Shown here: piece by piece, positions 1 through 64,000 of the stretch
Numbering within the stretch: position 1 is the first letter of the stretch
How the letters are laid out: every line of letters starts with the position of its first letter
Origin: Methanolobus profundi
Lineage (GTDB): Archaea; Halobacteriota; Methanosarcinia; Methanosarcinales; Methanosarcinaceae
Length of the DNA: 64,000 nucleotides
NCBI RefSeq assembly: GCF_900114835.1
Contig: NZ_FOUJ01000001.1
Coordinates: 868,001 to 932,000 of the forward strand
Direction: 5' to 3'
Program-made: the position numbers and the translations under genes
Notes under the pieces: generated by a model
What the model was told of the DNA's origin: nothing
The model's input: the letters and a program-made list of their open reading frames with translations, nothing else
The model's database searches: none

Positions 1-1
1 T

Positions 2-130
2 ACTCCTGCTGAGACCGATGCTATGTATGCAAAGGCCAGAGGCGAAAAATACGTTCGCCAATACCTATACAGGGCACGTAAGAAATATGCAGATTTTGAA
101 GAGCTGTTCGGGATCCACATAAATATATGA
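2..130 (+). CDS. C-terminal fragment of an unidentified protein
   Basis: An open frame enters from the left edge and runs 42 codons to TGA at 128-130. The visible tail is basic and aromatic (for example KYVRQYLYRARKKY) and ends in GIHINI. I do not recognise the family, and the start lies outside the window. Codon use looks like real coding DNA compared with the AT-rich stretch that follows, and no other frame is open here. It is the last gene before the 3.9-kb gene-free region. Confidence 0.5.
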   Translation, partial: TPAETDAMYAKARGEKYVRQYLYRARKKYADFEELFGIHINI

Positions 131-575
131 TCGGATCATGCTCAAGTATATGCATACTAAAGCTATGAGAGTTAGGAATACGTGCGAAAATAATATAGAC
201 AGTATTACTTTGAGTATTAGTGCATAGAGTGAGCATCTGCACAGTTTGTTAAAAACATAGAAGTAGTATTTAAATAACGATGTTTTTATAATATATTTTT
301 TGATTTGAATATGCTAGGGTATTCAAATACAAAATATGCAAATAATACTTGCATAATTTGTTTTACAATAACGTATAATTAATAAACTATTACATAAGTT
401 TATTGTATAAGTCGTAGTGTTTGACGATCTTTCCACATATTATGTGCAACTGTGCATATTATATCAATATCCTGGTAACTACCAAATGCTATTTACTGCA
501 ATAGCCATATCATATATCGTATACCTGTACATATTAGCTACAGATAATGGTTTTGTAGGAAACAAGAACAACATA

Positions 576-584
576 TTTATATAC
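576..584 (+). promoter_or_regulatory. TATA box upstream of the first C-rich hairpin
   Basis: TTTATATAC resembles an archaeal TATA box. Transcription would start near 605, about 26 nt before the hairpin at 631-717. Similar boxes are seen at 1008-1016 (TTATAAATA, before the 1079 hairpin) and 1531-1539 (TATATATAG, before the 1613 hairpin). That spacing is the main sequence argument that these hairpins are transcribed. AT-rich DNA makes chance TATA matches common. Confidence 0.35.
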
Positions 585-630
585 TAACGTTTGCATCTTC
601 AGATTTGAAGGGACATTACAATTCTAGCAT

Positions 631-717
631 CCTGATAGGTGCAAGTACCACCACCCAAACATCAAACAATATCATATTTGTACCACCAACCCCCGTTCCT
701 TCGTTTGCCCTATCAGG
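631..717 (+). ncRNA. Candidate small RNA: hairpin with C-rich loop (element 1)
   Basis: Nine-bp perfect arms CCTGATAGG (631-639) and CCTATCAGG (709-717) enclose a 69-nt loop with two C-rich tracts, TACCACCACCC and TACCACCAACCCCC. A second small hairpin CAATGTT-GCGT-AACATTG follows at about 751-768. A near copy of that GTTGCGTAACATTG motif recurs at about 1390-1405. C-rich loops able to pair with Shine-Dalgarno sequences are a known sRNA strategy; that role here is inferred. Strand is inferred from the TATA box. Confidence 0.4.
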
Positions 718-1078
718 AACCCACATTTATTGATGAGTGACAATGTTGCGTAACATTGTTTCCTGTTCTTCTATATATTTTAAGAACAGAATAAACTGTG
801 TACAATTCGAAAAGAGGAATATCGGGGTTAGTACACAGGCGTCGAAGACAATAACATCGGCGTCTTCCTCCTTATAATACACCATCATAAGGATATTGAT
901 ATCTTATGGAAAGCTTGCATAATTATCTTCTGCAGCTGAAAATAGTGGTTGAAAGAATTATATCATTAAATTAAGTTATATTATTGAATATAAAATAAGT
1001 ACTGAACTTATAAATAGAATAATATAAAAACTAAATGTAGAATATAGTGTGGGATAATATGCTATATCACATATTAGT

Positions 1079-1129
1079 TGCCTATAGGGTCCTTCAGGAT
1101 CCCTAACCTAACATGTACCCTTATAGGCA
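1079..1129 (+). ncRNA. Candidate small RNA: hairpin with C-rich loop (element 2)
   Basis: Arms TGCCTATAGGG (1079-1089) and CCCTTATAGGCA (1118-1129) pair over 11 bp with one bulged T. The loop contains CCCTAACCTAACA. A possible TATA box lies at 1008-1016. It belongs to the same series as the neighbouring C-rich hairpins, although the arm sequences differ between members. Confidence 0.38.
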
Positions 1130-1285
1130 GCATTTTATACTTACGGCAGTGCTCGCTGCAACAATTCCTCCTTCTCTTAAAGTGTGTTGCACTACGGGCC
1201 TGTCCAAAAAGTAATTTATCATAAACAGTGTTAATTTTGAGAATCAAATAATATGGATATATATAATATAGAAATAATTAATAGT

Positions 1286-1362
1286 GTGTGTTACTACATA
1301 TATAATAGTAACACACCCTATCCAAACCCACACAAGAACACCAACCTAGCAGTGGTGTTCTT
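1286..1362 (+). ncRNA. Candidate small RNA: tandem hairpins with C-rich linker (element 3)
   Basis: Two perfect hairpins in tandem: GTGTGTTACT (1286-1295) with AGTAACACAC (1307-1316), then AAGAACACC (1334-1342) with GGTGTTCTT (1354-1362). The linker is C-rich (CCTATCCAAACCC) and the second loop holds AACCTAG. A pyrimidine-rich stretch follows. Confidence 0.38.
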
Positions 1363-1519
1363 CCTCACTGTTACTTTCTAGCATATAACGTATAAGAGTT
1401 GCGTAACATTGCTTCCTATTGTATTATATAGAATTGCTTCTCAGGCATTAGAGCTCAATGGGTAGTTTCACTTACATTTACAATATCATATTATCTTTGG
1501 TACTGCTGGAATAAAATGC

Positions 1520-1574
1520 CGGTGTTAAATTATATATAGGTTCAACAACAGTGTAAGGCTGCTTGTTAACACCG
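1520..1574. repeat. Nine-bp inverted repeat in the hairpin cluster
   Basis: CGGTGTTAA (1520-1528) and TTAACACCG (1566-1574) are perfect reverse complements around an AT-rich centre with a TATA-like stretch (1531-1539). It could be an operator pair around the promoter of the next hairpin, or another RNA stem. Confidence 0.35.
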
Positions 1575-1612
1575 TTAACTTGCACATAAAATTGGATAGA
1601 GATGGTACATAA

Positions 1613-1662
1613 AACCTGACAAGGCACCACACCAACCAACCTAACATGTTCCTTGTCAGGTT
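1613..1662 (+). ncRNA. Candidate small RNA: hairpin with C-rich loop (element 4)
   Basis: Twelve-bp perfect arms AACCTGACAAGG (1613-1624) and CCTTGTCAGGTT (1651-1662) enclose a 26-nt loop that is almost purely A and C (ACCACACCAACCAACC). This is the cleanest member of the series. Confidence 0.42.
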
Positions 1663-1664
1663 AC

Positions 1665-1735
1665 TCTGATGGATGATCAAACTTTAATATATGAGTCCCT
1701 ATTACAATGGTAATACCACCAACCAGCTCATCAGA
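1665..1735 (+). ncRNA. Candidate small RNA: nested hairpin with C-rich segment (element 5)
   Basis: TCTGATG (1665-1671) pairs with CATCAGA (1729-1735), and ATGAG (1691-1695) can alternatively pair with CTCAT (1727-1731). The segment TAATACCACCAA (1711-1722) is an exact 12-nt reverse complement of 14184-14195, just upstream of the membrane-protein gene near 14.2 kb. Confidence 0.38.
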
Positions 1736-1928
1736 ATCCCGTTTTCACAACTATTCTGCTTTATCCTGCATCTTTATAGCTATCAGTGGCATAACTAACC
1801 AGGGAACAAAATAAAAGATAGGTAAATAGCAAATCCGATCTCTTATTTAATGTAAGTTACATTACTAACAATAGATAAGTAACTAAGTTTCATAGATCTG
1901 ATCTAGGAAGAAGTAGATAATACTATCT

Positions 1929-1964
1929 TATACACCTCTGATCCGTACCACCCAGAGGTGCATA
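1929..1964 (+). ncRNA. Candidate small RNA: hairpin with C-rich loop (element 6)
   Basis: TATACACCTCTG (1929-1940) pairs with CAGAGGTGCATA (1953-1964) over 12 positions with one wobble. The 12-nt loop contains GTACCACC. Confidence 0.38.
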
Positions 1965-2101
1965 AATGGTGCCAGGTCGGCTTTAATAGGCACTACATAC
2001 AAAGGAACCATTATCTATGGTAAATTGCTGTGTGCATAGATAATTATGGTAACTAAAGTGCAGAATTTACATAGATCGAGTGGGGGTAAAGATGAGCCGG
2101 G

Positions 2102-2158
2102 TGCTGATAAGGATATCACCTCGTACCACCATGAATATTCTTATCAGGCAACTTTTTT
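2102..2158 (+). ncRNA. Candidate small RNA with terminator-like end (element 7)
   Basis: TGCTGATAAGGATAT (2102-2116) pairs with ATATTCTTATCAGGCA (2135-2150) with two small irregularities. The loop contains CGTACCACC, and a run of six T follows (2153-2158). The T run fixes the likely strand as plus. Confidence 0.42.
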
Positions 2159-2450
2159 ATATCCTCTGAAGATGTGTTAACTTACTTTTTTAATTAAGGC
2201 ACAGGCATAACTCAAACCACGCCAAAAAACACAACAATCAGTCTATGAAAAAATAGACAATAATTGGCGTTCACATAAAATACCGGAATGTGTGTTGGGA
2301 AAGGAAACATGCCATAAGGAAGACAGAAACGCGATTTAAGACATGTTCATCTGTAAAGGACATGAGAGTAACTCCCGGAATGCAGGTATCCAATTAGAAA
2401 CTAGTCTATTGATATAATAGTAGTTCAATAGTATAATTGGCACTATTTTT

Positions 2451-2509
2451 AGTACCACCACCCCCCAAACCCCCAATGAACACCGATTTGCATTGTCGGT
2501 GTTCTTTTC
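2451..2509 (+). ncRNA. Candidate small RNA with terminator-like end (element 8)
   Basis: A C-rich tract with ACCACCACCCCCC and CCCCC (2451-2476) is followed by a perfect 9-bp hairpin GAACACCGA (2478-2486) / TCGGTGTTC (2496-2504) and TTTTCT. Upstream, CTATTGA and TCAATAG form another perfect repeat (about 2405-2430). Confidence 0.4.
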
Positions 2510-3270
2510 TATTACTTTACAGCAACGTTTTTGGTCACCTGTCAGAACTTTAGTTTACTTGAGATCAGGACAATGCAGGAACTTGAAACAGTGATCTTAT
2601 CTAAAGGACTGGTTGTGAACACAGCCATAAATTCATCTGTTTGGTATAACTTGGGAAGTGTTGAAAGGCAGGTAAAAAGCTGTGAAAACTTCAAAGTCTC
2701 GTCAAAATGTTAAACTGTAACTATAATCTATTACAAAATGGCCCTTTTTAGCATATACTTTAGTATACAATGTTGTGTAACAATATTTAGTTACATATAT
2801 TTATTTGATAGTGATAAAAGTAAGATATTATTAATGTATATTTATAAAGATATACTTAATTAATCAGTTAATTTCGTATCATTGCGAACAAAACCCTCGT
2901 TTTTTCCGATTTAGTGAACAAATGCAACAAGATGTAATTAATACATACCATTTGATAACTGAAGGTAATAGAGTCCTATTTCTTTTAGAAGTCATAACAT
3001 TCTCCAATATATATTATTAGGCTATTTTTATATAATAGTTTTCAGCTTGTTTAGTATAGTAGTGCAGTGCTGAAAAAGCCAAACTAAAACTAACGCCAAT
3101 AATTTTTGAAGTGCCTGTTTTTTAGCATACTTTACAATATAGTTTAGATGATTATGAGAGGACATTCTAAAAATTATAATCTGCTGTTCAGGACATTAAA
3201 GCCAAAATCCATCAAAAATCCATATTCTTATAGTCTATGTGTATGAGATTGTGAATTCTCTAAAAATGCC

Positions 3271-3345
3271 AAAAAGGGTATGTTTTTCTGAAAACACTTA
3301 TTCCATAGTATGTAGGAATATGAGAATCCTGACTTGCCACCCCAA
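3271..3345. repeat. Left arm of a 75-bp inverted repeat flanking two genes
   Basis: This stretch (starting AAAAAGGGTATGTTTTTCTG and ending TTGCCACCCCAAC) is matched in reverse complement by 6100-6176 at roughly 87 percent identity by hand alignment, with about ten substitutions. The pair brackets the MFS gene and the convergent membrane-protein gene. Weaker similarity seems to extend a little beyond the outer ends. It may be the ends of an old mobile unit or two copies of a small RNA gene. Confidence 0.6.
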
Positions 3346-3968
3346 CATGATCTGCATGAAAATAGTACAAATAATCATACCATATAATCAAACACCTTTA
3401 TTCTTATGGTCTATGTAATAAATATATTGCATATTTGTTGGTGATAAACAAGAATACTAGACAACTAGAGTCTTGTCTAACTGGCAAGTAATCAGAGATT
3501 AGACAGAACAACAAACTGTCGCATAAAATGTACAAGGTAGTGCAGAAATTCAGTCACCTAAATTTATTTAAGTTATTATTAAATAATATGCATGAGTTTT
3601 GCATAATTTATTTTGATTAAATCTTAATTTCCATGCAATGTCTTATTTTTATTCATATATTTTTATTATATATTAGTTGGTGTACTTAGTCTATACTCGC
3701 AGAGCCATAAAATATAATATAAAAATATCATAATAAAAACATTACTTTCAAAAAACATTTGTTTATTTAAAACTAAATTTATCATCCAGCTAAAATTATA
3801 TTTACATATTGTTTAACATATATACCGTAGCATCGACTTTTATACTCATACACAGGTCATGACTCAACCAGTCAGAACATATATACTAAAGTATATAATA
3901 CAAATTCCAACCAGTATCAGTAATCGAACATAGGACATATTGTACCTATATACAAGTTCCTAAACCTA

Positions 3969-3989
3969 AATATGCCATAATGGCATATT
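3969..3989. promoter_or_regulatory. Operator-like palindrome upstream of the MFS gene
   Basis: AATATGCCA and TGGCATATT are perfect 9-bp arms separated by TAA, ending 23 bp before the MFS start codon. The position suits a repressor site over the transcription start. No regulator gene is adjacent. Confidence 0.45.
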
Positions 3990-4012
3990 GATGTATCTAT
4001 GCAGGTGAGCTC

Positions 4013-5134
4013 ATGAAAAAAGAACGGCTTTTGATATATTCCACGGTCTTTCTCATCATGGGATTATCCAATTCTGTAATCCCGGTGCTTCCTGAGATCG
4101 CTGCAGGTAGCCTTGTGTCATCAGGAACCATCTCATATACATTACTCTTTTCGGGATACTTCATAGGAGCTTTACTAACCATGATCCCATTTGGTTTCAT
4201 GGCAGATATCTATGATAATGTGAAGATCATGATCTTTTCCATCACACTAACTCTCTTTGCGGGAATTGTGCTGATACTAAGCGAAAACATATATCTGCTC
4301 ATTGGTGCCAGGCTACTGGAAGGTATCGCTTGCGGTGCATTCTTCCCTCCGGCATATTCACTGCTTGCCGGTTTTACTGAAAAGAACAGATACATTGGAG
4401 AGTTCAATTTCCTTCTTAACGCAGGTCTTGCTGTTGGTGTTCTTTCATCAGGCTTCCTGGCTGCATGGTCAATTAGAGGAGCAATTATCCTCTTCACCGG
4501 CCTGTCTATAATAATACTGCTTCTCGGCACCTCAGTTGTGTTTACAGGAAAAAGGCCTGGAAAGATACAAGTTAAGAACATATCACCATCCATTGAAGCC
4601 AAAAATGTGATCAGTAAACTGTTCGACCTCAAATTTATCCGTATCTGGATAACCGCATTCCTTATTTTTGGTATCACCGGAGTAATGCTTGCATTCTATC
4701 CGGAATACAGCAAGGACCTGCTTAGCAAACCTGAACTAGGCGTGGCTATTGCCATCCTTTATGCCAGCTCCATGATAACAAATATCGTTGTTGGAAGAAT
4801 GAACCTGGGTTTCAGAAAGATGATATTCTCAGGCATCCTGCTGGCAGCAGCAGGTGTAGTTATCTCCCTAAAGGCTCCATTCATAGGTTTTGCACTACTT
4901 GGCATCGGCTCTGGAACAGGAATGATCGGCCTCCCTGTAGCTGTTTCACACATGCCTGTTGAAAGAGGCCTTGCTATGGGAATCTTCAATACATATACCT
5001 ATGCAGGACTCGCATTCATGCCAATTATAGCAGGAATGTTCGTTGGCATGGGCTACCAGACAGTGTTTATTTTGAGTGCTGCTTTTATGGTGCTGTCCCT
5101 TTTCCTGAAGGATGGAGTGGAAAGTGGGGAGTGA
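4013..5134 (+). CDS. MFS transporter
   Basis: A 373-residue integral membrane protein with about 11-12 hydrophobic segments, opening directly into a first helix (STVFLIMGLSNSVIPVLP). The loop after the second helix, PFGFMADIYDNVK, sits where the major facilitator superfamily signature (GxxxDxxxxR/K) is found, and GARLLEGIACGAFFPPAYSLL matches the usual helix 4 motif. It would be a proton- or cation-coupled carrier in the cytoplasmic membrane; the substrate cannot be told. The ATG follows GGTGA at the usual distance. It is monocistronic, convergent with the next gene, and has a palindrome just upstream. Confidence 0.85.
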   Translation: MKKERLLIYSTVFLIMGLSNSVIPVLPEIAAGSLVSSGTISYTLLFSGYFIGALLTMIPFGFMADIYDNVKIMIFSITLTLFAGIVLILSENIYLLIGARLLEGIACGAFFPPAYSLLAGFTEKNRYIGEFNFLLNAGLAVGVLSSGFLAAWSIRGAIILFTGLSIIILLLGTSVVFTGKRPGKIQVKNISPSIEAKNVISKLFDLKFIRIWITAFLIFGITGVMLAFYPEYSKDLLSKPELGVAIAILYASSMITNIVVGRMNLGFRKMIFSGILLAAAGVVISLKAPFIGFALLGIGSGTGMIGLPVAVSHMPVERGLAMGIFNTYTYAGLAFMPIIAGMFVGMGYQTVFILSAAFMVLSLFLKDGVESGE

Positions 5135-5271
5135 AAGCTTCAGAGAAGGAAATTCTCTCAGGTGGTGCTGAGGAGCATCTTTTTGCGAGGGCGTAAGACA
5201 CCCCACAGCCCATAATTTACTATTTATCTTTAAATTAAGGTTTGATTTGCGGGGTGAAAGTATTATTTTGA

Positions 5272-5937
5272 TTATGGAACTTCAGGGCCAAGTATCAATC
5301 CATAAATAAAAAACACGCATAAAACCAATGAACCTACTGTTAACATTATTGGATAGGCATATGTGTTAATTGTGACTTTTTCCCTATCATGGTATAGGCA
5401 AATAGATATCAATGCAGCAAAATCGATTAATGCTGAAATATATAGAACCCAGTTTTTAATCTCAAATTTAGTCCCAGGATTAGAAATACTATAAAAATAC
5501 ATAAATGAAATAAATGTTAATAATATTGATAACGGCACTAATGGGACATTCTTTTTTATGTATTCATCTTTTTTTAGTATGAATAAAATAATACTAGTTG
5601 AAAGAGCAAAGTAAAACAATAGATAAACACCCATATTTTCTGCGGATGATTGTAGAGTAAAAAGCCCTTCTGGCACTATATAAATGATGAAAATTAATGA
5701 AAAAGAACCACCCATTAGGAAAGAAAATATTGGAGATAAAAAGTTTGAATATAGAAACAATGAAGACACAATAAATACTGCAAAACTATAGCTGAAAATA
5801 ATTCTTGAATTTAAATTTTCAGGAGAGACGAATACAGCTAAAAAAAGACCCATTATGATTAATATTGTTTGTAGAAAGCCTTCAGTGCTTTTTGATTCTG
5901 TTAATTTATCTATTTTATCATGAAGTAATTTTATCAT
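5272..5937 (-). CDS. Hypothetical multi-pass membrane protein
   Basis: About 221 residues with a short basic amphipathic N-terminus (LLHDKIDKLTESKS) followed by six or seven hydrophobic segments. No catalytic motif or known family is recognised. An alternative GTG start lies one codon upstream at 5940. The gene is more AT-rich than its neighbours and lies with the convergent MFS gene between the arms of the 75-bp inverted repeat, so it may be a lineage-specific passenger. Confidence 0.65.
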   Translation of the reverse strand: MIKLLHDKIDKLTESKSTEGFLQTILIIMGLFLAVFVSPENLNSRIIFSYSFAVFIVSSLFLYSNFLSPIFSFLMGGSFSLIFIIYIVPEGLFTLQSSAENMGVYLLFYFALSTSIILFILKKDEYIKKNVPLVPLSILLTFISFMYFYSISNPGTKFEIKNWVLYISALIDFAALISICLYHDREKVTINTYAYPIMLTVGSLVLCVFFIYGLILGPEVP

Positions 5938-5940
5938 CAC

Positions 5941-6722
5941 TCATAAGTATGCAGTTTAATTAGTTAAATTATTTGTTTTAAGGCAAAGTAAATATAACCT
6001 AATATTGGCGCAAACTTATATAATAAAGACATAGCCCATATGTATGGAATACCATTTCTAAAAGCAAAACATACACCAATTTTATTGCTATGGATTTTTG
6101 TTGAGGTGGCAAGTCAATAACCTCATATTCCTGTGTACTATGGAACAAGTATTTTCAGAAAAACATACCCTTTTTTGCACAGCTCCATCACATGTATAAA
6201 CAGAGAATCAAAAATGAGATTTTGTTAGTTTGTATTTTAATATCAAGAATTTGTGCAAGATTTCTTTGATTGAGCTGACATACATACTGAAATAAATATA
6301 AGTGTTGTTGCTTTCCAAGCTTACTTTTAAAAGTATATTGGATAGATTAATTACACTACTTTGCGTTTGCAACCTCTATACTATTCAAACACTAAATAAT
6401 TAAATAAAAATAGCATAATACAATTGCTAACTATTGCAATAAATTATTTTTGACACACGGATTTATTTAAATGTTAAAACTGTAACTAAAATTTATCACA
6501 CATAATTAGACAGTCTAGTATATACTAATTCAATCTTAACGTAACTAAATATAATTACATAAACCCACCCCTTGTCTTAACACACGTAAAAATACCTCGA
6601 AACAAAAGATTGATCTAATAAATAAGATGCATCACCTTCATTTTATAAAAAGTAGATTCAAATAGAAACTTTATTATGCCTGTCATTTGTTTCATGAAGT
6701 GATGACAGCCGGTAAAAACGGA
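5941..6722. other. Gene-free AT-rich stretch
   Basis: No protein gene is seen. It contains the right arm of the long inverted repeat (6100-6176) and a palindrome AGTATATACT near 6516-6525. Similar TATACT..AGTATA palindromes occur near 2752-2770 and 3887-3900. Otherwise it is AT-rich DNA with several possible TATA boxes for the downstream gene. Confidence 0.6.
6100..6176. repeat. Right arm of a 75-bp inverted repeat
   Basis: Reverse complement of 3271-3345 with about ten differences; see the left arm. The matched region ends abruptly on the inner side. Confidence 0.6.
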
Positions 6723-8189
6723 ATGAAGCATAAATATCTTGGCAATGGAAGGTATAACACGTATAAGCATGCTGTTTTTCAGTTATCCATACTATGCTTT
6801 TTGTTCTTTGTCCTGATCTCTGTCTGTAGTGCGAACGAGGTTGCTGAGTTCGACCAGGTGAATACGCCACAGGGTGCTGTTATTCTTATTGTTGATGGAC
6901 TTAGTTCCTGTTATATTTATCCGGAGTATACGCCTTATGCTATTGATGGTAGTGTGCTGGATAAAGCTGAGCCTGAACAGATATTACAGATATTCGACCA
7001 GAGTTGCAGAGTACTGGATATTACGGCTCCACAGACATTCACTGAAGGAGGACATTCGGTCCTGGCAACTGGATATTCCAAAGCAGACGGTGAACTTGTA
7101 GCATCGTCTGGGACAACAGTATACGATGTAGCACATGATAACGGATATCTCACTTTTGCCATCATGGAAAAAGGAGATTCCTCAGGTATGCGTAGCAAGC
7201 AGAATGTAATAGTCCATGATGCTGAGAACTCAATAACAGAACCTGAAATGATCATAGAGACAAACATGCTTTCAGGAGATGGAAAAAGCATATCCCTTGA
7301 AATTGCAGACCTGATGCAGGAGAATTCTATTGAACTGCAGGATCAGCTGGACCAGTATCCTGACGGCTCACAGGAAAAATATGATGCCTATGACATATGG
7401 GCTATTGATACTGCAATTGAACTCATGGACCATATGGAAAGAGAGTATCCGGAACAACACTATATCCTCACCATAAACGTAGGGGCAGTGGACTGTGCAG
7501 GTCACTACAAAAAGAATAGCGGCTACATTGCAACCATTAAAGGCATAGATAATGCAACCATGGACCTGTACGAAACCTGCATTGAAAATGACATGGCATT
7601 CATATTCACAGGCGACCACGGTATGAGTTTCGCAACAGCAGATTCCCGTGGTGGACATCAGGCAGACAAGTACTCCATAATGACCGAATCCCAGAAAGTC
7701 CCCCTGGTTATCGCAGCAAAAGACGTGAACACTGGAACGATAGAAGGACAATTCGGACAGGAAGATATTGCACCTACAATACTTGAGGTCCTTAACCTGC
7801 CCGGAAAACTGAGGGCTGCAGATGGCACAGCGATCCCCGTAAAAGATTATGTCAGCCTGAAAGTCCAGGTCCCGGGAGAAGGTCAGCTTACACTCATTCA
7901 AAATGAGGACATCATTTTTGAAAGCAAGATCAATGATGCAATATCGTTTGTAGGGCTGGAACCTGACATGGACTATAAGCTCAAATATAACCCCATATCA
8001 GATGCTGAGAAAGATATTGAAAAGGTCATAAACATAGGGTCGAGCACCATTATCGAGCTGGTAACTTCTTCGAACCAGTCCACAAGCGATAAATCCTATC
8101 ATAACCCACGTTACATTATAGGAGGAACACTGATAGTCTGTGTTAACCTCGCAGGCCTTGCTTTGATACGCAAAGTATTGAAGGAATAA
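6723..8189 (+). CDS. Membrane-anchored alkaline phosphatase-superfamily hydrolase
   Basis: About 488 residues. An N-terminal hydrophobic segment (VFQLSILCFLFFVLISVCSA) directs export, and a C-terminal helix (IIGGTLIVCVNLAGLALI) anchors the protein, leaving the domain outside the cell. Alkaline-phosphatase-fold metal sites are visible: VILIVDGLSS (first Asp), the nucleophile region GGHSVLATG, NVGAVDCAGH, and FTGDHGMSF followed by RGGH. The family includes phosphatases, phosphodiesterases and phosphoglycerate mutases, so the substrate is open. TTG (6687) and ATG (6702) are alternative starts; I chose the ATG at 6723 because it gives a normal-length signal. The protein phosphatase gene follows after 25 bp, probably in one operon. 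Confidence 0.75.
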   Translation: MKHKYLGNGRYNTYKHAVFQLSILCFLFFVLISVCSANEVAEFDQVNTPQGAVILIVDGLSSCYIYPEYTPYAIDGSVLDKAEPEQILQIFDQSCRVLDITAPQTFTEGGHSVLATGYSKADGELVASSGTTVYDVAHDNGYLTFAIMEKGDSSGMRSKQNVIVHDAENSITEPEMIIETNMLSGDGKSISLEIADLMQENSIELQDQLDQYPDGSQEKYDAYDIWAIDTAIELMDHMEREYPEQHYILTINVGAVDCAGHYKKNSGYIATIKGIDNATMDLYETCIENDMAFIFTGDHGMSFATADSRGGHQADKYSIMTESQKVPLVIAAKDVNTGTIEGQFGQEDIAPTILEVLNLPGKLRAADGTAIPVKDYVSLKVQVPGEGQLTLIQNEDIIFESKINDAISFVGLEPDMDYKLKYNPISDAEKDIEKVINIGSSTIIELVTSSNQSTSDKSYHNPRYIIGGTLIVCVNLAGLALIRKVLKE

Positions 8190-8214
8190 ATATTACTTAA
8201 CAGAATAAGGTCGG

Positions 8215-9021
8215 ATGGCATTGTGCCACAATGACTTACGTACACTTCTCAATGGAGCCTCTGTTATTTTCAAAAAAGAGGGTCCACTCATACACATAAG
8301 CTCAGCTAATGCTATGATAGTTGGAGATATCCACGGCAATATCAAAGCACTTGAATTCATCCTTCGAATGTACCAGGAAATGGAATGCGAAGATGTGATA
8401 TTCCTTGGTGATTACGTAGACAGAGGACCTTATTCTGTTGCCGTTCTGTGCCGGTTGTTCGAATTGAAAATAAGAAACGAACAGAAAACAGTACTTCTGA
8501 AAGGGAACCATGAGACCATGGAAATGAACAGCATATATGGCCTTTATGAAGAAATACAGGACCATGATCTCTTTCTTGCAGTAAACAGGACATTTCAGGA
8601 AATGCCAGTAGCAGCAGTCCTTAATGATACTATATTCTGTGTCCACGGAGGAATACCCGGAGTTGTTGATATTGAGGAGATAAGTAAAGAGAATTCATTC
8701 CCTTACCTCTGGAACGACCCATCCGAACTTCCCGGTATTAACGCATCCGTAAGGGGAATAAGACCAAAATGTTTCGGACCCGATACCTTTGATGAGTTCA
8801 TGGAACACAATGAACTTTCCCTGATGATTCGTGGGCACACCGCACTTGAAAACGGTTACGAATGGTGGTTCCATAGACGATTGCTATCTATATTCTCTAC
8901 GCCGAATTATGCAGGCAGAGATGGCAAGGGTGCATTCGCGGTCGTCAAAGATAATGAGGTATCGGTATTTGTTTTTGGAAAGAACAAGAACAATAGAAAT
9001 GAGAGCTACTGTATTATGTAA
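8215..9021 (+). CDS. PPP-family serine/threonine protein phosphatase
   Basis: A 268-residue metallophosphoesterase of the PP1/PP2A type. All signature motifs are in order: GDIHGN (residues 37-42), GDYVDRG (65-71), GNHE (97-100), HGG followed by the substrate-binding region, RGHT and STPNYAGR. These bind the di-metal centre and phosphate. Archaeal PP1-arch enzymes dephosphorylate serine and threonine in proteins, and this is probably cytoplasmic. The ATG follows AGGTCGG. It lies 25 bp after the exported phosphatase-fold gene, and a hairpin follows at 9059-9103. Confidence 0.88.
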   Translation: MALCHNDLRTLLNGASVIFKKEGPLIHISSANAMIVGDIHGNIKALEFILRMYQEMECEDVIFLGDYVDRGPYSVAVLCRLFELKIRNEQKTVLLKGNHETMEMNSIYGLYEEIQDHDLFLAVNRTFQEMPVAAVLNDTIFCVHGGIPGVVDIEEISKENSFPYLWNDPSELPGINASVRGIRPKCFGPDTFDEFMEHNELSLMIRGHTALENGYEWWFHRRLLSIFSTPNYAGRDGKGAFAVVKDNEVSVFVFGKNKNNRNESYCIM

Positions 9022-9058
9022 AAGCAACCTGAGGATCACTGCTTAAAATGATAAAAGT

Positions 9059-9103
9059 TCCCATGTGCCGAATAGCGGTTCCCGGCATCATGGAAGAATA
9101 GAT
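9059..9103 (+). terminator. Hairpin after the phosphatase operon
   Basis: TTCCCATGTGCCG pairs with CGGCATCATGGAA with one shifted base on each side. It lies 38 bp after the stop codon. No strong T run follows, so it may be an RNA-processing or stability element rather than a terminator. Confidence 0.35.
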
Positions 9104-9122
9104 CGAACTGTAATAAGAATTG

Positions 9123-9255
9123 CTATATAGGGCCACATGTTAGGGGTTATGTGTTTTTAGTGATTTTTTGAAGAAAGATGATACACACTGACCATCGGTC
9201 CCGGGATAAGATGTACTCATGGCGTCGGTTCAAGTGCTACTTCTGCCCTATATAG
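9123..9255. ncRNA. Candidate structured RNA closed by an 11-bp stem
   Basis: CTATATAGGGC (9123-9133) and GCCCTATATAG (9245-9255) are perfect reverse complements 111 nt apart. Inside, CACAT/ATGTG forms a hairpin with a G-rich loop, and CACACTGAC pairs with GTCGGT..GTG around a 3' domain. The result is a closed multi-branched fold between the phosphatase and the Fe-S operon. It does not have tRNA or 5S rRNA features. Strand and function are unknown; it may be an independent RNA or part of the leader of the tusA-like operon. Confidence 0.4.
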
Positions 9256-9497
9256 ACGACTGAACTTCGATTACACCATATTTAGGACTAATCAACAGGA
9301 AATATATAGAATATATAAAATGAGACATTTTCCTGCCTTTTATTACATATTTAAAGCGATCCTGCATGAGCTCATGCATCCTGGCGAACATAATAAGATC
9401 AGTCAGTTCACAATTGTTAAATACAAAGGACCCCATAAAGGATATCCTTAGGGAACATTTAAATTATCCAGATACAGAATGTATAATGGGAGATCCT

Positions 9498-9722
9498 ATG
9501 ACAGAAACGAATATCGATGTTAGAGGACAGACCTGTCCGGTCCCTCTTGTAGAATGCCGTAAAGCTCTCAAAAAAGCTGCCCCGGGAGATGAGATAATCA
9601 TTCTGGGAACACACCCTGCTTCTAAAAAAGAGATACCAATGGCCTGTACTGCCATGGGTCTTGAAGTAATGGAAATAGAAGAGAACGCTGACAAGGAATG
9701 GAAGATACGCATCAAAAGATAG
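9498..9722 (+). CDS. TusA/SirA-family sulfur carrier protein
   Basis: A 74-residue protein with the family signature VRGQTCPVPL near the N-terminus (cysteine 13 in CPxP), which carries persulfide sulfur in TusA proteins. The open frame continues upstream, but GGGAGA at 9488-9493 sits correctly before the ATG at 9498. It is the first gene of a plus-strand group with a DsrE-like protein, an IscS-like protein and IscU, pointing to sulfur handling for Fe-S cluster assembly. It is cytoplasmic, and the partner specificity is inferred from context. Confidence 0.85.
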   Translation: MTETNIDVRGQTCPVPLVECRKALKKAAPGDEIIILGTHPASKKEIPMACTAMGLEVMEIEENADKEWKIRIKR

Positions 9723-9766
9723 AATAGACATAGATCACAATAGATGGATAGTAGTGGGGACTTAAC

Positions 9767-10186
9767 ATGACAGATAAAGCTGTAATAGTAGTCCATAGTG
9801 GGGACCTTGACAAAATATACAGCGCTATGATAGTAGCCAACGGCGCGCTCTCAATGGGAATGGATGCCTCCCTTTTCTTTACGTTCTGGGGACTTCAATG
9901 TCTCAAAAAGAACGGATTTGACAAAGGACCCCTTTCCAGAATGAACCTTCTTGGACTGGGTAAATGGATGGTTAAGAGCAGGATGAAGAAAGCCAACGTA
10001 GTCTCACTTGAGAGGCTCATGAATGACTACAAGGAACTTGGCGGGAAGGTAATTGCCTGCGAGATGACCATGGAGATCATGGGTATCAAGCCTGAACAAC
10101 TGAACCGTGAATGGATAGATGAATACGGTGCTGTCGGCACCTATATTATGGAAGCAAAGGACGCAAAGATAACACTTTTCATATGA
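9767..10186 (+). CDS. DsrE/DsrF-like family protein
   Basis: A 139-residue protein opening with AVIVVHSGDLDKIYSAMIVANGAL, typical of the DsrE/DsrF/DrsH-like fold, followed by FFTFWGLQCL and a C-terminal segment with CEMTMEIMGI. Members bind or relay sulfur, often with TusA. Two cysteines (in LQCL and ACEM) are candidates. It is encoded between the TusA-like and IscS-like genes, so a role as a relay in this operon is likely but not proven. Confidence 0.78.
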   Translation: MTDKAVIVVHSGDLDKIYSAMIVANGALSMGMDASLFFTFWGLQCLKKNGFDKGPLSRMNLLGLGKWMVKSRMKKANVVSLERLMNDYKELGGKVIACEMTMEIMGIKPEQLNREWIDEYGAVGTYIMEAKDAKITLFI

Positions 10187-10230
10187 ACTTTAAATATGCT
10201 CAAGATCAAGGAGTGTAAGAGGAGGAACAG

Positions 10231-11397
10231 ATGTTCGATAAAATGATATATCTTGATAATTCTGCCAGTACCCGATTGGATGAGAAAGTAATGGACGCAA
10301 TGAAACCCTATTACTTCGACACATATGCAGTTGCCACATCCGAATTCGGTTACTCAATGGGCATTGATGCAAAAGAAGGACTGGAAGCAGCCAGAGGCAT
10401 TATAGCAACCTCACTTGGTGCATCAGCAGAAGAGATCGTCTTCACATCAGGCGAGACCGAGTCCAGTAACATGGCCATAAAAGGTGTTGTAGCAGCTCTT
10501 AAGAAAAAGAAGGGAGAGCACATCATTGTATCCAAACTAGAGGATTTTGCTGTCCTGAACACAGCAAAGAACCTTGAGAAACAGGGCTACAGTGTAGATT
10601 ACATCAGCGTTGATGCAGAAGGTATCCTGGACCTTGAGGAACTTAAGAGCAAGATACGTGACGATACTGCCCTGGTATCTATCCAGCATGCAAACCAGGA
10701 GATAGGCACCCTTCAGGACCTGGATGCTATCGCAAAGATATGCAAAGAAAAGGATGTACTGTTCCATACCGATGCAACACACAGCTACACAAGAGTACCC
10801 ATCGATGTATCAACGACACCTGTAGACCTGATAAGCATGTCAGCTCACACCATCCACGGACCAAGAGGTGTCGGTGCACTATACATCCGCAAGGGTACAC
10901 CCATCAACAAATGGATGGACGGTGGATATCAGGAAACCGACCGTCGTGCAGGACTTGAGAACATCCCTGGTGCAGTAGGATTTGCAAAAGCAGTGGAACT
11001 TGTCACTGAAAAGGAGACAGAGTTCCTGACATCGCTCAGAGATTATACCATAGAGAGGGTCTTTGAAGAGATACCTCATGTTACCCTGAACGGAAGCAAG
11101 ACACAGAGAACACCACAGAATGCGAACATCACATTCCACTATGTTGAAGGTGAATCCATGACTCTGCACCTTGATATGAGAGGCTTTGCAGTCAGTACGG
11201 GTTCAGCCTGCTTCAGTCGTTCACTTGAAGCAAGCCACGTGATACTTGGTATCGGTGGTGACCACGAAAGAGCACACGGATCGATAAGATTCACGTTCGG
11301 ACGCTACAACAGCAAAGAAGATGTTGATGCAGTGGTAGATGCGATCAAAGAGATAGTAAGTCAGCTCAGGGCTATCAGTCCCCTGTATAACAAATGA
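10231..11397 (+). CDS. IscS/NifS-like protein lacking the PLP lysine
   Basis: A full-length (388-residue) member of the cysteine desulfurase family. YLDNSAST, TSGETESSN, HANQEIGT, the active-site loop STGSACFSR with Cys327, and the C-terminal RFTFGRYN region are all present. The residue that forms the Schiff base with PLP is not: the usual SxHK reads SAHT, with threonine at 207. The ring-stacking histidine is aspartate 105 (LEDFAV), and the conserved glutamine after the PLP aspartate is His184. The archaeal IscS of Archaeoglobus fulgidus is also known to lack this lysine. The protein is therefore unlikely to be an ordinary desulfurase; a scaffold or sulfur-acceptor role with IscU, the next gene, is my inference. 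Confidence 0.85.
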   Translation: MFDKMIYLDNSASTRLDEKVMDAMKPYYFDTYAVATSEFGYSMGIDAKEGLEAARGIIATSLGASAEEIVFTSGETESSNMAIKGVVAALKKKKGEHIIVSKLEDFAVLNTAKNLEKQGYSVDYISVDAEGILDLEELKSKIRDDTALVSIQHANQEIGTLQDLDAIAKICKEKDVLFHTDATHSYTRVPIDVSTTPVDLISMSAHTIHGPRGVGALYIRKGTPINKWMDGGYQETDRRAGLENIPGAVGFAKAVELVTEKETEFLTSLRDYTIERVFEEIPHVTLNGSKTQRTPQNANITFHYVEGESMTLHLDMRGFAVSTGSACFSRSLEASHVILGIGGDHERAHGSIRFTFGRYNSKEDVDAVVDAIKEIVSQLRAISPLYNK

Positions 11398-11406
11398 GGT
11401 GAGATA

Positions 11407-12042
11407 ATGAAATTCCCATATACTGAAAAGGTGCTTGAGCACTTTAAGAACCCACGTAATGTAGGGAAGATGGAGAATCCTGATGGAAAAGGACTTGAAG
11501 GCAGCCCAGCCTGTGGAGACATGGTTGCAGTTTACCTGCAGGTCAACCCGGACACACAGATAATTGAGGATATCAAGTTCGAATCATACGGATGTGCCTC
11601 CAACATTGCAACTGCTTCTATAATAACCGAGCTTGCAAAAGGCAAGACACTAGAAGAAGCAAAGAAGATCTCATGGCAGGAAGCAACAGAAGAGCTCGGA
11701 GGACTTCCACCAGTTAAAGCACACTGTTCCGTGCTTGCGGTAGAAGGCCTGAGAGCTGCCATCCGTGACTATGAGGAAAAGCACGGCCTTGTAAGCGAAC
11801 AGGAACCAACCACTCCAGACGTCCTCAGAAGCAGATTGAAGCATGTCATGAACCCAATGGCAGGACTTGACATCATCAGGACCGAGCTTGTGACAAAGAT
11901 GGAGATAAACGATGGTGTTGTAAGGATACTTATCGACCTGCCATCCAATCACCAGTTCGCAGCAAACATCAAAGAAGAGGTCATGGAAAAGATCGAATCT
12001 CTCTGGGATGTAAAAGAGGTCAATGTTGTCTTTACTGAGTAA
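11407..12042 (+). CDS. iscU: IscU-type Fe-S scaffold fused to a MIP18/DUF59-like domain
   Basis: Residues 1-125 are IscU: the ligands Cys36 (SPACGD, with Asp38), Cys63 (YGCASN) and Cys107 (PVKAHCSVLA) are present, with the LPPVK motif that contacts the HscA chaperone in bacteria. Residues 140-211 (HVMNPMAGLDIIRTELV through VNVVF) resemble the MIP18/DUF59 Fe-S assembly domain. Ordinary IscU is about 125 residues, so this is a two-domain fusion. It starts 10 bp after the IscS-like gene and is surely co-expressed. The second domain is assigned by pattern and lacks an obvious cysteine. Confidence 0.83.
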   Translation: MKFPYTEKVLEHFKNPRNVGKMENPDGKGLEGSPACGDMVAVYLQVNPDTQIIEDIKFESYGCASNIATASIITELAKGKTLEEAKKISWQEATEELGGLPPVKAHCSVLAVEGLRAAIRDYEEKHGLVSEQEPTTPDVLRSRLKHVMNPMAGLDIIRTELVTKMEINDGVVRILIDLPSNHQFAANIKEEVMEKIESLWDVKEVNVVFTE

Positions 12043-12054
12043 ATGAAAAATGAG

Positions 12055-12080
12055 TGGTGCATTTATTGCACCATTATATC
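12055..12080 (+). terminator. Terminator after the Fe-S operon
   Basis: TGGTGCA (12055-12061) and TGCACCA (12067-12073) form a perfect 7-bp stem with a 5-nt loop 12 bp past the iscU stop. T-rich DNA follows (ATCTATTTTTG). Confidence 0.55.
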
Positions 12081-12163
12081 TATTTTTGAACTTTTCAAGT
12101 TCCTGAATTATATTGTTACCTATTTCTTCGGACACCCCATCTATTCCTTTAGCATGCGGTACA

Positions 12164-12793
12164 TTATCCCATAATTTCAAGCTCCGCAGAACTGCAGACC
12201 TGACCCATTATAGGATAGATCACATTTAAGGCAAAATTTTGCTCATCGTCATTTCTCGCAGCAACGCAGTCACTCAGGACAACACAGTTATAGCCCCTAT
12301 CAAAAGCACTCCTTACCGTACTTTCAACGCAGAGATTAGTAACAGCACCTGCAAATAGCAAGGTATCGCAGTTCAGGGCCCTGAGTATCCGATCGAGGTC
12401 TGTGTTGTGAAAGCCGCTCATCGTATGGTATTTAGTAACTCTGATATCCTCTAAATGAGGGGTGAATTCATCTATGACCCTTCCCTGGAACTCGCCTTCT
12501 TCCGGCGTCATTTCAGTAAGGTCCATTTCTCTGAGAGGCTTCCAGAAATCTACAGCCGACAAATTCCGGTTCAGTGCTCCTGCTATCTGAGGTCGCAGGT
12601 CCATTTCAACGAAGATTATGGGCATCTTTGCTGCTCTGAACTTTTCTATGGCTTTGGCCGTTCTCCTGATCATGTCTTTTTCCTGAGCAAATTTCCAGAC
12701 ACCCCAGTCGATCCCAAATCCATTTTCATGAAGAACAAAGTTCTGCGCATCTACTAAGATAAATGCAGTGCTATCTCCTTTTACTTTTGTCAC
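12164..12793 (-). CDS. Isochorismatase-family cysteine hydrolase
   Basis: A 209-residue cytoplasmic enzyme of the isochorismatase-like hydrolase fold (nicotinamidase and related amidases). The catalytic triad is visible: Asp15 (LVDAQN), Lys121 (VTKYHTMSGF) and Cys155 (GAVTNLCVESTVR), the last in the characteristic cis-peptide motif. The fold hydrolyses amides or vinyl ethers, and the substrate is not evident. The start is GTG at 12793, preceded by AGGGGG. The gene is convergent with the Fe-S operon and stands alone. Confidence 0.85.
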   Translation of the reverse strand: MTKVKGDSTAFILVDAQNFVLHENGFGIDWGVWKFAQEKDMIRRTAKAIEKFRAAKMPIIFVEMDLRPQIAGALNRNLSAVDFWKPLREMDLTEMTPEEGEFQGRVIDEFTPHLEDIRVTKYHTMSGFHNTDLDRILRALNCDTLLFAGAVTNLCVESTVRSAFDRGYNCVVLSDCVAARNDDEQNFALNVIYPIMGQVCSSAELEIMG

Positions 12794-12963
12794 TTTTATT
12801 CCCCCTTAAAAGAACAAACAGAATTAATAGAAAAAAATTTGTTCATTGCACTATTGGCTTTAAAATACGATATATTTTTTGGGACAAATATTACTAAAAA
12901 GAATTACTGATCCTGGATACTAATGAGAACACTTCAACTGAACATATACAAGTTTGAATATCT

Positions 12964-13367
12964 GGCTCTGTAGAATCCCTCATTTGAATGATTCATGAGA
13001 TAATGCATACATGTGATGATCGAAGACTATCAATTTTGTGGCAGGTATCATAGCTTTTAATGAACTATATGCGGAAAAAGAGTTGAAAGTAACAGATTAT
13101 TTAAATCATCTTTTCGAATCGTGCCGGCTTCGCCGGACCCTTCGGGATGATCAAAGATATCCATGACTTTTCGATCGATAAAACTTATTGTTCACTGCAT
13201 ACTTGTTTTTATGATTGTTTACAAAGATAATTGATGGACAAAGAACAAGGCAACCATCCGCCGCAGGCGGCACGTTCCTTCACTGCTATCATGAAGGCTT
13301 GTGAAATAATGTATTTATTGAAAGTTACTGAGTTCAAAGTTGCAATTAAAAGGATATCTACAGAGCC
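12964..13367. mobile_element. MITE-like element, 404 bp
   Basis: It is bounded by inverted ends GGCTCTGTAGAATCC (left) and GGCTCTGTAGATATCC (right, read from the minus strand). Flanks are GAATATCT and AAATATCC, matching at six of eight positions, as expected for a decayed 8-bp target duplication. It has no transposase gene. Inside are the GCCGGCTTCGCCGG hairpin (13123) and the CCGCCGCAGGCGG hairpin (13258) shared with the other copies. The same ends and a perfect duplication are seen at 60506-60816. Confidence 0.7.
13121..13280. repeat. Paired GC-rich hairpin repeat (copy 1)
   Basis: Contains GCCGGCTTCGCCGGACCC with TTCGGGAT at 13121-13148, and CAACCATCCGCCGCAGGCGG with CACGTTCC at 13251-13278. 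Both motifs recur near 54.8, 60.6-60.75 and 62.1-62.25 kb. Here the order of the two hairpins is swapped relative to the other copies. Confidence 0.65.
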
Positions 13368-13386
13368 AAATATCCTGTATTGATAC

Positions 13387-13854
13387 TCACTCGATCTCAG
13401 CTATTATCACAACATAGTTCTTACCATATTTCTTTGCGCATTTGGGACAGGTAGTGTACCACATGTACCATTTCCTGATAGTATGACCCTGTTCCTTTGC
13501 ATATATCTCGAAATCATCACACCATTTCTTAGTATCCTTGAACGGGCCTTCGTATACCTTGCTCAGGAACCTGCCGCTAAGGTTTACATTCTCCGCATCC
13601 GGTATCTCTTTATCGACTGCCAGATAGATATCCATGTTCCATTTCGATGTGTGGTCGGAAAGACCGAGAGAATCCGGTATACTTGCACCTGCTTCACGCA
13701 CTTTCCGGTCAAGTCTCTTCATCACTCCGCCAAAATTGACCGGCATATAGAATAGTGTCAGTACTTTGTCTTTTATAAATCTCTTATTCTCCCACTCAAT
13801 GACTTTCCCATCCCAGGGTTCAGGATCGAACTTCGGACAGCATTCCTCTTCCAT
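13387..13854 (-). CDS. GyrI-like small-molecule-binding domain protein
   Basis: A 155-residue soluble protein. The pattern of a basic strand (VLTLFYMPVNFGGVMKRL), IYLAVDKEIPDAENVNLSGRF, KVYEGPFKDTKKW and a C-terminal YTTCPKCAKKYGKNYVVIIAEI resembles the GyrI-like/effector-binding fold. The CxxC pair (CPKC) might bind a metal. The family assignment is tentative and the ligand unknown. The ATG is well placed after AAGGAGTGAT. It stands alone just beyond the MITE. Confidence 0.6.
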   Translation of the reverse strand: MEEECCPKFDPEPWDGKVIEWENKRFIKDKVLTLFYMPVNFGGVMKRLDRKVREAGASIPDSLGLSDHTSKWNMDIYLAVDKEIPDAENVNLSGRFLSKVYEGPFKDTKKWCDDFEIYAKEQGHTIRKWYMWYTTCPKCAKKYGKNYVVIIAEIE

Positions 13855-14287
13855 GATAACATCACTCCTTCATGTAATTGAACATCTGGTCCGCAGGTAT
13901 AAATCATCATTGATATTGTATTTAAAAACTATATCATATTTATTTATTGATTAAAATTAAAATTTATCTTTTAGATCATAATTAAGAAACATTGTTTCAA
14001 AAGATTTATGGATTATTAAATATATATCTATAAGATTGGACATATGAACAAGATCTGAATAAAGAAGAGTATTTGACAATAGTGTCATTTCTGATTATTT
14101 AGATATCTTTTATTTTTAGCGATTATCGTTGTAGAATTGAATGGATCAACTAACTTCGTAGAAAATACTCTTTTTCAATCTAGTTGGTGGTATTAACACG
14201 ACAGAAAAGGAAAAAGATAAGCCTGATGAAAACAAAGAGACAGAAGCTGAAAAGGAAAAGGAGCCTCTGGAAAAGATAGCATACTTC
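13855..14287. other. Intergenic region and possible N-terminal extension of the next gene
   Basis: AT-rich up to about 14160. The sequence TTGGTGGTATTA (14184-14195) is Shine-Dalgarno-like and exactly complementary to 1711-1722. From about 14187 to 14287 the reading frame of the following gene is open and strongly lysine/glutamate-rich (AEKEKEPLEK), but it has no ATG, GTG or TTG. Confidence 0.5.
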
Positions 14288-15781
14288 TTGCAACGATTTT
14301 GGGACTACCACATAGTCCGGGTGATCATTGCGATCATAATATTGATCATGTTAGTAATAGCAATAAGCCTATTATGCATTCTTTCTTTGCAGCAAGAACC
14401 CTACAATATAATAGTGACCAGATTCTTTTTCATATTGCTAGCCTCTATTTTTCCTGTCCTGATGTTCGTTCTGTTCATCTGCAGCAGAAGATACAGCCTT
14501 TTTACAGAGTTCATACTCGATCTACTGAAACTGGGATTGCTTTCAAGATACAATAATGAACACGAGATCAATTATCAAAGAAGGATCTATGCATATCTGC
14601 AAAAATTCCAGGAATACTACGGACAATTCTCCCAAGATATGAAGGAGAAGCTCTCCAAAAGAATAAAAGAGGATGATCCTGAAGAAATAGAATCCATGGG
14701 CCCTCTGGGATTTAAAAGTTGTCTGACACCTGAGTCTCTATGGTATATACCGATCGTGTTTACAATATTGCTCATCGCAGTTGGCTGGGTGATCACATTG
14801 CCACCATGGCAGACAGGAGATGGTACTGCTGAGATCATCGATCCATTATCTTTTCTTACAGAGAATGAAAGACTGTATCCAATAGATAACAATATCAGTA
14901 ATGTATCATATTCAGTTTCTGATAAGAACACAGAAACTATAGAGGATCCTGTGCTCAACGGTCTTATGAGGGTCTTTAATATTACAAGAACGCCCGTTAC
15001 CTTTGCGTTCCTTGGAGCATATTTTTATTCTATGCAGATACTTGTCAGAAGATTCCTGCGAAGGGATTTCAGGATCAATGTATTCATTACAGTTTCACAA
15101 AGGATAATATTGGGCATCATAGCCACATGGGTTATTTTTTCAATACCTGCAATTTTGTCAAATAATTACAACTCATTTGCAGCAGTAGAATATATGGGTA
15201 AACTGAACTTTCTTGGCTTTATAATAGGAGCTTTTCCTTCTATTATATGGAATTTCTTGAAAAAACACACTGCTGATTGGTATGCGTTCTGTCTACCGGA
15301 TTTTACTGAAAGATTTCCTCTTACTGAACTTGACGGACTTGATGTATGGGCTGAACTCAGGTTCCAGGAAGAAGATATTAGCAATGTTCCAAGTCTTGCT
15401 ACCGCAGATATAGTAGACCTGATGCTGATAACAAGGTTCCCAGGAGAAAGACTGATCTTCTGGATCGATCAGGCAATTCTTTATATGACACTGGGAATGG
15501 ATACTGCGGACAACAATAAGAACAAAAAATGTGAGAATAAGACCCCTATTCAAAATATGGGAGCAATTGGAATTCGAACAGCAACCTCTCTGATAGATAA
15601 CTTCCAGCAGAATAGATCAACTGATCTCTGGAATAAGGCAGGTTACACGATCGAAGAGATCCAGTCGATCATCACATCGATCGAAGCAAACCCTAATATC
15701 AGGCTGATACAGGCATGGAGAAGATTCCCATCCTATGAGCGCCATTGTAAATGTGATCCTGCTTCATGGTTCCTGTTATGA
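14288..15781 (+). CDS. Hypothetical polytopic membrane protein
   Basis: At least 497 residues from the first usable start (TTG at 14288). Two membrane helices lie near the N-terminus (VRVIIAIIILIMLVIAISLL and FFFILLASIFPVLMFVLFIC). A soluble charged region follows, then a helix near residue 150-170, three more between about 235 and 330, and a soluble C-terminal domain of about 160 residues (starting DFTERFPLTELDGLDVW). I do not recognise the family. The coding pattern continues upstream of 14288, so the N-terminus is probably longer and begins at a non-standard codon or behind a frameshift. Confidence 0.65.
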   Translation: MQRFWDYHIVRVIIAIIILIMLVIAISLLCILSLQQEPYNIIVTRFFFILLASIFPVLMFVLFICSRRYSLFTEFILDLLKLGLLSRYNNEHEINYQRRIYAYLQKFQEYYGQFSQDMKEKLSKRIKEDDPEEIESMGPLGFKSCLTPESLWYIPIVFTILLIAVGWVITLPPWQTGDGTAEIIDPLSFLTENERLYPIDNNISNVSYSVSDKNTETIEDPVLNGLMRVFNITRTPVTFAFLGAYFYSMQILVRRFLRRDFRINVFITVSQRIILGIIATWVIFSIPAILSNNYNSFAAVEYMGKLNFLGFIIGAFPSIIWNFLKKHTADWYAFCLPDFTERFPLTELDGLDVWAELRFQEEDISNVPSLATADIVDLMLITRFPGERLIFWIDQAILYMTLGMDTADNNKNKKCENKTPIQNMGAIGIRTATSLIDNFQQNRSTDLWNKAGYTIEEIQSIITSIEANPNIRLIQAWRRFPSYERHCKCDPASWFLL

Positions 15782-15838
15782 GCGAACTAAGCATTACTCG
15801 ATCTATTTTTAAATGATCGCATCCCATAACTACAGCAG

Positions 15839-16375
15839 ATGACACAAGATATCCATCCAGTGATAACTAAAGCTGAAGAACTCGGACTCTCAGCTTACAT
15901 GCTGGATGCTTCTGATATCGATGTTGAGAACAGGGTCAGACTCAAATGTGCCTATGGATGCAGAGGCTATGGAAAACGTCTGAGCTGTCCGCCACATATT
16001 ATTTCCATCGATGAGTTCAGGAAAATGCTAAAAGAGTACAGCACTGCCATTCTGCTTATCGAAGAGCATGACACATCTGCTGAGGATGATATCTTCAAAG
16101 CATGGTCAAGACTGCGTAAGGGTTCATTCCATAAGATGCTTGATCTTGAGTACTTTGCTTTCAGGAAAGGTTTTTCCTTTGCACAGTTGCTTCGTCCCGG
16201 TGCATGTAACGAATGCGCCATCTGTGGCGAGGAATGCAACAAACCTGAACTCAGGCGTTTCCCCCCTGAAGCTGTTGGGATCAACCTGTCAAAGCTCATG
16301 GAGAAGAAGGGACTTGAAATTGAGTACTGTAACTTCGACAGAGTGAAATGTGTTGGAATACTTCTACTGGAATAA
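15839..16375 (+). CDS. DUF2284 cysteine-rich metal-binding protein
   Basis: A 178-residue protein with the cysteine pattern of DUF2284: CAYGCRGYGKRLSCPPH near the N-terminus, then CNECAICGEECNKPELRRFPPEA and a final CNFDRVKCVG. These suggest an Fe-S cluster or other metal. The function is unknown, but the family is frequent in methanogens and anaerobes. A TATA-like TTTTTAAAT at 15806-15814 is centred about 28 bp before the ATG and no Shine-Dalgarno is seen, so the mRNA may be leaderless. It lies 36 bp before the RNase III gene. Confidence 0.8.
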   Translation: MTQDIHPVITKAEELGLSAYMLDASDIDVENRVRLKCAYGCRGYGKRLSCPPHIISIDEFRKMLKEYSTAILLIEEHDTSAEDDIFKAWSRLRKGSFHKMLDLEYFAFRKGFSFAQLLRPGACNECAICGEECNKPELRRFPPEAVGINLSKLMEKKGLEIEYCNFDRVKCVGILLLE

Positions 16376-16410
16376 AATACTGAAGACAGCCAATAAGATG
16401 AGGGGAAAAA

Positions 16411-17202
16411 GTGAGACTTAATGCTGACCTGAAAGTGAACGAAGATGACCTGAACGAGTTCCAGACAATAATTGGATTCAAATTCAATGACCAGACCTAT
16501 CTTATACAGGCTCTTGTCCATGGATCACTTTTCAGTGGAGATAAGGACAAACTGAATGCTTTTAGAAAGATCAACGGTCTTGAGAATAAGGACTATGAGA
16601 AACTTGAATATCTGGGAGATTCGGTGCTTGGTCTCATAATAGCAGAGTATGCTTATCATGACAGGGATATTAACGAATATGCCAGCTCAAAAGGACTCAC
16701 CATTGAAGGAGTATGCACTAAGATAAAAGAGATTCTTGCTTCCAACAAGAGCTTAAAACCTGTTGCAAAGAAAATAAAGCTATCAAGATTCATACTGGCT
16801 GAACCACATGTCAACATCGATGGAAAACTATCAGATATGATCGAATCGCTCATCGGTGCTATCTATCTGGATGGTGGTCCGGGACATAGTGACCAGGATA
16901 ACAACTATTCAATTGCCAGGGATTTCGTATACAAGTTCTTTGATATAGACGATGCACTGGATAAGATAAGTATATCGAATCCCAAAGGGCTCATTCAGGA
17001 AATGTTCCACCAAAATGCCTGGGGACATCCCAGCTACAGGATCATCGATGAAGAAGGACCGGACCATGAAAGGTATTTTACAGTAGGTCTGTACCTTGGT
17101 GAAAAGCTCCTTGCCACCGGTTCAGGCAACAGTAAAAGAAAAGCTGAAAAAGCTGCAGCAGAATTGCACCTCAAACATCTTCATGAAAGAGAGCAGGCAT
17201 AA
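16411..17202 (+). CDS. rnc: Ribonuclease III
   Basis: 263 residues with the standard two-domain layout. The nuclease domain carries YEKLEYLGDSVLG with Glu63, Glu66 and Asp70, and LSDMIESLIGAIYLD with Asp142 and Glu145, matching the metal-binding residues of the bacterial enzyme. A double-stranded RNA-binding domain follows from about residue 190 (NPKGLIQEM through KAEKAAAELHL). It should be catalytically active on double-stranded RNA. RNase III is not widespread in archaea, where the splicing endonuclease usually handles such helices. GTG start at 16411 after GAGGGG. Confidence 0.87.
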   Translation: MRLNADLKVNEDDLNEFQTIIGFKFNDQTYLIQALVHGSLFSGDKDKLNAFRKINGLENKDYEKLEYLGDSVLGLIIAEYAYHDRDINEYASSKGLTIEGVCTKIKEILASNKSLKPVAKKIKLSRFILAEPHVNIDGKLSDMIESLIGAIYLDGGPGHSDQDNNYSIARDFVYKFFDIDDALDKISISNPKGLIQEMFHQNAWGHPSYRIIDEEGPDHERYFTVGLYLGEKLLATGSGNSKRKAEKAAAELHLKHLHEREQA

Positions 17203-17363
17203 CCTGCATCTTGCAATAGATATAAATAAATTGTCACTATTTATCATTATAATGTATTGCTGAGTAGTAGTGGCTATAGATGAACGTTTGCTAGTTTGAT
17301 CTGTATCGAACAAGCAAAGAACACACTGCTCAAATAACGTAAAAACCGAAGGTGGTAATAAAA

Positions 17364-17909
17364 ATGCTTTATCCCAATCCCAAAAACCAGCATCCTAAGA
17401 TAAGTGAATCAGCATGGATATCAGAAAATGCGGTGATCGTAGGAGATGTAACGATAGGAGAGAACGCATATGTGGCACATAATACAGTAATAAGGGCTGA
17501 TGAACCCGGCGCTTCTATTGTTATAGGGGATAATTGCAATATACAGGACAACGTGATAATTCACGGATTATCCAATTCAGAAGTAATGATAGATAATAAC
17601 ACTTCACTGGCACACGGATGTATCGTACATGGGCCATGTACACTAGGCCATGGATGTTTTGTCGGCTTTGGAGCTGTTGTCTTTGACTGTAATGTAGGAA
17701 ATGACGTGGTCATTCTCCATAATGCCACAGTGCGTGCGGTCGAGATCCCTGCTCGAAAGGTAGTTCCCGATGGACGTGTGGTCACTGATCAAAAAGACGT
17801 AGAACAACTGGAAGATATATGTTCCGACCTTAAGAACTTCAAGCACTCAGTAATAAAAGCGAACCTTGATCTTGTTAAGGGCTACATTGACCTCGATTGC
17901 CAGAACTGA
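17364..17909 (+). CDS. Gamma-class carbonic anhydrase-like hexapeptide-repeat protein
   Basis: A 181-residue left-handed beta-helix protein built of hexapeptide repeats (for example VIVGDVTIGENAYVAHNTVI). Zinc-ligand-like histidines occur in NVIIHGLS, LAHGCIVHGP and GHGC, as in the Cam/CamH gamma-carbonic anhydrase family, which is best known from methanogens. There is no signal peptide, so it is closer to the cytoplasmic CamH type. Activity is not proven by sequence, as many relatives are inactive or act on other substrates. GGTGGT at 17351-17356 places the start at ATG 17364. Confidence 0.75.
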   Translation: MLYPNPKNQHPKISESAWISENAVIVGDVTIGENAYVAHNTVIRADEPGASIVIGDNCNIQDNVIIHGLSNSEVMIDNNTSLAHGCIVHGPCTLGHGCFVGFGAVVFDCNVGNDVVILHNATVRAVEIPARKVVPDGRVVTDQKDVEQLEDICSDLKNFKHSVIKANLDLVKGYIDLDCQN

Positions 17910-17968
17910 ATTAAATAAAATATGAATTATAGATAAGTATATTGCCTTTAATATATTATAAAGGTACT

Positions 17969-19462
17969 ATGCTTAGTTTTCTGGCTTCTATTATTGTTCT
18001 TATTCTGGGTTATTTTGTTTATGGGACTTTTGTAGAAAATATATTTGGAGCAAATAATTCCCGAACTACACCAGCCTATTCTCTGGAAGATAATGTGGAC
18101 TTTGTACCACTTAGCTGGCCACGCATCTTTCTTATCCAGTTCCTGAACATTGCAGGACTTGGACCTATATTCGGAGCCATAATGGGGGCATTATATGGTC
18201 CTGCAGCTTTCCTGTGGATAGTCCTTGGAAGTATCTTTGCAGGCGGAGTACATGATTACTTTTCAGGGATGCTAAGCGTTCGCCATGATGGGAAGAGCAT
18301 TTCTGAAATAGTAGGGATATATCTGGGCAATAGGGCAAGGATCATCATGGTGATCTTCTCTGTTATTCTGCTTACACTCATTGGAACGGTTTTTATGGCC
18401 GGCCCGGCAGGACTTCTAACAGACCTTGGGTCAACAAGCATATTTGGGAACTATAGATCGTGGATAGCCCTTATTGTAATATACTATTTCATAGCCACTG
18501 TAATTCCAATTGACAAGATCATCGGACGTATATACCCACTCTTCGGAGCTTCTTTATTAATAATGGCAATAGGGATCGCCTCTGCCCTTATTATAAAAGG
18601 TTACAGTATACCGGAGATAACAGTTAAGAACTTCCATCCCGATGGCCTTGAACTATGGCCCATGCTTTTTATTACAATAGCCTGCGGGGCCGTAAGTGGA
18701 TTTCATTCTACCCAGTCTCCAATAATGTCACGGTGCCTTCCGAATGAAAAGTATGGAAAACATGTATTTTATGGCGCCATGATCGCGGAAGGTATCATTG
18801 CTCTTATATGGGCAGCTGCCTCGATGTCCTTCTTCCCTGAAGGAATAGAAGGCTTGAACGAAGTAATAAGTACAGGCGGTGTTGCACTGGTAGTAAATGA
18901 AGTGTCCATGGGACTTCTGGGACCGATCGGAGGGGTCCTTTCAGTTCTTGGAGTTATTGCCTGTCCGATCACATCAGGAGATACAGCTTTTAGAAGTGCA
19001 CGTCTGACAATTGCTGATTCGATTGACATAGACCAGAGGCCATTAAAGAATAGATTGATAATTGCGCTACCACTATTTACTATTGGTACCGCCCTCACCC
19101 TAATAGATTTCAGTATAGTATGGCGCTATTTTGCATTCTCCAACCAGGCACTTGCCACCATCGTGCTCTGGACCTCTGCCATATATCTGCTGGAAAAGAA
19201 CAAGTTTCATTGGATCGCAACTGTCCCTGCTTCTTTCATGACGGCAGTTGTTGCAACATATATAGTGCAAGCTCCCGAAGGACTTGGACTGTCAACTGCT
19301 ATATCGTACCCTTCCGGGTTTATCTTTGCAGCAATGGTCTTGTTCCTTTTCTTTTACAGGTCTGCTTCTATAAAGAAAAATATAATTGGGAACCCGGTAC
19401 AATATCCCGGATCAGGAGATATGCCAATTACTGATATTGTACCTGGGACCAATAAAGAATAA
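17969..19462 (+). CDS. cstA: CstA-family transporter
   Basis: About 497 residues with a dozen or more hydrophobic segments. The CstA signature regions are clear: NIAGLGPIFGAIMGALYGP, GGVHDYFSGMLSVRHDG, FHSTQSPIMSRCL and ITSGDTAFRSARL. CstA and BtsT proteins import peptides or pyruvate in bacteria; the substrate in methanogens is unknown. The ATG at 17969 (after AAAGGT) was chosen over an upstream TTG. It is convergent with the winged-helix gene that follows. Confidence 0.85.
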   Translation: MLSFLASIIVLILGYFVYGTFVENIFGANNSRTTPAYSLEDNVDFVPLSWPRIFLIQFLNIAGLGPIFGAIMGALYGPAAFLWIVLGSIFAGGVHDYFSGMLSVRHDGKSISEIVGIYLGNRARIIMVIFSVILLTLIGTVFMAGPAGLLTDLGSTSIFGNYRSWIALIVIYYFIATVIPIDKIIGRIYPLFGASLLIMAIGIASALIIKGYSIPEITVKNFHPDGLELWPMLFITIACGAVSGFHSTQSPIMSRCLPNEKYGKHVFYGAMIAEGIIALIWAAASMSFFPEGIEGLNEVISTGGVALVVNEVSMGLLGPIGGVLSVLGVIACPITSGDTAFRSARLTIADSIDIDQRPLKNRLIIALPLFTIGTALTLIDFSIVWRYFAFSNQALATIVLWTSAIYLLEKNKFHWIATVPASFMTAVVATYIVQAPEGLGLSTAISYPSGFIFAAMVLFLFFYRSASIKKNIIGNPVQYPGSGDMPITDIVPGTNKE

Positions 19463-19509
19463 CACTATGCTGATCATTTTTAAGATCAAAAATAAGAAGG
19501 GGGGTAGGA

Positions 19510-19803
19510 TCAGATAAATTTCCCATCCATTTCCCGTATTACATTCCTTCCTGCATCTGTCAGCATATATTTCTTCCATGTGCTTTTAGAAGGATTTAAA
19601 CACTCTATAAGTCCTCTGTCCTCGAATTCCTTCAGGCCACGGCTCATATTCTGGGTTGATCTTCTGGTTGCCTGAGCTATATCAGAAGCTTTTCCGATAG
19701 AATGTTTCTTCAAATATTCTGTAATGATTAGTCTGCGATCTACACTCAAGATCCACCTTACGTGATCATCTACCATAGACTTCACATTTAATTGACATCT
19801 CAC
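19510..19803 (-). CDS. Small winged-helix regulator (paralogue 1)
   Basis: A 97-residue protein that is almost entirely a winged helix. Helix-turn-helix: KASDIAQATRRSTQNMSRGL. Wing: LNPSKSTWKKYMLTDAG. Two close paralogues lie at 44936 and 54293 and share the STQN(I/M)SR recognition helix and the TWK(K/R)Y wing, with more variable N- and C-termini. The start is GTG 19803, behind GAGGTG. The mRNA probably begins near 19990-20005 behind TATA-like DNA (20015-20041) and so has a leader of about 190 nt with strong secondary structure. Confidence 0.8.
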   Translation of the reverse strand: MRCQLNVKSMVDDHVRWILSVDRRLIITEYLKKHSIGKASDIAQATRRSTQNMSRGLKEFEDRGLIECLNPSKSTWKKYMLTDAGRNVIREMDGKFI

Positions 19804-20541
19804 GTTTTACACCTCGTTTTTTAGTCCCATGCCATATGATACTGTTACAGACCGATGGCACAGGATCTGTATGCAGTGCCCTCCGGCCCTGAATATCGGT
19901 CCGTTAGATCTGCGTTCGTTTTTCTGATCATCACCCGATGCGATCGATAAATATGACCCGTATATAACACACATGTCCACGCATGGACGGTACATCCTTA
20001 ATGCGCACAGCAAACAAATATATAAATCAGATATATAATGAATGCAGGTGTGCTTTTGACAGGCACCTATCCCGATCGAACCGAGGATATTTGCACAATT
20101 AACTTTTTTAATATAAATACTCAACTGTTATCTGTATATACAGTTAGCTGCAATTTACAACATTTTTCTTAGGTAACAGTGTTAACACACTTTAAAAAAC
20201 ATAGGTGTTGGTGAAACTTATGAAAATTTCGGTATTTGCTATTAGAAGATATGAGAAGATATACAAAACTGCGAGTAACATCTTTAGATCTAAAATAATA
20301 GTGAGAAAGTTAAATTTTAGAAGTTGTTTACACTAAGCGAATAATAAATGCAAATTAAGAATTGATCATATAATAACATATAAAATTAAATAATTCATAT
20401 AGCTAAAAAAATAAAATGTATATACACAAAAAGTGAGAGATTACTTTTTAATAATGTCAGAGATTAGAGCTATCAATTATAAGATCGTAAATATTTCTGT
20501 TCGTGCCATAACGAATATTGAAGTACAAAAAAACAAAGTCC
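19804..20541. other. Divergent intergenic region between the regulator and hypF
   Basis: The left part (19804-20000) is the likely structured leader of the winged-helix gene. TATA-like sequences for the minus strand lie at 20015-20041. The right part up to hypF is very AT-rich with a perfect palindrome GTGTTAACAC near 20178-20187 and no gene. Confidence 0.5.
19849..19902 (-). promoter_or_regulatory. Structured 5' leader element of the winged-helix gene
   Basis: Read on the minus strand, GGACCGAT pairs with ATCGGTCT (8 bp, one wobble), enclosing a GGCAC/GTGCC stem with a GC-rich internal loop. Another hairpin GTCCA-TGCG-TGGAC lies further upstream (about 19977-19990). The structure ends about 45 nt before the start codon. 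A regulatory RNA or protein-binding leader is inferred. Confidence 0.4.
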
Positions 20542-22812
20542 ATGATCTGCAGGAACATCACAGTAGAAGGGATCGTACAGGGTGTAGGATTCCGGCCATT
20601 CGTATACCGCATAGCGAAAAACCACAACATTTGTGGATATGTCCGTAATACCGGAGGAAGGGTCGAGATCGTGGCTGAGGGCAGTCAGGGCAACATCAAA
20701 AACTTCCTCAATTCCCTCATATCAGATAAACCGGATGTAAGCCAGATATATTCCATCGAACAGGAAGAAACTGATATCCATGGCTATACCGATTTTTCTA
20801 TAATCCAGAGCAGTAGTGACAGAACTCCAAATTCGATACTTGTTCCCGATATTGGCATCTGTAATAACTGTACATTGGAACTTGCAGACCCGCAGAACAG
20901 ACGTTACAGCTATCCATTTATCTCATGCACTGAATGCGGACCCAGATATACAGTTACAAACACTCTTCCATACGACAGGTACAACACCTCCATGGGTGAG
21001 TTCAAACCCTGTCCGATATGCGATAAGGAATATTCATCTCCCTCTGACAGAAGGTTCCATGCACAGACAGTATGCTGTCAGGAATGTGGACCACAACTGA
21101 AGTTCACGGACAGTAACGGACAACTGATATCACACAGAGATAACGCCATTACAGATTGTTCCAATGCAATAAATGAAGGGAAGATACAGGCGATCAAGGG
21201 ATACGGTGGATTCCACCTTGCATGTGATGCATTCAATGTGGAAAGTGTACAGCGTCTCAGAGAAAGGATAGGCAGGCCACAACAACCATTTGCGATAATG
21301 GTAAAGGATATCGGAACTGCAAGAGAACTGGTCCATATCAATGACAGAGAAGAGAAACTACTTTTGAGCAGCAAACGTCCTGCTGTCATCCTTAACATAA
21401 AAAATGAGACTTGCGGACATGATCTTGAGGAGATCGCACCACAGCTTCACAACATCGGAGTGATGTTACCATATTCAGGCATACAGCAGATGCTCTTCAG
21501 GAACACATCAAGTCCTGCATATGTCATGACATCTGCCAATGTCCCTGGTCTTCCAATGGTGATCGATGATGACATTGCTATAAGGGAACTTGGGCATATA
21601 GCTGACAACTATCTGTTGCATGACATCAGGATAGAGAACCGCATCGATGATTCCGTTATCAGGTCATTCGAACATGACCATGTATTCATCCGTCGTTCCC
21701 GCGGTTATGTTCCTGAACCAATAGAACTGCCATTCGATGTAAGACCCTGCGTAGGAGTTGGTGCTGAGCTGAGCAATACGCTCATATTTGCATCAGGGAA
21801 CAAAGCATATATTTCCCCTCACATCGGCAATACAAGCCATTTTGAGACCTCTAAGTACCATGCTGAGGTCTTTGAATGTTTCTCAAAGCTAACATCCATA
21901 GAACCGGAAAGATGGGGATGTGATCTTCATCCACATTTCAGCACCACGATATTTGCAAAGGATAATGGAGGGGATGCTGTTGTACCTGTACAACATCATC
22001 ATGCACACCTGGTCTCCCTCATGGCGGATGCTGGCCTTGAACGTGATGCAAGGATGATCGGTATCGCCCTTGACGGTGTGGGGTACGGTTCTGACGGCAC
22101 TGTATGGGGCGGAGAGGTCCTTGAGACCAGCTATACCGAACACATCAGACATGCACATCTGAAAACCCATGCAATGCCCGGTGGTGACCTTTGTTCCTAT
22201 TATCCTGAAAGGATGGTACTTTCAATGCTTCAAGGGCTTGTGGACCATGATGAACTGCTGGAACTGCCATTTGAACTGAAGCACGGACAGAAAGAAGCAG
22301 AAATGGTCCTTGGACAACTCGATAAGAGGATCAATGTGATCATGTCAAGCAGTTCGGGAAGGGTACTTGATGCAGCAGCAGCACTCCTTGGAATATGCAG
22401 ATATCGCAGCTATCAGGGCGAACCTTCCATGAAACTTGAATCGATCGCCAGAAAGGCAAAGGACAGGTCACTGGAACTACCTGTTAACATCAAAGACAAT
22501 ATCCTTGATACAGGAAGACTGCTTCTTGAACTGTATCGCCATATGGATGAATATACTGTTCCCGAACTTGCATACGCATATGAGGATGCATTTTCCAGAG
22601 GAGTTGCAGAACTCGCCATAAGGTCTGCGAACAGGACTGGTATCGACATAATTGGGCTTACAGGCGGTGTTGCCTACAACGAACACATTAACTATCGCAT
22701 CCGTGACGTAATAGAGGAGAACGGGCTCAGGTTCGTATCACACAGCCGGATCCCATGCGGAGATGCCGGGATATCACTTGGACAGGCAATAGTTGCAAGT
22801 CTGCATGAGTAA
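20542..22812 (+). CDS. hypF: Carbamoyltransferase HypF
   Basis: About 756 residues with all HypF domains in order: acylphosphatase (EGIVQGVGFRPFVYRIA), two zinc fingers (CNNC..CTEC and CPIC..CQEC), a YrdC-like domain (KGYGGFHLACDAFN, RPQQPFAIMVKD) and a Kae1/carbamoyltransferase domain (VQHHHAHLVSLMADAG, GVAYNEHINYRI, GDAGISLGQA). HypF makes the carbamoyl adenylate from which HypE produces the cyanide ligands of [NiFe] hydrogenase. It is encoded 14 kb from the other hyp genes but beside the Tat cluster needed by the same hydrogenase. ATG 20542 was chosen over TTG 20518. Confidence 0.93.
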   Translation: MICRNITVEGIVQGVGFRPFVYRIAKNHNICGYVRNTGGRVEIVAEGSQGNIKNFLNSLISDKPDVSQIYSIEQEETDIHGYTDFSIIQSSSDRTPNSILVPDIGICNNCTLELADPQNRRYSYPFISCTECGPRYTVTNTLPYDRYNTSMGEFKPCPICDKEYSSPSDRRFHAQTVCCQECGPQLKFTDSNGQLISHRDNAITDCSNAINEGKIQAIKGYGGFHLACDAFNVESVQRLRERIGRPQQPFAIMVKDIGTARELVHINDREEKLLLSSKRPAVILNIKNETCGHDLEEIAPQLHNIGVMLPYSGIQQMLFRNTSSPAYVMTSANVPGLPMVIDDDIAIRELGHIADNYLLHDIRIENRIDDSVIRSFEHDHVFIRRSRGYVPEPIELPFDVRPCVGVGAELSNTLIFASGNKAYISPHIGNTSHFETSKYHAEVFECFSKLTSIEPERWGCDLHPHFSTTIFAKDNGGDAVVPVQHHHAHLVSLMADAGLERDARMIGIALDGVGYGSDGTVWGGEVLETSYTEHIRHAHLKTHAMPGGDLCSYYPERMVLSMLQGLVDHDELLELPFELKHGQKEAEMVLGQLDKRINVIMSSSSGRVLDAAAALLGICRYRSYQGEPSMKLESIARKAKDRSLELPVNIKDNILDTGRLLLELYRHMDEYTVPELAYAYEDAFSRGVAELAIRSANRTGIDIIGLTGGVAYNEHINYRIRDVIEENGLRFVSHSRIPCGDAGISLGQAIVASLHE

Positions 22813-22897
22813 AAAAGTGAGAATACCGGAAAGGATCCGGCAAGTTTCAAAGTTCAATGATTATTCTGTGTACTTTCCTCGTACTGTTCAGATATCA

Positions 22898-23635
22898 TCA
22901 GGTTTTATCCTTCTTTTTCCCCTTACCTACGATCCTGACGATTATCAAACTCAGCTCAAAGAATATCAGAAGAGGGATACCCACCATCATCTGACTGACA
23001 ATATCAGGAGGAGTGATAACAGCGCCTATGATCAGACAAATGACATAGATATGTTTCCTGTATGTTACCAGTGTCTGGTACTGTACTATATCCAGACGTG
23101 TCAGCGTTGTGAGCACGAGCGGTGTCTCAAAGACAAGACCAAAAATGAGTGAGGCCTGCACCGCGAAGGATATGAAACTGAATATCGAGTAGGTTGCAAC
23201 CACACCTGAAGCTGCAGCATTCAGGTAAAGATAATCAATAAAGAGCGGGAGCATAATGAAATATGCATAGGATACGCCTGCTAAAAATGAGATGAGAGCA
23301 ACGACAGACACAACAAAAAGTGGTCCTTTTTTCACTTTTATTGTTACCATGTTCCTTTTCATCAGAGCCTTTACAGCGAAGATAAGTATGAACGGTATTA
23401 TGAAGAACAGACCAATGAACAGTGCTATCTTCATCTTTAACAGCATTATCTCAAGAGGAGATACATAGACCAGCTTTGCGCCCTCAGGCAGAAGGTCATC
23501 CTTTATTGTGCTTATAACTAAGCCGGCAAACTGGAAGGATACCATAAAAACAACAAAGAACAATGATAAAAGGAGAGCCAGTTTCTTTTTGAGTGAAACT
23601 ATGATCACGCTGATATCTTCCATATAAGAATTCAA
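22898..23635 (-). CDS. tatC: Divergent TatC-like translocase subunit
   Basis: 245 residues with six hydrophobic segments in the TatC arrangement. SPLEIMLLKMKIALFIGLFFIIPFIL corresponds to the conserved (S/T)PxExF(x)3K region, and ITPPDIVSQMMVGIPLLIFFE to the ITPPDxxSQxxxAxPxxxLYE motif. The conserved glutamate is in FETPLVL. The start is probably TTG 23635 behind AAAGGTGAT. It diverges from a second tatC 134 bp away; the two differ strongly and may form one mixed receptor or serve different substrates. Confidence 0.8.
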   Translation of the reverse strand: MNSYMEDISVIIVSLKKKLALLLSLFFVVFMVSFQFAGLVISTIKDDLLPEGAKLVYVSPLEIMLLKMKIALFIGLFFIIPFILIFAVKALMKRNMVTIKVKKGPLFVVSVVALISFLAGVSYAYFIMLPLFIDYLYLNAAASGVVATYSIFSFISFAVQASLIFGLVFETPLVLTTLTRLDIVQYQTLVTYRKHIYVICLIIGAVITPPDIVSQMMVGIPLLIFFELSLIIVRIVGKGKKKDKT

Positions 23636-23769
23636 AATATCACCTTTACGTTTTTTCGGGTACTATGTTTTTATTCTATAAATCAGGAACTGATCGCAAA
23701 AGTTACTATCTGAAAGAACAAAGTCCCAATCAGTTTTTATGTTATATATCCTAAAGCTACTGTGATCTT

Positions 23770-24534
23770 ATGGATTACGAAAAGATTGGAAATAAAAAAC
23801 GTACTGAAAATAAAGCCAATTCGGCAAGCATCGGCGTGTCAGGTGATTACAATGAACACGTCAGGCACCATCTGCGTGAGTTGCGCAACCGTCTTATTGT
23901 AATAATCCTTGCAATGCTTCTCTGTGTATTTGTCACATATCCTTTCACTGAATCTATGCTCATAAATGCGTGGAATGCATTTCTGGGCGAGAACATAGAT
24001 ATGAACATCTATACCCCATTCGAATGGATGTTCGCCAGAATAAAGATATCCTTGCTCATGGCGGTGGCATTCACACTGCCCTTTACGCTCTATGAGCTGT
24101 TCAGGTTCGCTTCAAGAGGATTATATCCTAACGAAAGGAGATTCATTAAGAGCGTGGTTCCTGTATCTTTCCTGTTCTTTATTGGAGGGGCTGCCATTGC
24201 ATTGATATTCATTCTGCCTCTGATGTTCAACTACATCATTCTCTCATCTGACACTGTTGCCGAGAACCAGATATCTGTTAAGCAGACCGTCTCCATGGCC
24301 GTTACGCTCATGGCAGGTACAGGTCTTGTGTTCCAGATACCCGTACTGATGTTCTTTGCCACAAGAATGCAGCTTGTCAGGCATGCGACACTGAGAAAAA
24401 TGAGAGTTCTGGTGTACGCGTCACTTCTGACACTTTCTCTATTTATAACACCGGACCCTACATTTATTGCACAACTTGTGTGTGCGGTCCTCTTGATAGT
24501 GTTATTTGAGATAGGATTACTTGTTTCAAAATAA
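23770..24534 (+). CDS. tatC: TatC translocase subunit
   Basis: 254 residues. A soluble N-terminal tail is followed by HLRELRNRLIVIILAM, the classical TatC cytosolic motif that binds twin-arginine signals, then YTPFEWMFARIKISLLMAV (the periplasmic PxEx3ARIK signature), YPNERRF and LFITPDPTFIAQLVCAVLLIVLFE near the C-terminus. This copy keeps the signal-recognition residues better than its divergent neighbour. It is followed by two tatA genes, and the likely main client is the RR-signal hydrogenase VhtG at 40.5 kb. Confidence 0.88.
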   Translation: MDYEKIGNKKRTENKANSASIGVSGDYNEHVRHHLRELRNRLIVIILAMLLCVFVTYPFTESMLINAWNAFLGENIDMNIYTPFEWMFARIKISLLMAVAFTLPFTLYELFRFASRGLYPNERRFIKSVVPVSFLFFIGGAAIALIFILPLMFNYIILSSDTVAENQISVKQTVSMAVTLMAGTGLVFQIPVLMFFATRMQLVRHATLRKMRVLVYASLLTLSLFITPDPTFIAQLVCAVLLIVLFEIGLLVSK

Positions 24535-24586
24535 ACGAACAAAAAAGGTATATGTCAGAAAGAAATATTGGGGTTTAGTTGATACC

Positions 24587-24895
24587 ATGATAGGTTCGCT
24601 AGAGATAGTTGTTGTACTGGTCGCTGCATTGCTAATCTTTGGCCCGGACAAGATACCAGAACTTGCGCGGGCAGCAGGGAAAGCATATGGTGACTTCCAC
24701 AAAGCACAACTATCAGCTGAACTTGGCCTATCTGACCTCGACATTGAACCAAAGTCCAGAGAGAGAACTTCCTCTGCACAGACGGTTGTCGATGAGAGGA
24801 TAAGGGAAATTGCAGGGTCAGCTGGAATAGATGTGCAGGATAAGAGCACTGAGGAACTTCTTGCCCTTATGGAAGAAGCTGCGAAGGCCAAATGA
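24587..24895 (+). CDS. tatA: TatA/E-like protein (first copy)
   Basis: About 102 residues. A single N-terminal helix (IGSLEIVVVLVAALLIFGPDKIPELARAAGKA) contains the FGPxKxPELAR motif, followed by an amphipathic helix and a charged tail. It forms the translocation pore with TatC. The open frame runs upstream into tatC, but ATG 24587 gives the standard TatA start. The tail ends with AGIDVQDKSTEELLALM, a pattern repeated in the next gene. Confidence 0.85.
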   Translation: MIGSLEIVVVLVAALLIFGPDKIPELARAAGKAYGDFHKAQLSAELGLSDLDIEPKSRERTSSAQTVVDERIREIAGSAGIDVQDKSTEELLALMEEAAKAK

Positions 24896-24932
24896 CATTG
24901 AAAAACAGAATAAAAAACGGAGTCGTGAAAAT

Positions 24933-25247
24933 ATGATAGGCGGATTAGGCCCAACAGAGCTTATACTGATCTTTGCAGTGATATTTTTGCTTTTTGGTGC
25001 TGCCAAATTACCAGAACTTGCACGTTCCATGGGAACTTCCATGGGCGAGTTCAAAAAGGCACAGAAAGAGTCAGAGATATCAGTAAAAGAGTTCGAGCGT
25101 TCCCTCAAGAACCCTGGAGCTACAGAGACCCAGGAAACAAAGAAGGAAGCTGACGTTAAACAGGTAGCATCCAACCTTGGCATTGATACCACCGGAAAGA
25201 GCGATGATGAGCTCCTCACCGAGATCAACGCCATGCTGAAAAAGTGA
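24933..25247 (+). CDS. tatA: TatA/E-like protein (second copy)
   Basis: About 104 residues starting with GLGPTELILIFAVIFLLFGAAKLPELARSMGTSMGEFK in short: helix, FGxxKLPELAR, amphipathic helix. The C-terminal tail LGIDTTGKSDDELLTEI parallels that of the first copy, so the pair arose by duplication and kept a common tail. It lies 37 bp downstream of the first tatA. Confidence 0.85.
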   Translation: MIGGLGPTELILIFAVIFLLFGAAKLPELARSMGTSMGEFKKAQKESEISVKEFERSLKNPGATETQETKKEADVKQVASNLGIDTTGKSDDELLTEINAMLKK

Positions 25248-25366
25248 GCTTAACACCTTAAGACTCACTTACTTTATGTTTTAATCCGTTTCTCATATTT
25301 ACTAATTCTTACTAATAATACATAGTTATAGCTTATTTTTAAAGCTGAGACAAATAAAGATATTAC

Positions 25367-26638
25367 TTAGAACATATTTCTTTGCCATGATTCCCATGTC
25401 CTTCCTAATCTAAGTATAAAATCGAAAAAATTCTCCTTGTATACATTAGTTTTGATATCTTGGACATCATAAATAAAAACCACATTACCGCTGTAACTAG
25501 GTTCAATATCATCATTCAAGGTACCAAAAGATTCTGAAAAGGTATCTGAATCAAGGTGATATTTTGAATCATCATCTAGCCAAGCAACAACAGCGACATA
25601 TTTGTTATCATTAGAAATGTCAATGCACTGATATTTTACAACCTGGTCATAAGAGGCATGGTTTGATTCTATAATTAGAGAATCCATGTTCAAAATTTGC
25701 TTTTTGGCTGATAGATTCCATGCCATTAATGAACTTCCTTCAACAACAACTAAAAGTTCCCCATCAGATGAAAGAGCAATGTCCTCCGACGGATGGTTGA
25801 TATGCCTTATTCGTAGAACCTCTTCATAATTGCTTGAATTCCAAACGATGACTTCACCATAGATAGTACCACCTGCTGCAAATATGCGCCCATCATCAGA
25901 AAATTGAATGTTGGCAACGGAACGCTCTTTAATAACTTTAGTTTCAAGCCCTGTATCCAGATCAAATATTACTATTCTGTCAGGATTTTTCCTATTCAAA
26001 AAACTGACTATCAGTGATTTATTATCAGGAGTAAAAGCAATAGAAGTTGCTTCACAATTATTGCTTTCAATAGTGTCAACTAAATTACCTGTATCCATAT
26101 CCCACAGGCTTATAGTAGATGTTTCATTTTCCGGGTCCATTTCAGAAAGAGCAGCATAAGTTTTCCCATCTGCCGAGATTGCTATGTCCCATAATGCAGG
26201 AGTAGTCATATTGTGATATCTTATCACTTCTCCAGATTCGATATCGTGCACGATCAAATATGCTGAAGTTGCCTGATGACCCCAAAAATCATATTCATAG
26301 GAAGCAGTTAATAAATATCGTCCATCTGGAGAGTATTTTATTTTAGACAAAGAAGGTTCGGTACTTCCAAAAAGAGACATTAATCTGTATTTGTCAATAT
26401 ATTCAGGATCAAAACCAATATTTTCACCATTTAGAGTATCCCAGATTCTAATAGCACCATTATCATACCCTATTGCAATGTGTTGATTATCAGGAGAGAA
26501 CTCAACAGATCTTCCGCTTACTTCATAGCCATAAGAGACTTTTACAGATTCTAGTTCCGCAGAAGCCAGAGGTATTAATAATGACAGTGAAATCACTGAT
26601 AATAATAAAAAACTGAATATCTTGTTTTTGGAATACAT
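25367..26638 (-). CDS. Secreted WD40/beta-propeller repeat protein
   Basis: 423 residues with an N-terminal signal (FLLLSVISLSLLIPLASA). Repeats of the form FSPDNQHIAIGYDNGAIRIWD, ISADGKTYAALS..SLWDMD, FTPDNKSLIVSF..VIFDLD and FSDDGRIFAAG..IVWNSS mark a WD40-type beta-propeller of about seven blades. It is exported and probably scaffolding or ligand-binding on the cell surface. Composition is AT-rich. It is convergent with the Tat cluster. Confidence 0.8.
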   Translation of the reverse strand: MYSKNKIFSFLLLSVISLSLLIPLASAELESVKVSYGYEVSGRSVEFSPDNQHIAIGYDNGAIRIWDTLNGENIGFDPEYIDKYRLMSLFGSTEPSLSKIKYSPDGRYLLTASYEYDFWGHQATSAYLIVHDIESGEVIRYHNMTTPALWDIAISADGKTYAALSEMDPENETSTISLWDMDTGNLVDTIESNNCEATSIAFTPDNKSLIVSFLNRKNPDRIVIFDLDTGLETKVIKERSVANIQFSDDGRIFAAGGTIYGEVIVWNSSNYEEVLRIRHINHPSEDIALSSDGELLVVVEGSSLMAWNLSAKKQILNMDSLIIESNHASYDQVVKYQCIDISNDNKYVAVVAWLDDDSKYHLDSDTFSESFGTLNDDIEPSYSGNVVFIYDVQDIKTNVYKENFFDFILRLGRTWESWQRNMF

Positions 26639-26791
26639 GTTGATAGCTCTGTAAGATTAATTGAGATTTTGCAATTTACTTACTAAACTATTGTTATATT
26701 ATTTCAATATGCTTAAATGATTTATACAGAGATAAAACAGATTTGCTTTAGAATAACGGATAAGTATAAACTAAAAACTTTGAGCCTGCTT

Positions 26792-26852
26792 TCAGGAGAC
26801 TTTAGGAATAGTATTCACAACAGGCATTCCAGGCTGGCACATGACTCCAATG
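26792..26852 (-). pseudogene. Remnant of a hypE 3' end
   Basis: On the minus strand, about 19 codons read IGVMCQPGMPVVNTIPKVS then stop. This matches the tail of HypE at 36888-36950 (SIGSLRQLGMPVGDPIPRVC) and continues a short way past the stop codon (AGCAGGCTCAA in both). The functionally essential terminal cysteine is replaced by serine. The fragment directly follows the DUF1638 gene, 10 kb from the intact hypE and in the same orientation. Confidence 0.55.
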
Positions 26853-26855
26853 TAA

Positions 26856-27728
26856 TTACTTTGTATTCTCACAGACACTTTTTTTAGCTTCCATGTACGA
26901 ATTGATGGCTATATCCATTGTTCCATCAATGTCGATGATCTCCATGTCAAAGAGTCTTGCAAACTCGGAAGCGTTCCTATGAAAATTAGCATCTTTGTAG
27001 TTTTGGTTCTTTATCTTAAAAAGAAGGCTGTACATCGGACTGCTGAGATATTTACGGGCGTTCTGGAAAGATACAGTTGATCTGTAATCCGTTTCATTCA
27101 TGCTTGACAGCCACATTGGAGTTGCATATATAGCACCTCTGCCATTGCCAAGTACCATCGTTTTCGTGTAAATTTCATTTCCACCAAGTGCTACGCTAAC
27201 ACAGTCATCAACAATGTTCTTTTCATCATCTCTCAGAAAATGAACAGGACAATCAAGCTTCTGTAGTTCATCCTGTACTTTTTCAGAACTATAGCCACAT
27301 TTACCATAAAAAAGAAGGATGCCATCTGATATTTTTGACATTTCTTTTGCGTTCAGATACACTTCCGACTGCAAATTATCAATATCAGAATGCAGGTCCT
27401 TTCTCAGAAGATGAACGACAACCGTTAATTCTCGTTCTTTCTTCCGGTTTAACGAATTACAGATCTGCCTGAAGAATGGAATATTTAAAAGCATCTTCGT
27501 GAAACTATCGTGTGAGATACTATTGCTTTCTGAGACGACAGAGTATAGCCGGTCAGACGAAAATACAAAAGGCTTGAGATCTGCAGATCTGAGTTTTTGT
27601 ACAAATCTGAAACTGTTCCTGTTCTCTACCACGAACAAACGTTTGATTTCAGGGTCCTTTGAGAGAACATAGACCAATTCATCCTCAAGCATTTCACAGG
27701 CAACTATACTTAAAAGTGGCATTATCAT
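26856..27728 (-). CDS. DUF1638 protein (second of a pair)
   Basis: 290 residues. It shares with the preceding gene the opening (LSIVACEMLEDELVYVLSKDPEIKRLFVVEN), the SEVY..SDGILLFYGKCG core and LRDDEKNIVDDCVSVALGG, all typical of DUF1638. The function is unknown; relatives in methanogens often lie beside methylamine or methanol methyltransferase genes, but none is here. This copy is longer, with a divergent middle. It starts 3 bp after the first DUF1638 gene, so the two are one operon. Confidence 0.82.
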   Translation of the reverse strand: MIMPLLSIVACEMLEDELVYVLSKDPEIKRLFVVENRNSFRFVQKLRSADLKPFVFSSDRLYSVVSESNSISHDSFTKMLLNIPFFRQICNSLNRKKERELTVVVHLLRKDLHSDIDNLQSEVYLNAKEMSKISDGILLFYGKCGYSSEKVQDELQKLDCPVHFLRDDEKNIVDDCVSVALGGNEIYTKTMVLGNGRGAIYATPMWLSSMNETDYRSTVSFQNARKYLSSPMYSLLFKIKNQNYKDANFHRNASEFARLFDMEIIDIDGTMDIAINSYMEAKKSVCENTK

Positions 27729-27731
27729 TTT

Positions 27732-28535
27732 TTACGTTGTTTTGTTCTTTAGTTCATCCTTTATTGAGAAATAGCATTTCTTGAATATCTCCTGATTCCC
27801 ACTAACTTCAAAAGTGCTATATCCAAACAAACTGGCATATTCTTCGATCTTTGCATCAATATCCTTTACATATGTCAGGCCGGTATTGACCTTTGCAACC
27901 CTTGAATATCCAGCCATGTCGTTGACCATTTTAGCCATCTTAAGAGCTTTTTCAGGATCAGAGGCATATTTATCGATGCTTAGAAGTTCTCTCCATGAAT
28001 TAGCATACATGGGTGTAAAGAAAAAAGCAGGTTCTTTACTGTGGGTTTTAAGCAGTTTCAGATAATTAGCTCCACCACCAACTGCAGCTCCAATGCAGTC
28101 ATCCACAATTCGCACATCATCCCTTAGTATCCTGACAATGCAACCATCTTTTTCAAGGCAAAAATCCTCTTCTACTTTACCAAGGACATTACCACAAAGG
28201 CCGTAAAAAAGGAGGATACCATCGGAGAAAGGAACCATTTCCTCAATAGTCTGATAAACCTCGGATCTCAGTGTTTTTGGCACTGCATGAAGTCCGAGTT
28301 CCAGAATATTTACTATTATGACCAATCCATCTTTATCCGTCACATCTGGATGCTCTTGCATCTTTTCAAAAGGTATTACCTCATAAGGAACATGCTGTTC
28401 ATTTAATTTTTCTCTAAACTCTGAAATATTTTCGTTCTCAACTATTATGATCCTATCAATTTCAGGATCATTGGTAAAAAGCCACACAATTTCATCCTGC
28501 ATTATCTTACATGCGATGATACTCATAACAGACAT
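27732..28535 (-). CDS. DUF1638 protein (first of a pair)
   Basis: 267 residues of DUF1638: MSIIACKIMQDEIVWLFTND, SDGILLFYGLCG, ILRDDVRIVDDCIGAAVGGG, and a C-terminal half with FFFTPMYANSWRELL. Cysteines in the LFYGLCG and DDCIG motifs suggest metal or corrinoid chemistry, but that is not established. A strong GGAGGAGA precedes the ATG. The promoter overlaps a near-palindrome that matches the one at the neighbouring TetR gene, implying repression by that TetR protein. Confidence 0.85.
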   Translation of the reverse strand: MSVMSIIACKIMQDEIVWLFTNDPEIDRIIIVENENISEFREKLNEQHVPYEVIPFEKMQEHPDVTDKDGLVIIVNILELGLHAVPKTLRSEVYQTIEEMVPFSDGILLFYGLCGNVLGKVEEDFCLEKDGCIVRILRDDVRIVDDCIGAAVGGGANYLKLLKTHSKEPAFFFTPMYANSWRELLSIDKYASDPEKALKMAKMVNDMAGYSRVAKVNTGLTYVKDIDAKIEEYASLFGYSTFEVSGNQEIFKKCYFSIKDELKNKTT

Positions 28536-28609
28536 TACAGATCTCCTCCTTTTTTGCGTATTTTATTTATTCAATTTTCTTTCAGCAAAAATAATATGCA
28601 ACATATAAT

Positions 28610-28631
28610 GCCTACCTACATGCAGATAGGC
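28610..28631. promoter_or_regulatory. Putative TetR operator at the DUF1638 promoter
   Basis: GCCTACCTACATGCAGATAGGC is a 22-bp near-palindrome (9 of 11 pairs) adjoining the minus-strand TATA box CATTATATG (28603-28611). It shares CTACCTACAT..AG.TAG with the site upstream of the TetR gene. Confidence 0.6.
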
Positions 28632-28649
28632 TGTAGCTAAATAAAAAAA

Positions 28650-29276
28650 TCAATCCCTCCATCCAAGACCAGATTTTATTGAAGAAATTGACCTGACAAG
28701 TGTTTTTCTACCTTTAATACTGGCTAATAGTCTGGCCCCCATCAATGTTACGAATACATCTTCTGAACGTGTTTCTACTTGATCTGAAAAATCAAATTCC
28801 CCCTGTTCCAGACCAGTTCTCAGAACATTGGTGAGCCAGGCACGTATATCGTCCAGTAGTAATATCTCTTGCTTTTTAACTTTCTCAGGAAGTTCTTCAA
28901 AATCGATCATCACCGAACCGGGAGGACAGATACATTTTCCCTCCTCGAACTCCTGCAATGCATGATCGAAATAATATTGAAGCTGCTCACGGGCAGACTT
29001 TTTGGACCCATCCATTTGTGCAATAGCTATTGCCAGGTTCTTTCTTCTTTCTTCAAGTAAAGCAGCAACAAGATCTTCTTTTTTAGGATAATAATGATGT
29101 ATTGAAGCATTTTTTATGCCAAGCTTCTGGGAAATATCCTTATAACTAAATCCATTATAGCCCCTGCATTGCAAAAAGTGTCCTGCATAATGGAGTATTT
29201 GTTGATTGGTAGAGTTAAGCTCGGTCATATTAATCAACATGTCCTCTTGTTCATTATATAGATGATATATATCCAT
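28650..29276 (-). CDS. TetR/AcrR-family transcriptional regulator
   Basis: 208 residues. The N-terminal helix-turn-helix lies at about residues 24-70 (ILHYAGHFLQCRGYNGFSYKDISQKLGIKNASIHHYYPKKEDLV, the TetR signature ending in IHHYY), followed by an all-helical ligand domain containing GKCICPPG. It probably represses itself and the DUF1638 pair downstream, because matching palindromes lie at both promoters. The ATG is about 27 bp from a TATA-like CTATATG embedded in the operator, so the transcript may be leaderless. Confidence 0.85.
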   Translation of the reverse strand: MDIYHLYNEQEDMLINMTELNSTNQQILHYAGHFLQCRGYNGFSYKDISQKLGIKNASIHHYYPKKEDLVAALLEERRKNLAIAIAQMDGSKKSAREQLQYYFDHALQEFEEGKCICPPGSVMIDFEELPEKVKKQEILLLDDIRAWLTNVLRTGLEQGEFDFSDQVETRSEDVFVTLMGARLLASIKGRKTLVRSISSIKSGLGWRD

Positions 29277-29287
29277 ACCTTAAATAT

Positions 29288-29305
29288 CTACCTACATATA
29301 GGTAG
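29288..29305. promoter_or_regulatory. Putative TetR operator at its own promoter
   Basis: CTACCT-ACATAT-AGGTAG is a perfect interrupted palindrome that contains the TATA-like element of the TetR gene on the minus strand. It shares its core with the operator at 28610-28631. Autorepression by blocking TBP is inferred. Confidence 0.6.
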
Positions 29306-29312
29306 GCAACAG

Positions 29313-29894
29313 TTAACTCGTTCTGCAAACACAATATTTGCACAGGGACATTTCTTCTGATATATGCTTACTCTTTACAGGACAATAATAAACTCCATTG
29401 TTCTCAAAGATCATCTGATCTTCAGTTACGTACATTCCCGGCGGATGAAGCGGTTCTTTCACTACAAAAGTAAGATATGTAGAAATAATACGAATGTATT
29501 CCTTCAGATCACTTTGACCAGGAGCATACGTGTCCATATACTTGCTGATCCTGAATGTAAGATCATCAAGCTGTCCAATGTCTATCTCTTCAGATAGATC
29601 AGTACAGTCCCTCTCTTTTAGCTCGGAAAATTTCCTATGGTTATACCTTACAAGATATTCGATATTGTATCGGGGACTTCCCGGAAGACTTTGAATACTA
29701 TCTGCTTCATTTTCACTTGTACTTATTAAGTGCTCATAAGATAAGCTCTCAGCTTCTTTTTTTAACATAAGCAATAATTCATGTGAATTGATGTGAAATA
29801 CCTCCAGAGTTTGCATATGAATATCTTTCAAGCTTATAGCTTCGTGTATACTATAAGTGCCTCTTAAAACAGACCCTAAAAAGCACCTTTTCAT
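29313..29894 (-). CDS. UPF0305/DUF2115-like methanogen protein
   Basis: About 193 residues from the chosen ATG; ATG 29966 (longer) and 29816 (shorter) are alternatives. The core (ELLLMLKKEAESLSYEHL, then a helical region) and the C-terminal cysteine pattern YYCPVKSKHISEEMSLCKYCVC resemble UPF0305 (DUF2115), a family largely confined to methanogens and of unknown function. The cysteines may bind a metal or cluster. The start choice rests on a minus-strand TATA box near 29943-29955. Confidence 0.6.
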   Translation of the reverse strand: MKRCFLGSVLRGTYSIHEAISLKDIHMQTLEVFHINSHELLLMLKKEAESLSYEHLISTSENEADSIQSLPGSPRYNIEYLVRYNHRKFSELKERDCTDLSEEIDIGQLDDLTFRISKYMDTYAPGQSDLKEYIRIISTYLTFVVKEPLHPPGMYVTEDQMIFENNGVYYCPVKSKHISEEMSLCKYCVCRTS

Positions 29895-30041
29895 GGTGCT
29901 TCTCTTCAAAATACCGTATATAAAAGAACTATTTACAACACACATTATATAAAGCAAATGACACACACTTGTTAGTTAAAATAGACATATGTATATAGTT
30001 TAACGCAACATTCACTCATAGATCTTCATCGGAGGATAATA

Positions 30042-31214
30042 ATGAGTGAAAACAGAACGATCTTAGCAGTACTTTTTATCGCATTGACCATGGCCTCAGT
30101 ATTGGTTTCCGGATGCATGGGCGATGCATCGATATCCCAGAGTATCCTGACACCTGAGGAAACAGAGAATGAAGCAGAAATGATCACAGTCCAGGATTCT
30201 CTTGGCAGGAACGTAGAAGTCCCTAAAGATCCGGAATCGGTCATATGTTCCGGTGCAGGAGGACTTAGATACCTGACATATCTTCAGGCAGAGGATAGAA
30301 TAGTTGCAGTGGACAGCAGCGAACACAAAGTATCGGTTGGTAAAGCCTATGCAGTTGTGAATTCCTATTTTGAAAGCTACCCGATGTTTGGGAAGAACGG
30401 AGAGAATCTGGAAACCATCCTTAACCTTGACCCACAGCCACAGGTGATCTTCACAATGTATACCACCAACGGATATGACCCTGATGAAATGCAGGATAAG
30501 ACCGGTATTCCTGTCATTGCCCTGAAAGAAGGAGATATGGTGAACAACCGGGAAGATATGTACCAGATACTTCGCATCATGGGTGAAGTAATGGATAAAG
30601 AGGAAAGGGCAGAAGAGGTCATATCATTCTTTGACTCGAACATAGCAGAACTCAATGAACGTACAGAGAACATACCTGATGAAGAAAAGATAACATGCTA
30701 TGCCGGTGGTGTCGGAAGTTCAAGCGCATATGACTTCCTGCGTACAGACTCAAATTACCCTGCACTGTACTTCATTAACGCGAACAATGTAGCATATAAC
30801 CCGGAAAATATGAGTGTTGAGAAGATATCAAAGGAAAGCATACTCGTATGGGACCCTGAGATTGTATTTGTTGAACTCAGACCAAGTATGTTCGACGGGG
30901 AGAACTACGCACCATACCAGCTTGAACATGATGAGGCATACAGCCAGCTTCAGGCAGTACAGAATGAGAACGTGTATGGAATGTTACCTTACAAATTCTA
31001 CTCCCATAACCCCGATACTGCTCTAGTGAATGCATACTTTGCAGGAACAATACTCTTCCCGGAACAATTTGAAGATATCACAGTAGAGGATAAAGCTGCA
31101 GAGATCTATGGATTCCTTGTTTGTGAAGGTGACAAAGAAAAAGGGATGTCAGTCTATGAGACAATGCTGACCATCTCCGACACACCTGTATATGAGAGTA
31201 TAGAATTCGAATAA
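30042..31214 (+). CDS. Fec/Btu-type ABC substrate-binding lipoprotein (copy 1)
   Basis: 390 residues. An N-terminal export signal with a lipobox-like VSGC is followed by a periplasmic-binding-protein domain of the iron-siderophore/cobalamin type: ITVQDSLGRNVEVPKDPESVICSG, LRYLTYLQAEDRIVAVD, EEVISFFDSNIAELN. It is the paralogue of the protein at 33991-35163, equal in length and similar throughout. It is transcribed alone, convergent with the ABC operon, and may offer a second specificity to that transporter. GGAGGA precedes the ATG. The ligand (iron chelate, corrinoid or other metal complex) is unknown. Confidence 0.85.
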   Translation: MSENRTILAVLFIALTMASVLVSGCMGDASISQSILTPEETENEAEMITVQDSLGRNVEVPKDPESVICSGAGGLRYLTYLQAEDRIVAVDSSEHKVSVGKAYAVVNSYFESYPMFGKNGENLETILNLDPQPQVIFTMYTTNGYDPDEMQDKTGIPVIALKEGDMVNNREDMYQILRIMGEVMDKEERAEEVISFFDSNIAELNERTENIPDEEKITCYAGGVGSSSAYDFLRTDSNYPALYFINANNVAYNPENMSVEKISKESILVWDPEIVFVELRPSMFDGENYAPYQLEHDEAYSQLQAVQNENVYGMLPYKFYSHNPDTALVNAYFAGTILFPEQFEDITVEDKAAEIYGFLVCEGDKEKGMSVYETMLTISDTPVYESIEFE

Positions 31215-31282
31215 AGAAAAGTAGGTAAATAATATCGATTCCAAAAATAAAGGAACAGGTAACAGATACCTGCTCCTTATCA

Positions 31283-32128
31283 TCAGTTGTTCTGCGTATC
31301 CCACCAGATCCGGACCCTTCTGGTAGAACCATCGAATATGTAATTCCCATTTTCTTTTTTAAGAACATTTTCCAGATATTCTTCCATTACCTGTTTGTGA
31401 ACATCGTTCTCCAGAGAGAAATGGAATGAAAGTTTGTCTACAGCATCCTCCAAACTCTCATATACCTCGGTCCTTCCAAGTGTGAACACTTCCATGTTAG
31501 GGTGAATTCCCATCTGATAGAGCAAGTTAAAAAGTATATCACAATGGGGTTTTTGACAATATTCGGTCCCATGCAGTTTGGGCCATATCTCCCTGAAATG
31601 TTCATCTCTGGCAGTATTTCCGGCAAACCAGTAGAGATAGACCTTTCCTGAAGCCACTGAGAGCATATCCTCTATTGCCCTGCGTATGTCAGGCATACCA
31701 AGAGAAAAGGATGCAATTATCACATCATAAGGTCCGTCAAGGTCTTTTTCAACATCAATATCCTCCCATCTTTTCTTGATAAGGGAAATATTATCGCGCT
31801 TATATTCAGTGATGTTATCCTCAAACACTTCGATCATACCTTTTGATGGCTCTACAGCAGTTACATGTCCCACCTTTTCAGAAAGCGGAATAGCAAGTGA
31901 ACCCGGACCTGCACCAATATCAAGAACCCTTGAATCCGGAGTGATCTCCAGAGCACTGATAACTTCCCTTGCTCTTTTCTGGTCATCCCGAAGGGACATC
32001 TCCCAGAATCGTTTTGCACTTTCCTTTTCTTCCCAGATAGAAGCACATTCTTTCCTGTTACCGCTTTCCAGATGCATTCTCATCTGTTCTGTCCAGACAT
32101 TACCCCAATCTATATCCTGATGGTTCAT
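31283..32128 (-). CDS. Class I SAM-dependent methyltransferase
   Basis: 281 residues with a Rossmann methyltransferase core: motif I VLDIGAGPGSLAIPL, motif II VTAVEPSKGMI, and YDVIIASFSLGM at motif IV. A helical N-terminal extension precedes it. It is the last gene of the importer operon, 19 bp after the ATPase gene, so it may modify the imported metal ligand, but the substrate is unknown. Similar methyltransferases often accompany Fec-type importers in methanogens (recollection, not a search). Confidence 0.82.
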   Translation of the reverse strand: MNHQDIDWGNVWTEQMRMHLESGNRKECASIWEEKESAKRFWEMSLRDDQKRAREVISALEITPDSRVLDIGAGPGSLAIPLSEKVGHVTAVEPSKGMIEVFEDNITEYKRDNISLIKKRWEDIDVEKDLDGPYDVIIASFSLGMPDIRRAIEDMLSVASGKVYLYWFAGNTARDEHFREIWPKLHGTEYCQKPHCDILFNLLYQMGIHPNMEVFTLGRTEVYESLEDAVDKLSFHFSLENDVHKQVMEEYLENVLKKENGNYIFDGSTRRVRIWWDTQNN

Positions 32129-32147
32129 AGTTATCCTCTCCTTGATA

Positions 32148-32900
32148 TCATACCGGAATCACAACTGAAACATCCTGAAAATTCTCTATTGTTACAGGTA
32201 CCCCGTAAACCTCTCCGATAATATCAGGAGTGATCTCATCCATACTTCCTGCTGCAAATATAGTTCCATTTTTAAGGAACAGGAACTTGTCCGAGTACCT
32301 GAAAGCCAGATTAAGGTCATGCATTGTCATGATGGCTGAGACATTTTCCTTCCTGACAACATCCCTTACCGTATCCAGTATCTCAAGCTGATTTCTAAGA
32401 TCAAGACTGCTTGTAGGTTCATCCAGCAGAAGCAGTTTGGGATTCTGGGCTATAGCACGTGCAATACCTACTTTCTGGAGCTCTCCACCGCTGAGCTCAT
32501 CGATATAGCGCAGAGCCATCTCTTCAAGATGCAATTTCTTGATGGTACTCTCAACTATCATAACATCATCAGGAGTAATGCTCCATTTCATGTGTGGCAT
32601 CCTTCCAAGAAGTACTGCATCAAAGGCGGTCAGTCTTGCAGGTTCACAACGCTGTGGCACATAACCAAGACGTCTTGCTATCTCTATCTGCTCCAGTTCG
32701 AGAACATTTTCCTTTTCTATCAGGACAGCTCCCTTCTTTGGCTTGAGGATAGCGTTCATACATTTCAGAAGTGTGGTCTTGCCCACACCGTTCGGTCCAA
32801 GTATGGAAAGGATCTCGTTCTTTTTAAGTTCGAACCTGATATCCTTCAATACTTCCTTACTTTTATACTGGAATTCCACTCCTTCCACTTCTAATATCAT
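32148..32900 (-). CDS. Fec/Btu-type ABC transporter ATP-binding protein
   Basis: 250 residues with a complete ABC ATPase set: Walker A GPNGVGKTT, Q-loop YVPQRCEPARL, signature LSGGELQKVG, Walker B LLLLDEPTSSLD and the switch histidine in MTMHDLNLAF. The order and length match FecE/BtuD-type subunits. Its ATG overlaps the permease stop codon (ATGA), showing translational coupling. Confidence 0.92.
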   Translation of the reverse strand: MILEVEGVEFQYKSKEVLKDIRFELKKNEILSILGPNGVGKTTLLKCMNAILKPKKGAVLIEKENVLELEQIEIARRLGYVPQRCEPARLTAFDAVLLGRMPHMKWSITPDDVMIVESTIKKLHLEEMALRYIDELSGGELQKVGIARAIAQNPKLLLLDEPTSSLDLRNQLEILDTVRDVVRKENVSAIMTMHDLNLAFRYSDKFLFLKNGTIFAAGSMDEITPDIIGEVYGVPVTIENFQDVSVVIPV

Positions 32901-33967
32901 ATTCTTCTTCCTCCTAATATCAGGTAGATAAATGTAGGTGCACCCAAAAAAGAGGTCAGCACCGCAACCGGTAACTGGTATGGTTCGATCAGCATCCTTG
33001 CAGCAGTATCAGCACTGAGCAGAAGCAACGAACCTATTATGAGACTTGCCACTATCAGGAAACGGTGGTCATCCCCTACGATCCTGCGGGCCATGTGAGG
33101 ACAGATCAGACCTACAAAACCAATGACCCCCAGAAAGGAAACAATGATGGCGGTTACAAGGGAAGCACACATCATACCCCTCAGCCTCACCTGTTCAACA
33201 TTGACACCAAGTCCTTTTGCAGTCTCATCCCCGGCATCTATGGCGTTGTATTTCCATCGTTCAAGTGTAAAATATATTATAGATAGGACCACTACGAAAG
33301 TGATAAGCGCAAGTTCTCCCCAGCTTGCTCTGGAAACATCCCCGAAGGTCCAGAAAACAATAGATGCAAGCTGCGTATCATCAGCAAAATATTGCAGCAG
33401 CATAGTTCCTGCTGTAAAAAGCGAACCCATGGCAACCCCTACTAAGATCATAACCTCAGGTGTAACTCCCCTTAACCGGGAGAAAGCAAGGATCATCACA
33501 GTAACAAGAAGGGAAAATCCAAATGCTACTATCGTAGTGATGTAAGGATTGCTGATAGTAACAGCACTGCCAACGTTCGTGTGTGTTGCTCCGGTTCCCA
33601 GCACCATTACCGAGAATGCTGCTCCAAAGGCTGCTGCATTTGAGATCCCAAGTGTGAAAGGAGATCCAAGAGGGTTCCTGAGAATGGATTGCATTACAAC
33701 ACCAGCTACTGAAAGCCCGGCACCGGCTACAATGGCAGTGAGCACCTGAGGTAGGCGTATGTTCCAGATAATGCTGTCCCATCGCTGTGAGACCTTATTT
33801 CCAAAAAGGGTCTGCATCACTTCCAGTACTGGAATGTCAACAGGACCCAATGAAATTGATATCACCATTAGAATAAATAAAAGAACGATACCGGCTAGTA
33901 TATACGTTATCTTCTTTCCGGTATGTTCTTTGTAACGACGGGCGATCTCGCCCGAGCTAGTGTCCAT
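32897..33967 (-). CDS. FecCD-type ABC transporter permease
   Basis: 356 residues, about ten membrane helices. The family motifs LPQVLTAIVAGAGLSVAGVVMQ, NPLGSPFTLGISNAAAFGA and FVGLICPHMARRIVGDDHR identify a BtuC/FecCD permease, which transports iron chelates, haem or cobalamin. It is encoded between the binding protein and the ATPase. Confidence 0.92.
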   Translation of the reverse strand: MDTSSGEIARRYKEHTGKKITYILAGIVLLFILMVISISLGPVDIPVLEVMQTLFGNKVSQRWDSIIWNIRLPQVLTAIVAGAGLSVAGVVMQSILRNPLGSPFTLGISNAAAFGAAFSVMVLGTGATHTNVGSAVTISNPYITTIVAFGFSLLVTVMILAFSRLRGVTPEVMILVGVAMGSLFTAGTMLLQYFADDTQLASIVFWTFGDVSRASWGELALITFVVVLSIIYFTLERWKYNAIDAGDETAKGLGVNVEQVRLRGMMCASLVTAIIVSFLGVIGFVGLICPHMARRIVGDDHRFLIVASLIIGSLLLLSADTAARMLIEPYQLPVAVLTSFLGAPTFIYLILGGRRI

Positions 33968-33990
33968 TTTTTCACCGTTTTCTTTTATTC

Positions 33991-35163
33991 TTATACATCC
34001 AGCTTTGTGAATGCAGGAATGTCATAGGCATTGATCATAGAATCATAGATCTCCCTGCCTTTTTCTTCATCTCCCTGGCAAACAAGGAATGTGTAGATCT
34101 CCACAGTCTTCTCTTCAAGAGATACATCCTCAAATCTGTCAGGATAGAGTGTCTTGCCTGCAAAGTAAGAGTCTGCAATTACTGAACCAAAGTTGGTTGC
34201 ATATTTATTGAACGGCAGGACCCCATACACATTTCCAGACCGTACTGCCTGAAGCTGACTGTATGATCCATCATCCCTGAGCAGACTGACACCGCTTCTT
34301 TCATCTCCGCATTCTATGGTGTTTAGATCAAGGAATATCATATCAGGATCCCACTCAATGATCTTTTCCTTGGAAACATCTGCAACATTGATGTTCGTAT
34401 CACCATAAGCGACATTCAATGCGTTGGTGAAAAGGAATGGAGGATATGTTGCTTCTGTGGACTGGAAACCCTGTGGTCCTCCTGAACGTCCGATACCACC
34501 TACATAACATGTTGGCCTGTCTTCCTCTGCGACATCTTCTGTGCGTGTATCAAGATCCTCTAATGCCTCATCGAAGAATGAGATCACTTCTTCAGCACGT
34601 TCTTCTTTCCCTACGACCTGGCCAATTATCCTGATACTAAGATCAAGTTCGTCCCTGTTCTCTGCCAGATCCCCGGTATAGATAACAACAACCGGAATAC
34701 CTGTCTTCTCCTGAAGTTCTTCGGGGTCGTATCCCATTGCAGAATATGTCTTAATAATAACATCAGGAAGAGGGTCAAGGGAAAGTATCTTTTCAGGGTC
34801 ATCCTGACCTCTGGTCTCACCGAATATGGCATAATCCGTGGCAAATTGCGGGTTTGCAAGTGAGTATGGCTTTGCATTGGAGGCAGTGCTTGTTGTTTCC
34901 CCTCTCTCTATCCCCACTATCATATCCTGAGCTTCAAGATACGTAAGAAGCCTGAGTGAACCGACACCCGAACATATCACATGTTCAGTTGATGCAGGGA
35001 TCTCCACTTCTCTGCCAAGGGCATCGGTGATAGTAACTGTTGTAACTTCTTCCTGTGTCTGTATACTTTGTGATGTATACGAATCAGTACAACCTGATAT
35101 TAGAACTGATATCGCGATCAACGCAAATAAAAAGCACATGAACTGAGTTTTGTTTCCTTTCAT
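33991..35163 (-). CDS. Fec/Btu-type ABC substrate-binding lipoprotein (copy 2)
   Basis: 390 residues: lipobox-like ISGC, then VTITDALGREVEIPASTEHVICSG, LRLLTYLEAQDMIVGIE and a C-terminal lobe ending in DIPAFTKLDV. It is the first gene of the operon binding protein-permease-ATPase-methyltransferase. It is closely related to the convergently oriented copy 1, which suggests local duplication followed by specialisation for different ligands. Confidence 0.87.
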   Translation of the reverse strand: MKGNKTQFMCFLFALIAISVLISGCTDSYTSQSIQTQEEVTTVTITDALGREVEIPASTEHVICSGVGSLRLLTYLEAQDMIVGIERGETTSTASNAKPYSLANPQFATDYAIFGETRGQDDPEKILSLDPLPDVIIKTYSAMGYDPEELQEKTGIPVVVIYTGDLAENRDELDLSIRIIGQVVGKEERAEEVISFFDEALEDLDTRTEDVAEEDRPTCYVGGIGRSGGPQGFQSTEATYPPFLFTNALNVAYGDTNINVADVSKEKIIEWDPDMIFLDLNTIECGDERSGVSLLRDDGSYSQLQAVRSGNVYGVLPFNKYATNFGSVIADSYFAGKTLYPDRFEDVSLEEKTVEIYTFLVCQGDEEKGREIYDSMINAYDIPAFTKLDV

Positions 35164-35505
35164 TTTGTTTCTCCAAAATAGTAAATGTCAAAAGTTGTAT
35201 GCAAATTAACTATATATGTGTTCTTATTCTAAACAAACAAAAATCAAAATAATAAAGTATATATCACATAATACTAACAAACATGATACGTATTACAAAA
35301 TGATGAGAGCTAGAAGATTGAACTAGTAATTAGTACATATATGAACATTATCTATCTGGCAAAAATCTCATTTTGATATTTTAAGAAGATCAGAGTACAT
35401 CCAGATCAGACAAACAGATCAAATATCAGTTTATTTTGGTGTTGCTGTCGGTTCTTGTGTAATTGGGTGGGGTTCTGTCCGTGATCTTTTTCAGGAGAAA
35501 TTCAT
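35164..35505. other. Divergent promoter region
   Basis: Separates the importer operon (minus) from the S-layer gene (plus). AT-rich near 35200-35300; the 60 bp before the S-layer gene are GT-rich, ending in AGGAGA before the ATG. No gene is seen. Confidence 0.5.
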
Positions 35506-36798
35506 ATGAAAAAAATTGTTAAATTCATGTTTGTAGTATCGGTCCTGATGGCTATGTTCATTGTACCGGTAAGTGCAGAAGACGTAACTTACAAGATCCG
35601 AAGTAGTGTATATGACAGTACAGATACTTCTACAGCAGCAGGAGACCACTATTGGGATGCAAATAGTTTTTCAGGATTCTGGTATCCAATAAAACCCGGT
35701 CTTTCAAGTGAGGTTCTTTACATTCACAACAGCGTGAACTCTTCAGAAATGATCCAGCTTGGAGATACCATCAAAGAAGGCGATCTCTACTATGTGGCTA
35801 AACCACAAAAGAAAAAATCAAAGATAGCAGGTTCAGATGACGGAGGAACCTTTGTAGTTGATGATGTTGATCTGGAGTTCATCTATCAGATGGGATTCTT
35901 CGGTCCGGGGTATCTGGTCATGCCTGAAGATCCTTCAGACCCTTCACAGGGATGCAAACCAGATGAAATTGCCAAAATAATGTTACAATTTGATAGTGAT
36001 GATAAGAAACAGATGTTCTCCGGGGAAGAATGGGAACTGGCAGGCGGATGGACATTTGTCGTAGACCAGGTCGATGTCGAAGGAGAAAAGGTCTGGGTGC
36101 ATCTGAAGAAAAATGGTGAGGAAATTGATAGTGGTGTAATTTGTGCATCTGCAAATATGACCAACATGGAAAAAACCTATCTCTATAAGGACAGCGATGA
36201 TAATCCTGTGTTCTATTGTACTGTAGAATCAATATTCAGCGGCACAGATACAAACTTTGCTGTTTTCAAATATGCTTTCCTCCGAGGAGATATCACCACT
36301 ATTGAGAGTGATGCAACATATGGTATTTTCGATGTGGAAGGTTTTAAAGTACCTGCTCTTATGGACGGTATTGACTATGCAGGAAGCGGAAAAGGTACTG
36401 TTCTTCACACAGATGATGATGCTGTTGTCCTTTCCAGCAATAAGGCAGTGACATTGAGCCCTGATAAACAGATCGATCTGCACGCTGGTCTTTACCTTCA
36501 AACAGAAGATACCGATGCACCATGCCTGAAGATGTCACTCTGGAAAACCTGTACCATAAAGGTTGAGGATACAGCAACAGAAACGGAGAAAGACACAGAG
36601 GTAGTTGTTGTAGACCTTGCAGAAGAGGATACAACAGAAAAAGAGGAAAGTACCCTTGCAGACACAACTGATGAGATAGAGGCCCAGACAGATGAAGAGG
36701 TCGAAGAGGTTGCTGTAGAGAGTTCAGTCTCTGCACCTGGATTTGGATCTATTTTGGGGTTTATTGGATTAGCTGGTGCAGCACTTATCCGAAAATGA
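35506..36798 (+). CDS. S-layer-domain surface protein with PGF-CTERM-like tail
   Basis: 430 residues: signal peptide ending VSAED, one Methanosarcina-type S-layer domain (about residues 30-340, with EVLYIHNSVNSSEMIQLGDTI and GDLYYVAKP), an acidic Thr/Glu-rich linker (about 350-405), then APGFGSILGFIGLAGAALIRK, that is a PGF motif, a helix and a basic end. That tail is recognised by archaeosortase A in related archaea. The Methanosarcina S-layer protein has two such domains, so this one-domain form is a minor or accessory surface protein. A terminator follows. Confidence 0.82.
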   Translation: MKKIVKFMFVVSVLMAMFIVPVSAEDVTYKIRSSVYDSTDTSTAAGDHYWDANSFSGFWYPIKPGLSSEVLYIHNSVNSSEMIQLGDTIKEGDLYYVAKPQKKKSKIAGSDDGGTFVVDDVDLEFIYQMGFFGPGYLVMPEDPSDPSQGCKPDEIAKIMLQFDSDDKKQMFSGEEWELAGGWTFVVDQVDVEGEKVWVHLKKNGEEIDSGVICASANMTNMEKTYLYKDSDDNPVFYCTVESIFSGTDTNFAVFKYAFLRGDITTIESDATYGIFDVEGFKVPALMDGIDYAGSGKGTVLHTDDDAVVLSSNKAVTLSPDKQIDLHAGLYLQTEDTDAPCLKMSLWKTCTIKVEDTATETEKDTEVVVVDLAEEDTTEKEESTLADTTDEIEAQTDEEVEEVAVESSVSAPGFGSILGFIGLAGAALIRK

Positions 36799-36821
36799 GT
36801 ATCCTGAGAAGAAAAATAGCT

Positions 36822-36853
36822 GAATGCTGAGATTCAGCATTCTTCAACTTTTT
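36822..36853 (+). terminator. Terminator after the S-layer-type gene
   Basis: GAATGCTGA (36822-36830) and TCAGCATTC (36834-36842) form a perfect 9-bp stem with a 3-nt loop, followed by TTTTT at 36849-36853. Confidence 0.65.
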
Positions 36854-36887
36854 ATAGTTAAATTAAGAACAATATTGAGCCTGCTCT

Positions 36888-37940
36888 TCAGCAGACCCTT
36901 GGAATTGGATCGCCAACAGGCATTCCAAGCTGACGAAGACTTCCTATGGATGTCCTGAGAAGCACCTTGCCTGTATTCTCGCTGACAGCCTTGCCAACTA
37001 TACGGGCATTTGCACCATATTTGTGAGACCTGAGCAGCTCAAGCACCTCTTCGGCATATTCTGGTCTGACACCTATAACGGCCTTTCCTTCATTTGCTAT
37101 CTCAAGAGGGTTCAGTCCGAGCATCTCACAAGCTGTGTTCACTGCCATATCAACAGGAATATCACTTTCTTCAAGGACAATACCTACACCACTCTTCTGC
37201 GCCATCTCATTGATGGATGAGGCCAGTCCACCTCTTGTTGGGTCCTTCATGGCTGTGATAACAGGCTGGTTATCTTCTGTCCTTAAACTGAGTGGTCCTT
37301 TCAGGAGATCATTGACAGGTGAAACATCTGAGACGAGCTTTGTCTCGAAATCAAAGCCTTCCCTGTGGGAAAGTAATGCAATTCCATGGTCTCCGAGATT
37401 ACCAGTTACTATGATGGTATCCCCTGCTGAGAGTCCGTTATCCCTGATAACCTTAGGAGCAATTCCCACTCCTGTGGTGTTGATAACCATAGAATCAAGT
37501 TTGTTACCCTGGATCGTCTTGGTATCACCGGTGATTATAGCAACTCCGGCTTCCTCTGCTGCAAGGTTCATAGATTTCATAATATCTTCAAAAACTGAGA
37601 GTTCGAACCCTTCAGGAAGAATAATGGCACATGTCAGTGCCAGTGGTCTTGCACCCATGACCGTCAGGTCGTTAACAGTTCCACAGACCGCCAGTTTTCC
37701 TATATCTCCGCCAGGGAAGAAAAGAGGATCCACAACATGGCTGTCAGTTGTCATAACAAGTTCAGCTCCATCTTCCAGTTCTTCCGGAAGGGAGATCGTA
37801 GAACCATCATCAAGATCATCAAGGCCAACAGTTCCGGCAGAACGTTGGGTTATGTTCTTCAGGATCATGCCACCGATCAGTTCCTGCATGAACTGCCCAC
37901 CGGCACCATGTTCCATTGTTATCGTTTTTTTAGAGGACAT
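36888..37940 (-). CDS. hypE: Hydrogenase maturation protein HypE
   Basis: 350 residues of the AIR-synthase/HypE fold: MEHGAGGQFMQELI at the start, DSHVVDPLFFPGGDIGKLAV, DPTRGGLASSINEMA, and the essential C-terminal PIPRVC whose cysteine is carbamoylated and dehydrated to thiocyanate. It delivers the CN ligands of the [NiFe] site with HypF. It is the last gene of hypCDABE. Confidence 0.95.
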   Translation of the reverse strand: MSSKKTITMEHGAGGQFMQELIGGMILKNITQRSAGTVGLDDLDDGSTISLPEELEDGAELVMTTDSHVVDPLFFPGGDIGKLAVCGTVNDLTVMGARPLALTCAIILPEGFELSVFEDIMKSMNLAAEEAGVAIITGDTKTIQGNKLDSMVINTTGVGIAPKVIRDNGLSAGDTIIVTGNLGDHGIALLSHREGFDFETKLVSDVSPVNDLLKGPLSLRTEDNQPVITAMKDPTRGGLASSINEMAQKSGVGIVLEESDIPVDMAVNTACEMLGLNPLEIANEGKAVIGVRPEYAEEVLELLRSHKYGANARIVGKAVSENTGKVLLRTSIGSLRQLGMPVGDPIPRVC

Positions 37941-37945
37941 TTATA

Positions 37946-38614
37946 TCAGTCCTTTTTGCGCTCATCAGCAAAGGATGAGATAGTTGAGAACCACTGGTTC
38001 ATGCTCTCAGCATCGTGTATAGATGTCTTCAGGACAGGTATCTCAGAATTAAGATGTCTGACATCTGCTTCCATCTTTTCCGTGCTGGCAAACACTGCCT
38101 CTGCAAGGTCCTTCTTGTGAATAATAGCAATGTCTGTGCTCTTGAAGATAACAGGATGTTTCAGGACAATATCATCACCTTCGGTTACACTTACCACAAC
38201 AACACGCAGGTGCTCACCAAGCTGGTAATCAGCAGGACAGATGAGGTTACCGACGTTCTCCATGAGCAGAATATCGATGTTCTTGAGGTCGAGGGATTTC
38301 AAAGCTTTCTCAACCAGTTTAGCATCGAGATGACATTCTCTTCCTGTGTTCACAGGTATGGTGGTGACACCGAGCTTTGCTATCCTTCCTGCATCCATAT
38401 CAGCGATAACATCTCCGGCTATCACAGCTATGCGGTATTTCTTACCCAGCTCTGTGATGGTTCTTTCAATGAGCGTGGTCTTTCCTGAACCTATAGCACC
38501 CATGAAATTGATGGCAAGAACCCCGTTCTTGTCCAGTTTTTCCTTGTTCTTCTTTGCAAGTTTGTCGTTGGCCTTGAGAACATCATGGCCCACATTGATC
38601 ACATGCATTAACAT
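37946..38614 (-). CDS. hypB: Hydrogenase/urease nickel incorporation GTPase HypB
   Basis: 222 residues. P-loop GAIGSGKTTLIE, AGDVIADMDAGRI, the metal-site NTGRECHLDAKLV, ENVGNLICPADY and a C-terminal KKDLAE (G4-like). The histidine-rich nickel store of some bacterial HypB is absent. It inserts nickel with HypA. ATG 38614 follows AGGAGA. Confidence 0.94.
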   Translation of the reverse strand: MLMHVINVGHDVLKANDKLAKKNKEKLDKNGVLAINFMGAIGSGKTTLIERTITELGKKYRIAVIAGDVIADMDAGRIAKLGVTTIPVNTGRECHLDAKLVEKALKSLDLKNIDILLMENVGNLICPADYQLGEHLRVVVVSVTEGDDIVLKHPVIFKSTDIAIIHKKDLAEAVFASTEKMEADVRHLNSEIPVLKTSIHDAESMNQWFSTISSFADERKKD

Positions 38615-38626
38615 AATAAGTTTCTC

Positions 38627-39010
38627 CTATTGTTCAATATCAATGCTTTCGATGATAAGTTCACGCCCGCCTGAAGCATGCATCATTTTCCCGCATTCGG
38701 GACATGGCACCTCAAGGAAGGCCCTGATATCATCGACAACCTCGTCACCTCTGGTGCAGAATTTATCACCGCTGTCTGAAAAACCACACTGGCACTCCAT
38801 ATCAGGATAGATCTCATTGAGTATTATCTCAGCACCCTGAGCAATATTATCGCTTACAAGGGCTTCAAGACAGAACATCAACTGGTCCGGGTTCACATGG
38901 GTCAGTTTACCCACGCCCACGGTTATCGAGTTCACGCTCTTTGCCTGATTGGACTCTGAAATAGAGACCACGTTATCCATGATCTCACATGCCAGTGAAT
39001 ACTCATGCAT
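38627..39010 (-). CDS. hypA: Hydrogenase nickel incorporation protein HypA
   Basis: About 127 residues starting MHEYSLACEIM, with the nickel-binding His2 after the initiator. The zinc site is CQCGFSDSGDKFC..CPECGKM; its first pair reads CQC, spaced differently from the usual CxxC. The start overlaps the end of hypD. The two extra upstream codons of the open frame are ignored because the nickel site requires MHE at the N-terminus. Confidence 0.92.
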   Translation of the reverse strand: MHEYSLACEIMDNVVSISESNQAKSVNSITVGVGKLTHVNPDQLMFCLEALVSDNIAQGAEIILNEIYPDMECQCGFSDSGDKFCTRGDEVVDDIRAFLEVPCPECGKMMHASGGRELIIESIDIEQ

Positions 39011-40070
39011 CCTCAACACCTCTGTAGCGATACCAGTTATAGCACATGCCTTCCTGGCTTACCATACAGGAACCAACTGGGTTGGCAGGGTTGCACTTCT
39101 TTGTGAAAAGAGGACAATCGCTCGGTTTTTCCTTTCCTTTCAGTATCTCAGCACAGCGACAGAGAGAGGATGCGGAATTCTCGTATGAGATATCTTTCAC
39201 TTTCTCATTGATGAGGTCCTCATAGATCACTGCTGCATCATACATTGCGAACTCAGGTCTTAGCTTCATACCGGAATCCTTTATTGTCCCGATGCCACGC
39301 CAGTCAGAATCAATGACCTCGAATACCTTTTCCATCATTTCCTGAGCACGTCGGTTCCCTTCGTTTTTCACGGCTCTTGGATATGCATTCTCAACAGTAT
39401 GGTTACCAGATCTCTGCTGTTCGAGTACCATGAGAATGGAAAGAAGTAGTTCATCAGCCTCGAATCCTGCTGCAATTACTGGAAAACCCTTTTCGGCAAA
39501 TTGGTCGAAAGGATGTATACCTATAATAGTGCAGACATGACCAGGAGCAATGAAAGCATCTACCTCGATCTCATCGATAAGTTCGTTCATTGCAGGGATG
39601 GTCAGTTTGTGGGACAATAGCAGACTAAAGTTCCCAGGTGGTTTTCGAAGGACTGCTGCTGCATTGGTAGGTGCAGTGGTCTCAAAACCAATAGCAAAGA
39701 ACACAACCTTGCTCTCAGGTTCCTTCTCTGCAATGGCAATGGCATCATCGATACTGTACACCATTCTCACATCAGCTCCCCTTGAACGGGCTTCCATGAG
39801 ACTGCCATTACTTCCCGGAACACGCATCATGTCCCCGAAGGAAGTGAGGATCACACCAGACTCGGCCAGTGCTATTGCACGATCGATCTCCTGTTCAGGA
39901 GTGACACAGACCGGGCATCCCGGACCACTGAGCACTTCTATTTCTTCAGGTAGCACATCGCGCATACTATACTTTGAGATGGTCCTCTCGTGTGTCCCGC
40001 AGATGTGCATGATCCTGACAGGACGTGAGATATCACGTATCTTATCCAGGAGTTCTGACTCAGCAGACAT
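39003..40070 (-). CDS. hypD: Hydrogenase maturation protein HypD
   Basis: 355 residues with CGTHE, GPGCPVCVTP, FFAIGFETTAPT, APGHVCTIIG and the C-terminal Fe-S cysteines (LCRCAEIL, SDCPLF, KKCNPANPVGSCMVS, GMCYNWY). HypD carries a [4Fe-4S] cluster and, with HypC, assembles the Fe(CN)2CO unit. It overlaps hypC and hypA. Confidence 0.95.
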   Translation of the reverse strand: MSAESELLDKIRDISRPVRIMHICGTHERTISKYSMRDVLPEEIEVLSGPGCPVCVTPEQEIDRAIALAESGVILTSFGDMMRVPGSNGSLMEARSRGADVRMVYSIDDAIAIAEKEPESKVVFFAIGFETTAPTNAAAVLRKPPGNFSLLLSHKLTIPAMNELIDEIEVDAFIAPGHVCTIIGIHPFDQFAEKGFPVIAAGFEADELLLSILMVLEQQRSGNHTVENAYPRAVKNEGNRRAQEMMEKVFEVIDSDWRGIGTIKDSGMKLRPEFAMYDAAVIYEDLINEKVKDISYENSASSLCRCAEILKGKEKPSDCPLFTKKCNPANPVGSCMVSQEGMCYNWYRYRGVEDA

Positions 40071-40302
40071 CCTGTTCTCCTTCCATAAGCTCGCCTATGA
40101 GCTCAAGGGTTTCTTTTCCTTCTTCTTCTGTAAGCAAAGAGATAGCATAACCAACATGCACCAGGACATACTGCCCAAGAAGCGTATCATCGCATTCGCC
40201 AAGAAGATCGAGCTTGATCTTCCTTTCAACGCCTCCAAAATCAACCATGGCAGTATATTCATCCAGCAGTGAGGTCACTTTGCCGGGAATTGCAATACAC
40301 AT
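40060..40302 (-). CDS. hypC: Hydrogenase maturation chaperone HypC
   Basis: 80 residues opening MCIAIPGKV, whose Cys2 binds iron with HypD and the hydrogenase large subunit. It is the first gene of hypCDABE. A minus-strand TATA box (CTTTTATATA, 40325-40334) is centred about 27 bp from the ATG and no ribosome site is visible, so the operon mRNA is probably leaderless. Confidence 0.94.
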   Translation of the reverse strand: MCIAIPGKVTSLLDEYTAMVDFGGVERKIKLDLLGECDDTLLGQYVLVHVGYAISLLTEEEGKETLELIGELMEGEQDVC

Positions 40303-40324
40303 GGGTTTGAATTAGCATTATAGG

Positions 40325-40334
40325 TATATAAAAG
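40325..40334 (-). promoter_or_regulatory. Promoter of the hypCDABE operon
   Basis: The TATA-like CTTTTATATA lies at the distance expected for a transcript starting at the hypC ATG. The 187-bp gap to vhtG contains the divergent hydrogenase promoter. Confidence 0.5.
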
Positions 40335-40489
40335 ATACTTACTCAAAAACTGAATAGCTATTAGAAATTATTATTGAATATTATAAAAAATTAAAGACAG
40401 TCGGAAACCTTTATTAGCATAAACAATCATGATAATCGCGTTCAAATATTCACAATCCAAATTCGTCTGGTTACAGGAGCTTAGACCCC

Positions 40490-41626
40490 ATGGAAAAAAC
40501 AGAAAAACAGGACTTTTTAAGTATGGATAGACGAACGTTTCTCAAGGTGGTAGGTGCGATTGGGGCGTCTGCTTTTTTGGGATTACATCGTTCACAGATA
40601 ACAAAAGCTCTCGAGCTTTCAAAAACAAAGATCATCTGGCTGCACGGTGCAGAATGTACCGGATGTTCAGCTTCTCTTCTTGATGCAGAGGACCCGGACC
40701 TCACCCAGGCACTGAACAAACTCAGTGTTGACCTGGTATTCCACGAGACATTGATGGCCCACCAGGGAATATTCGTTGATGGGAAACCAGCATCTACTTC
40801 TGAACTGAACTCTGAGATCCTTCTGGATGAGGCTATCGAGGAAGGAAACTACATCCTTGTAGTCGAAGGAGCTATCGCAAATGGTCCGGATGGTTCAGGT
40901 AAATACTGCATGTACGGTGAGCGTACCTTCAAGGACATGTTCGCAAAAGCTGCAAGCAACGCTAACATGATCATGGCAGTCGGTATGTGTGCTGCATTTG
41001 GTGGTATCAACACAGCAGACAGTGACCTTGCAGACCTCACAGATTTCAGAGGCGTTGACTTTGTGAAAGAATCCCACTCAAAGGGAATGCTCACAGAGCT
41101 TGGAATTGACAAACCTGTCATCAACATCGCAGGATGTCCTTCACACCCTGACTGGATCCTTCTTACATTAGCAGCTGTTATCCTCGGAAAGATCGACATC
41201 AATGATCTTGACTCTGTTCTTGACAAGTACAAGCGTCCTCTTGTATTCTTCCCGGAGACAAACACAATGCACGACAACTGCCCACGCAGAGGATACTATG
41301 ACAGAGGTATTCTTGACGAAGACTTCTCAGGCGAAGGATGCCTGCTCAAGGTCGGTTGTAAAGGACCATACGCAAGATCCGACTGTGGACTTCGCAAGTG
41401 GAATGGCGGTGTCAGCATGTGCACACAGGCTGGTTCTTCATGTATAGGTTGTTCAGAACCTGGTTTCCCGGACAGCACATCACCATTCTATGAGATGGGA
41501 GAAGACAAGCCACTCATGTACGGAGTGGACATTGACACAGCAGCAAAGGTAGGAACCGCAGCTGCAGCAGCCGGTGTAGGAATACATGCGATCCGCAGGT
41601 TCGTATTCAAAGATGATGAGGAATAA
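40490..41626 (+). CDS. vhtG: Membrane-bound [NiFe] hydrogenase small subunit VhtG
   Basis: 378 residues. A twin-arginine signal (MDRRTFLKVVGAIGASAF, arginines 14-15) is followed by the small-subunit fold: WLHGAECTGCSASL, VGMCAAFGG, NIAGCPSHPDW and GCLLKVGCKGPYARSDC..CIGCSEPGFPD, which ligate three Fe-S clusters. The C-terminal region ends in a hydrophobic, alanine-rich segment. The Tat system at 23-25 kb should export it with VhtA to the outer face of the membrane. Confidence 0.94.
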   Translation: MEKTEKQDFLSMDRRTFLKVVGAIGASAFLGLHRSQITKALELSKTKIIWLHGAECTGCSASLLDAEDPDLTQALNKLSVDLVFHETLMAHQGIFVDGKPASTSELNSEILLDEAIEEGNYILVVEGAIANGPDGSGKYCMYGERTFKDMFAKAASNANMIMAVGMCAAFGGINTADSDLADLTDFRGVDFVKESHSKGMLTELGIDKPVINIAGCPSHPDWILLTLAAVILGKIDINDLDSVLDKYKRPLVFFPETNTMHDNCPRRGYYDRGILDEDFSGEGCLLKVGCKGPYARSDCGLRKWNGGVSMCTQAGSSCIGCSEPGFPDSTSPFYEMGEDKPLMYGVDIDTAAKVGTAAAAAGVGIHAIRRFVFKDDEE

Positions 41627-41640
41627 AGGAGGGTTGAAAA

Positions 41641-43431
41641 ATGACAAAAGTTGTAGTTGATCCATTAACACGTATAGAAGGTCATCTCCGTATTGCAACA
41701 GAAGTTGACTCTAACGGCGTGATCACAGATGCACAGAGCTCAGGAATGCTCTTCAGAGGAATTGAGCGTATACTTGTGAACCGTGACCCAAGGGATGCAG
41801 CACGTCTCACACAGAGAATATGTGGTCTCTGCCCAACAGCACAGTCACTTGCTTCTGTAAATGCTCTCGATGACCTTTTCGGTGTCGCTGAAGAGATCCC
41901 AAAGGACGCACTTGTTACAAGGAACATCATCCAGGGTCTTAACACCCTTACCAGTCACGCAACCCACTTCTATGTACTGTGGATGCCTGATGTGGTCAAC
42001 CCTGCATACAGGGACATACTCGCAACAGTAGATGATACAGGCTCTGCACTCTGGAAGGAACTCCTTTCACGCTTTGCACCTATCAGTTACAAGATGGACG
42101 GTGAAGCCATTACTCCAGGTACTGGTTACATCAATGCTATCAAACAGAAGAAGAACCTCGAAGAGGCAATGGCACTTATCGCAGGAAGGATGCCACACCA
42201 GATGTCAACCATCACTGGTGGTGTGACCTACCTGCCAAATATCGGCGATATCGGTAAACTCACATCATACTACCTCACCCTTATGGACTTTATAAATGGT
42301 TCAACCCTCGGGGTAGATGCACAGACATGGCTCGATAACACTTACAGAGCTTCTTCACCACAGAAAGCTGTGAGCTTCATGCTTGAGCACCTTCAGGATG
42401 TCGTTGACGGTTCACTTTCATCCCAGAACTTCTCCAAGTCAAAGGGATGGGGAGACTTCGAGCTTTTCGCAGCATTCGGTTCAGAGCTTATCGGTGAGGA
42501 TACCCTCGGACTTCCTGTTAGCTTCAAGTTCGACCGTACAGGTCAGTATGCAGAAGATTCCGATGTAGGTTACCTCTCATACGGTGTTTTCTACGATGTT
42601 GAGAACGGTGACGGTTATGACCCAACCGGATTTGGTCAGAAGAGCTTCCAGAAGGCTGCATTCATCAACAGTGCACTTGAGAAGAAGACCTTCGATCACA
42701 ATTACATTACTGAAGAGACAACACATGGATTCTACACCCATGATGAAGCACTTCACCCATTCGACGGTGTTACAGAACCTGTGAGGACTGCAGATGAGAT
42801 CACTTTCGAAGGCGGAAGCGACAGCAGATATTCATGGATGAAAGCACCACGTTACAACGGTATACCATGTGAGGTAGGACCTATCTCCCGTCTCATGGCA
42901 ATGGATGAGCCACTTGTTACCGGTCTTATGAGCTTCTTTGCAGAGAACGGTTATTCAGCTGCTAACAGCTTCACAAGAATGGTCGCCAAGATGCAGGAAA
43001 CCCTCATACTTTCAGAGCAGCTCCTTAAATGGGTAACAGTAGACCTTGATCCAAACGGAAGATACTATGTGAACACTGAGCTCAAAATGGCAAAGGATTC
43101 ACAGGGTATCGGTCTCTGGGAAGCACCTCGTGGAGCACTCGGTCACTGGATCAAGTCCGGTTCAGACTCAATGGTAACCAATTTCCAGATGGTAGTTCCA
43201 ACAACATGGAACGGTTCCCCAAGAGATGCGAACGGAGTTGCAGGACCTCTTGAACAGGCACTTATGGGTACCAAGATCTCAGCAGCAGAGAACATGATGG
43301 GAATAGACAATGCGAACCCTACAGGAATTCTGCACACTGCAAGGTCATTCGACCCATGTATAGCATGTGCTGTTCACACCATAGATCTTACAGGTAAGAA
43401 CAAGGAACAGGGCACATTCACCATTGTATGA
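41641..43431 (+). CDS. vhtA: Membrane-bound [NiFe] hydrogenase large subunit VhtA
   Basis: 596 residues. N-terminal RICGLCPTAQ and C-terminal DPCIACAVH provide the four cysteines of the NiFe centre. A tail of about 15 residues after that His (TIDLTGKNKEQ...) should be removed by the VhtD protease after nickel insertion. GGAGGGTTG precedes the ATG. It oxidises or evolves H2 and exchanges electrons with methanophenazine through VhtG and VhtC. Confidence 0.95.
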   Translation: MTKVVVDPLTRIEGHLRIATEVDSNGVITDAQSSGMLFRGIERILVNRDPRDAARLTQRICGLCPTAQSLASVNALDDLFGVAEEIPKDALVTRNIIQGLNTLTSHATHFYVLWMPDVVNPAYRDILATVDDTGSALWKELLSRFAPISYKMDGEAITPGTGYINAIKQKKNLEEAMALIAGRMPHQMSTITGGVTYLPNIGDIGKLTSYYLTLMDFINGSTLGVDAQTWLDNTYRASSPQKAVSFMLEHLQDVVDGSLSSQNFSKSKGWGDFELFAAFGSELIGEDTLGLPVSFKFDRTGQYAEDSDVGYLSYGVFYDVENGDGYDPTGFGQKSFQKAAFINSALEKKTFDHNYITEETTHGFYTHDEALHPFDGVTEPVRTADEITFEGGSDSRYSWMKAPRYNGIPCEVGPISRLMAMDEPLVTGLMSFFAENGYSAANSFTRMVAKMQETLILSEQLLKWVTVDLDPNGRYYVNTELKMAKDSQGIGLWEAPRGALGHWIKSGSDSMVTNFQMVVPTTWNGSPRDANGVAGPLEQALMGTKISAAENMMGIDNANPTGILHTARSFDPCIACAVHTIDLTGKNKEQGTFTIV

Positions 43432-43447
43432 TCCCGGGGTGAAGGAA

Positions 43448-44284
43448 ATGAGGAGAAGACAAAGACTGACTCCCGAAGACAAGAGGATCATCAAACTTCA
43501 CGGCGGCGAGAGACATATCGAGAGGTATTCATTCCTCGAAAGGCTTGCGCATTTTGCGCATCTCCTTTCATTGTTCATCCTACTGTTCACAGGTTTTAAG
43601 ATCTATCTTGGCTGGGACTTCATGAGCTATCACTTAGCTCTGTACATCCACATGATATTCGCTATCGTGTTCATCCTTGCAAACTGGCTGCTGATCCCTT
43701 ACAACATTGCGACCACAGAGGTCCCTCATTGTGAGAAATGCAAGTCAGGAGAACACAACGAATTCGTCCACTCTGCTATGAACATTGCAGGCAGGTACCT
43801 CCTTGGTCCACAGGACATCAAGAACATGTACCATATAATGCTCAACTTCATTGGCAAGGGCGACTACCCTGCATTCACAGTATACGATGTCAAGAACAAG
43901 GGATACATTGGAAAGCTCCACCCTGCAACAAAGTTCCTGCTTGTATTCGAAGGTATGGCAGTAGCAGTTATCGTGTTCACCGGAATTGTGATCTACAATC
44001 TCCAGTGGAGCCTGCTTGGAATAATACCAGTAAGCCAGATACTGCTTGCTATCGGTGATATTGTAGCACCACTGTTCAACATGGGCACCATAGCATTCAT
44101 GCGCGCACTTCACCTTGCAATGGCCTACTTCTTCATAATAGAAGTTATAGTCCACGTAGGTATCATCGAGATGGACCCTAAGGTATGGAAATACCACAAG
44201 GCGATCTTCATCGGTGGCGAAGAAGACCTTTGCGACCATAATTACATTAAGCTCATCAATGTAGAGGCAGAGCCCGGGGAGTGA
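43448..44284 (+). CDS. vhtC: Hydrogenase cytochrome b subunit VhtC
   Basis: About 278 residues with four main membrane helices and histidines placed for two b haems (FAHLLSLFILLFTGF, HLALYIHMIFA, FMRALHLAMAYFFIIEVIVHVG). It belongs to the Ni/Fe-hydrogenase b-type cytochrome family and links the hydrogenase to methanophenazine. GGGGTGA sits correctly before ATG 43448, so the earlier TTG is not used. Confidence 0.9.
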   Translation: MRRRQRLTPEDKRIIKLHGGERHIERYSFLERLAHFAHLLSLFILLFTGFKIYLGWDFMSYHLALYIHMIFAIVFILANWLLIPYNIATTEVPHCEKCKSGEHNEFVHSAMNIAGRYLLGPQDIKNMYHIMLNFIGKGDYPAFTVYDVKNKGYIGKLHPATKFLLVFEGMAVAVIVFTGIVIYNLQWSLLGIIPVSQILLAIGDIVAPLFNMGTIAFMRALHLAMAYFFIIEVIVHVGIIEMDPKVWKYHKAIFIGGEEDLCDHNYIKLINVEAEPGE

Positions 44285-44291
44285 TCCTACG

Positions 44292-44759
44292 ATAAAAGTA
44301 CTTGGTTGTGGTAACCCCCTTGTGGGTGATGACGGTATTGGCATCCATGTTATTGAGAAGCTGGGCGAAATGAGGGATGAGCTCCCTGATGACGTCGAGC
44401 TTATCGATGCAGGTGTCTGCGGACTCGATCTGCTGAACATGCTGGAAAATACCAGTAATGTGATCATCGTGGACGCGGTCAAGGGTGCCGGGAACGTCGG
44501 TTCTGTTCATCGGTTGTCGGCCGATGATGTTAAAGGAGCCACATCCAACGGCGGCCTGTCAATTCATGACATCAGCCTTGCAGACGTGCTTTCTATAGCC
44601 GAGGAGGTCCAGGAAATGCCAGATCAGCTCACTATCTTTGCTATAGAGGTTGAGAAGGCAGACGAGATATCACTCGACCTGTCCGAAAAGGTACAGGCTT
44701 CCCTGGACACCACTGTAAAGCTGGTGATCGATGAGATCCGTGCAATGAAAGCTTGCTGA
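44292..44759 (+). CDS. vhtD: Hydrogenase maturation protease VhtD with non-ATG start
   Basis: HyaD/HybD-type peptidase of about 155 residues. The family needs the N-terminal strand and motif VLGCGNPLVGDDGIG, which here begins at 44292; the first conventional start (GTG 44322) would cut into that motif. There is no ATG, GTG or TTG in frame upstream, only ACG (44289) and ATA (44292), just after GGGGAGTGAT at the end of vhtC. The nickel-sensing residues Asp (DDGIG) and Asp (LIDAGVCG) are present, and His in LSIHDISL may be the third. It processes the VhtA C-terminus. Confidence 0.85.
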   Translation: MKVLGCGNPLVGDDGIGIHVIEKLGEMRDELPDDVELIDAGVCGLDLLNMLENTSNVIIVDAVKGAGNVGSVHRLSADDVKGATSNGGLSIHDISLADVLSIAEEVQEMPDQLTIFAIEVEKADEISLDLSEKVQASLDTTVKLVIDEIRAMKAC

Positions 44760-44935
44760 ACAAAGTGTAAGGATGGTCTGACCAACCTGTCACTGAATTC
44801 GGAAAGAAGGACGCACGAGCACTATGAGTTCACTCAAAGTACAGCCATTTAAATGACAAGAGAGAAAGGTCATTAAAAACCAAATAAACTCACAGAGTAA
44901 ATAGTTGATTTCAAAAACTTACTCAGGAGATAACA

Positions 44936-45220
44936 ATGGAAAATCCACGCTCAACTCCTTTAGAAGAACTAATCGTATGGATACTCAGCGTTGACCGCCG
45001 TGTCATTCTGATGGAATCCATCGACAACCATCAGGTCATTAAAGCATCTGATGTTGCACAGAAAACGAACAGATCAACACAGAACATAAGCCGTGCCTTG
45101 AAGGAACTCAAGACAAAAGGCATCATAAGGTGCCTTACCCCTGAAAAAACGACTTGGAAAAGGTATATGTTAACAGATACAGGAAAAGAGGTTCACCAAA
45201 GACTCAAACATTACTATTGA
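44936..45220 (+). CDS. Small winged-helix regulator (paralogue 2)
   Basis: 94 residues. DNA-binding helix KASDVAQKTNRSTQNISRALKE and wing LTPEKTTWKRYMLTDTG closely match the proteins at 19510 and 54293. The N-terminal WILSVDRRVIL is also shared. It lies 176 bp after the hydrogenase operon, with AGGAGA before ATG 44936, and ends in a strong terminator. It could regulate the hydrogenase genes, but nothing in the sequence proves this. Confidence 0.85.
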   Translation: MENPRSTPLEELIVWILSVDRRVILMESIDNHQVIKASDVAQKTNRSTQNISRALKELKTKGIIRCLTPEKTTWKRYMLTDTGKEVHQRLKHYY

Positions 45221-45262
45221 CCTCTACCCGACATTTTCTGTCAAAATGTTAACGTGTTGAAT

Positions 45263-45291
45263 TAATGGGCTTTTGCCCATTAGATTTTTTT
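45263..45291 (+). terminator. Terminator after the winged-helix gene
   Basis: TAATGGGC (45263-45270), loop TTTT, GCCCATTA (45275-45282), then GATTTTTTT: a textbook stem followed by a T7 run. Confidence 0.75.
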
Positions 45292-45481
45292 CAGACTTTT
45301 TCTAATACTCTTTTTTTCCAATATTCTTTTTCTGGTGAATTCTCCCCACTGATATTAATTCTGATATTCTAATGGAATTACAAGGATCGATACTGTAGTA
45401 ATTACTTTCACCCTGCCTTCTATGGACTTTTATAATACAAAGTACAAATTTAAAAATGAACATTAAAGGTGGGAGATAGAT

Positions 45482-45973
45482 TTGGAAATTATCAATGAAC
45501 CTGAGATAACGAATATAGATGAAAGAACTGTGGCATATGTTCCATTCGTAGGGAACTACATCGGGAAGGAGGAGGTCTTTGCAGAACTCTTTGGAGAACT
45601 TCTCGGCTGGGCGATCCCCAGGGACCTTATAGGACCGGATACACTTATGCTGTCCGCATACTACGATGACCCGGGCGTTACTCCGCCTGAAGAACTGAAA
45701 CTGGATGTGTGCATGACCATAGGAGATACCGTGGAGGTTGCAGGGAATGTCAAAAAGAAGATACTTCCTGGTGGTAAGTATGTTGTTATGCGTGCTGAGC
45801 TCATAGGAGCAGAAGAATATGCTCCGGCATGGGAAAAAATAGTTGAGTGGTTAGTTCAGAACAAGCTCGAGATCGATATGTCAAGAGCAAGCTACGAGGT
45901 GTATCTGAACTCTCCTGAGGAACATCCTGAAAAGCACCATATTGTAGACATCTGCATGCCTGTTTTGGGCTAA
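45482..45973 (+). CDS. GyrI-like/AraC-effector-binding domain protein
   Basis: 163 residues of the GyrI-like fold: VAYVPFVGNYIGKEEVFAELFGELLGWA, LSAYYDDPGVTPPEELKLDVCMTIG, LPGGKYVVMRAELIGAEEYAPAWEKI and the closing SRASYEVYLNSPEEHPE..DICMPV. It binds small molecules in related proteins; there is no DNA-binding domain. The start is TTG 45482 after GGTGGGAGA. The last 57 bp are duplicated, with three silent changes, 6.8 kb downstream at 52721-52777, beyond the sugar operon. Confidence 0.82.
   Translation: MEIINEPEITNIDERTVAYVPFVGNYIGKEEVFAELFGELLGWAIPRDLIGPDTLMLSAYYDDPGVTPPEELKLDVCMTIGDTVEVAGNVKKKILPGGKYVVMRAELIGAEEYAPAWEKIVEWLVQNKLEIDMSRASYEVYLNSPEEHPEKHHIVDICMPVLG
45907..45963 (+). repeat. 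Direct repeat flanking the 6.7-kb sugar operon (left copy)
   Basis: The 3' end of the GyrI-like gene. Identical to 52721-52777 except at three third-codon positions. Confidence 0.8.
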
Positions 45974-46451
45974 TGATTATTTTTTGTCCGAAATAAGCTA
46001 CAATTTGTATTTTTTATAAGCAAGTATGATGCCTAATCTCGTAGAAGAATAGAGATGTCCTCTATTCTGTGCTTTTGGATAGTCGACTTTTAAAACTTAA
46101 ATCCTTTTCTAAAATTCCATATCGAAATATTGCTTATCAAGCAACATATAAAATTTATAACATAAACAGATAAATATTATAAAATCATTAATAAGTTTGC
46201 AGATACGCCACCCATGTGAATTAGTTCACATGTGCGAAGTCAATGTTCGTCCTTTCAGGTATGATCTGAAGGTGGATGTATGTGCAAGCTCAAATTGGAA
46301 GGGAACATGATTAAAAGACAATTTTGCAACAGCTGTTCTGAATATGCGTTTATTTCCTTAGTTTGTACTATGTATAAACATTTAATCAACGCAACAGAAC
46401 ACAAACCGTTTGTTTGTGGCATTTTTTCCCTTTCACATGGAGATAAGAACA
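45974..46451. other. Promoter region of the sugar operon
   Basis: AT-rich, with a perfect interrupted palindrome CATGTGAA-TTAG-TTCACATG at 46213-46232 and an imperfect hairpin CCTTTCAG/CTGAAGG just after it (about 46250-46275). A TATA-like stretch lies near 46145-46155. A short open frame overlapping the operon start lacks support. Confidence 0.5.
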
Positions 46452-47402
46452 ATGAAAAGGGAAGAAAGAATATTGGTAACCGGTGGAGCTGGGTTTATAG
46501 GCTCAAGTGTTATTGAAAGAGCAATCAGAGAAGGAAAAGATGTTCACTGTCTGGATCACAGAAATGATCTGGATAAGTTCAGTCATTTGAATGGTTCAGT
46601 GAAGACTGTAAATCTTGATACCAGAAATAAAAATGATCTAAGATACTTCCTGGAAAAGTACAGTTTTAATGGTGTAATTCATCTTGCAGCAGTTTCCAGA
46701 GTTGTCTGGGGAGAGGAGAATCCACAAAGGTGCAAAGAAGTAAATGTGGATGGCACACAGAACCTTCTTGAATGTCTCGAAGAAACAGGGCAAGATCCAT
46801 GGTTTATATTTGGAAGCAGCAGAGAAGTATATGGCGAACCTGCATCTACTCCTGTTAAGGAAAATGCTCCAAAGGTGCCCATTAATATTTACGGTGAAAC
46901 AAAGCTCGCAGGAGAACAAGCGGTCAGAGAATGGTCAGTTCGTACAGGCAATTCTTCGGTGATCCTCAGGTTCTCCAATGTATACGGTAACGAAAAAGAT
47001 ATACTGGACAGGGTGCTGCCCAGATTCGTCTTGAGGGCTCTAAAAGGCCAGCCATTGGAGATCCATGGGGGAAACCAGTTGATCGATTTTACACATATCG
47101 ATGATACAGTGGAAGGTATCTTCAGAGCAATTGATTACCTTGGGAACGGTTGTCCTTTGCATGATGATTTTCATCTGCTGACAGGAAAAGGCACTACTTT
47201 GCAGGAAGTGGCCAGGATAATATCTGATCATCTTGGACAGGATGTACAGCTTCTTAAAATGGACTGCCGAAACTATGATGTTGACAGGTTTGTTGGTGAA
47301 CCATCCAAAGCTATCAGCAAAATAAACTTCAAGGCCAGGATCAAACCGGAAAAGGGTATTCCAATGACCATTGACCGTTTCAGGGAGGTGTTCTCACTTT
47401 GA
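46452..47402 (+). CDS. NAD-dependent sugar epimerase/dehydratase
   Basis: 316 residues of the extended short-chain dehydrogenase family. ILVTGGAGFIGS binds NAD, HLAAVSRVVW and FGSSREVYG follow, and YGETK holds the catalytic Tyr and Lys (YxxxK). It most likely epimerises, dehydrates or reduces a nucleotide sugar. GGAGAT precedes ATG 46452. First gene of a six-gene operon; its stop overlaps the next start. Confidence 0.86.
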   Translation: MKREERILVTGGAGFIGSSVIERAIREGKDVHCLDHRNDLDKFSHLNGSVKTVNLDTRNKNDLRYFLEKYSFNGVIHLAAVSRVVWGEENPQRCKEVNVDGTQNLLECLEETGQDPWFIFGSSREVYGEPASTPVKENAPKVPINIYGETKLAGEQAVREWSVRTGNSSVILRFSNVYGNEKDILDRVLPRFVLRALKGQPLEIHGGNQLIDFTHIDDTVEGIFRAIDYLGNGCPLHDDFHLLTGKGTTLQEVARIISDHLGQDVQLLKMDCRNYDVDRFVGEPSKAISKINFKARIKPEKGIPMTIDRFREVFSL

Positions 47403-48598
47403 GGATATTGATGGTTATTCACGGATTCCCACCATTTTACATGGCTGGCTCAGAAGTATATACATATAATCTCTGCCAGGAACTTACTAAGAACAATGAG
47501 GTATATGTCTTTACAAGGATAGAAAATCCATATGAAGATCCGTATACGTACTATGATGAAGATTATCATGGTCTGAAAGTTCGCAGGGTCAATAAACCTC
47601 TGAGAGATTACACTCTGACCGACAAATACCTTGATCCAAAGATCGATGCAGTTTTTGAAACATTTCTGGAAGAGATAAAGCCAGATGTTGTGCATATTGG
47701 CCATCTATCTCATCTTTCCACCAATTTACCAGAGATTGCAAGGAAAAAAGGTTGTCCTGTGATCTATACTTTGCATGATTTCTGGTTGAAATGCTATCGT
47801 GGACAATTGATCAAACCTGATCTGCAGATATGTTCAGATCCCTCTGATGAGAACTGTCTGGACTGCGTAAAGCGCACATTCAAGGATAAATGGGACATTG
47901 AAGATGTAAAAGTATACCGGAAGCATATGGATGCTGTAATATCGCAAATAGACCTTCTGCTATCACCATCTCATTTCCTTTTGGATTTCTACAAAAACAA
48001 CGGTGTAGATGATAAAAAACTTGTCTTCTCAAAATATGGTTTCAACAAGAGTATCATTCTTCCTAAAAAGAGGAACTATGAAAATGACTCTAAGATATCT
48101 TTTGGATTCATGGGCAGAGTAATACCCGTAAAAGGTATCAAAATTCTACTTGAAGCCTTCAGGGAACTTGAAAGAAGTGAACTTCATATCTTTGGTTCAG
48201 TAGGTGGACAAAAGGTATTCCTTGAAAAATATGTAGATGAAAATATCTTCTTCGATGGTTCTTTTGACAACTGGGAAATTAATAAGGTTCTTGAGATAAT
48301 TGATGTTCTTGTAGTTCCTTCGATCTGGTACGAGAATTCACCACTGGTGATCCAGGAAGCGTTCATGGCTGGCATCCCTGTGATAACGTCTGATATCGGC
48401 GGGATGGCTGAACTTGTAGAAAATGGAATTGACGGCTTTACATTCGATACAGGTAACAAAGATGCGTTGAAAAGTATCATGAAAAGGATAGAAGATAATC
48501 CAACAATCCTGAACGGTCTTAATGTGAGCAGTACAAAGGTAAGGTCCATTCAGGATGATGCTGCTTTTGTGCAGGAATTGTACAGGGAGGTGCTTTGA
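47399..48598 (+). CDS. GT4-family glycosyltransferase
   Basis: 399 residues, GT-B fold. N-terminal MRILMVIHGFPPFYMAGSEVY, C-terminal donor domain FGFMGRVIPVKGIKILLEAF and ENSPLVIQEAFMAGIPVITSD, which carries the E(x)7E motif of retaining GT4 enzymes. A cysteine cluster (CSDPSDENCLDC) interrupts the acceptor domain. The start is TTG 47399 after GGGAGGTG. It transfers a sugar, perhaps the product of the previous gene, to an unknown acceptor. Confidence 0.87.
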   Translation: MRILMVIHGFPPFYMAGSEVYTYNLCQELTKNNEVYVFTRIENPYEDPYTYYDEDYHGLKVRRVNKPLRDYTLTDKYLDPKIDAVFETFLEEIKPDVVHIGHLSHLSTNLPEIARKKGCPVIYTLHDFWLKCYRGQLIKPDLQICSDPSDENCLDCVKRTFKDKWDIEDVKVYRKHMDAVISQIDLLLSPSHFLLDFYKNNGVDDKKLVFSKYGFNKSIILPKKRNYENDSKISFGFMGRVIPVKGIKILLEAFRELERSELHIFGSVGGQKVFLEKYVDENIFFDGSFDNWEINKVLEIIDVLVVPSIWYENSPLVIQEAFMAGIPVITSDIGGMAELVENGIDGFTFDTGNKDALKSIMKRIEDNPTILNGLNVSSTKVRSIQDDAAFVQELYREVL

Positions 48599-48599
48599 A

Positions 48600-49601
48600 A
48601 TGGAAGATGGACCCTGGAGAATAACTTTTGATACGAACCCCGATTCCTGTAATATCCATTGTATCATGTGTGAGGAGCACAGCGAGTACAGGAAGGAAAA
48701 AAAGCCCAGCATCAGGATAATGAATCCGGACATTATCTCAGAAGTTATTGCAAACGCGGCTCCTCATGGGCTCAAAGAGATAATCCCAAGCACAATGGGA
48801 GAGCCTCTTCTGTACAGACACTTTGATAAATTACTGGAATTGGCAAATGAACATGGACTTAAGATCAATCTGACAACCAATGGAACATTTCCTGGTCGTG
48901 GAGCCGAGCAATGGGGCAATCAGATACTGCCTCTGGCCAGTGACATAAAGGTCTCAATAAATGGTTCATCTAATTCTATAAATGAAAGCATAATGAAGGG
49001 AATTGACCATGAAATAACCCTTGAGAGCATAAGGACATTGACAAGGATATGCGATGATCTGCGTGATAAAGGAATCAATTGGCCGACAATTACCTTCCAG
49101 GTAACTTTCATGAAGAAGAATATCAGGGATTTGAAATCTCTTCTTCAGCTCGCTATCGATTATCGGGTTGATAGGTTCAAAGGACATCATCTATGGATAA
49201 CCTGGCCAGAACTGGAAGAAGAATCTCTGACTGGAAATGTACATGACCGTATTGAGTGGAACAGAACGGTAGATGAACTCGTAGCTCTCGGCAAAGACAG
49301 AATTGAGCTGGCCAACGTGTCTAAAATTCCTATAGACAGCGTCGACAACCTGTTGCCTGAACACTATGAATGTCCGTTTGCGGGGAAAGAAGCATGGATT
49401 GCATGGGATGGGACCTTTAATGTGTGCTGTGCGCCGGATGAGCTTCGAAAAGGATTTGGATATTTCGGTAATGTGAGAGACACTACATTTATGGAACTCT
49501 GGCAATCAGATAAGTATCAGTCTTTTATCAGGTATGCTGGTAAAAACGGTGTTTGCAGAAATTGTAATATGAGAAGGTCAGTCGAAGGGAGTGGTAATTA
49601 A
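48600..49601 (+). CDS. Radical SAM/SPASM-domain protein
   Basis: 333 residues. CNIHCIMC is the CxxxCxxC cluster motif of radical SAM enzymes, near residue 16. The C-terminal part has further cysteines (YECPFAGKEAW, VCCAPDE, CRNCNMRR), as in SPASM domains that hold auxiliary Fe-S clusters. Such proteins modify peptides, sugars or cyclitols. GGAGGTG precedes ATG 48600, one base after the glycosyltransferase stop. Confidence 0.88.
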   Translation: MEDGPWRITFDTNPDSCNIHCIMCEEHSEYRKEKKPSIRIMNPDIISEVIANAAPHGLKEIIPSTMGEPLLYRHFDKLLELANEHGLKINLTTNGTFPGRGAEQWGNQILPLASDIKVSINGSSNSINESIMKGIDHEITLESIRTLTRICDDLRDKGINWPTITFQVTFMKKNIRDLKSLLQLAIDYRVDRFKGHHLWITWPELEEESLTGNVHDRIEWNRTVDELVALGKDRIELANVSKIPIDSVDNLLPEHYECPFAGKEAWIAWDGTFNVCCAPDELRKGFGYFGNVRDTTFMELWQSDKYQSFIRYAGKNGVCRNCNMRRSVEGSGN

Positions 49602-50377
49602 TGGGATATAACAGAACCCATATCTCCTTCGATGGCACACACCATCTAAAAGATGGGAATCCATTGTATAATAAGAGATTCAACGCTGTCCAGAGTTTCC
49701 ATGATCCAGGGATCGCACCGGTACAAGATGATACTGGATGTTTTTATATTGATATCAAAGGAAACGATCTGTTTGGCAAGAGATTTCTCCGAGCATACGG
49801 CTTTTATGAAAGTCTTGCTGCTGTGGCTGATGTTAGTGGATGGTACCATATTAACCTTGAAGGAAATCCTGTTTATGGTAATAGATTTGAATGGGTAGGA
49901 AACTTCCAGGACGGGCTTTGCACAGTGAGAGACAGGAACGGAGCCTATTATCACATTTTACCTTCTGGTGAACCTGCCTATCAGTCGAGGTTCATATATG
50001 CAGGCGATTACAGATACGGAATAGCTGTTGTTTTTGAGCATACTGGGCAGGCACATCATATATTCCAAGATGGAACAAAAGTCCATGACAACTCATTTGT
50101 TGATCTCGATGTTTTTCATAAAGGATTCGCACGAGCAAAGGATATGCATGGCTGGACTCATATAAATATGGAAGGAGAGGTCGTATATTCCGAACGTTAT
50201 GATATGGTAGAGCCATTCTATAATGGTCATGCCCGGGTGATGGATAAGAATGGTATTTTCCTTATTATTGATGAAAGAGGCGAAATAATCCATAAAACAG
50301 AATCGGTTCAAATTCAGGAACAAAATATCACAGATGAAAATAACTCTCCCGAAGGTCTTATCAAAAGGAGGATTTGA
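49601..50377 (+). CDS. WG-repeat (KWG-type) protein
   Basis: 258 residues made of about five repeats of roughly 40-45 residues, each with a pattern like DxxGxxxHINLEGxPVYGxRF and F..G.A.V.D..G, as in WG/KWG beta-repeat proteins. No signal peptide or enzyme motif is present. Histidines and tyrosines recur at fixed repeat positions (YHINLEG, YHILPSG, HHIFQDG, THINMEG). It may be a binding protein, or the substrate of the operon's modifying enzymes; neither is shown. Start ATG 49601 overlaps the previous stop by one base. Confidence 0.8.
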   Translation: MGYNRTHISFDGTHHLKDGNPLYNKRFNAVQSFHDPGIAPVQDDTGCFYIDIKGNDLFGKRFLRAYGFYESLAAVADVSGWYHINLEGNPVYGNRFEWVGNFQDGLCTVRDRNGAYYHILPSGEPAYQSRFIYAGDYRYGIAVVFEHTGQAHHIFQDGTKVHDNSFVDLDVFHKGFARAKDMHGWTHINMEGEVVYSERYDMVEPFYNGHARVMDKNGIFLIIDERGEIIHKTESVQIQEQNITDENNSPEGLIKRRI

Positions 50378-50378
50378 G

Positions 50379-51029
50379 ATGGAAAATATACCTGAATCTT
50401 TCCTGAGGTCATTGGACAAAGTGCAAGATCTGAATCAAAAAAAGTTGATATTGATAAGGCACTCTGACAGGGAAAACATACTTCAGGGAACATTAGGAAG
50501 TGATGTTCATATTACTTTGGAAGGAAAAGAGAAAGCTTTCGAATTAGGAAGAGTCCTAAGATCCTTACCTATAGAATGGTGTAAGACCAGTCCACTTCTC
50601 AGGTGTACACAGACCATTGATTCGATAGGTGATGGGTATGGAAAAAGAATAATTCATTCAATTTCGGAATTGCTAGGGGAACCTGGGCCTTTTGTTTTTG
50701 ATGGTGATCAGGCAATTAACGCTTTCTTCGATCATGGACCAAAAATAGTAGTGAGGGAAATGATCAAAGGTCAGTCTTTTCCTGGAATAAGGTCTTCCGG
50801 GGAAGGAAGCGTGATTCTTTTAAAAGGTCTCATAAACTTCCTTGAAGACAGTACAGGAGACGGTATTTGCATATCTCATGATTCAATTCTCATGCCTTTT
50901 ATTGCACATTACTGTGGTGAGCAGTTCAATGGAAAATGGATAAAACCACTTGACGGAGTGGTATTAGTCAAGCAGGAGAATACATATGATCTCTGGTGGG
51001 ACGGGCAGATGCATAAGGTGGTCGTATGA
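50379..51029 (+). CDS. Histidine phosphatase-family protein
   Basis: 216 residues. LILIRHSDRENILQG carries the RHxxR phosphohistidine motif, followed by TSPLLRCTQT, SELLGEPGPF (acid residue) and GICISHDSILMPF (second histidine). It belongs to the phosphoglycerate-mutase/acid phosphatase branch and probably removes a phosphate from a sugar or other intermediate. AAGGAGG precedes ATG 50379. Confidence 0.83.
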   Translation: MENIPESFLRSLDKVQDLNQKKLILIRHSDRENILQGTLGSDVHITLEGKEKAFELGRVLRSLPIEWCKTSPLLRCTQTIDSIGDGYGKRIIHSISELLGEPGPFVFDGDQAINAFFDHGPKIVVREMIKGQSFPGIRSSGEGSVILLKGLINFLEDSTGDGICISHDSILMPFIAHYCGEQFNGKWIKPLDGVVLVKQENTYDLWWDGQMHKVVV

Positions 51030-52681
51030 TTACAGTGGGTCTTTTTGGAATTCAGGACGTTGGCAATGGACCTCATCCAATGTATACTCATGATCATGGG
51101 ATTGCTCTGATGAAAGATGGAAAAGTTCTGACGACCATTCAGCTGGAAAGATATACACGTCTCAAACATGACAACAGACTTCCAGTCTATATACATGAAC
51201 TACTTGACAAATACCTGCCTTATGATGAAGAAGTACGTTTTGTTAATACCAATTCATTTTCAGGAAGTTCATTTATTTCTGGGGATGGAAGACTGAGAAT
51301 TGAGCCCGATTCTCAGATGGATGTTGAAAGTATTCTCTTTCAAGCTGAAGTGAAATGGTATGATACAGCTGGAAAACAAAAAGAGACAAATGCCAAAATT
51401 ATCTGCCACGAGTTTGCTCACATTGCATCAATACTTCCTTTTGTAGGAGAATTCCTACCAAATAGTCTCCTTGTGCATATTGATGGAGGTGCATCGCGAT
51501 CAGCATGTTCTTTCTGGTATTGGGATGGAAACTGCCCGAAACTACTGGAAGCCTCCTGGGATCTATTGAAAAATCAGGTAAATAACTTCAATGTAAATCC
51601 ACTGGCTATGGCTATTCTTCATCAGGAAGAATGGCAGCATCTTTCTTTGCCTGGAAAACTGATGGGATATTGCGGGCTGGGAAAAACAGACCCGGAGATC
51701 TCAGATTGGCTGAAGACCAATAATTGGTTCTTGGATTTTCAGGGGAATAGAACCAGTATGCTGGATCTATTGAATAGAAGGTGGAAGACCAATTTTACAG
51801 CCTATAATAACAGATCTCCATTTTTCATGAATCTATGTGCTTCTATACAAAAGGATTTTCAAGAAAAGATTGTTGAAGTAATTTTTAGATCCCAGGAAGT
51901 AACAGGGACAGAAAACCTATACTACAGCGGTGGTGCAGCTTTGAACATACCCACTAATCGTTGTCTTGAGGCTTCTGGTCGTTTCAAGCGGATTTTCATA
52001 CCGCCTGTAACAAGTGATTCCGGACTGGCCCTGGGAGCTGCTGCCTGGATGGAATATCTCGACCATGGGAAACTGGAAATAAACAGCCCTTTTCTTAATC
52101 GATTCGGTATCGAAAAAAGAAGAGAACATCAAGATGACAATGATGATATTAAGAAAATGATATTGGATGGAAAAGTGCTTGGAGTATGCAATGGGTCAGC
52201 TGAGGCGGGTCCACGTGCACTTGGTCATCGGAGTCTCATAGGATTAGCCAATTCCAGAGAAATAAAAGAACGTTTGAGTGAACAGATCAAGAAAAGAGAA
52301 TGGTACAGACCTGTGGCACCTATACTTTGTGAGGCTGCAGCAAAGGAAGTCCTAGAGGATATGGCCCTGAAAAGTGAACTTTCGCATTTCATGCTGGGAG
52401 CTTATGAGATTGTTGAAGATTCTAAAAAAGATTTAGATGGAATAATCCATGGAAATGACCTGCTAAGAGCACAGATCGTCAGGTCAAAGGACAGGGATAA
52501 TCAATGGATATATAGTCTTTTGTCTGAGTTATGGGAGGAAGATGGTATACCAGCTCTTATCAATACTTCATTTAATCAAAAAGGTAAGCCAATAGTACAC
52601 TATCCTTCAGAGGCTATCGATGTAGCTGGTCGAATGGGACTTGATGGAGTGATTATAAATGGGTCCTTACATCTGTCCTGA
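51026..52681 (+). CDS. NodU/CmcH-family carbamoyltransferase
   Basis: 551 residues. An N-terminal Kae1-like domain (YTHDHGIALMKDG, HEFAHIASIL, VHIDGGASRSACSFWYWDG, YYSGGAALNIPTNRCL, PPVTSDSGLALGAAAW) is joined to a YrdC-like C-terminal domain (SAEAGPRALGHRSLIG, KKREWYRPVAPIL, LINTSFNQKGKPIVHYPSEAI). These enzymes transfer carbamoyl from carbamoyl phosphate to hydroxyls of sugars or antibiotics. Last gene of the operon; its ATG overlaps the preceding TGA. Carbamoylation of a glycan or small molecule is the likely final step. Confidence 0.88.
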   Translation: MITVGLFGIQDVGNGPHPMYTHDHGIALMKDGKVLTTIQLERYTRLKHDNRLPVYIHELLDKYLPYDEEVRFVNTNSFSGSSFISGDGRLRIEPDSQMDVESILFQAEVKWYDTAGKQKETNAKIICHEFAHIASILPFVGEFLPNSLLVHIDGGASRSACSFWYWDGNCPKLLEASWDLLKNQVNNFNVNPLAMAILHQEEWQHLSLPGKLMGYCGLGKTDPEISDWLKTNNWFLDFQGNRTSMLDLLNRRWKTNFTAYNNRSPFFMNLCASIQKDFQEKIVEVIFRSQEVTGTENLYYSGGAALNIPTNRCLEASGRFKRIFIPPVTSDSGLALGAAAWMEYLDHGKLEINSPFLNRFGIEKRREHQDDNDDIKKMILDGKVLGVCNGSAEAGPRALGHRSLIGLANSREIKERLSEQIKKREWYRPVAPILCEAAAKEVLEDMALKSELSHFMLGAYEIVEDSKKDLDGIIHGNDLLRAQIVRSKDRDNQWIYSLLSELWEEDGIPALINTSFNQKGKPIVHYPSEAIDVAGRMGLDGVIINGSLHLS

Positions 52682-52712
52682 AGCTCTTGAGAGGGGTAAT
52701 CAACATTTCCAT

Positions 52713-52783
52713 TTTATCCAGAACTCTCCTGAGGAGCATCCTGAAAAGCACCATATTGTGGATATCTGCATGCCTGTAATGTG
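52713..52783 (+). pseudogene. Remnant of a GyrI-like gene 3' end
   Basis: Encodes QNSPEEHPEKHHIVDICMPVM then stop, the last residues of the protein at 45482-45973. The 57-bp match (52721-52777) has only third-position differences. No upstream part of the gene remains. It marks the right edge of the inserted sugar operon. Confidence 0.8.
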
Positions 52784-52820
52784 ATGCGGGAAATGGATCA
52801 TGTGTATCCATCATCCATTC

Positions 52821-53333
52821 TTATTTTTTAGATGCATAGACCAGTTCTACAAGACCTGATCCAAACTCCTGTGTACCTTTTAGCTCAAGTTTGATACTCT
52901 TCTTAATTTCCCTGAAAAGCGGGATACCTTTGCCCAGAATGACCGGCTGTATCGTTATCCTGAACTCGTTGATAAGTCCACTGTTAAGAAGCTGGGAAAT
53001 GACAGAAGCACCGCCTACGACCCATATAGCTCCTCCTGTACCAAGCATCAGGTCCTCAGTGGTACCGACAGGATCGTTTGAGAATGTGACCTTGCCATCT
53101 TCCTGGTCCATGTGTTCATTGGTAAAAACATAGGTCTCTTTGCCGCTATAAGGCCATTTACCAAAACCAAGTACCTGTTGATAGGTCTTGTGACCCATGA
53201 GCAGGGTCTCTACGCCTTCAAGAAATGTATCGAAGTCATATTCCTCCTCACCGATCAGCCAGTCGACATTTCCATCTTCTGCTGCTATGAAGCCATCAAG
53301 GCTGCATGTTATCAATAATACTACATCACGCAT
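52821..53333 (-). CDS. Dihydrofolate reductase/RibD C-terminal-like reductase
   Basis: 170 residues of the DHFR-like fold: VVLLITCSLDGFIAAEDGNVDWLIG at the start, LLMGHKTYQQVLGFG, IWVVGGASVISQLL and LINEFRITIQPVILGKGIPLF. This subfamily (RibD C-terminal domain) uses NADPH; most members have unknown substrates and are not true folate enzymes. It is cytoplasmic and stands alone. Confidence 0.87.
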   Translation of the reverse strand: MRDVVLLITCSLDGFIAAEDGNVDWLIGEEEYDFDTFLEGVETLLMGHKTYQQVLGFGKWPYSGKETYVFTNEHMDQEDGKVTFSNDPVGTTEDLMLGTGGAIWVVGGASVISQLLNSGLINEFRITIQPVILGKGIPLFREIKKSIKLELKGTQEFGSGLVELVYASKK

Positions 53334-53417
53334 GTTCTTTACCCCACTCCCACGAACACTCTGTTATGCCACCATATTATCTGATCAAATACCTTTTCAG
53401 GATAAAGGTCTGATATA

Positions 53418-53855
53418 TCAGGTCAGAGCATATGGGAATTCTGTTATCTTCCATTCATCTTCCTCTTTAAGCAGTTCGATCACTTTAGTGGTCTCCTCGA
53501 ACTCAGGCTCGACCTCAATAAAGTTCCTGAGTGAGAATTTGATAGCAACGCTGGATTCGTTCACAAGGACGTCAACTACAGCGGAATCCTCATCAACATA
53601 CTCTTTTGTTACTTCAATGAACTGATACTTATCAGGATTGACATCTTTGCATATATCAACGAAATCTGCAAGACCGGTTCCCTGCTTGTATTCTGATGAC
53701 ATCATATCATAACATGTGTCATAGTTACCTTCATCGAACTCTGATACAAAATCCTCTACTGTCTTTGAAGGGCTGCTACCTATACCAGTACACCCGGCAG
53801 TCAAAAGTGACACCAGTACTAAAGTCAATATAGTCGTTATTACTGCTTTTTTCAT
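53418..53855 (-). CDS. Small lipoprotein, DUF4878-like
   Basis: About 145 residues. A signal segment (AVITTILTLVLVSLLTAGC) ends in a lipobox-like TAGC, then a small alpha+beta domain (KTVEDFVSEFDEGNYDTCYDMMSSEYK through DEWKITEFPYAL) of the NTF2-like DUF4878 type. ATG 53855 is preferred over the upstream start because it gives a normal signal (MKKAVI). Surface-exposed and of unknown function. Confidence 0.75.
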   Translation of the reverse strand: MKKAVITTILTLVLVSLLTAGCTGIGSSPSKTVEDFVSEFDEGNYDTCYDMMSSEYKQGTGLADFVDICKDVNPDKYQFIEVTKEYVDEDSAVVDVLVNESSVAIKFSLRNFIEVEPEFEETTKVIELLKEEDEWKITEFPYALT

Positions 53856-54182
53856 AGACCACACCAGAATTGAACTTATTACTTCAATTAACAATTGTTC
53901 TTTTTTCTATAAATGTGGAATTGTAAAACAGAGCTTCCGTCCATCTATAAGTTTAAGAGTAATGACCGGAAGTGACTTTCCGCCCCAAGTTAACGCTATA
54001 GTAGAAACACTAAGCAAAATAATATTCGTATTTAAACTATCAGACTGGAAAATGCGCATGCACTTAGAAGATATGAGAACTTATGAGAGACTGTGAAAAC
54101 ATTTGGGAAAGGTTTAACTACATGAATAATCATGAGGTATCCTTGTCAATCTATCATTATTAATCATAATGAAGAAATATTA
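53856..54182. other. Intergenic region
   Basis: AT-rich, with an imperfect hairpin CGGAA-GTGACT-TTCCG near 53968-53983 and TATA-like sequences for both flanking genes. No gene is seen. Confidence 0.45.
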
Positions 54183-54299
54183 ATGGAGACCCGTACCATG
54201 AAAAAAACAGAGAATTCCTTTAGAGCAACAGAATTGAGAACATCCAAAAAACTGCAGAACTATTCCAATGGACATGAAATGGGGGAATTGTTTTGCTAA
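54183..54299 (+). CDS. Possible 38-residue small protein coupled to the regulator
   Basis: ATG 54183 opens a 38-codon frame (a basic segment KKTENSFRATELRTSKK, ending GELFC) that stops at 54297-54299, overlapping the TTG start of the winged-helix gene. An internal ATG at 54198 is a better start (after GGAG). The overlap suggests translational coupling, or simply that the true regulator leader is translated. No homologue is recognised. Confidence 0.3.
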   Translation: METRTMKKTENSFRATELRTSKKLQNYSNGHEMGELFC

Positions 54300-54622
54300 A
54301 AGCAATAGGAGCACTCAATATGATGGACCATGCTCAGGGAAACATGTCTGAAGATGAGTTAATAGCATGGGTGTTCGGTGTCGACAGGCGTATCGTTCTT
54401 GCAGAGGCCATGAAAGATCAACCTATCCTGAAAGCATCTGATATAGCCCAGGAAACTAACAGGTCAACACAGAACATAAGCCGTGCCCTGAAAGAGTTCA
54501 AAGAACAGGGATTTGTCATGTGTCTTAATCCTGAGAAGACCACATGGAAAAGATATGCTATAACAAATGAGGGAAGAAGATTATTGAAAATTATCGATGA
54601 CCTCTATTTCAGTCATAATTAA
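54293..54622 (+). CDS. Small winged-helix regulator (paralogue 3)
   Basis: 109 residues. KASDIAQETNRSTQNISRALKEFKE and LNPEKTTWKRYAITNEG match the paralogues at 19510 and 44936 over the whole winged helix; the N-terminal about 20 residues differ. The start is TTG 54293 after GGGGGAA, or possibly ATG 54320. A terminator-like hairpin follows the stop codon. Confidence 0.82.
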   Translation: MLKAIGALNMMDHAQGNMSEDELIAWVFGVDRRIVLAEAMKDQPILKASDIAQETNRSTQNISRALKEFKEQGFVMCLNPEKTTWKRYAITNEGRRLLKIIDDLYFSHN

Positions 54623-54628
54623 GTAGTG

Positions 54629-54672
54629 AGAGGTTGCTAACGTCAGGGTCAGCATTCCTCTTTTACCTCTTT
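54629..54672 (+). terminator. Terminator-like hairpin after the regulator
   Basis: AGAGG (54629-54633) pairs with CCTCT (54657-54661), with an inner GCT/AGC pair, followed by TTTTACCTCTTTTTTT. Confidence 0.45.
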
Positions 54673-54752
54673 TTTTCATTTTCAGAAAGCCTGTTATTTA
54701 AAACTTAAAGGTAAGCAACAACAGAGCCATCAAGGAGTGAATAACTTGATCT

Positions 54753-54906
54753 ATCCCGAAGGGTCCGGCAAAGCCGGCGTTTCCCAAAAGACTGGAAAAT
54801 GATCCGCATAATACCTTGAAGCACTTTCTAACAGGATTCCTGTAGGATCATCCATGTGACTATATCCTGTACAGCATTATGGGAATGTGCCGCCTTCGGC
54901 GGATAG
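54753..54906. repeat. Paired GC-rich hairpin repeat (copy 2, inverted)
   Basis: TCCCGAAGGGTCCGGC with AAAGCCGGCG (54754-54779) and GGGAATGTGCCGCC with TTCGGCGGA (54881-54903) are the reverse complements of the motif pair at 60.6-60.75 kb. No GGCTCTGTAG ends are visible, so this is a truncated copy between the regulator and ilvB. Confidence 0.65.
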
Positions 54907-54937
54907 TTACTTTGTTTTAGCTTCCCGGCTTTTATAA

Positions 54938-56656
54938 TCAGTCCTCAACCTCTTTGATATACGGACCCAGTATCATGTCCTTGTAAGCTCCACCTGCAGG
55001 AACCTTTGGATACAGAACTTCTTCCCTGTCCGTGCAGATCTCAAGGAAACATGGTCCTTCTGAGTTCAGGAAGGCTTCCATGCCATCTTTTAGCTCACTT
55101 CTATCGGTTATCCTTTCTGCGAAGTTGAAACCGAATGACTCTGCGATATCAGCGAACTGAACATCCTTTGGTCTCTGTGTACCTGTTCTTTTTCCATCAT
55201 AAGCAGCATCCTGAAGATTCTGGACCATTCCATCGCTCCTGTTGTTGAGCATGAGTATCTTTATCGGGAGATCCAGTGATGCAATTGTGTGCAGTTCTCC
55301 AAGATTCATACGCAGGCTGCCATCTCCATCTATGGCTATGACCCTTGCTTCAGGGTTTGCATAATGGACACCGATGGATGTTGGCATGGAAAAGCCCATG
55401 GTGCCGAAGGAACCGGAGGTCATGAAGGACTTTGCCTTCTGCATTGGGAGATACTGGGCTGCAAGCATTTGATGGTTTCCGACACCTGTGGTTATCTTTG
55501 TATTGCTGTCAATATAGTTTGAGAGCAGGGACATGACCTCGGCAGACTGGATATATTCGGATCCCCGGTTGTAGTCCAGTGGCCAGGACCTCTTCAGGGA
55601 TCTTGCACGTTCCTGCCATTCATGGATGTTCAATGTGATGTTATGCTTTTTAGCGTAGTTGAGCAGGTCCATTATGGCCGTGGCAGCATCCCCGATGAAT
55701 GAGAATTTAGGTCCTCTTTCTATCTTTATCTGGTGCATCTTCTCGGGATTGATATCGATGTAAGCAACGTCAGTTCCTATTGCAAATCCGACCTTCTCAG
55801 CGACCCTGTCATCCCAACGGACACCGATGGCAAAGAAGAAGTCGTTCTCCTGGATGAGCATGTTAGCATAGGGTGTACCGAACATCCCGAGCATTCCAAG
55901 ATTGAGATCATCGTTGGCGTCGATGACACCTTTTGCCATGAGAGTGTTAACTGAAGGTATGCCGAAGTATTCGTTGAACTCACGGATGGCCTGGCTTCCT
56001 GCTTCTGAGTTAAGACCTCCTCCCAGATAGAGAAGCGGTTTTTTGGATCTCAGGAACATCTGGTAGAACTCTTCACACTGTTCTTCGCACAGGTGTCTGT
56101 CATCATGGTAGCTTTCCTCGAACCTCATGACGTTCATGTTCTGGTATTCATGCATCTTCTGCTGTTTATCCAGAGGTATGTCTATGACAACAGGCCCGGG
56201 TTTTCCAGACATTGCAAAGTAGTATGCATCCTTGACAATAGCCTCAAGATCATCACCATCAGAAACCAGCATGACCTTCTTTGCAGCTTCCCCGAAGATG
56301 CCCTCAACATTGATATGCTGGAAGGAGTCGGTTCCTATCTTATGCGCAGGGACCTGCCCTGCAAAGACAAGCAGTGGAATGCTGTCACCATAAGCATCGG
56401 CGACACTGGTCAGTGTGTTGGTGATCGCAGGTCCGGATGTGACTATGGCAACACCGACCTCGCCTGATGAACGGGAATAACCGGCTGCACTAAAAGCTGC
56501 TGACTGCTCGTTGGAATTGATAACTATCTCGATGTCACTCTTTTCAAGTGCATGGAAGACCGGCAGTATCGCCGCTCCGGTGTAACCGAATATTTGTTTG
56601 ACCCCAAGGTCCTCCAGACTTTTAACTAATATTTCTGCTCCATTCATTTCTTCCAT
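54938..56656 (-). CDS. ilvB: Acetolactate synthase large subunit-like TPP enzyme
   Basis: 572 residues with three TPP-enzyme domains: N-terminal GYTGAAILPVFHAL and NSNEQSAAF (catalytic Glu50), central FAD-type domain, and C-terminal TPP/Mg site DGDGSLRMNLGEL..NNRSDGMVQNLQDA. It condenses pyruvate to acetolactate, or with 2-ketobutyrate, for valine, leucine and isoleucine synthesis. No ilvN regulatory subunit is adjacent. GGAGA precedes ATG 56656. Upstream lies a valine-rich leader peptide and terminator hairpin, which fits control by branched-chain amino acids. Confidence 0.87.
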   Translation of the reverse strand: MEEMNGAEILVKSLEDLGVKQIFGYTGAAILPVFHALEKSDIEIVINSNEQSAAFSAAGYSRSSGEVGVAIVTSGPAITNTLTSVADAYGDSIPLLVFAGQVPAHKIGTDSFQHINVEGIFGEAAKKVMLVSDGDDLEAIVKDAYYFAMSGKPGPVVIDIPLDKQQKMHEYQNMNVMRFEESYHDDRHLCEEQCEEFYQMFLRSKKPLLYLGGGLNSEAGSQAIREFNEYFGIPSVNTLMAKGVIDANDDLNLGMLGMFGTPYANMLIQENDFFFAIGVRWDDRVAEKVGFAIGTDVAYIDINPEKMHQIKIERGPKFSFIGDAATAIMDLLNYAKKHNITLNIHEWQERARSLKRSWPLDYNRGSEYIQSAEVMSLLSNYIDSNTKITTGVGNHQMLAAQYLPMQKAKSFMTSGSFGTMGFSMPTSIGVHYANPEARVIAIDGDGSLRMNLGELHTIASLDLPIKILMLNNRSDGMVQNLQDAAYDGKRTGTQRPKDVQFADIAESFGFNFAERITDRSELKDGMEAFLNSEGPCFLEICTDREEVLYPKVPAGGAYKDMILGPYIKEVED

Positions 56657-56715
56657 TATAATTCTCCGTGAAAGAAACGATCCCGGCACAGGATACACTA
56701 TTCAGTAAAATGACC

Positions 56716-56774
56716 AAAAAACAGTGCACTTGAGCCAGAAAAGTTTCTGATTATCTTGCTCAAGCGTGTAGCAC
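56716..56774 (-). terminator. Attenuator terminator upstream of ilvB
   Basis: On the minus strand, GCTTGAGC (56765-56758) pairs with GCTCAAGT (56735-56728; 8 bp, one wobble). GTGC (56774-56771) pairs with GCAC (56727-56724) outside a 5-nt bulge. The loop holds a small CAGAAA/TTTCTG hairpin. Two bases later a U6 tract (56721-56716) completes an intrinsic-terminator layout 60 bp before the ilvB ATG. The last valine/leucine codons and the stop codon of the leader peptide lie within the 5' arm. Confidence 0.7.
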
Positions 56775-56828
56775 TACCACTACTACTGACACATTGCGTA
56801 AAGTGTTAGTTGTGGTAGAGTATGACAT
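56760..56828 (-). CDS. ilvB leader peptide (22 residues, five consecutive valines)
   Basis: ATG 56828 to TGA 56760. The peptide begins MSYSTTTNTLRNVS and ends VVVVVLHA. The run GTA GTA GTG GTA GTG CTA is the type of control-codon string seen in bacterial ilv leaders. TTTAAATA (56859-56852 on the minus strand) is centred about 27 bp before the ATG, so transcription would start at the ATG itself and no ribosome site is needed. A ribosome paused at the valine codons would cover the 5' arm of the terminator and allow ilvB expression when valyl-tRNA is scarce. Confidence 0.7.
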   Translation of the reverse strand: MSYSTTTNTLRNVSVVVVVLHA

Positions 56829-56851
56829 TAGGTTAGGATTGGGGGAAGTGG

Positions 56852-56859
56852 TATTTAAA
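56852..56859 (-). promoter_or_regulatory. TATA box of the leader-ilvB transcript
   Basis: TTTAAATA on the minus strand, 23 nt from its end to the leader ATG. The region between is C-rich (CCACTTCCCCC) and lacks another start signal. Confidence 0.6.
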
Positions 56860-56886
56860 GGTTATGAATACACAGAACACCATTTA

Positions 56887-59800
56887 TTAAGGATTGATAG
56901 GTATTTCCTCAATCAGTGCTTTAGCATAAGCCGCTGCTACTATGGTAGCATACTCATGCCAATCATCTGACTTGTGTGAATCACAATAATCACAAGTTCC
57001 ACGTACAATAAGATAACCAACATTTCCTTGCCATGCTGCATCTGCAACACCAGAACCTTCCATTTCTATTGCTTTGAGTTTAAATGTTTCTCTTAACTCG
57101 TCTCTAAGTTCTGAACTTTTTACGACTCTATTTCCAGATCCAATCGGACCAATAAATACGCGAGGTTGACCTTCAATCCTTTTTTTATCGATTGGATGAC
57201 TTGTAACAGTACCTGTAGAACAAAACAAAACATCCTTATCATCAGAAGGGCGAGTAAGACCTCTTTGTTTCAGTTGCTGCTCAATATAATTTATCCATGG
57301 ATATTTTCCAAAACTTTCATTCATTTCTAATAATCTTGCAACTTTTAACAAGTCAGAACTTGGAGGTCTTGGATGATGTCTATGCTCAACACGTTCGTCA
57401 TCTTCTTTTATTAGGTCGTATTGAATTACACCCATTTCACTTGACACAACAATATCTCCAAGACGAACATGATCATCAACTTTTTCAGCATATGGAACGG
57501 CTCCTGCAATACCTACCATTATAATATACTTAATACTTGGAAATCGTTCAATCATAAGAGTTGTACGATAAGTTGAATTATTATTTCCCATCCCTGCAAG
57601 TGCTAAAATTAAAGAATGTGTGCCACCATTAGTTGCTGAAATCTCACCGATGTCATAGTTTGCCAATCCTCGAGAAGAGTAAGTAATTTGTTGTGGATTT
57701 TTAATTTGATGTTTCATTGAAACATACTCTTCTGTAAGTGCAGTGACTATCCCTATCGTAGGTTTATGATCATTCAACAAATGTTTTATCTCTTCATTAT
57801 CTTCAACAGCCTGTTTAACTTCTGTATATATTTCATCCTCTTCAAAAATAGACTGTTTTTCAGTATCATCTTGCTTAAAATGATTGATAACTATTTTAGA
57901 ATAATATGGTCCAATGATTTGTGATAAAATACTATATTCCAATCCTTTCAATGCAGCATAATCATAGCCATGCTCAAATAGTTTCCTTGCACTTAGCCTT
58001 TTGATACCTTTTATTCTAAAATAGTCCAATAATTCAGTTTTAACCCCAAAAACAGCTCTGTCACAATAAAATAGTACTTGATCAGTAATATCACTAGGTA
58101 CGCCTTCCAGAATCATAATTTTAACTAATGCATCCCCTAACCACTCAATAATTTCTCCATAATTATAAATATCTGCTTCATCAATACCTTTATCTCCAAT
58201 ACCTTTTTCCCAATCTAATAAATATTGGAGTGGCTTTTCATCAATCCATTTTTCTAATATATTTGCAATAACAGATGCTTGATAAAATTCTACTTGCTCA
58301 GTTGGATTAGAGGGTTTATCAACAAGTAAACATTTAAGATTTTCAACTGTAATCCTTATACCTGCTCCATTTTTATCATAAGCTTTAAGCATAACATGTG
58401 ATGACATCAAAAGAGCATGGAAAACAGACCAAGGATTAAGCAAATGTAATCCTTTTCTTTGTTTATTATCAATTATTTTAGTTGATATTTGTTTAAACAT
58501 AATTGCTGTTTCACAGTCAATACATGAATCCGAAACAATTTTTCCAAATTTTGTAGAGATGAATATATTTTCTATTTTTTCAACAAAACCATTATCTTCT
58601 AGATAGTTCAAGTCTTCATCAATCATTTTTTTGAAATCGGATTCGCCAAATTCCTCTATGAAAAGAGTGTACCATAAAGTTGTTTTGAAATATTCATGGA
58701 CTTTATCCTCAACTATAAAATCATTTGAAGATATCAACCCATTTAAATTCATTCTCCTCTTACTTACATTTTTAAACTGCGATAATACTTTTTCCGGTTT
58801 TTTTACAGCATACCTACTGTGTAATAAACCATCAGTAACTTTGTCTTCAACTAAAACTGCATTACCTACTTCATGAAAACCTGGCCTTCCTGCTCTGCCC
58901 ATCATATTTAACACACTATTGACAGAAAGGGGCATATAAGCCATATCATCAGAACTCCACATAGTATTATCAGAAATTATTACAGTCTTTGCAGGAAGAT
59001 TTATACCTTGTTCTAATGTAGTAGTTGCTACAAGAACACATAAAGTTCCATCTAGAAAGGCATTTTCAATTTTCTCTCTTAGTATTAACTCGATTCCTGC
59101 GTGATGAAAAGAAATACCATTTCGAATACAATATAATAATTTATCAGAGAAGTTTGTTCTTTCTTCAATTGATTCATTCAATTCTTCTGCAAAAGGAAAT
59201 GAATCCTCATTATCGAACTTGTACCCACCAGAATCTATATCGGATGCTAATGCAAAAGCCAAATTTTCAGCATGTTTTCGACCAGTAGTAAAAACGATAC
59301 ATTGTTCCCCTTTACTTACAATACTTTTTATCAAATCTATAGAATTGCTGTATCGTTCCGCTTTTTCTTGATCAGTCCTTGGTGCTAACCTTCTTCTAAA
59401 TAAATTCTTTCTCAGTTTAATTTGAAAACTGGTTTTATCATTAAACCTTAATAAACCACCATTATTCAAAATACCTTTCTTAAGTGGAATTCTACGTTCT
59501 TCAGTATAAATAACCTCCTCTGCCATCCAATGTCCAAAGTCTTCAGGGTTCCCAATTACAGCTGAAAGTCCAATTATCTGAGCTGAACTATACTTCCGAA
59601 TAATCTCAGATACTGCAATTTCTAATGTTAGCCCTCTAGAAACGTCTTCTACCATTTGGATTTCATCGATTACAAATAAAGAGACTTCATTTAGAAATGG
59701 TTCATTATGACGCATGAGAGAGTCTAATTTCTCATTTGTCACAACTATTACTTGCTTATCCCCTAAATTAGTATATTCGTGTTTTGCATAGTCTCCAGTA

Positions 59801-60117
59801 CTTATCCCAACTGTTATTCCTAAATTTGAGAATAATTTTTTAAAATGCTCATATTTTTGCCTAGCAAGTGCCTTTAATGGAACTACATAAATTGCTTTCC
59901 CATTTTGTTTTATCACTTTATTAATAATAGCTAATAAAGCAGGGAATGTTTTTCCAGTTCCGGTTGGTAGCGATATAAATGTATTTTTTTCTTCAAAAAC
60001 ACATTTTTGAATGCATTCCAATTGTTCATCCCATATCTCACTATATCCACAACTTTTGAGGACATCTATAGTAGCTTCATCAAAAAAAGATATTAACTCA
60101 TCTATATTTTGCGTCAT
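56887..60117 (-). CDS. Ski2/Hel308-like helicase fused to a nucleoside phosphorylase domain
   Basis: 1,076 residues. Residues 1-560 are a superfamily 2 helicase: Walker A SLPTGTGKT (about 49-57), DEIQ box (151-154), LSAVIGNPEDFGHW, and motif VI MMGRAGRPGF. About 560-780 is a helical region. From about 785 comes a PNP/MTAN-type phosphorylase: IGIVTALTEEY, LALAGMGNNNS, VGIAGAV, EMEGSG (about 1018) and RGTCDYCDSHKSDDWHEYA. PNP-type domains of this kind act as ATP nucleosidases or other suicide effectors in bacterial antiviral systems. The gene is AT-rich and isolated in a repeat-rich stretch, as expected for a defence gene. The role is inferred. Confidence 0.87.
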   Translation of the reverse strand: MTQNIDELISFFDEATIDVLKSCGYSEIWDEQLECIQKCVFEEKNTFISLPTGTGKTFPALLAIINKVIKQNGKAIYVVPLKALARQKYEHFKKLFSNLGITVGISTGDYAKHEYTNLGDKQVIVVTNEKLDSLMRHNEPFLNEVSLFVIDEIQMVEDVSRGLTLEIAVSEIIRKYSSAQIIGLSAVIGNPEDFGHWMAEEVIYTEERRIPLKKGILNNGGLLRFNDKTSFQIKLRKNLFRRRLAPRTDQEKAERYSNSIDLIKSIVSKGEQCIVFTTGRKHAENLAFALASDIDSGGYKFDNEDSFPFAEELNESIEERTNFSDKLLYCIRNGISFHHAGIELILREKIENAFLDGTLCVLVATTTLEQGINLPAKTVIISDNTMWSSDDMAYMPLSVNSVLNMMGRAGRPGFHEVGNAVLVEDKVTDGLLHSRYAVKKPEKVLSQFKNVSKRRMNLNGLISSNDFIVEDKVHEYFKTTLWYTLFIEEFGESDFKKMIDEDLNYLEDNGFVEKIENIFISTKFGKIVSDSCIDCETAIMFKQISTKIIDNKQRKGLHLLNPWSVFHALLMSSHVMLKAYDKNGAGIRITVENLKCLLVDKPSNPTEQVEFYQASVIANILEKWIDEKPLQYLLDWEKGIGDKGIDEADIYNYGEIIEWLGDALVKIMILEGVPSDITDQVLFYCDRAVFGVKTELLDYFRIKGIKRLSARKLFEHGYDYAALKGLEYSILSQIIGPYYSKIVINHFKQDDTEKQSIFEEDEIYTEVKQAVEDNEEIKHLLNDHKPTIGIVTALTEEYVSMKHQIKNPQQITYSSRGLANYDIGEISATNGGTHSLILALAGMGNNNSTYRTTLMIERFPSIKYIIMVGIAGAVPYAEKVDDHVRLGDIVVSSEMGVIQYDLIKEDDERVEHRHHPRPPSSDLLKVARLLEMNESFGKYPWINYIEQQLKQRGLTRPSDDKDVLFCSTGTVTSHPIDKKRIEGQPRVFIGPIGSGNRVVKSSELRDELRETFKLKAIEMEGSGVADAAWQGNVGYLIVRGTCDYCDSHKSDDWHEYATIVAAAYAKALIEEIPINP

Positions 60118-60191
60118 GTGAAACAGTATATAATACTTTTTATATAAAGTTAATTACTATATTTTAAATTACATATACATTGAATACAAAA

Positions 60192-60450
60192 TCATAACAT
60201 TGATAAACAGATGTCTTTTGACATCTCTTTCTTTACTAACCTTCCTCGCTTTACAGACCCCTTCAAACCAATATTGTCCTTATCTGCCTGAAAAGCCAGT
60301 TCATCGCTGAGCTTATGGTAGCTGTCAAACCTTTCCAGAATTATGATGCCATCGTCAATTCCTTTTCTGACGGCACAGTGTGGCTCATTCAAAGTGTATA
60401 ATTCTTGAAACGACAATTATGGAAAAGCTCATCAATATCGGAAATTTGGT
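60192..60450 (-). pseudogene. Fragment of the rsgA 3' end
   Basis: The minus strand reads [36 protein letters not shown], matching the last 65 residues of RsgA at 60860. Homology continues upstream (HNCRFKNYTL) but a one-base deletion near 60405 shifts the frame, and a zinc-ligand cysteine is lost. It is a decayed partial duplicate just downstream of the intact gene, separated from it by the MITE. Confidence 0.8.
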
Positions 60451-60497
60451 TTATAGCTAAAAATATTGATTCACTTAAATAAACTATATATATTTGC

Positions 60498-60505
60498 GTA
60501 TAAAC
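60498..60505. repeat. 8-bp target duplication of the MITE
   Basis: GTATAAAC, repeated exactly at 60817-60824 on the other side of the element. Confidence 0.85.
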
Positions 60506-60816
60506 GGCTCTGTAGAATTCCTGTAAACATAAGTGACAAGTGACACATACTTTGCTTTTTTCATTTCCATAAAAACAACTTGCAAACTAAAACCAAAGCA
60601 ACCAACCGCCGAAGGCGGCATATTCCTATGTTGCTATACAGATCATAGTTGCATTTGTGCGAGAATTCTACAGAAGCCAGTAAAGAAGGCACAAGGTATT
60701 ATGCAGATTATTTTGTATAGTCTTATGGGAAAACGCCGGCTTCGCCGGACCCTTCGGGATCATTTAAGATATTCGTAATCTGCGAAAAATCATAATGGCA
60801 GGATTTCTACAGAGCC
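60506..60816. mobile_element. MITE, 311 bp, with perfect target duplication
   Basis: Ends are GGCTCTGTAGAATTCCTG (left) and, read inward from the right, GGCTCTGTAGAAATCCTG: 17 of 18 identical. It is flanked by perfect GTATAAAC duplications. No open frame for a transposase. It contains CCGCCGAAGGCGG (about 60606-60619) and GCCGGCTTCGCCGG (60735-60748) hairpins. The 8-bp duplication should help identify the IS family that mobilises it; none is in this window. Confidence 0.85.
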
Positions 60817-60859
60817 GTATAAACTCGTATTTTTAATATTTTCCGTGCTCAGCCTTCCA

Positions 60860-61963
60860 TCACTGTTCCTTTGACTTGACATATCTCCTTGCCACTGCTA
60901 CCCCTTTCCACTTTTTCTTCTCAACTCCCTTCAACCCGATCTCAGCCTTATCCGCCTGGAAGGCTAGCTCATCGCTGAGCTTATGATAGCTGTCAAACCT
61001 TTCCTGAGATATGATGCCATCATCCACTGCTTTTATTACGGCGCAGTGTGGCTCGTTGCGGTGTGTGCAATCCTTGAAACGGCAGTTTTGAGCTAGTTCG
61101 GCAATGTCGGAAAAAGTCCTGTCTATACCATCGGATGAATCTCCAAGCTGGATCTCACGGATGCCGGGGTTGTCGATGAATATCGTGCCGTTGGGGAGAG
61201 TGAAAAGCTGTCTTACAGTAGTGGTGTGTCTTCCTTTATCGTCATCTTCACGTACACTTAATGTCTTCTGGACATCGTGACCTAAAAGAGCATTGATGAG
61301 AGTTGATTTGCCAACTCCTGAGGAACCGACTAGAGCTATCGTTTCATCCGGGTTCATGAAAGGATCCAGCTTTTCCAGATCAGTACTTGTAAGAGCACTG
61401 AGAGTGATCACCGGAACATCATCAGCGATATCTCTAATTTCCTGTATCGTCTCTGAGACATCATCCGGCAGGGTCTCGACAAGATCGATCTTATTAATGA
61501 GAATAACAGGTCTTGCACCGGAAGAATGAACGATGGTGAGATATCTTTCAAGTCTTCGCACGTTAAGGTCATGTCCCACTGCTGTGACAATGAAGATAGT
61601 ATCAATGTTCGCAGCTATCAACTGTTCTTCACCTGAATCACCTGCAGAGCCTCTGGAAAGACAGGATGTTCTCGGGAGAATATCCACGATAGTGTATGAA
61701 CCGATATCACTCTGGTCAAGCAGTACAACAAAGTCCCCGACAACTGGCTGCTTGCCAACCTTACGCATAACTCCTGATATTGATGCCTGTATCTCACCCT
61801 TTTCAGTAAGGATATTCCAGACTGTCTTATGCTGGGTTGAGATCCTCCCAGGAATATATGGTCCATTATAAGCTGAAAAAGCAGATGCAAGTGAACTGTT
61901 CCAGCCGGGAATAACACATATGGCTGAAGTATCACTTCCTTTGTTCCTGCATTCACCATTCAT
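60860..61963 (-). CDS. rsgA: Ribosome small-subunit-dependent GTPase RsgA
   Basis: 367 residues with the circularly permuted GTPase order: OB-fold N-terminus, then [11 protein letters not shown] (G4), [16 protein letters not shown] (G1) and [11 protein letters not shown] (G3), followed by the zinc domain [15 protein letters not shown] (three Cys, one His). RsgA checks 30S subunit maturation in bacteria; it also occurs in some Methanosarcinales, probably after transfer from bacteria. Its 3' end is duplicated as a fragment downstream. Confidence 0.92.
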
Positions 61964-62403
61964 AACATAAACACAAGATGTAATGGTGAATAAACTTTTT
62001 GATAGAAGTTCCCAGATCTAAGATAAAAGTATCACATCTTTGTATTTGTACCATTATAAAGAGAAATAAAAAAAGAACAATACAACCATCCACCGAAGGT
62101 GGCACATTCCTATAGTGATGTGAAGATGATCGTTGAATTTGTGCTGATAAATATCAAAAGGAAGTATCGAAGAAAAACATTGCATGAACACGCATTTTAT
62201 TTCATTTCTTCTTTTGGGAAAACGCCGGCTTCGCCGGACCTTTCGGGATAATTCAAGTTATTCAATGCCTACACCGGTCAGTTTGCAAACGTATAACAAT
62301 GCAACTGTCCGCTGCTATACAGAATATTGAATTGAAATGTTGAAGAAAAAAAAGAAAGCAAAAAAACAACAGAGGAGAAAGCTCTCCTCCATTCTCAATA
62401 GAC
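61964..62403. other. Intergenic region with hairpin repeat
   Basis: Contains copy 4 of the paired GC-rich hairpins (62082-62250) and AT-rich flanks. No gene and no clear GGCTCTGTAG ends. Confidence 0.6.
62082..62250. repeat. Paired GC-rich hairpin repeat (copy 4)
   Basis: CAACCATCCACCGAAGGTGG with CACATTCCTA (62083-62112) and GGGAAAACGCCGGC with TTCGCCGGACC (62217-62240), in the same order and orientation as the copy inside the MITE at 60506. The first hairpin shows a compensatory change (CCACC/GGTGG), so pairing is conserved. Confidence 0.65.
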
Positions 62404-63807
62404 TTACTCGAAAGCAACTCCGTCTACATACAGTGTGTAACCGTTCAGATCGATGTTGTCGGTACTTCCACTCAGTTCTGTAACGTAGCTGTCACCGGTG
62501 AGGGTCCATGTGCTTGTGTCATCGATGCTTACAGAGAGCGCAGAAGCTGCTGTTCCGTCGGTGTTCATTGCACCGGTATATGATGTTCCGTCTGAAAGGG
62601 TCAGGGTCATTTCAGAGATGGAATCGACCATTATGTCACCTGTTGCAGTCTGCTCATTGAAGTCGACCTCACAGACACCGCCATTGGAACCTTCAGTTCC
62701 CCAGCCTCTTGAACCATCATTACCAGCGATCACAATAAGGTATGTGTCGTCAGCAAGGGTCAGGTCAACATTGTTCAGTGTGATGACACTTTCAGTATTT
62801 GTGACATAGAACATGTCCCCATTGTTAGATACAAGGGATCCGCCGGTCATTGTGAATGAGCTTGTTCCTACCTCTGCATCACCGGACATACTCTGGTATA
62901 ACATCACATTATGGATGTTCTCTGAACCTTCATCGCCATATACACCTTCCATATTTCCTGATACATCACAATTATTGATGGTTACTGAGTTCAGTCCTTC
63001 AACAACAACTGCCTCAGAGGTCTCAGCTGTAAGTGTTGCGTTGCTTACTGTAACATCTGCTGTACTGTAGATCGCAGGAGCACCTGAGCTTCCACTGGTT
63101 GTGTATGTTCCGCCATCAACGACCATTGTTCCGCCGCCACGGTCACTGCGTATTGCAGCTTTTACTGCTGAGAAGACATTAAGGTTGGTAGCATACATTG
63201 TTCCTCCACCGGCAACTTCGATACCGCCGGCATTTCCGCCAGTCACACTGATCTCGGTATCCTCTATGTAGATAGTTGCACCATCGTATGCAAAGACACC
63301 ATTGGAACCTTCAGTTGTAGCTGTGACCGTACCGCCATTGATGTAAAGGACGGAATTATCCAGTGCAAGGATCGCTGAGTTCAGACCATAGAAACTTGAT
63401 GCATCACTGCTTGATGCAGAACCATCTGTTTTCTCAACGCTTACATCAGTAAGTGTTGCAGTAACTTCATCTTCAGCTCTGATGGCGTTCTCATCGTCAT
63501 TTGTAGATGTGTATGTTCCTTCGGTCAGCTCTTCACCATCAGCCAGAACATATGCACCGGTCCCGGTATCTACGCTGGTAGAACCGCCTTCTCCACCAGG
63601 AGGTGTACCCATTTCACCATCCGGCATTCCATCAGGTGGGGTCATATTACCGTCCATTTCAACCGCTGATCCATCGTCCTGTGAATCAGATACATCAGTT
63701 GGATCCGAATCGCTAGCTGTTTGATCATCCTGGGTATCAACACAACCAGAAGCAAAAACCAGTAGTACAAGAAAGATCATTAATGTACTAAATTTTAAAA
63801 CATTCAT
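62404..63807 (-). CDS. Surface lipoprotein with right-handed beta-helix
   Basis: 467 residues. Signal segment with lipobox-like ASGC, an acidic Asp/Ser/Gly-rich linker (about 25-80), then a repetitive Thr/Val/Asn-rich region (for example LDNSVLYINGGTVTATTEGSNGVFAYDGATIYIEDTEI) typical of a parallel beta-helix. It is anchored outside the cell and may be an adhesin or polysaccharide-active protein; no catalytic set is clear. AGGAGGGA precedes the ATG, and a TATA box lies near 63842-63853. Confidence 0.82.
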   Translation of the reverse strand: MNVLKFSTLMIFLVLLVFASGCVDTQDDQTASDSDPTDVSDSQDDGSAVEMDGNMTPPDGMPDGEMGTPPGGEGGSTSVDTGTGAYVLADGEELTEGTYTSTNDDENAIRAEDEVTATLTDVSVEKTDGSASSSDASSFYGLNSAILALDNSVLYINGGTVTATTEGSNGVFAYDGATIYIEDTEISVTGGNAGGIEVAGGGTMYATNLNVFSAVKAAIRSDRGGGTMVVDGGTYTTSGSSGAPAIYSTADVTVSNATLTAETSEAVVVEGLNSVTINNCDVSGNMEGVYGDEGSENIHNVMLYQSMSGDAEVGTSSFTMTGGSLVSNNGDMFYVTNTESVITLNNVDLTLADDTYLIVIAGNDGSRGWGTEGSNGGVCEVDFNEQTATGDIMVDSISEMTLTLSDGTSYTGAMNTDGTAASALSVSIDDTSTWTLTGDSYVTELSGSTDNIDLNGYTLYVDGVAFE

Positions 63808-64000
63808 CCAAATTCCCTCCTATTTTAATTAAATTTAATTAGTTTATATATAGATAATCCTTATTTGTAACTATAAGCAAAATATTGTAAGAATATCCCT
63901 TGAGACCAGTTCAAAGGTGGTTGTGAGGTAGGAAATGACCGATCATATCCTATCTCAGAGCTGGTATTTTGGATAGTTTACAGAAACTTTTTATCTGTAT
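63808..64000. other. Upstream region at the window edge
   Basis: Promoter of the beta-helix lipoprotein, then about 130 bp without an identifiable gene up to the edge. Confidence 0.4.

Follow-up and report, generated by a model that had tools for sequence, protein, structure and literature searches.

Leader-peptide attenuation is a textbook bacterial mechanism of gene control that relies on the coupling of transcription with translation. In the translational attenuators of the erm and cat genes, three competing helices are arranged such that a ribosome on the leader frees a downstream start region, the stall being induced by a drug; tnaC depends on the nascent peptide together with free Trp. 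Bacterial ilvB-type elements include upstream open reading frames (uORFs) rich in branched-chain amino acids (BCAA) and Thr (PMC10272879). For archaea, definitive proof of tight transcription-translation coupling is lacking, and a review on the subject names no archaeal leader-peptide attenuator (PMC8116511); our search of the literature, mainly of open-access papers, found none either. Ribo-seq of M. mazei assigned 10% of 314 new small ORFs to 5'UTRs as possible uORFs, and acetolactate synthase is not mentioned in the main text of that study (PMC11456600).

The pattern described here, from comparison of archaeal sequences, indicates that a gene switch which senses translation, known until now from bacteria, is used by archaea as well. 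The window, meaning the whole stretch of 64,000 nucleotides of Methanolobus profundi that was analysed, carries an acetolactate-synthase-like gene with a short leader frame before it (Table 1), for which an earlier note had proposed a leader-peptide attenuator. Very likely, in our view, the leader belongs to a ribosome-mediated attenuator in which a leaderless ORF senses the charging of valyl- (and leucyl-) tRNA, and which acts through a hairpin with its U-tract (hairpin B) and a long-range helix (AS) on a second, probably acetolactate-selective acetohydroxyacid synthase (AHAS) gene. The 22-codon frame with GTA GTA GTG GTA GTG CTA near its end is exactly as the earlier note had read it, and in its peptide, MSYSTTTNTLRNVSVVVVVLHA, valine occupies codons 13 and 15-19 and leucine codon 20. 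The coordinates also place the leader stop codon within the 5' arm of a hairpin that has six U behind it, upstream of the ilvB-like gene, as had been claimed, with 103 nt between the TGA and that gene. The 3' arm of hairpin B lies 22 nt further on from the 5' arm, and the basal stem of the hairpin is formed by the leader's own Val-Leu codons.

Table 1. Features of the leader and of the synthase-like gene that follows it, in positions of the window.
Feature	Position	Strand	Remark
TATA box TTTAAATA of leader promoter	56852..56859	(-)	leader ATG 30-31 nt after TATA start in 41/43 orthologs
Leader ORF, 22 codons + TGA, MSYSTTTNTLRNVSVVVVVLHA	56760..56828	(-)	ATG at 56828, TGA at 56762-56760; kept in 43/43 orthologs and in L068, L070, L072, L123
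Predicted switch codons, Val -4 (GTG 56774-56772) and Leu -3 (CTA 56771-56769)	56769..56774	(-)	folding with masking
Helix A, 5' strand CUACCAC (leader Thr codons)	56812..56818	(-)	pairs with Val codons
Helix A, 3' strand GUGGUAG (Val codons)	56774..56780	(-)	pairs with Thr codons
Hairpin B, basal stem 5' strand AGUGC (last Val + Leu codons)	56771..56775	(-)	pairs with 56727-56723
Hairpin B, 5' arm GCUUGAGC, holds leader stop codon	56758..56765	(-)	100% of cells paired (43 rows)
Hairpin B, 3' arm GCUCAAGU	56728..56735	(-)	pairs with GCUUGAGC
Hairpin B, basal stem 3' strand GCACU	56723..56727	(-)	pairs with AGUGC
U-tract U6, candidate archaeal terminator	56716..56721	(-)	T-run of at least 5 in 38/43
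Long-range helix AS, upstream strand AGAAACUUUUCUGGC (hairpin B loop + start of 3' arm)	56734..56748	(-)	AGAAAC..UUCUGGC; helix-level covariation tests
Long-range helix AS, downstream strand GCCGGGAUCGUUUCU, directly 5' of ilvB Shine-Dalgarno	56673..56687	(-)	GCCGGGA..GUUUCU; helix-level covariation tests
Helix D, candidate anti-Shine-Dalgarno strand UCCUGUG	56687..56693	(-)	weak
Shine-Dalgarno GGAG of ilvB-like gene	56664..56667	(-)	Shine-Dalgarno-like motif in 43/43 orthologs
Acetolactate-synthase-like gene, 572 aa, Leu at Trp specificity position; ATG 56656	54938..56656	(-)	

The synthase-like protein bears three TPP-enzyme Pfam domains and scores 510.8 bits against TIGR00118, just under the cut-off of 538. 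Its gene is a second, divergent synthase gene, with the canonical ilvB of the source genome located elsewhere (G000:C11). A Trp at the position of Arabidopsis Trp574 confers preference for 2-ketobutyrate, the substrate of the isoleucine branch. This position is occupied by Leu in the window protein and in all leader-type orthologs and by Trp in the canonical copies, and because of this replacement the paralog is expected to supply acetolactate to the Val and Leu pathways and is probably acetolactate-selective. Such a product fits the composition of the leaders, in which 31% of the residues are Val (5-9 in each leader), 10% Leu and 2% Ile, and which are thus leaders of Val/Leu and not of Ile.

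Elsewhere in the window, positions 56887-60117 of the minus strand encode a 1076-aa protein composed of a DEAD-box helicase, close to the HamB-type defence helicases of PADLOC, and a C-terminal PNP/UDP phosphorylase domain of a kind listed as a defence effector; a single-gene anti-phage system beside the attenuator is possible. The C-terminal sequence of a 367-aa GTPase-like protein (60860-61963, minus strand) recurs in an adjacent 74-aa frame (60192-60416, minus strand), apparently as a degraded partial duplication, and a secreted lipoprotein-like protein of 467 aa that contains right-handed beta-helix repeats is encoded at 62404-63807, also on the minus strand.

Of 112 genomes from the family, 43 have an ortholog of the gene (75-94% identity). 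They represent five genera, and Methanolobus, Methanococcoides, Methanosarcina and Methanohalophilus are among the named records. Alignment reveals the conserved short frame with runs of Val and Leu codons that the earlier note had expected in related Methanosarcinaceae, and the TATA spacing, the frame, the Val run and the hairpin are kept in every one of the 43. Leaders of 66, 69, 72, 75, 81 or 90 nt occur (22, 23, 24, 25, 27 or 30 codons), each change of length being in-frame, and the distance from the stop to ilvB varies from 92 to 131 nt free of a multiple-of-three constraint. Counted back from the stop, codons -6 and -5 are Val in 43/43, codon -4 is Val in 41/43 and codon -3 is Leu in 40/43. 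Downstream of the hairpin, the U-tract that had also been claimed is conserved, a T-run of at least 5 being present in 38/43 rows against 6.5% of background windows and a run of at least 4 in 42/43 against 21%; it is weak, either short or interrupted, in the remaining five of the 43. On checking, none of the sequence-level objections that the earlier note had raised to its own reading, such as loss of the frame or of its Val/Leu codons in relatives, holds.

A leaderless start had likewise been read from the sequence, and the near-constant distance between TATA box and leader ATG bears it out. Considered together with the distance of about 19-22 nt between TATA/BRE and start sites in M. psychrophilus (PMC5378194), this spacing would place the 5' end of the mRNA at the leader ATG or within a few nt of it. 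No leader ATG is preceded by a Shine-Dalgarno (0/43) and every ilvB ATG is (43/43), a contrast that lends good support to leaderless translation of the leader. The position of the promoter suggests that leader and synthase gene share one transcript.

The element pattern occurs once per genome, just 5' of the leader-type synthase gene, and was not found in genomes that do not carry this gene. Canonical ilvB in Methanolobus (L047, L048) has no such leader, and none comparable was seen at five loci with readable upstream sequence among other amino-acid genes of the window's own genome (PF00682 matches, trpE, ilvD), a check that covered those PF00682 loci with a start within the fetched stretch, two being outside it. 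Regional identity across clades was uninformative, given a high global-alignment baseline. From the alignments, the arrangement of the leader is confirmed to be far from chance. In a Methanohalobium MAG (L075; G461:C88 12636-14341), the synthase gene is broken by stops and the leader and hairpin are intact.

The RNA pairings were evaluated on the 43-row alignment, with clade-level repeats on 12 representatives. Covariation of the hairpin in relatives had been anticipated, and to the extent that the stem of hairpin B is paired throughout and is compensated at L002 (CUUGAAC:GUUCAAG) and L072 this holds, but a tree-aware test of single pairs (a G-test with substitutions re-placed along a FastTree tree) returned no pair at E<0.05. 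The base of the hairpin, AGURC:GYRCU, adjoins the U-tract, takes the form AGUAC:GUGCU in the Methanosarcina-type rows and is broken in several rows. Helix AS, the best-supported pairing and the one with the strongest covariation, is strongly suggested: pairing is stronger between its matched strands than between permuted ones (p=5e-5 for all 43 rows and 1e-4 for the 12 clade representatives, as against a best p=0.028 for control segment pairs that lack a proposed helix), in helix-level tests that were used after the single-pair null and whose shuffles leave some relatedness in. The outer half of AS (alignment helix 109-114:202-207) is paired in 96.5% of cells, with double changes at 3 pairs, and the structure made up of helix A and the two AS halves contains 16 double-change cells compared to 2.0 in shuffles, of which 0/500 reach 16. 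Variants of AS include GGAAC:GUUCC in L007, AGAAC:GUUCU in L005, GAAAUUA:UAAUUUC in L044/L045 and UUCGGGC:GCCUGGA in L020/L021/L024, and in all 43 rows the predicted duplex falls between -10 and -18.6 kcal/mol.

Helix A is paired in 98.3% of cells, with one-sided (G-U) changes only and a modest signal for matched over permuted partners (p=0.003 on 43 rows, 0.024 on 12 representatives); that the Thr codons are near-complementary to the Val codons may explain the Thr-Thr motif of the leader. Helix D is paired in 86% of cells and shows no double changes (p=0.35 on 43 rows, 0.02 on 12 representatives), and neither the start-codon stem (helix F) nor helix C (RCUGUU:AAUAGUG) gave a matched-versus-permuted signal. 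A helix scan produced no convincing conserved antiterminator (2:3) pairing upstream of the U-tract; the competing helix, AS, sits downstream of it.

To model the switch, all RNA as far as a ribosome's leading edge was masked in each of the 43 sequences and the remainder refolded; following bacterial footprints, this edge was assumed to lie 12 nt from the first base of the A site. Hairpin B dominates in the model that has no ribosome, where the mean probability of AS is 0.07, and masking of the 5' arm brings AS to 0.70. When codon -5 occupies the A site, hairpin B has a mean probability of 0.93; this drops to 0.46 for codon -4 and to 0.01 for codon -3, and AS climbs from 0.05 to 0.66 as the A site moves through the same codons. 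Computed in this way for the 43 folded sequences, hairpin B and AS are mutually exclusive, with a balance set by the position of the ribosome, and a flip from the hairpin to the alternative pairing is predicted at codons -4/-3. As these are Val and Leu, the stall-sensitive codons are those of the pathway's products. The earlier note had a ribosome stalled at the valine codons mask the terminator arm, and this stands for codons -4 (Val) and -3 (Leu), which flip the RNA, but with a 12-nt edge most of the Val codons fall short: those upstream are too far 5' to mask the main hairpin arm, and in the model stalls there break only the basal stem and helix A.

From the conserved features of the alignment, namely a translated-looking frame, its Val/Leu codons, a stop within the hairpin, the U-tract and helix AS, we infer stalling of the ribosome, termination, and an effect of AS on the translation of ilvB. 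With ample Val and Leu, the ribosome would reach the TGA and depart, upon which hairpin B would fold beside the U-tract and transcription would end there; in transcripts that escape, hairpin B would hold its loop and 3' arm off the segment 5' of the ilvB ribosome-binding site. With Val or Leu in short supply, the ribosome would linger on the Val run and, at codons -4/-3, cover the 5' arm and so block hairpin B. RNA polymerase would then read through the U-tract, and the freed 3' half of the hairpin would pair with the segment just before the Shine-Dalgarno to form AS, opening the start region. Read-through upon stalling is the likely first output, and the conservation of AS points to a second, on translation or mRNA fate. 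AS can form only after the U-tract has been transcribed and so cannot be an antiterminator, which makes a dual transcriptional and translational output likeliest. The sign of the putative translational step is deduced from physiology, as a shortage of Val should raise an enzyme that makes Val; in the computed folds that contain AS, the ilvB AUG is more open in 38/43 sequences, and the Shine-Dalgarno is on average less accessible.

It is possible, if doubtful, that the attenuator is purely transcriptional, as in the earlier note, with hairpin B and the U-tract as its sole output and the downstream helix incidental. The enrichment of U-runs over background and a basal stem of hairpin B that abuts the U-tract agree with this, as does the finding that archaeal terminators are U4-U7 tracts, for which hairpins are not strictly needed (PMC8716108). 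Since archaeal RNA polymerase can terminate without hairpins, control of termination by one is plausible, though unproven. The transcriptional account leaves AS, the best covarying helix, past the U-tract. With a weak tract in five of the 43 rows, and none evident in the Woesearchaeal L070, termination may be only part of the mechanism in some of these archaea. Shielding of the RNA from FttA by the ribosome is a further possibility; mutual exclusion of FttA and the ribosome was proposed, and not tested, in the FttA structure paper (PMC11616081). Of the earlier attenuator reading as a whole, then, the Val/Leu leader, the leaderless start, the stop in the hairpin and the U-tract stand, but masking by most of the Val codons does not, nor is the U-tract found everywhere.

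Somewhat less likely still is a purely translational attenuator in the manner of ermC or cat, in which the ilvB start region is uncovered or concealed as the RNA switches between hairpin B and AS, and the U-tract is no terminator. That AS is predicted for each of the 43 rows, and for L068 and L070 too, and that it competes with hairpin B and helix F for the same bases, would be expected of such a device, but the U-tract is conserved, the predicted accessibility of the Shine-Dalgarno does not rise, and helix F is devoid of covariation support.

A leader and hairpin like those of the Methanosarcinaceae are also found in four divergent archaeal relatives with 51-75% identity. Three of these are genomes of one Woesearchaeal order (L068, 68%; L070, 71%; L123, 75%) and the fourth is archaeon ADurb.Bin336 (L072, 51%); all are MAGs, and the three related Woesearchaeal genomes agree. 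The leaders of this group are MSNKSADYFLNLLVVVVVVAVLVA, MNNITNLQSVLLLLVVVVLLVA, MLNNSTNYIMTLLVVVVVVLIA and MQITNRTMRAFLLALVMLVVLVA. At L072 the stop is TAA and the hairpin CUUAAAC:GUUUAAG, a change from TGA that is compensated by a matching one in the 3' arm. Each of L068 and L070 has its own version of AS; the automated AS duplex of L072 is weak (-8.1 kcal/mol, no better than shuffles), and the hairpin and leader alone are claimed there.

BCAA-rich short frames also precede eight canonical-type synthase genes of DPANN archaea (L091, L092, L093, L109, L112, L121, L122 and L136), whose products are 46-52% identical to canonical ilvB. A scan of 57 loci for BCAA leaders gave 13 matches where dinucleotide shuffles predict 0.7, and these reduce to the 8 distinct new ones after removal of duplicates, family members and one doubtful match. 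No BCAA-rich leader was found at 16 weaker TPP-enzyme loci (L137-L152) or at six canonical loci of the window's phylum, and a Leu-rich frame at L108 was judged a chance match. The leaders at L091, L092 and L093 read MTRTTYHKTVAVVVVAVV, MAHSNKSMLVLSVLVLVLFVVA and MKNTTYNVNSVSVVVVVV, and in most of the DPANN leaders a hairpin lies at or just past the stop, which at L091 is located inside GUUUAAG:CUUAAAC. L109 and L112 have AAAAAAATCGAATTCTGGGAGTGC in common after different BCAA-rich leaders, which suggests a second conserved family of DPANN attenuators.

These distant leaders bear upon the view that the leader is a nascent-chain arrest peptide, whose ending VVVLxA before the stop would stall the ribosome upon binding of a small molecule and not through uncharged tRNA. 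The C-terminal residues of the leader are nearly invariant, as such a peptide would require, but the Ala codon and stop are accounted for by pairing in the hairpin, and the leaders of L072, L070, L068 and the DPANN archaea differ in sequence with their BCAA content kept, so that arrest of this kind seems improbable. Least credible is a functional micropeptide, or a by-product of an RNA-only element: the leader peptide is hydrophobic and part of its codons are constrained by RNA pairing, but the hydrophobic run is too short for a membrane span, the N-terminus is variable, indels are all multiples of three, the ORF is fused to the stop codon of the hairpin, and the frame is always 5' of an acetolactate synthase gene.

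Returning to the ribosome-mediated attenuator that senses charged tRNA, we favour on balance the broader view that leader-peptide attenuation by aminoacyl-tRNA supply is an established mode of control in archaea and no speciality of bacteria, works from leaderless ORFs in the Methanosarcinaceae, has recurred at DPANN AHAS genes, and acts on termination and translation by one RNA switch. As a conserved natural element, it offers a direct test of archaeal coupling and of hairpin- and U-tract-dependent termination, as well as of whether the ribosome guards RNA against FttA/aCPSF1, and it supplies a Val/Leu-responsive regulatory part for methanogens. Some Methanosarcina species, members of a genus with working genetics, carry the element.

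Amongst known systems, tnaC and attenuators of the Rho type have in common with the archaeal element the possibility that a ribosome at the end of the leader shields RNA from a termination factor, in archaea FttA/aCPSF1; no sign of a factor-loading site was seen in the element. The ilvB-OMG and Leptospira ilvB motifs (PMC10272879) likewise comprise uORFs rich in BCAA and Thr, the Leptospira motif having three or more Val codons in a row, but these are bacterial, and Rfam ilvB-type motifs give no match in the window at the gathering threshold or even at E<=10, nor at E<=1 in four relatives; the likeness appears, from sequence, to be functional, without homology at the level of Rfam. The erm and cat attenuators resemble the archaeal element as proposed here in their three competing helices and in a leader ribosome that frees a distal start, whereas the likely signal of the archaeal element is tRNA charging and its sequestration of the ribosome-binding site is putative. 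With the ilv/leu attenuators of bacteria (E. coli ilvGMEDA; C. glutamicum ilvBNC / ilvB-II motif; PMC10272879) it shares a short BCAA-rich leader ORF, hairpins and a U-tract upstream of AHAS. It is distinguished from them by an archaeal promoter and leaderless start, by an ORF whose control codons come at its 3' end, by a stop codon within the terminator-like arm with no antiterminator found before the U-tract, and by an extra long-range helix that reaches the ribosome-binding site.
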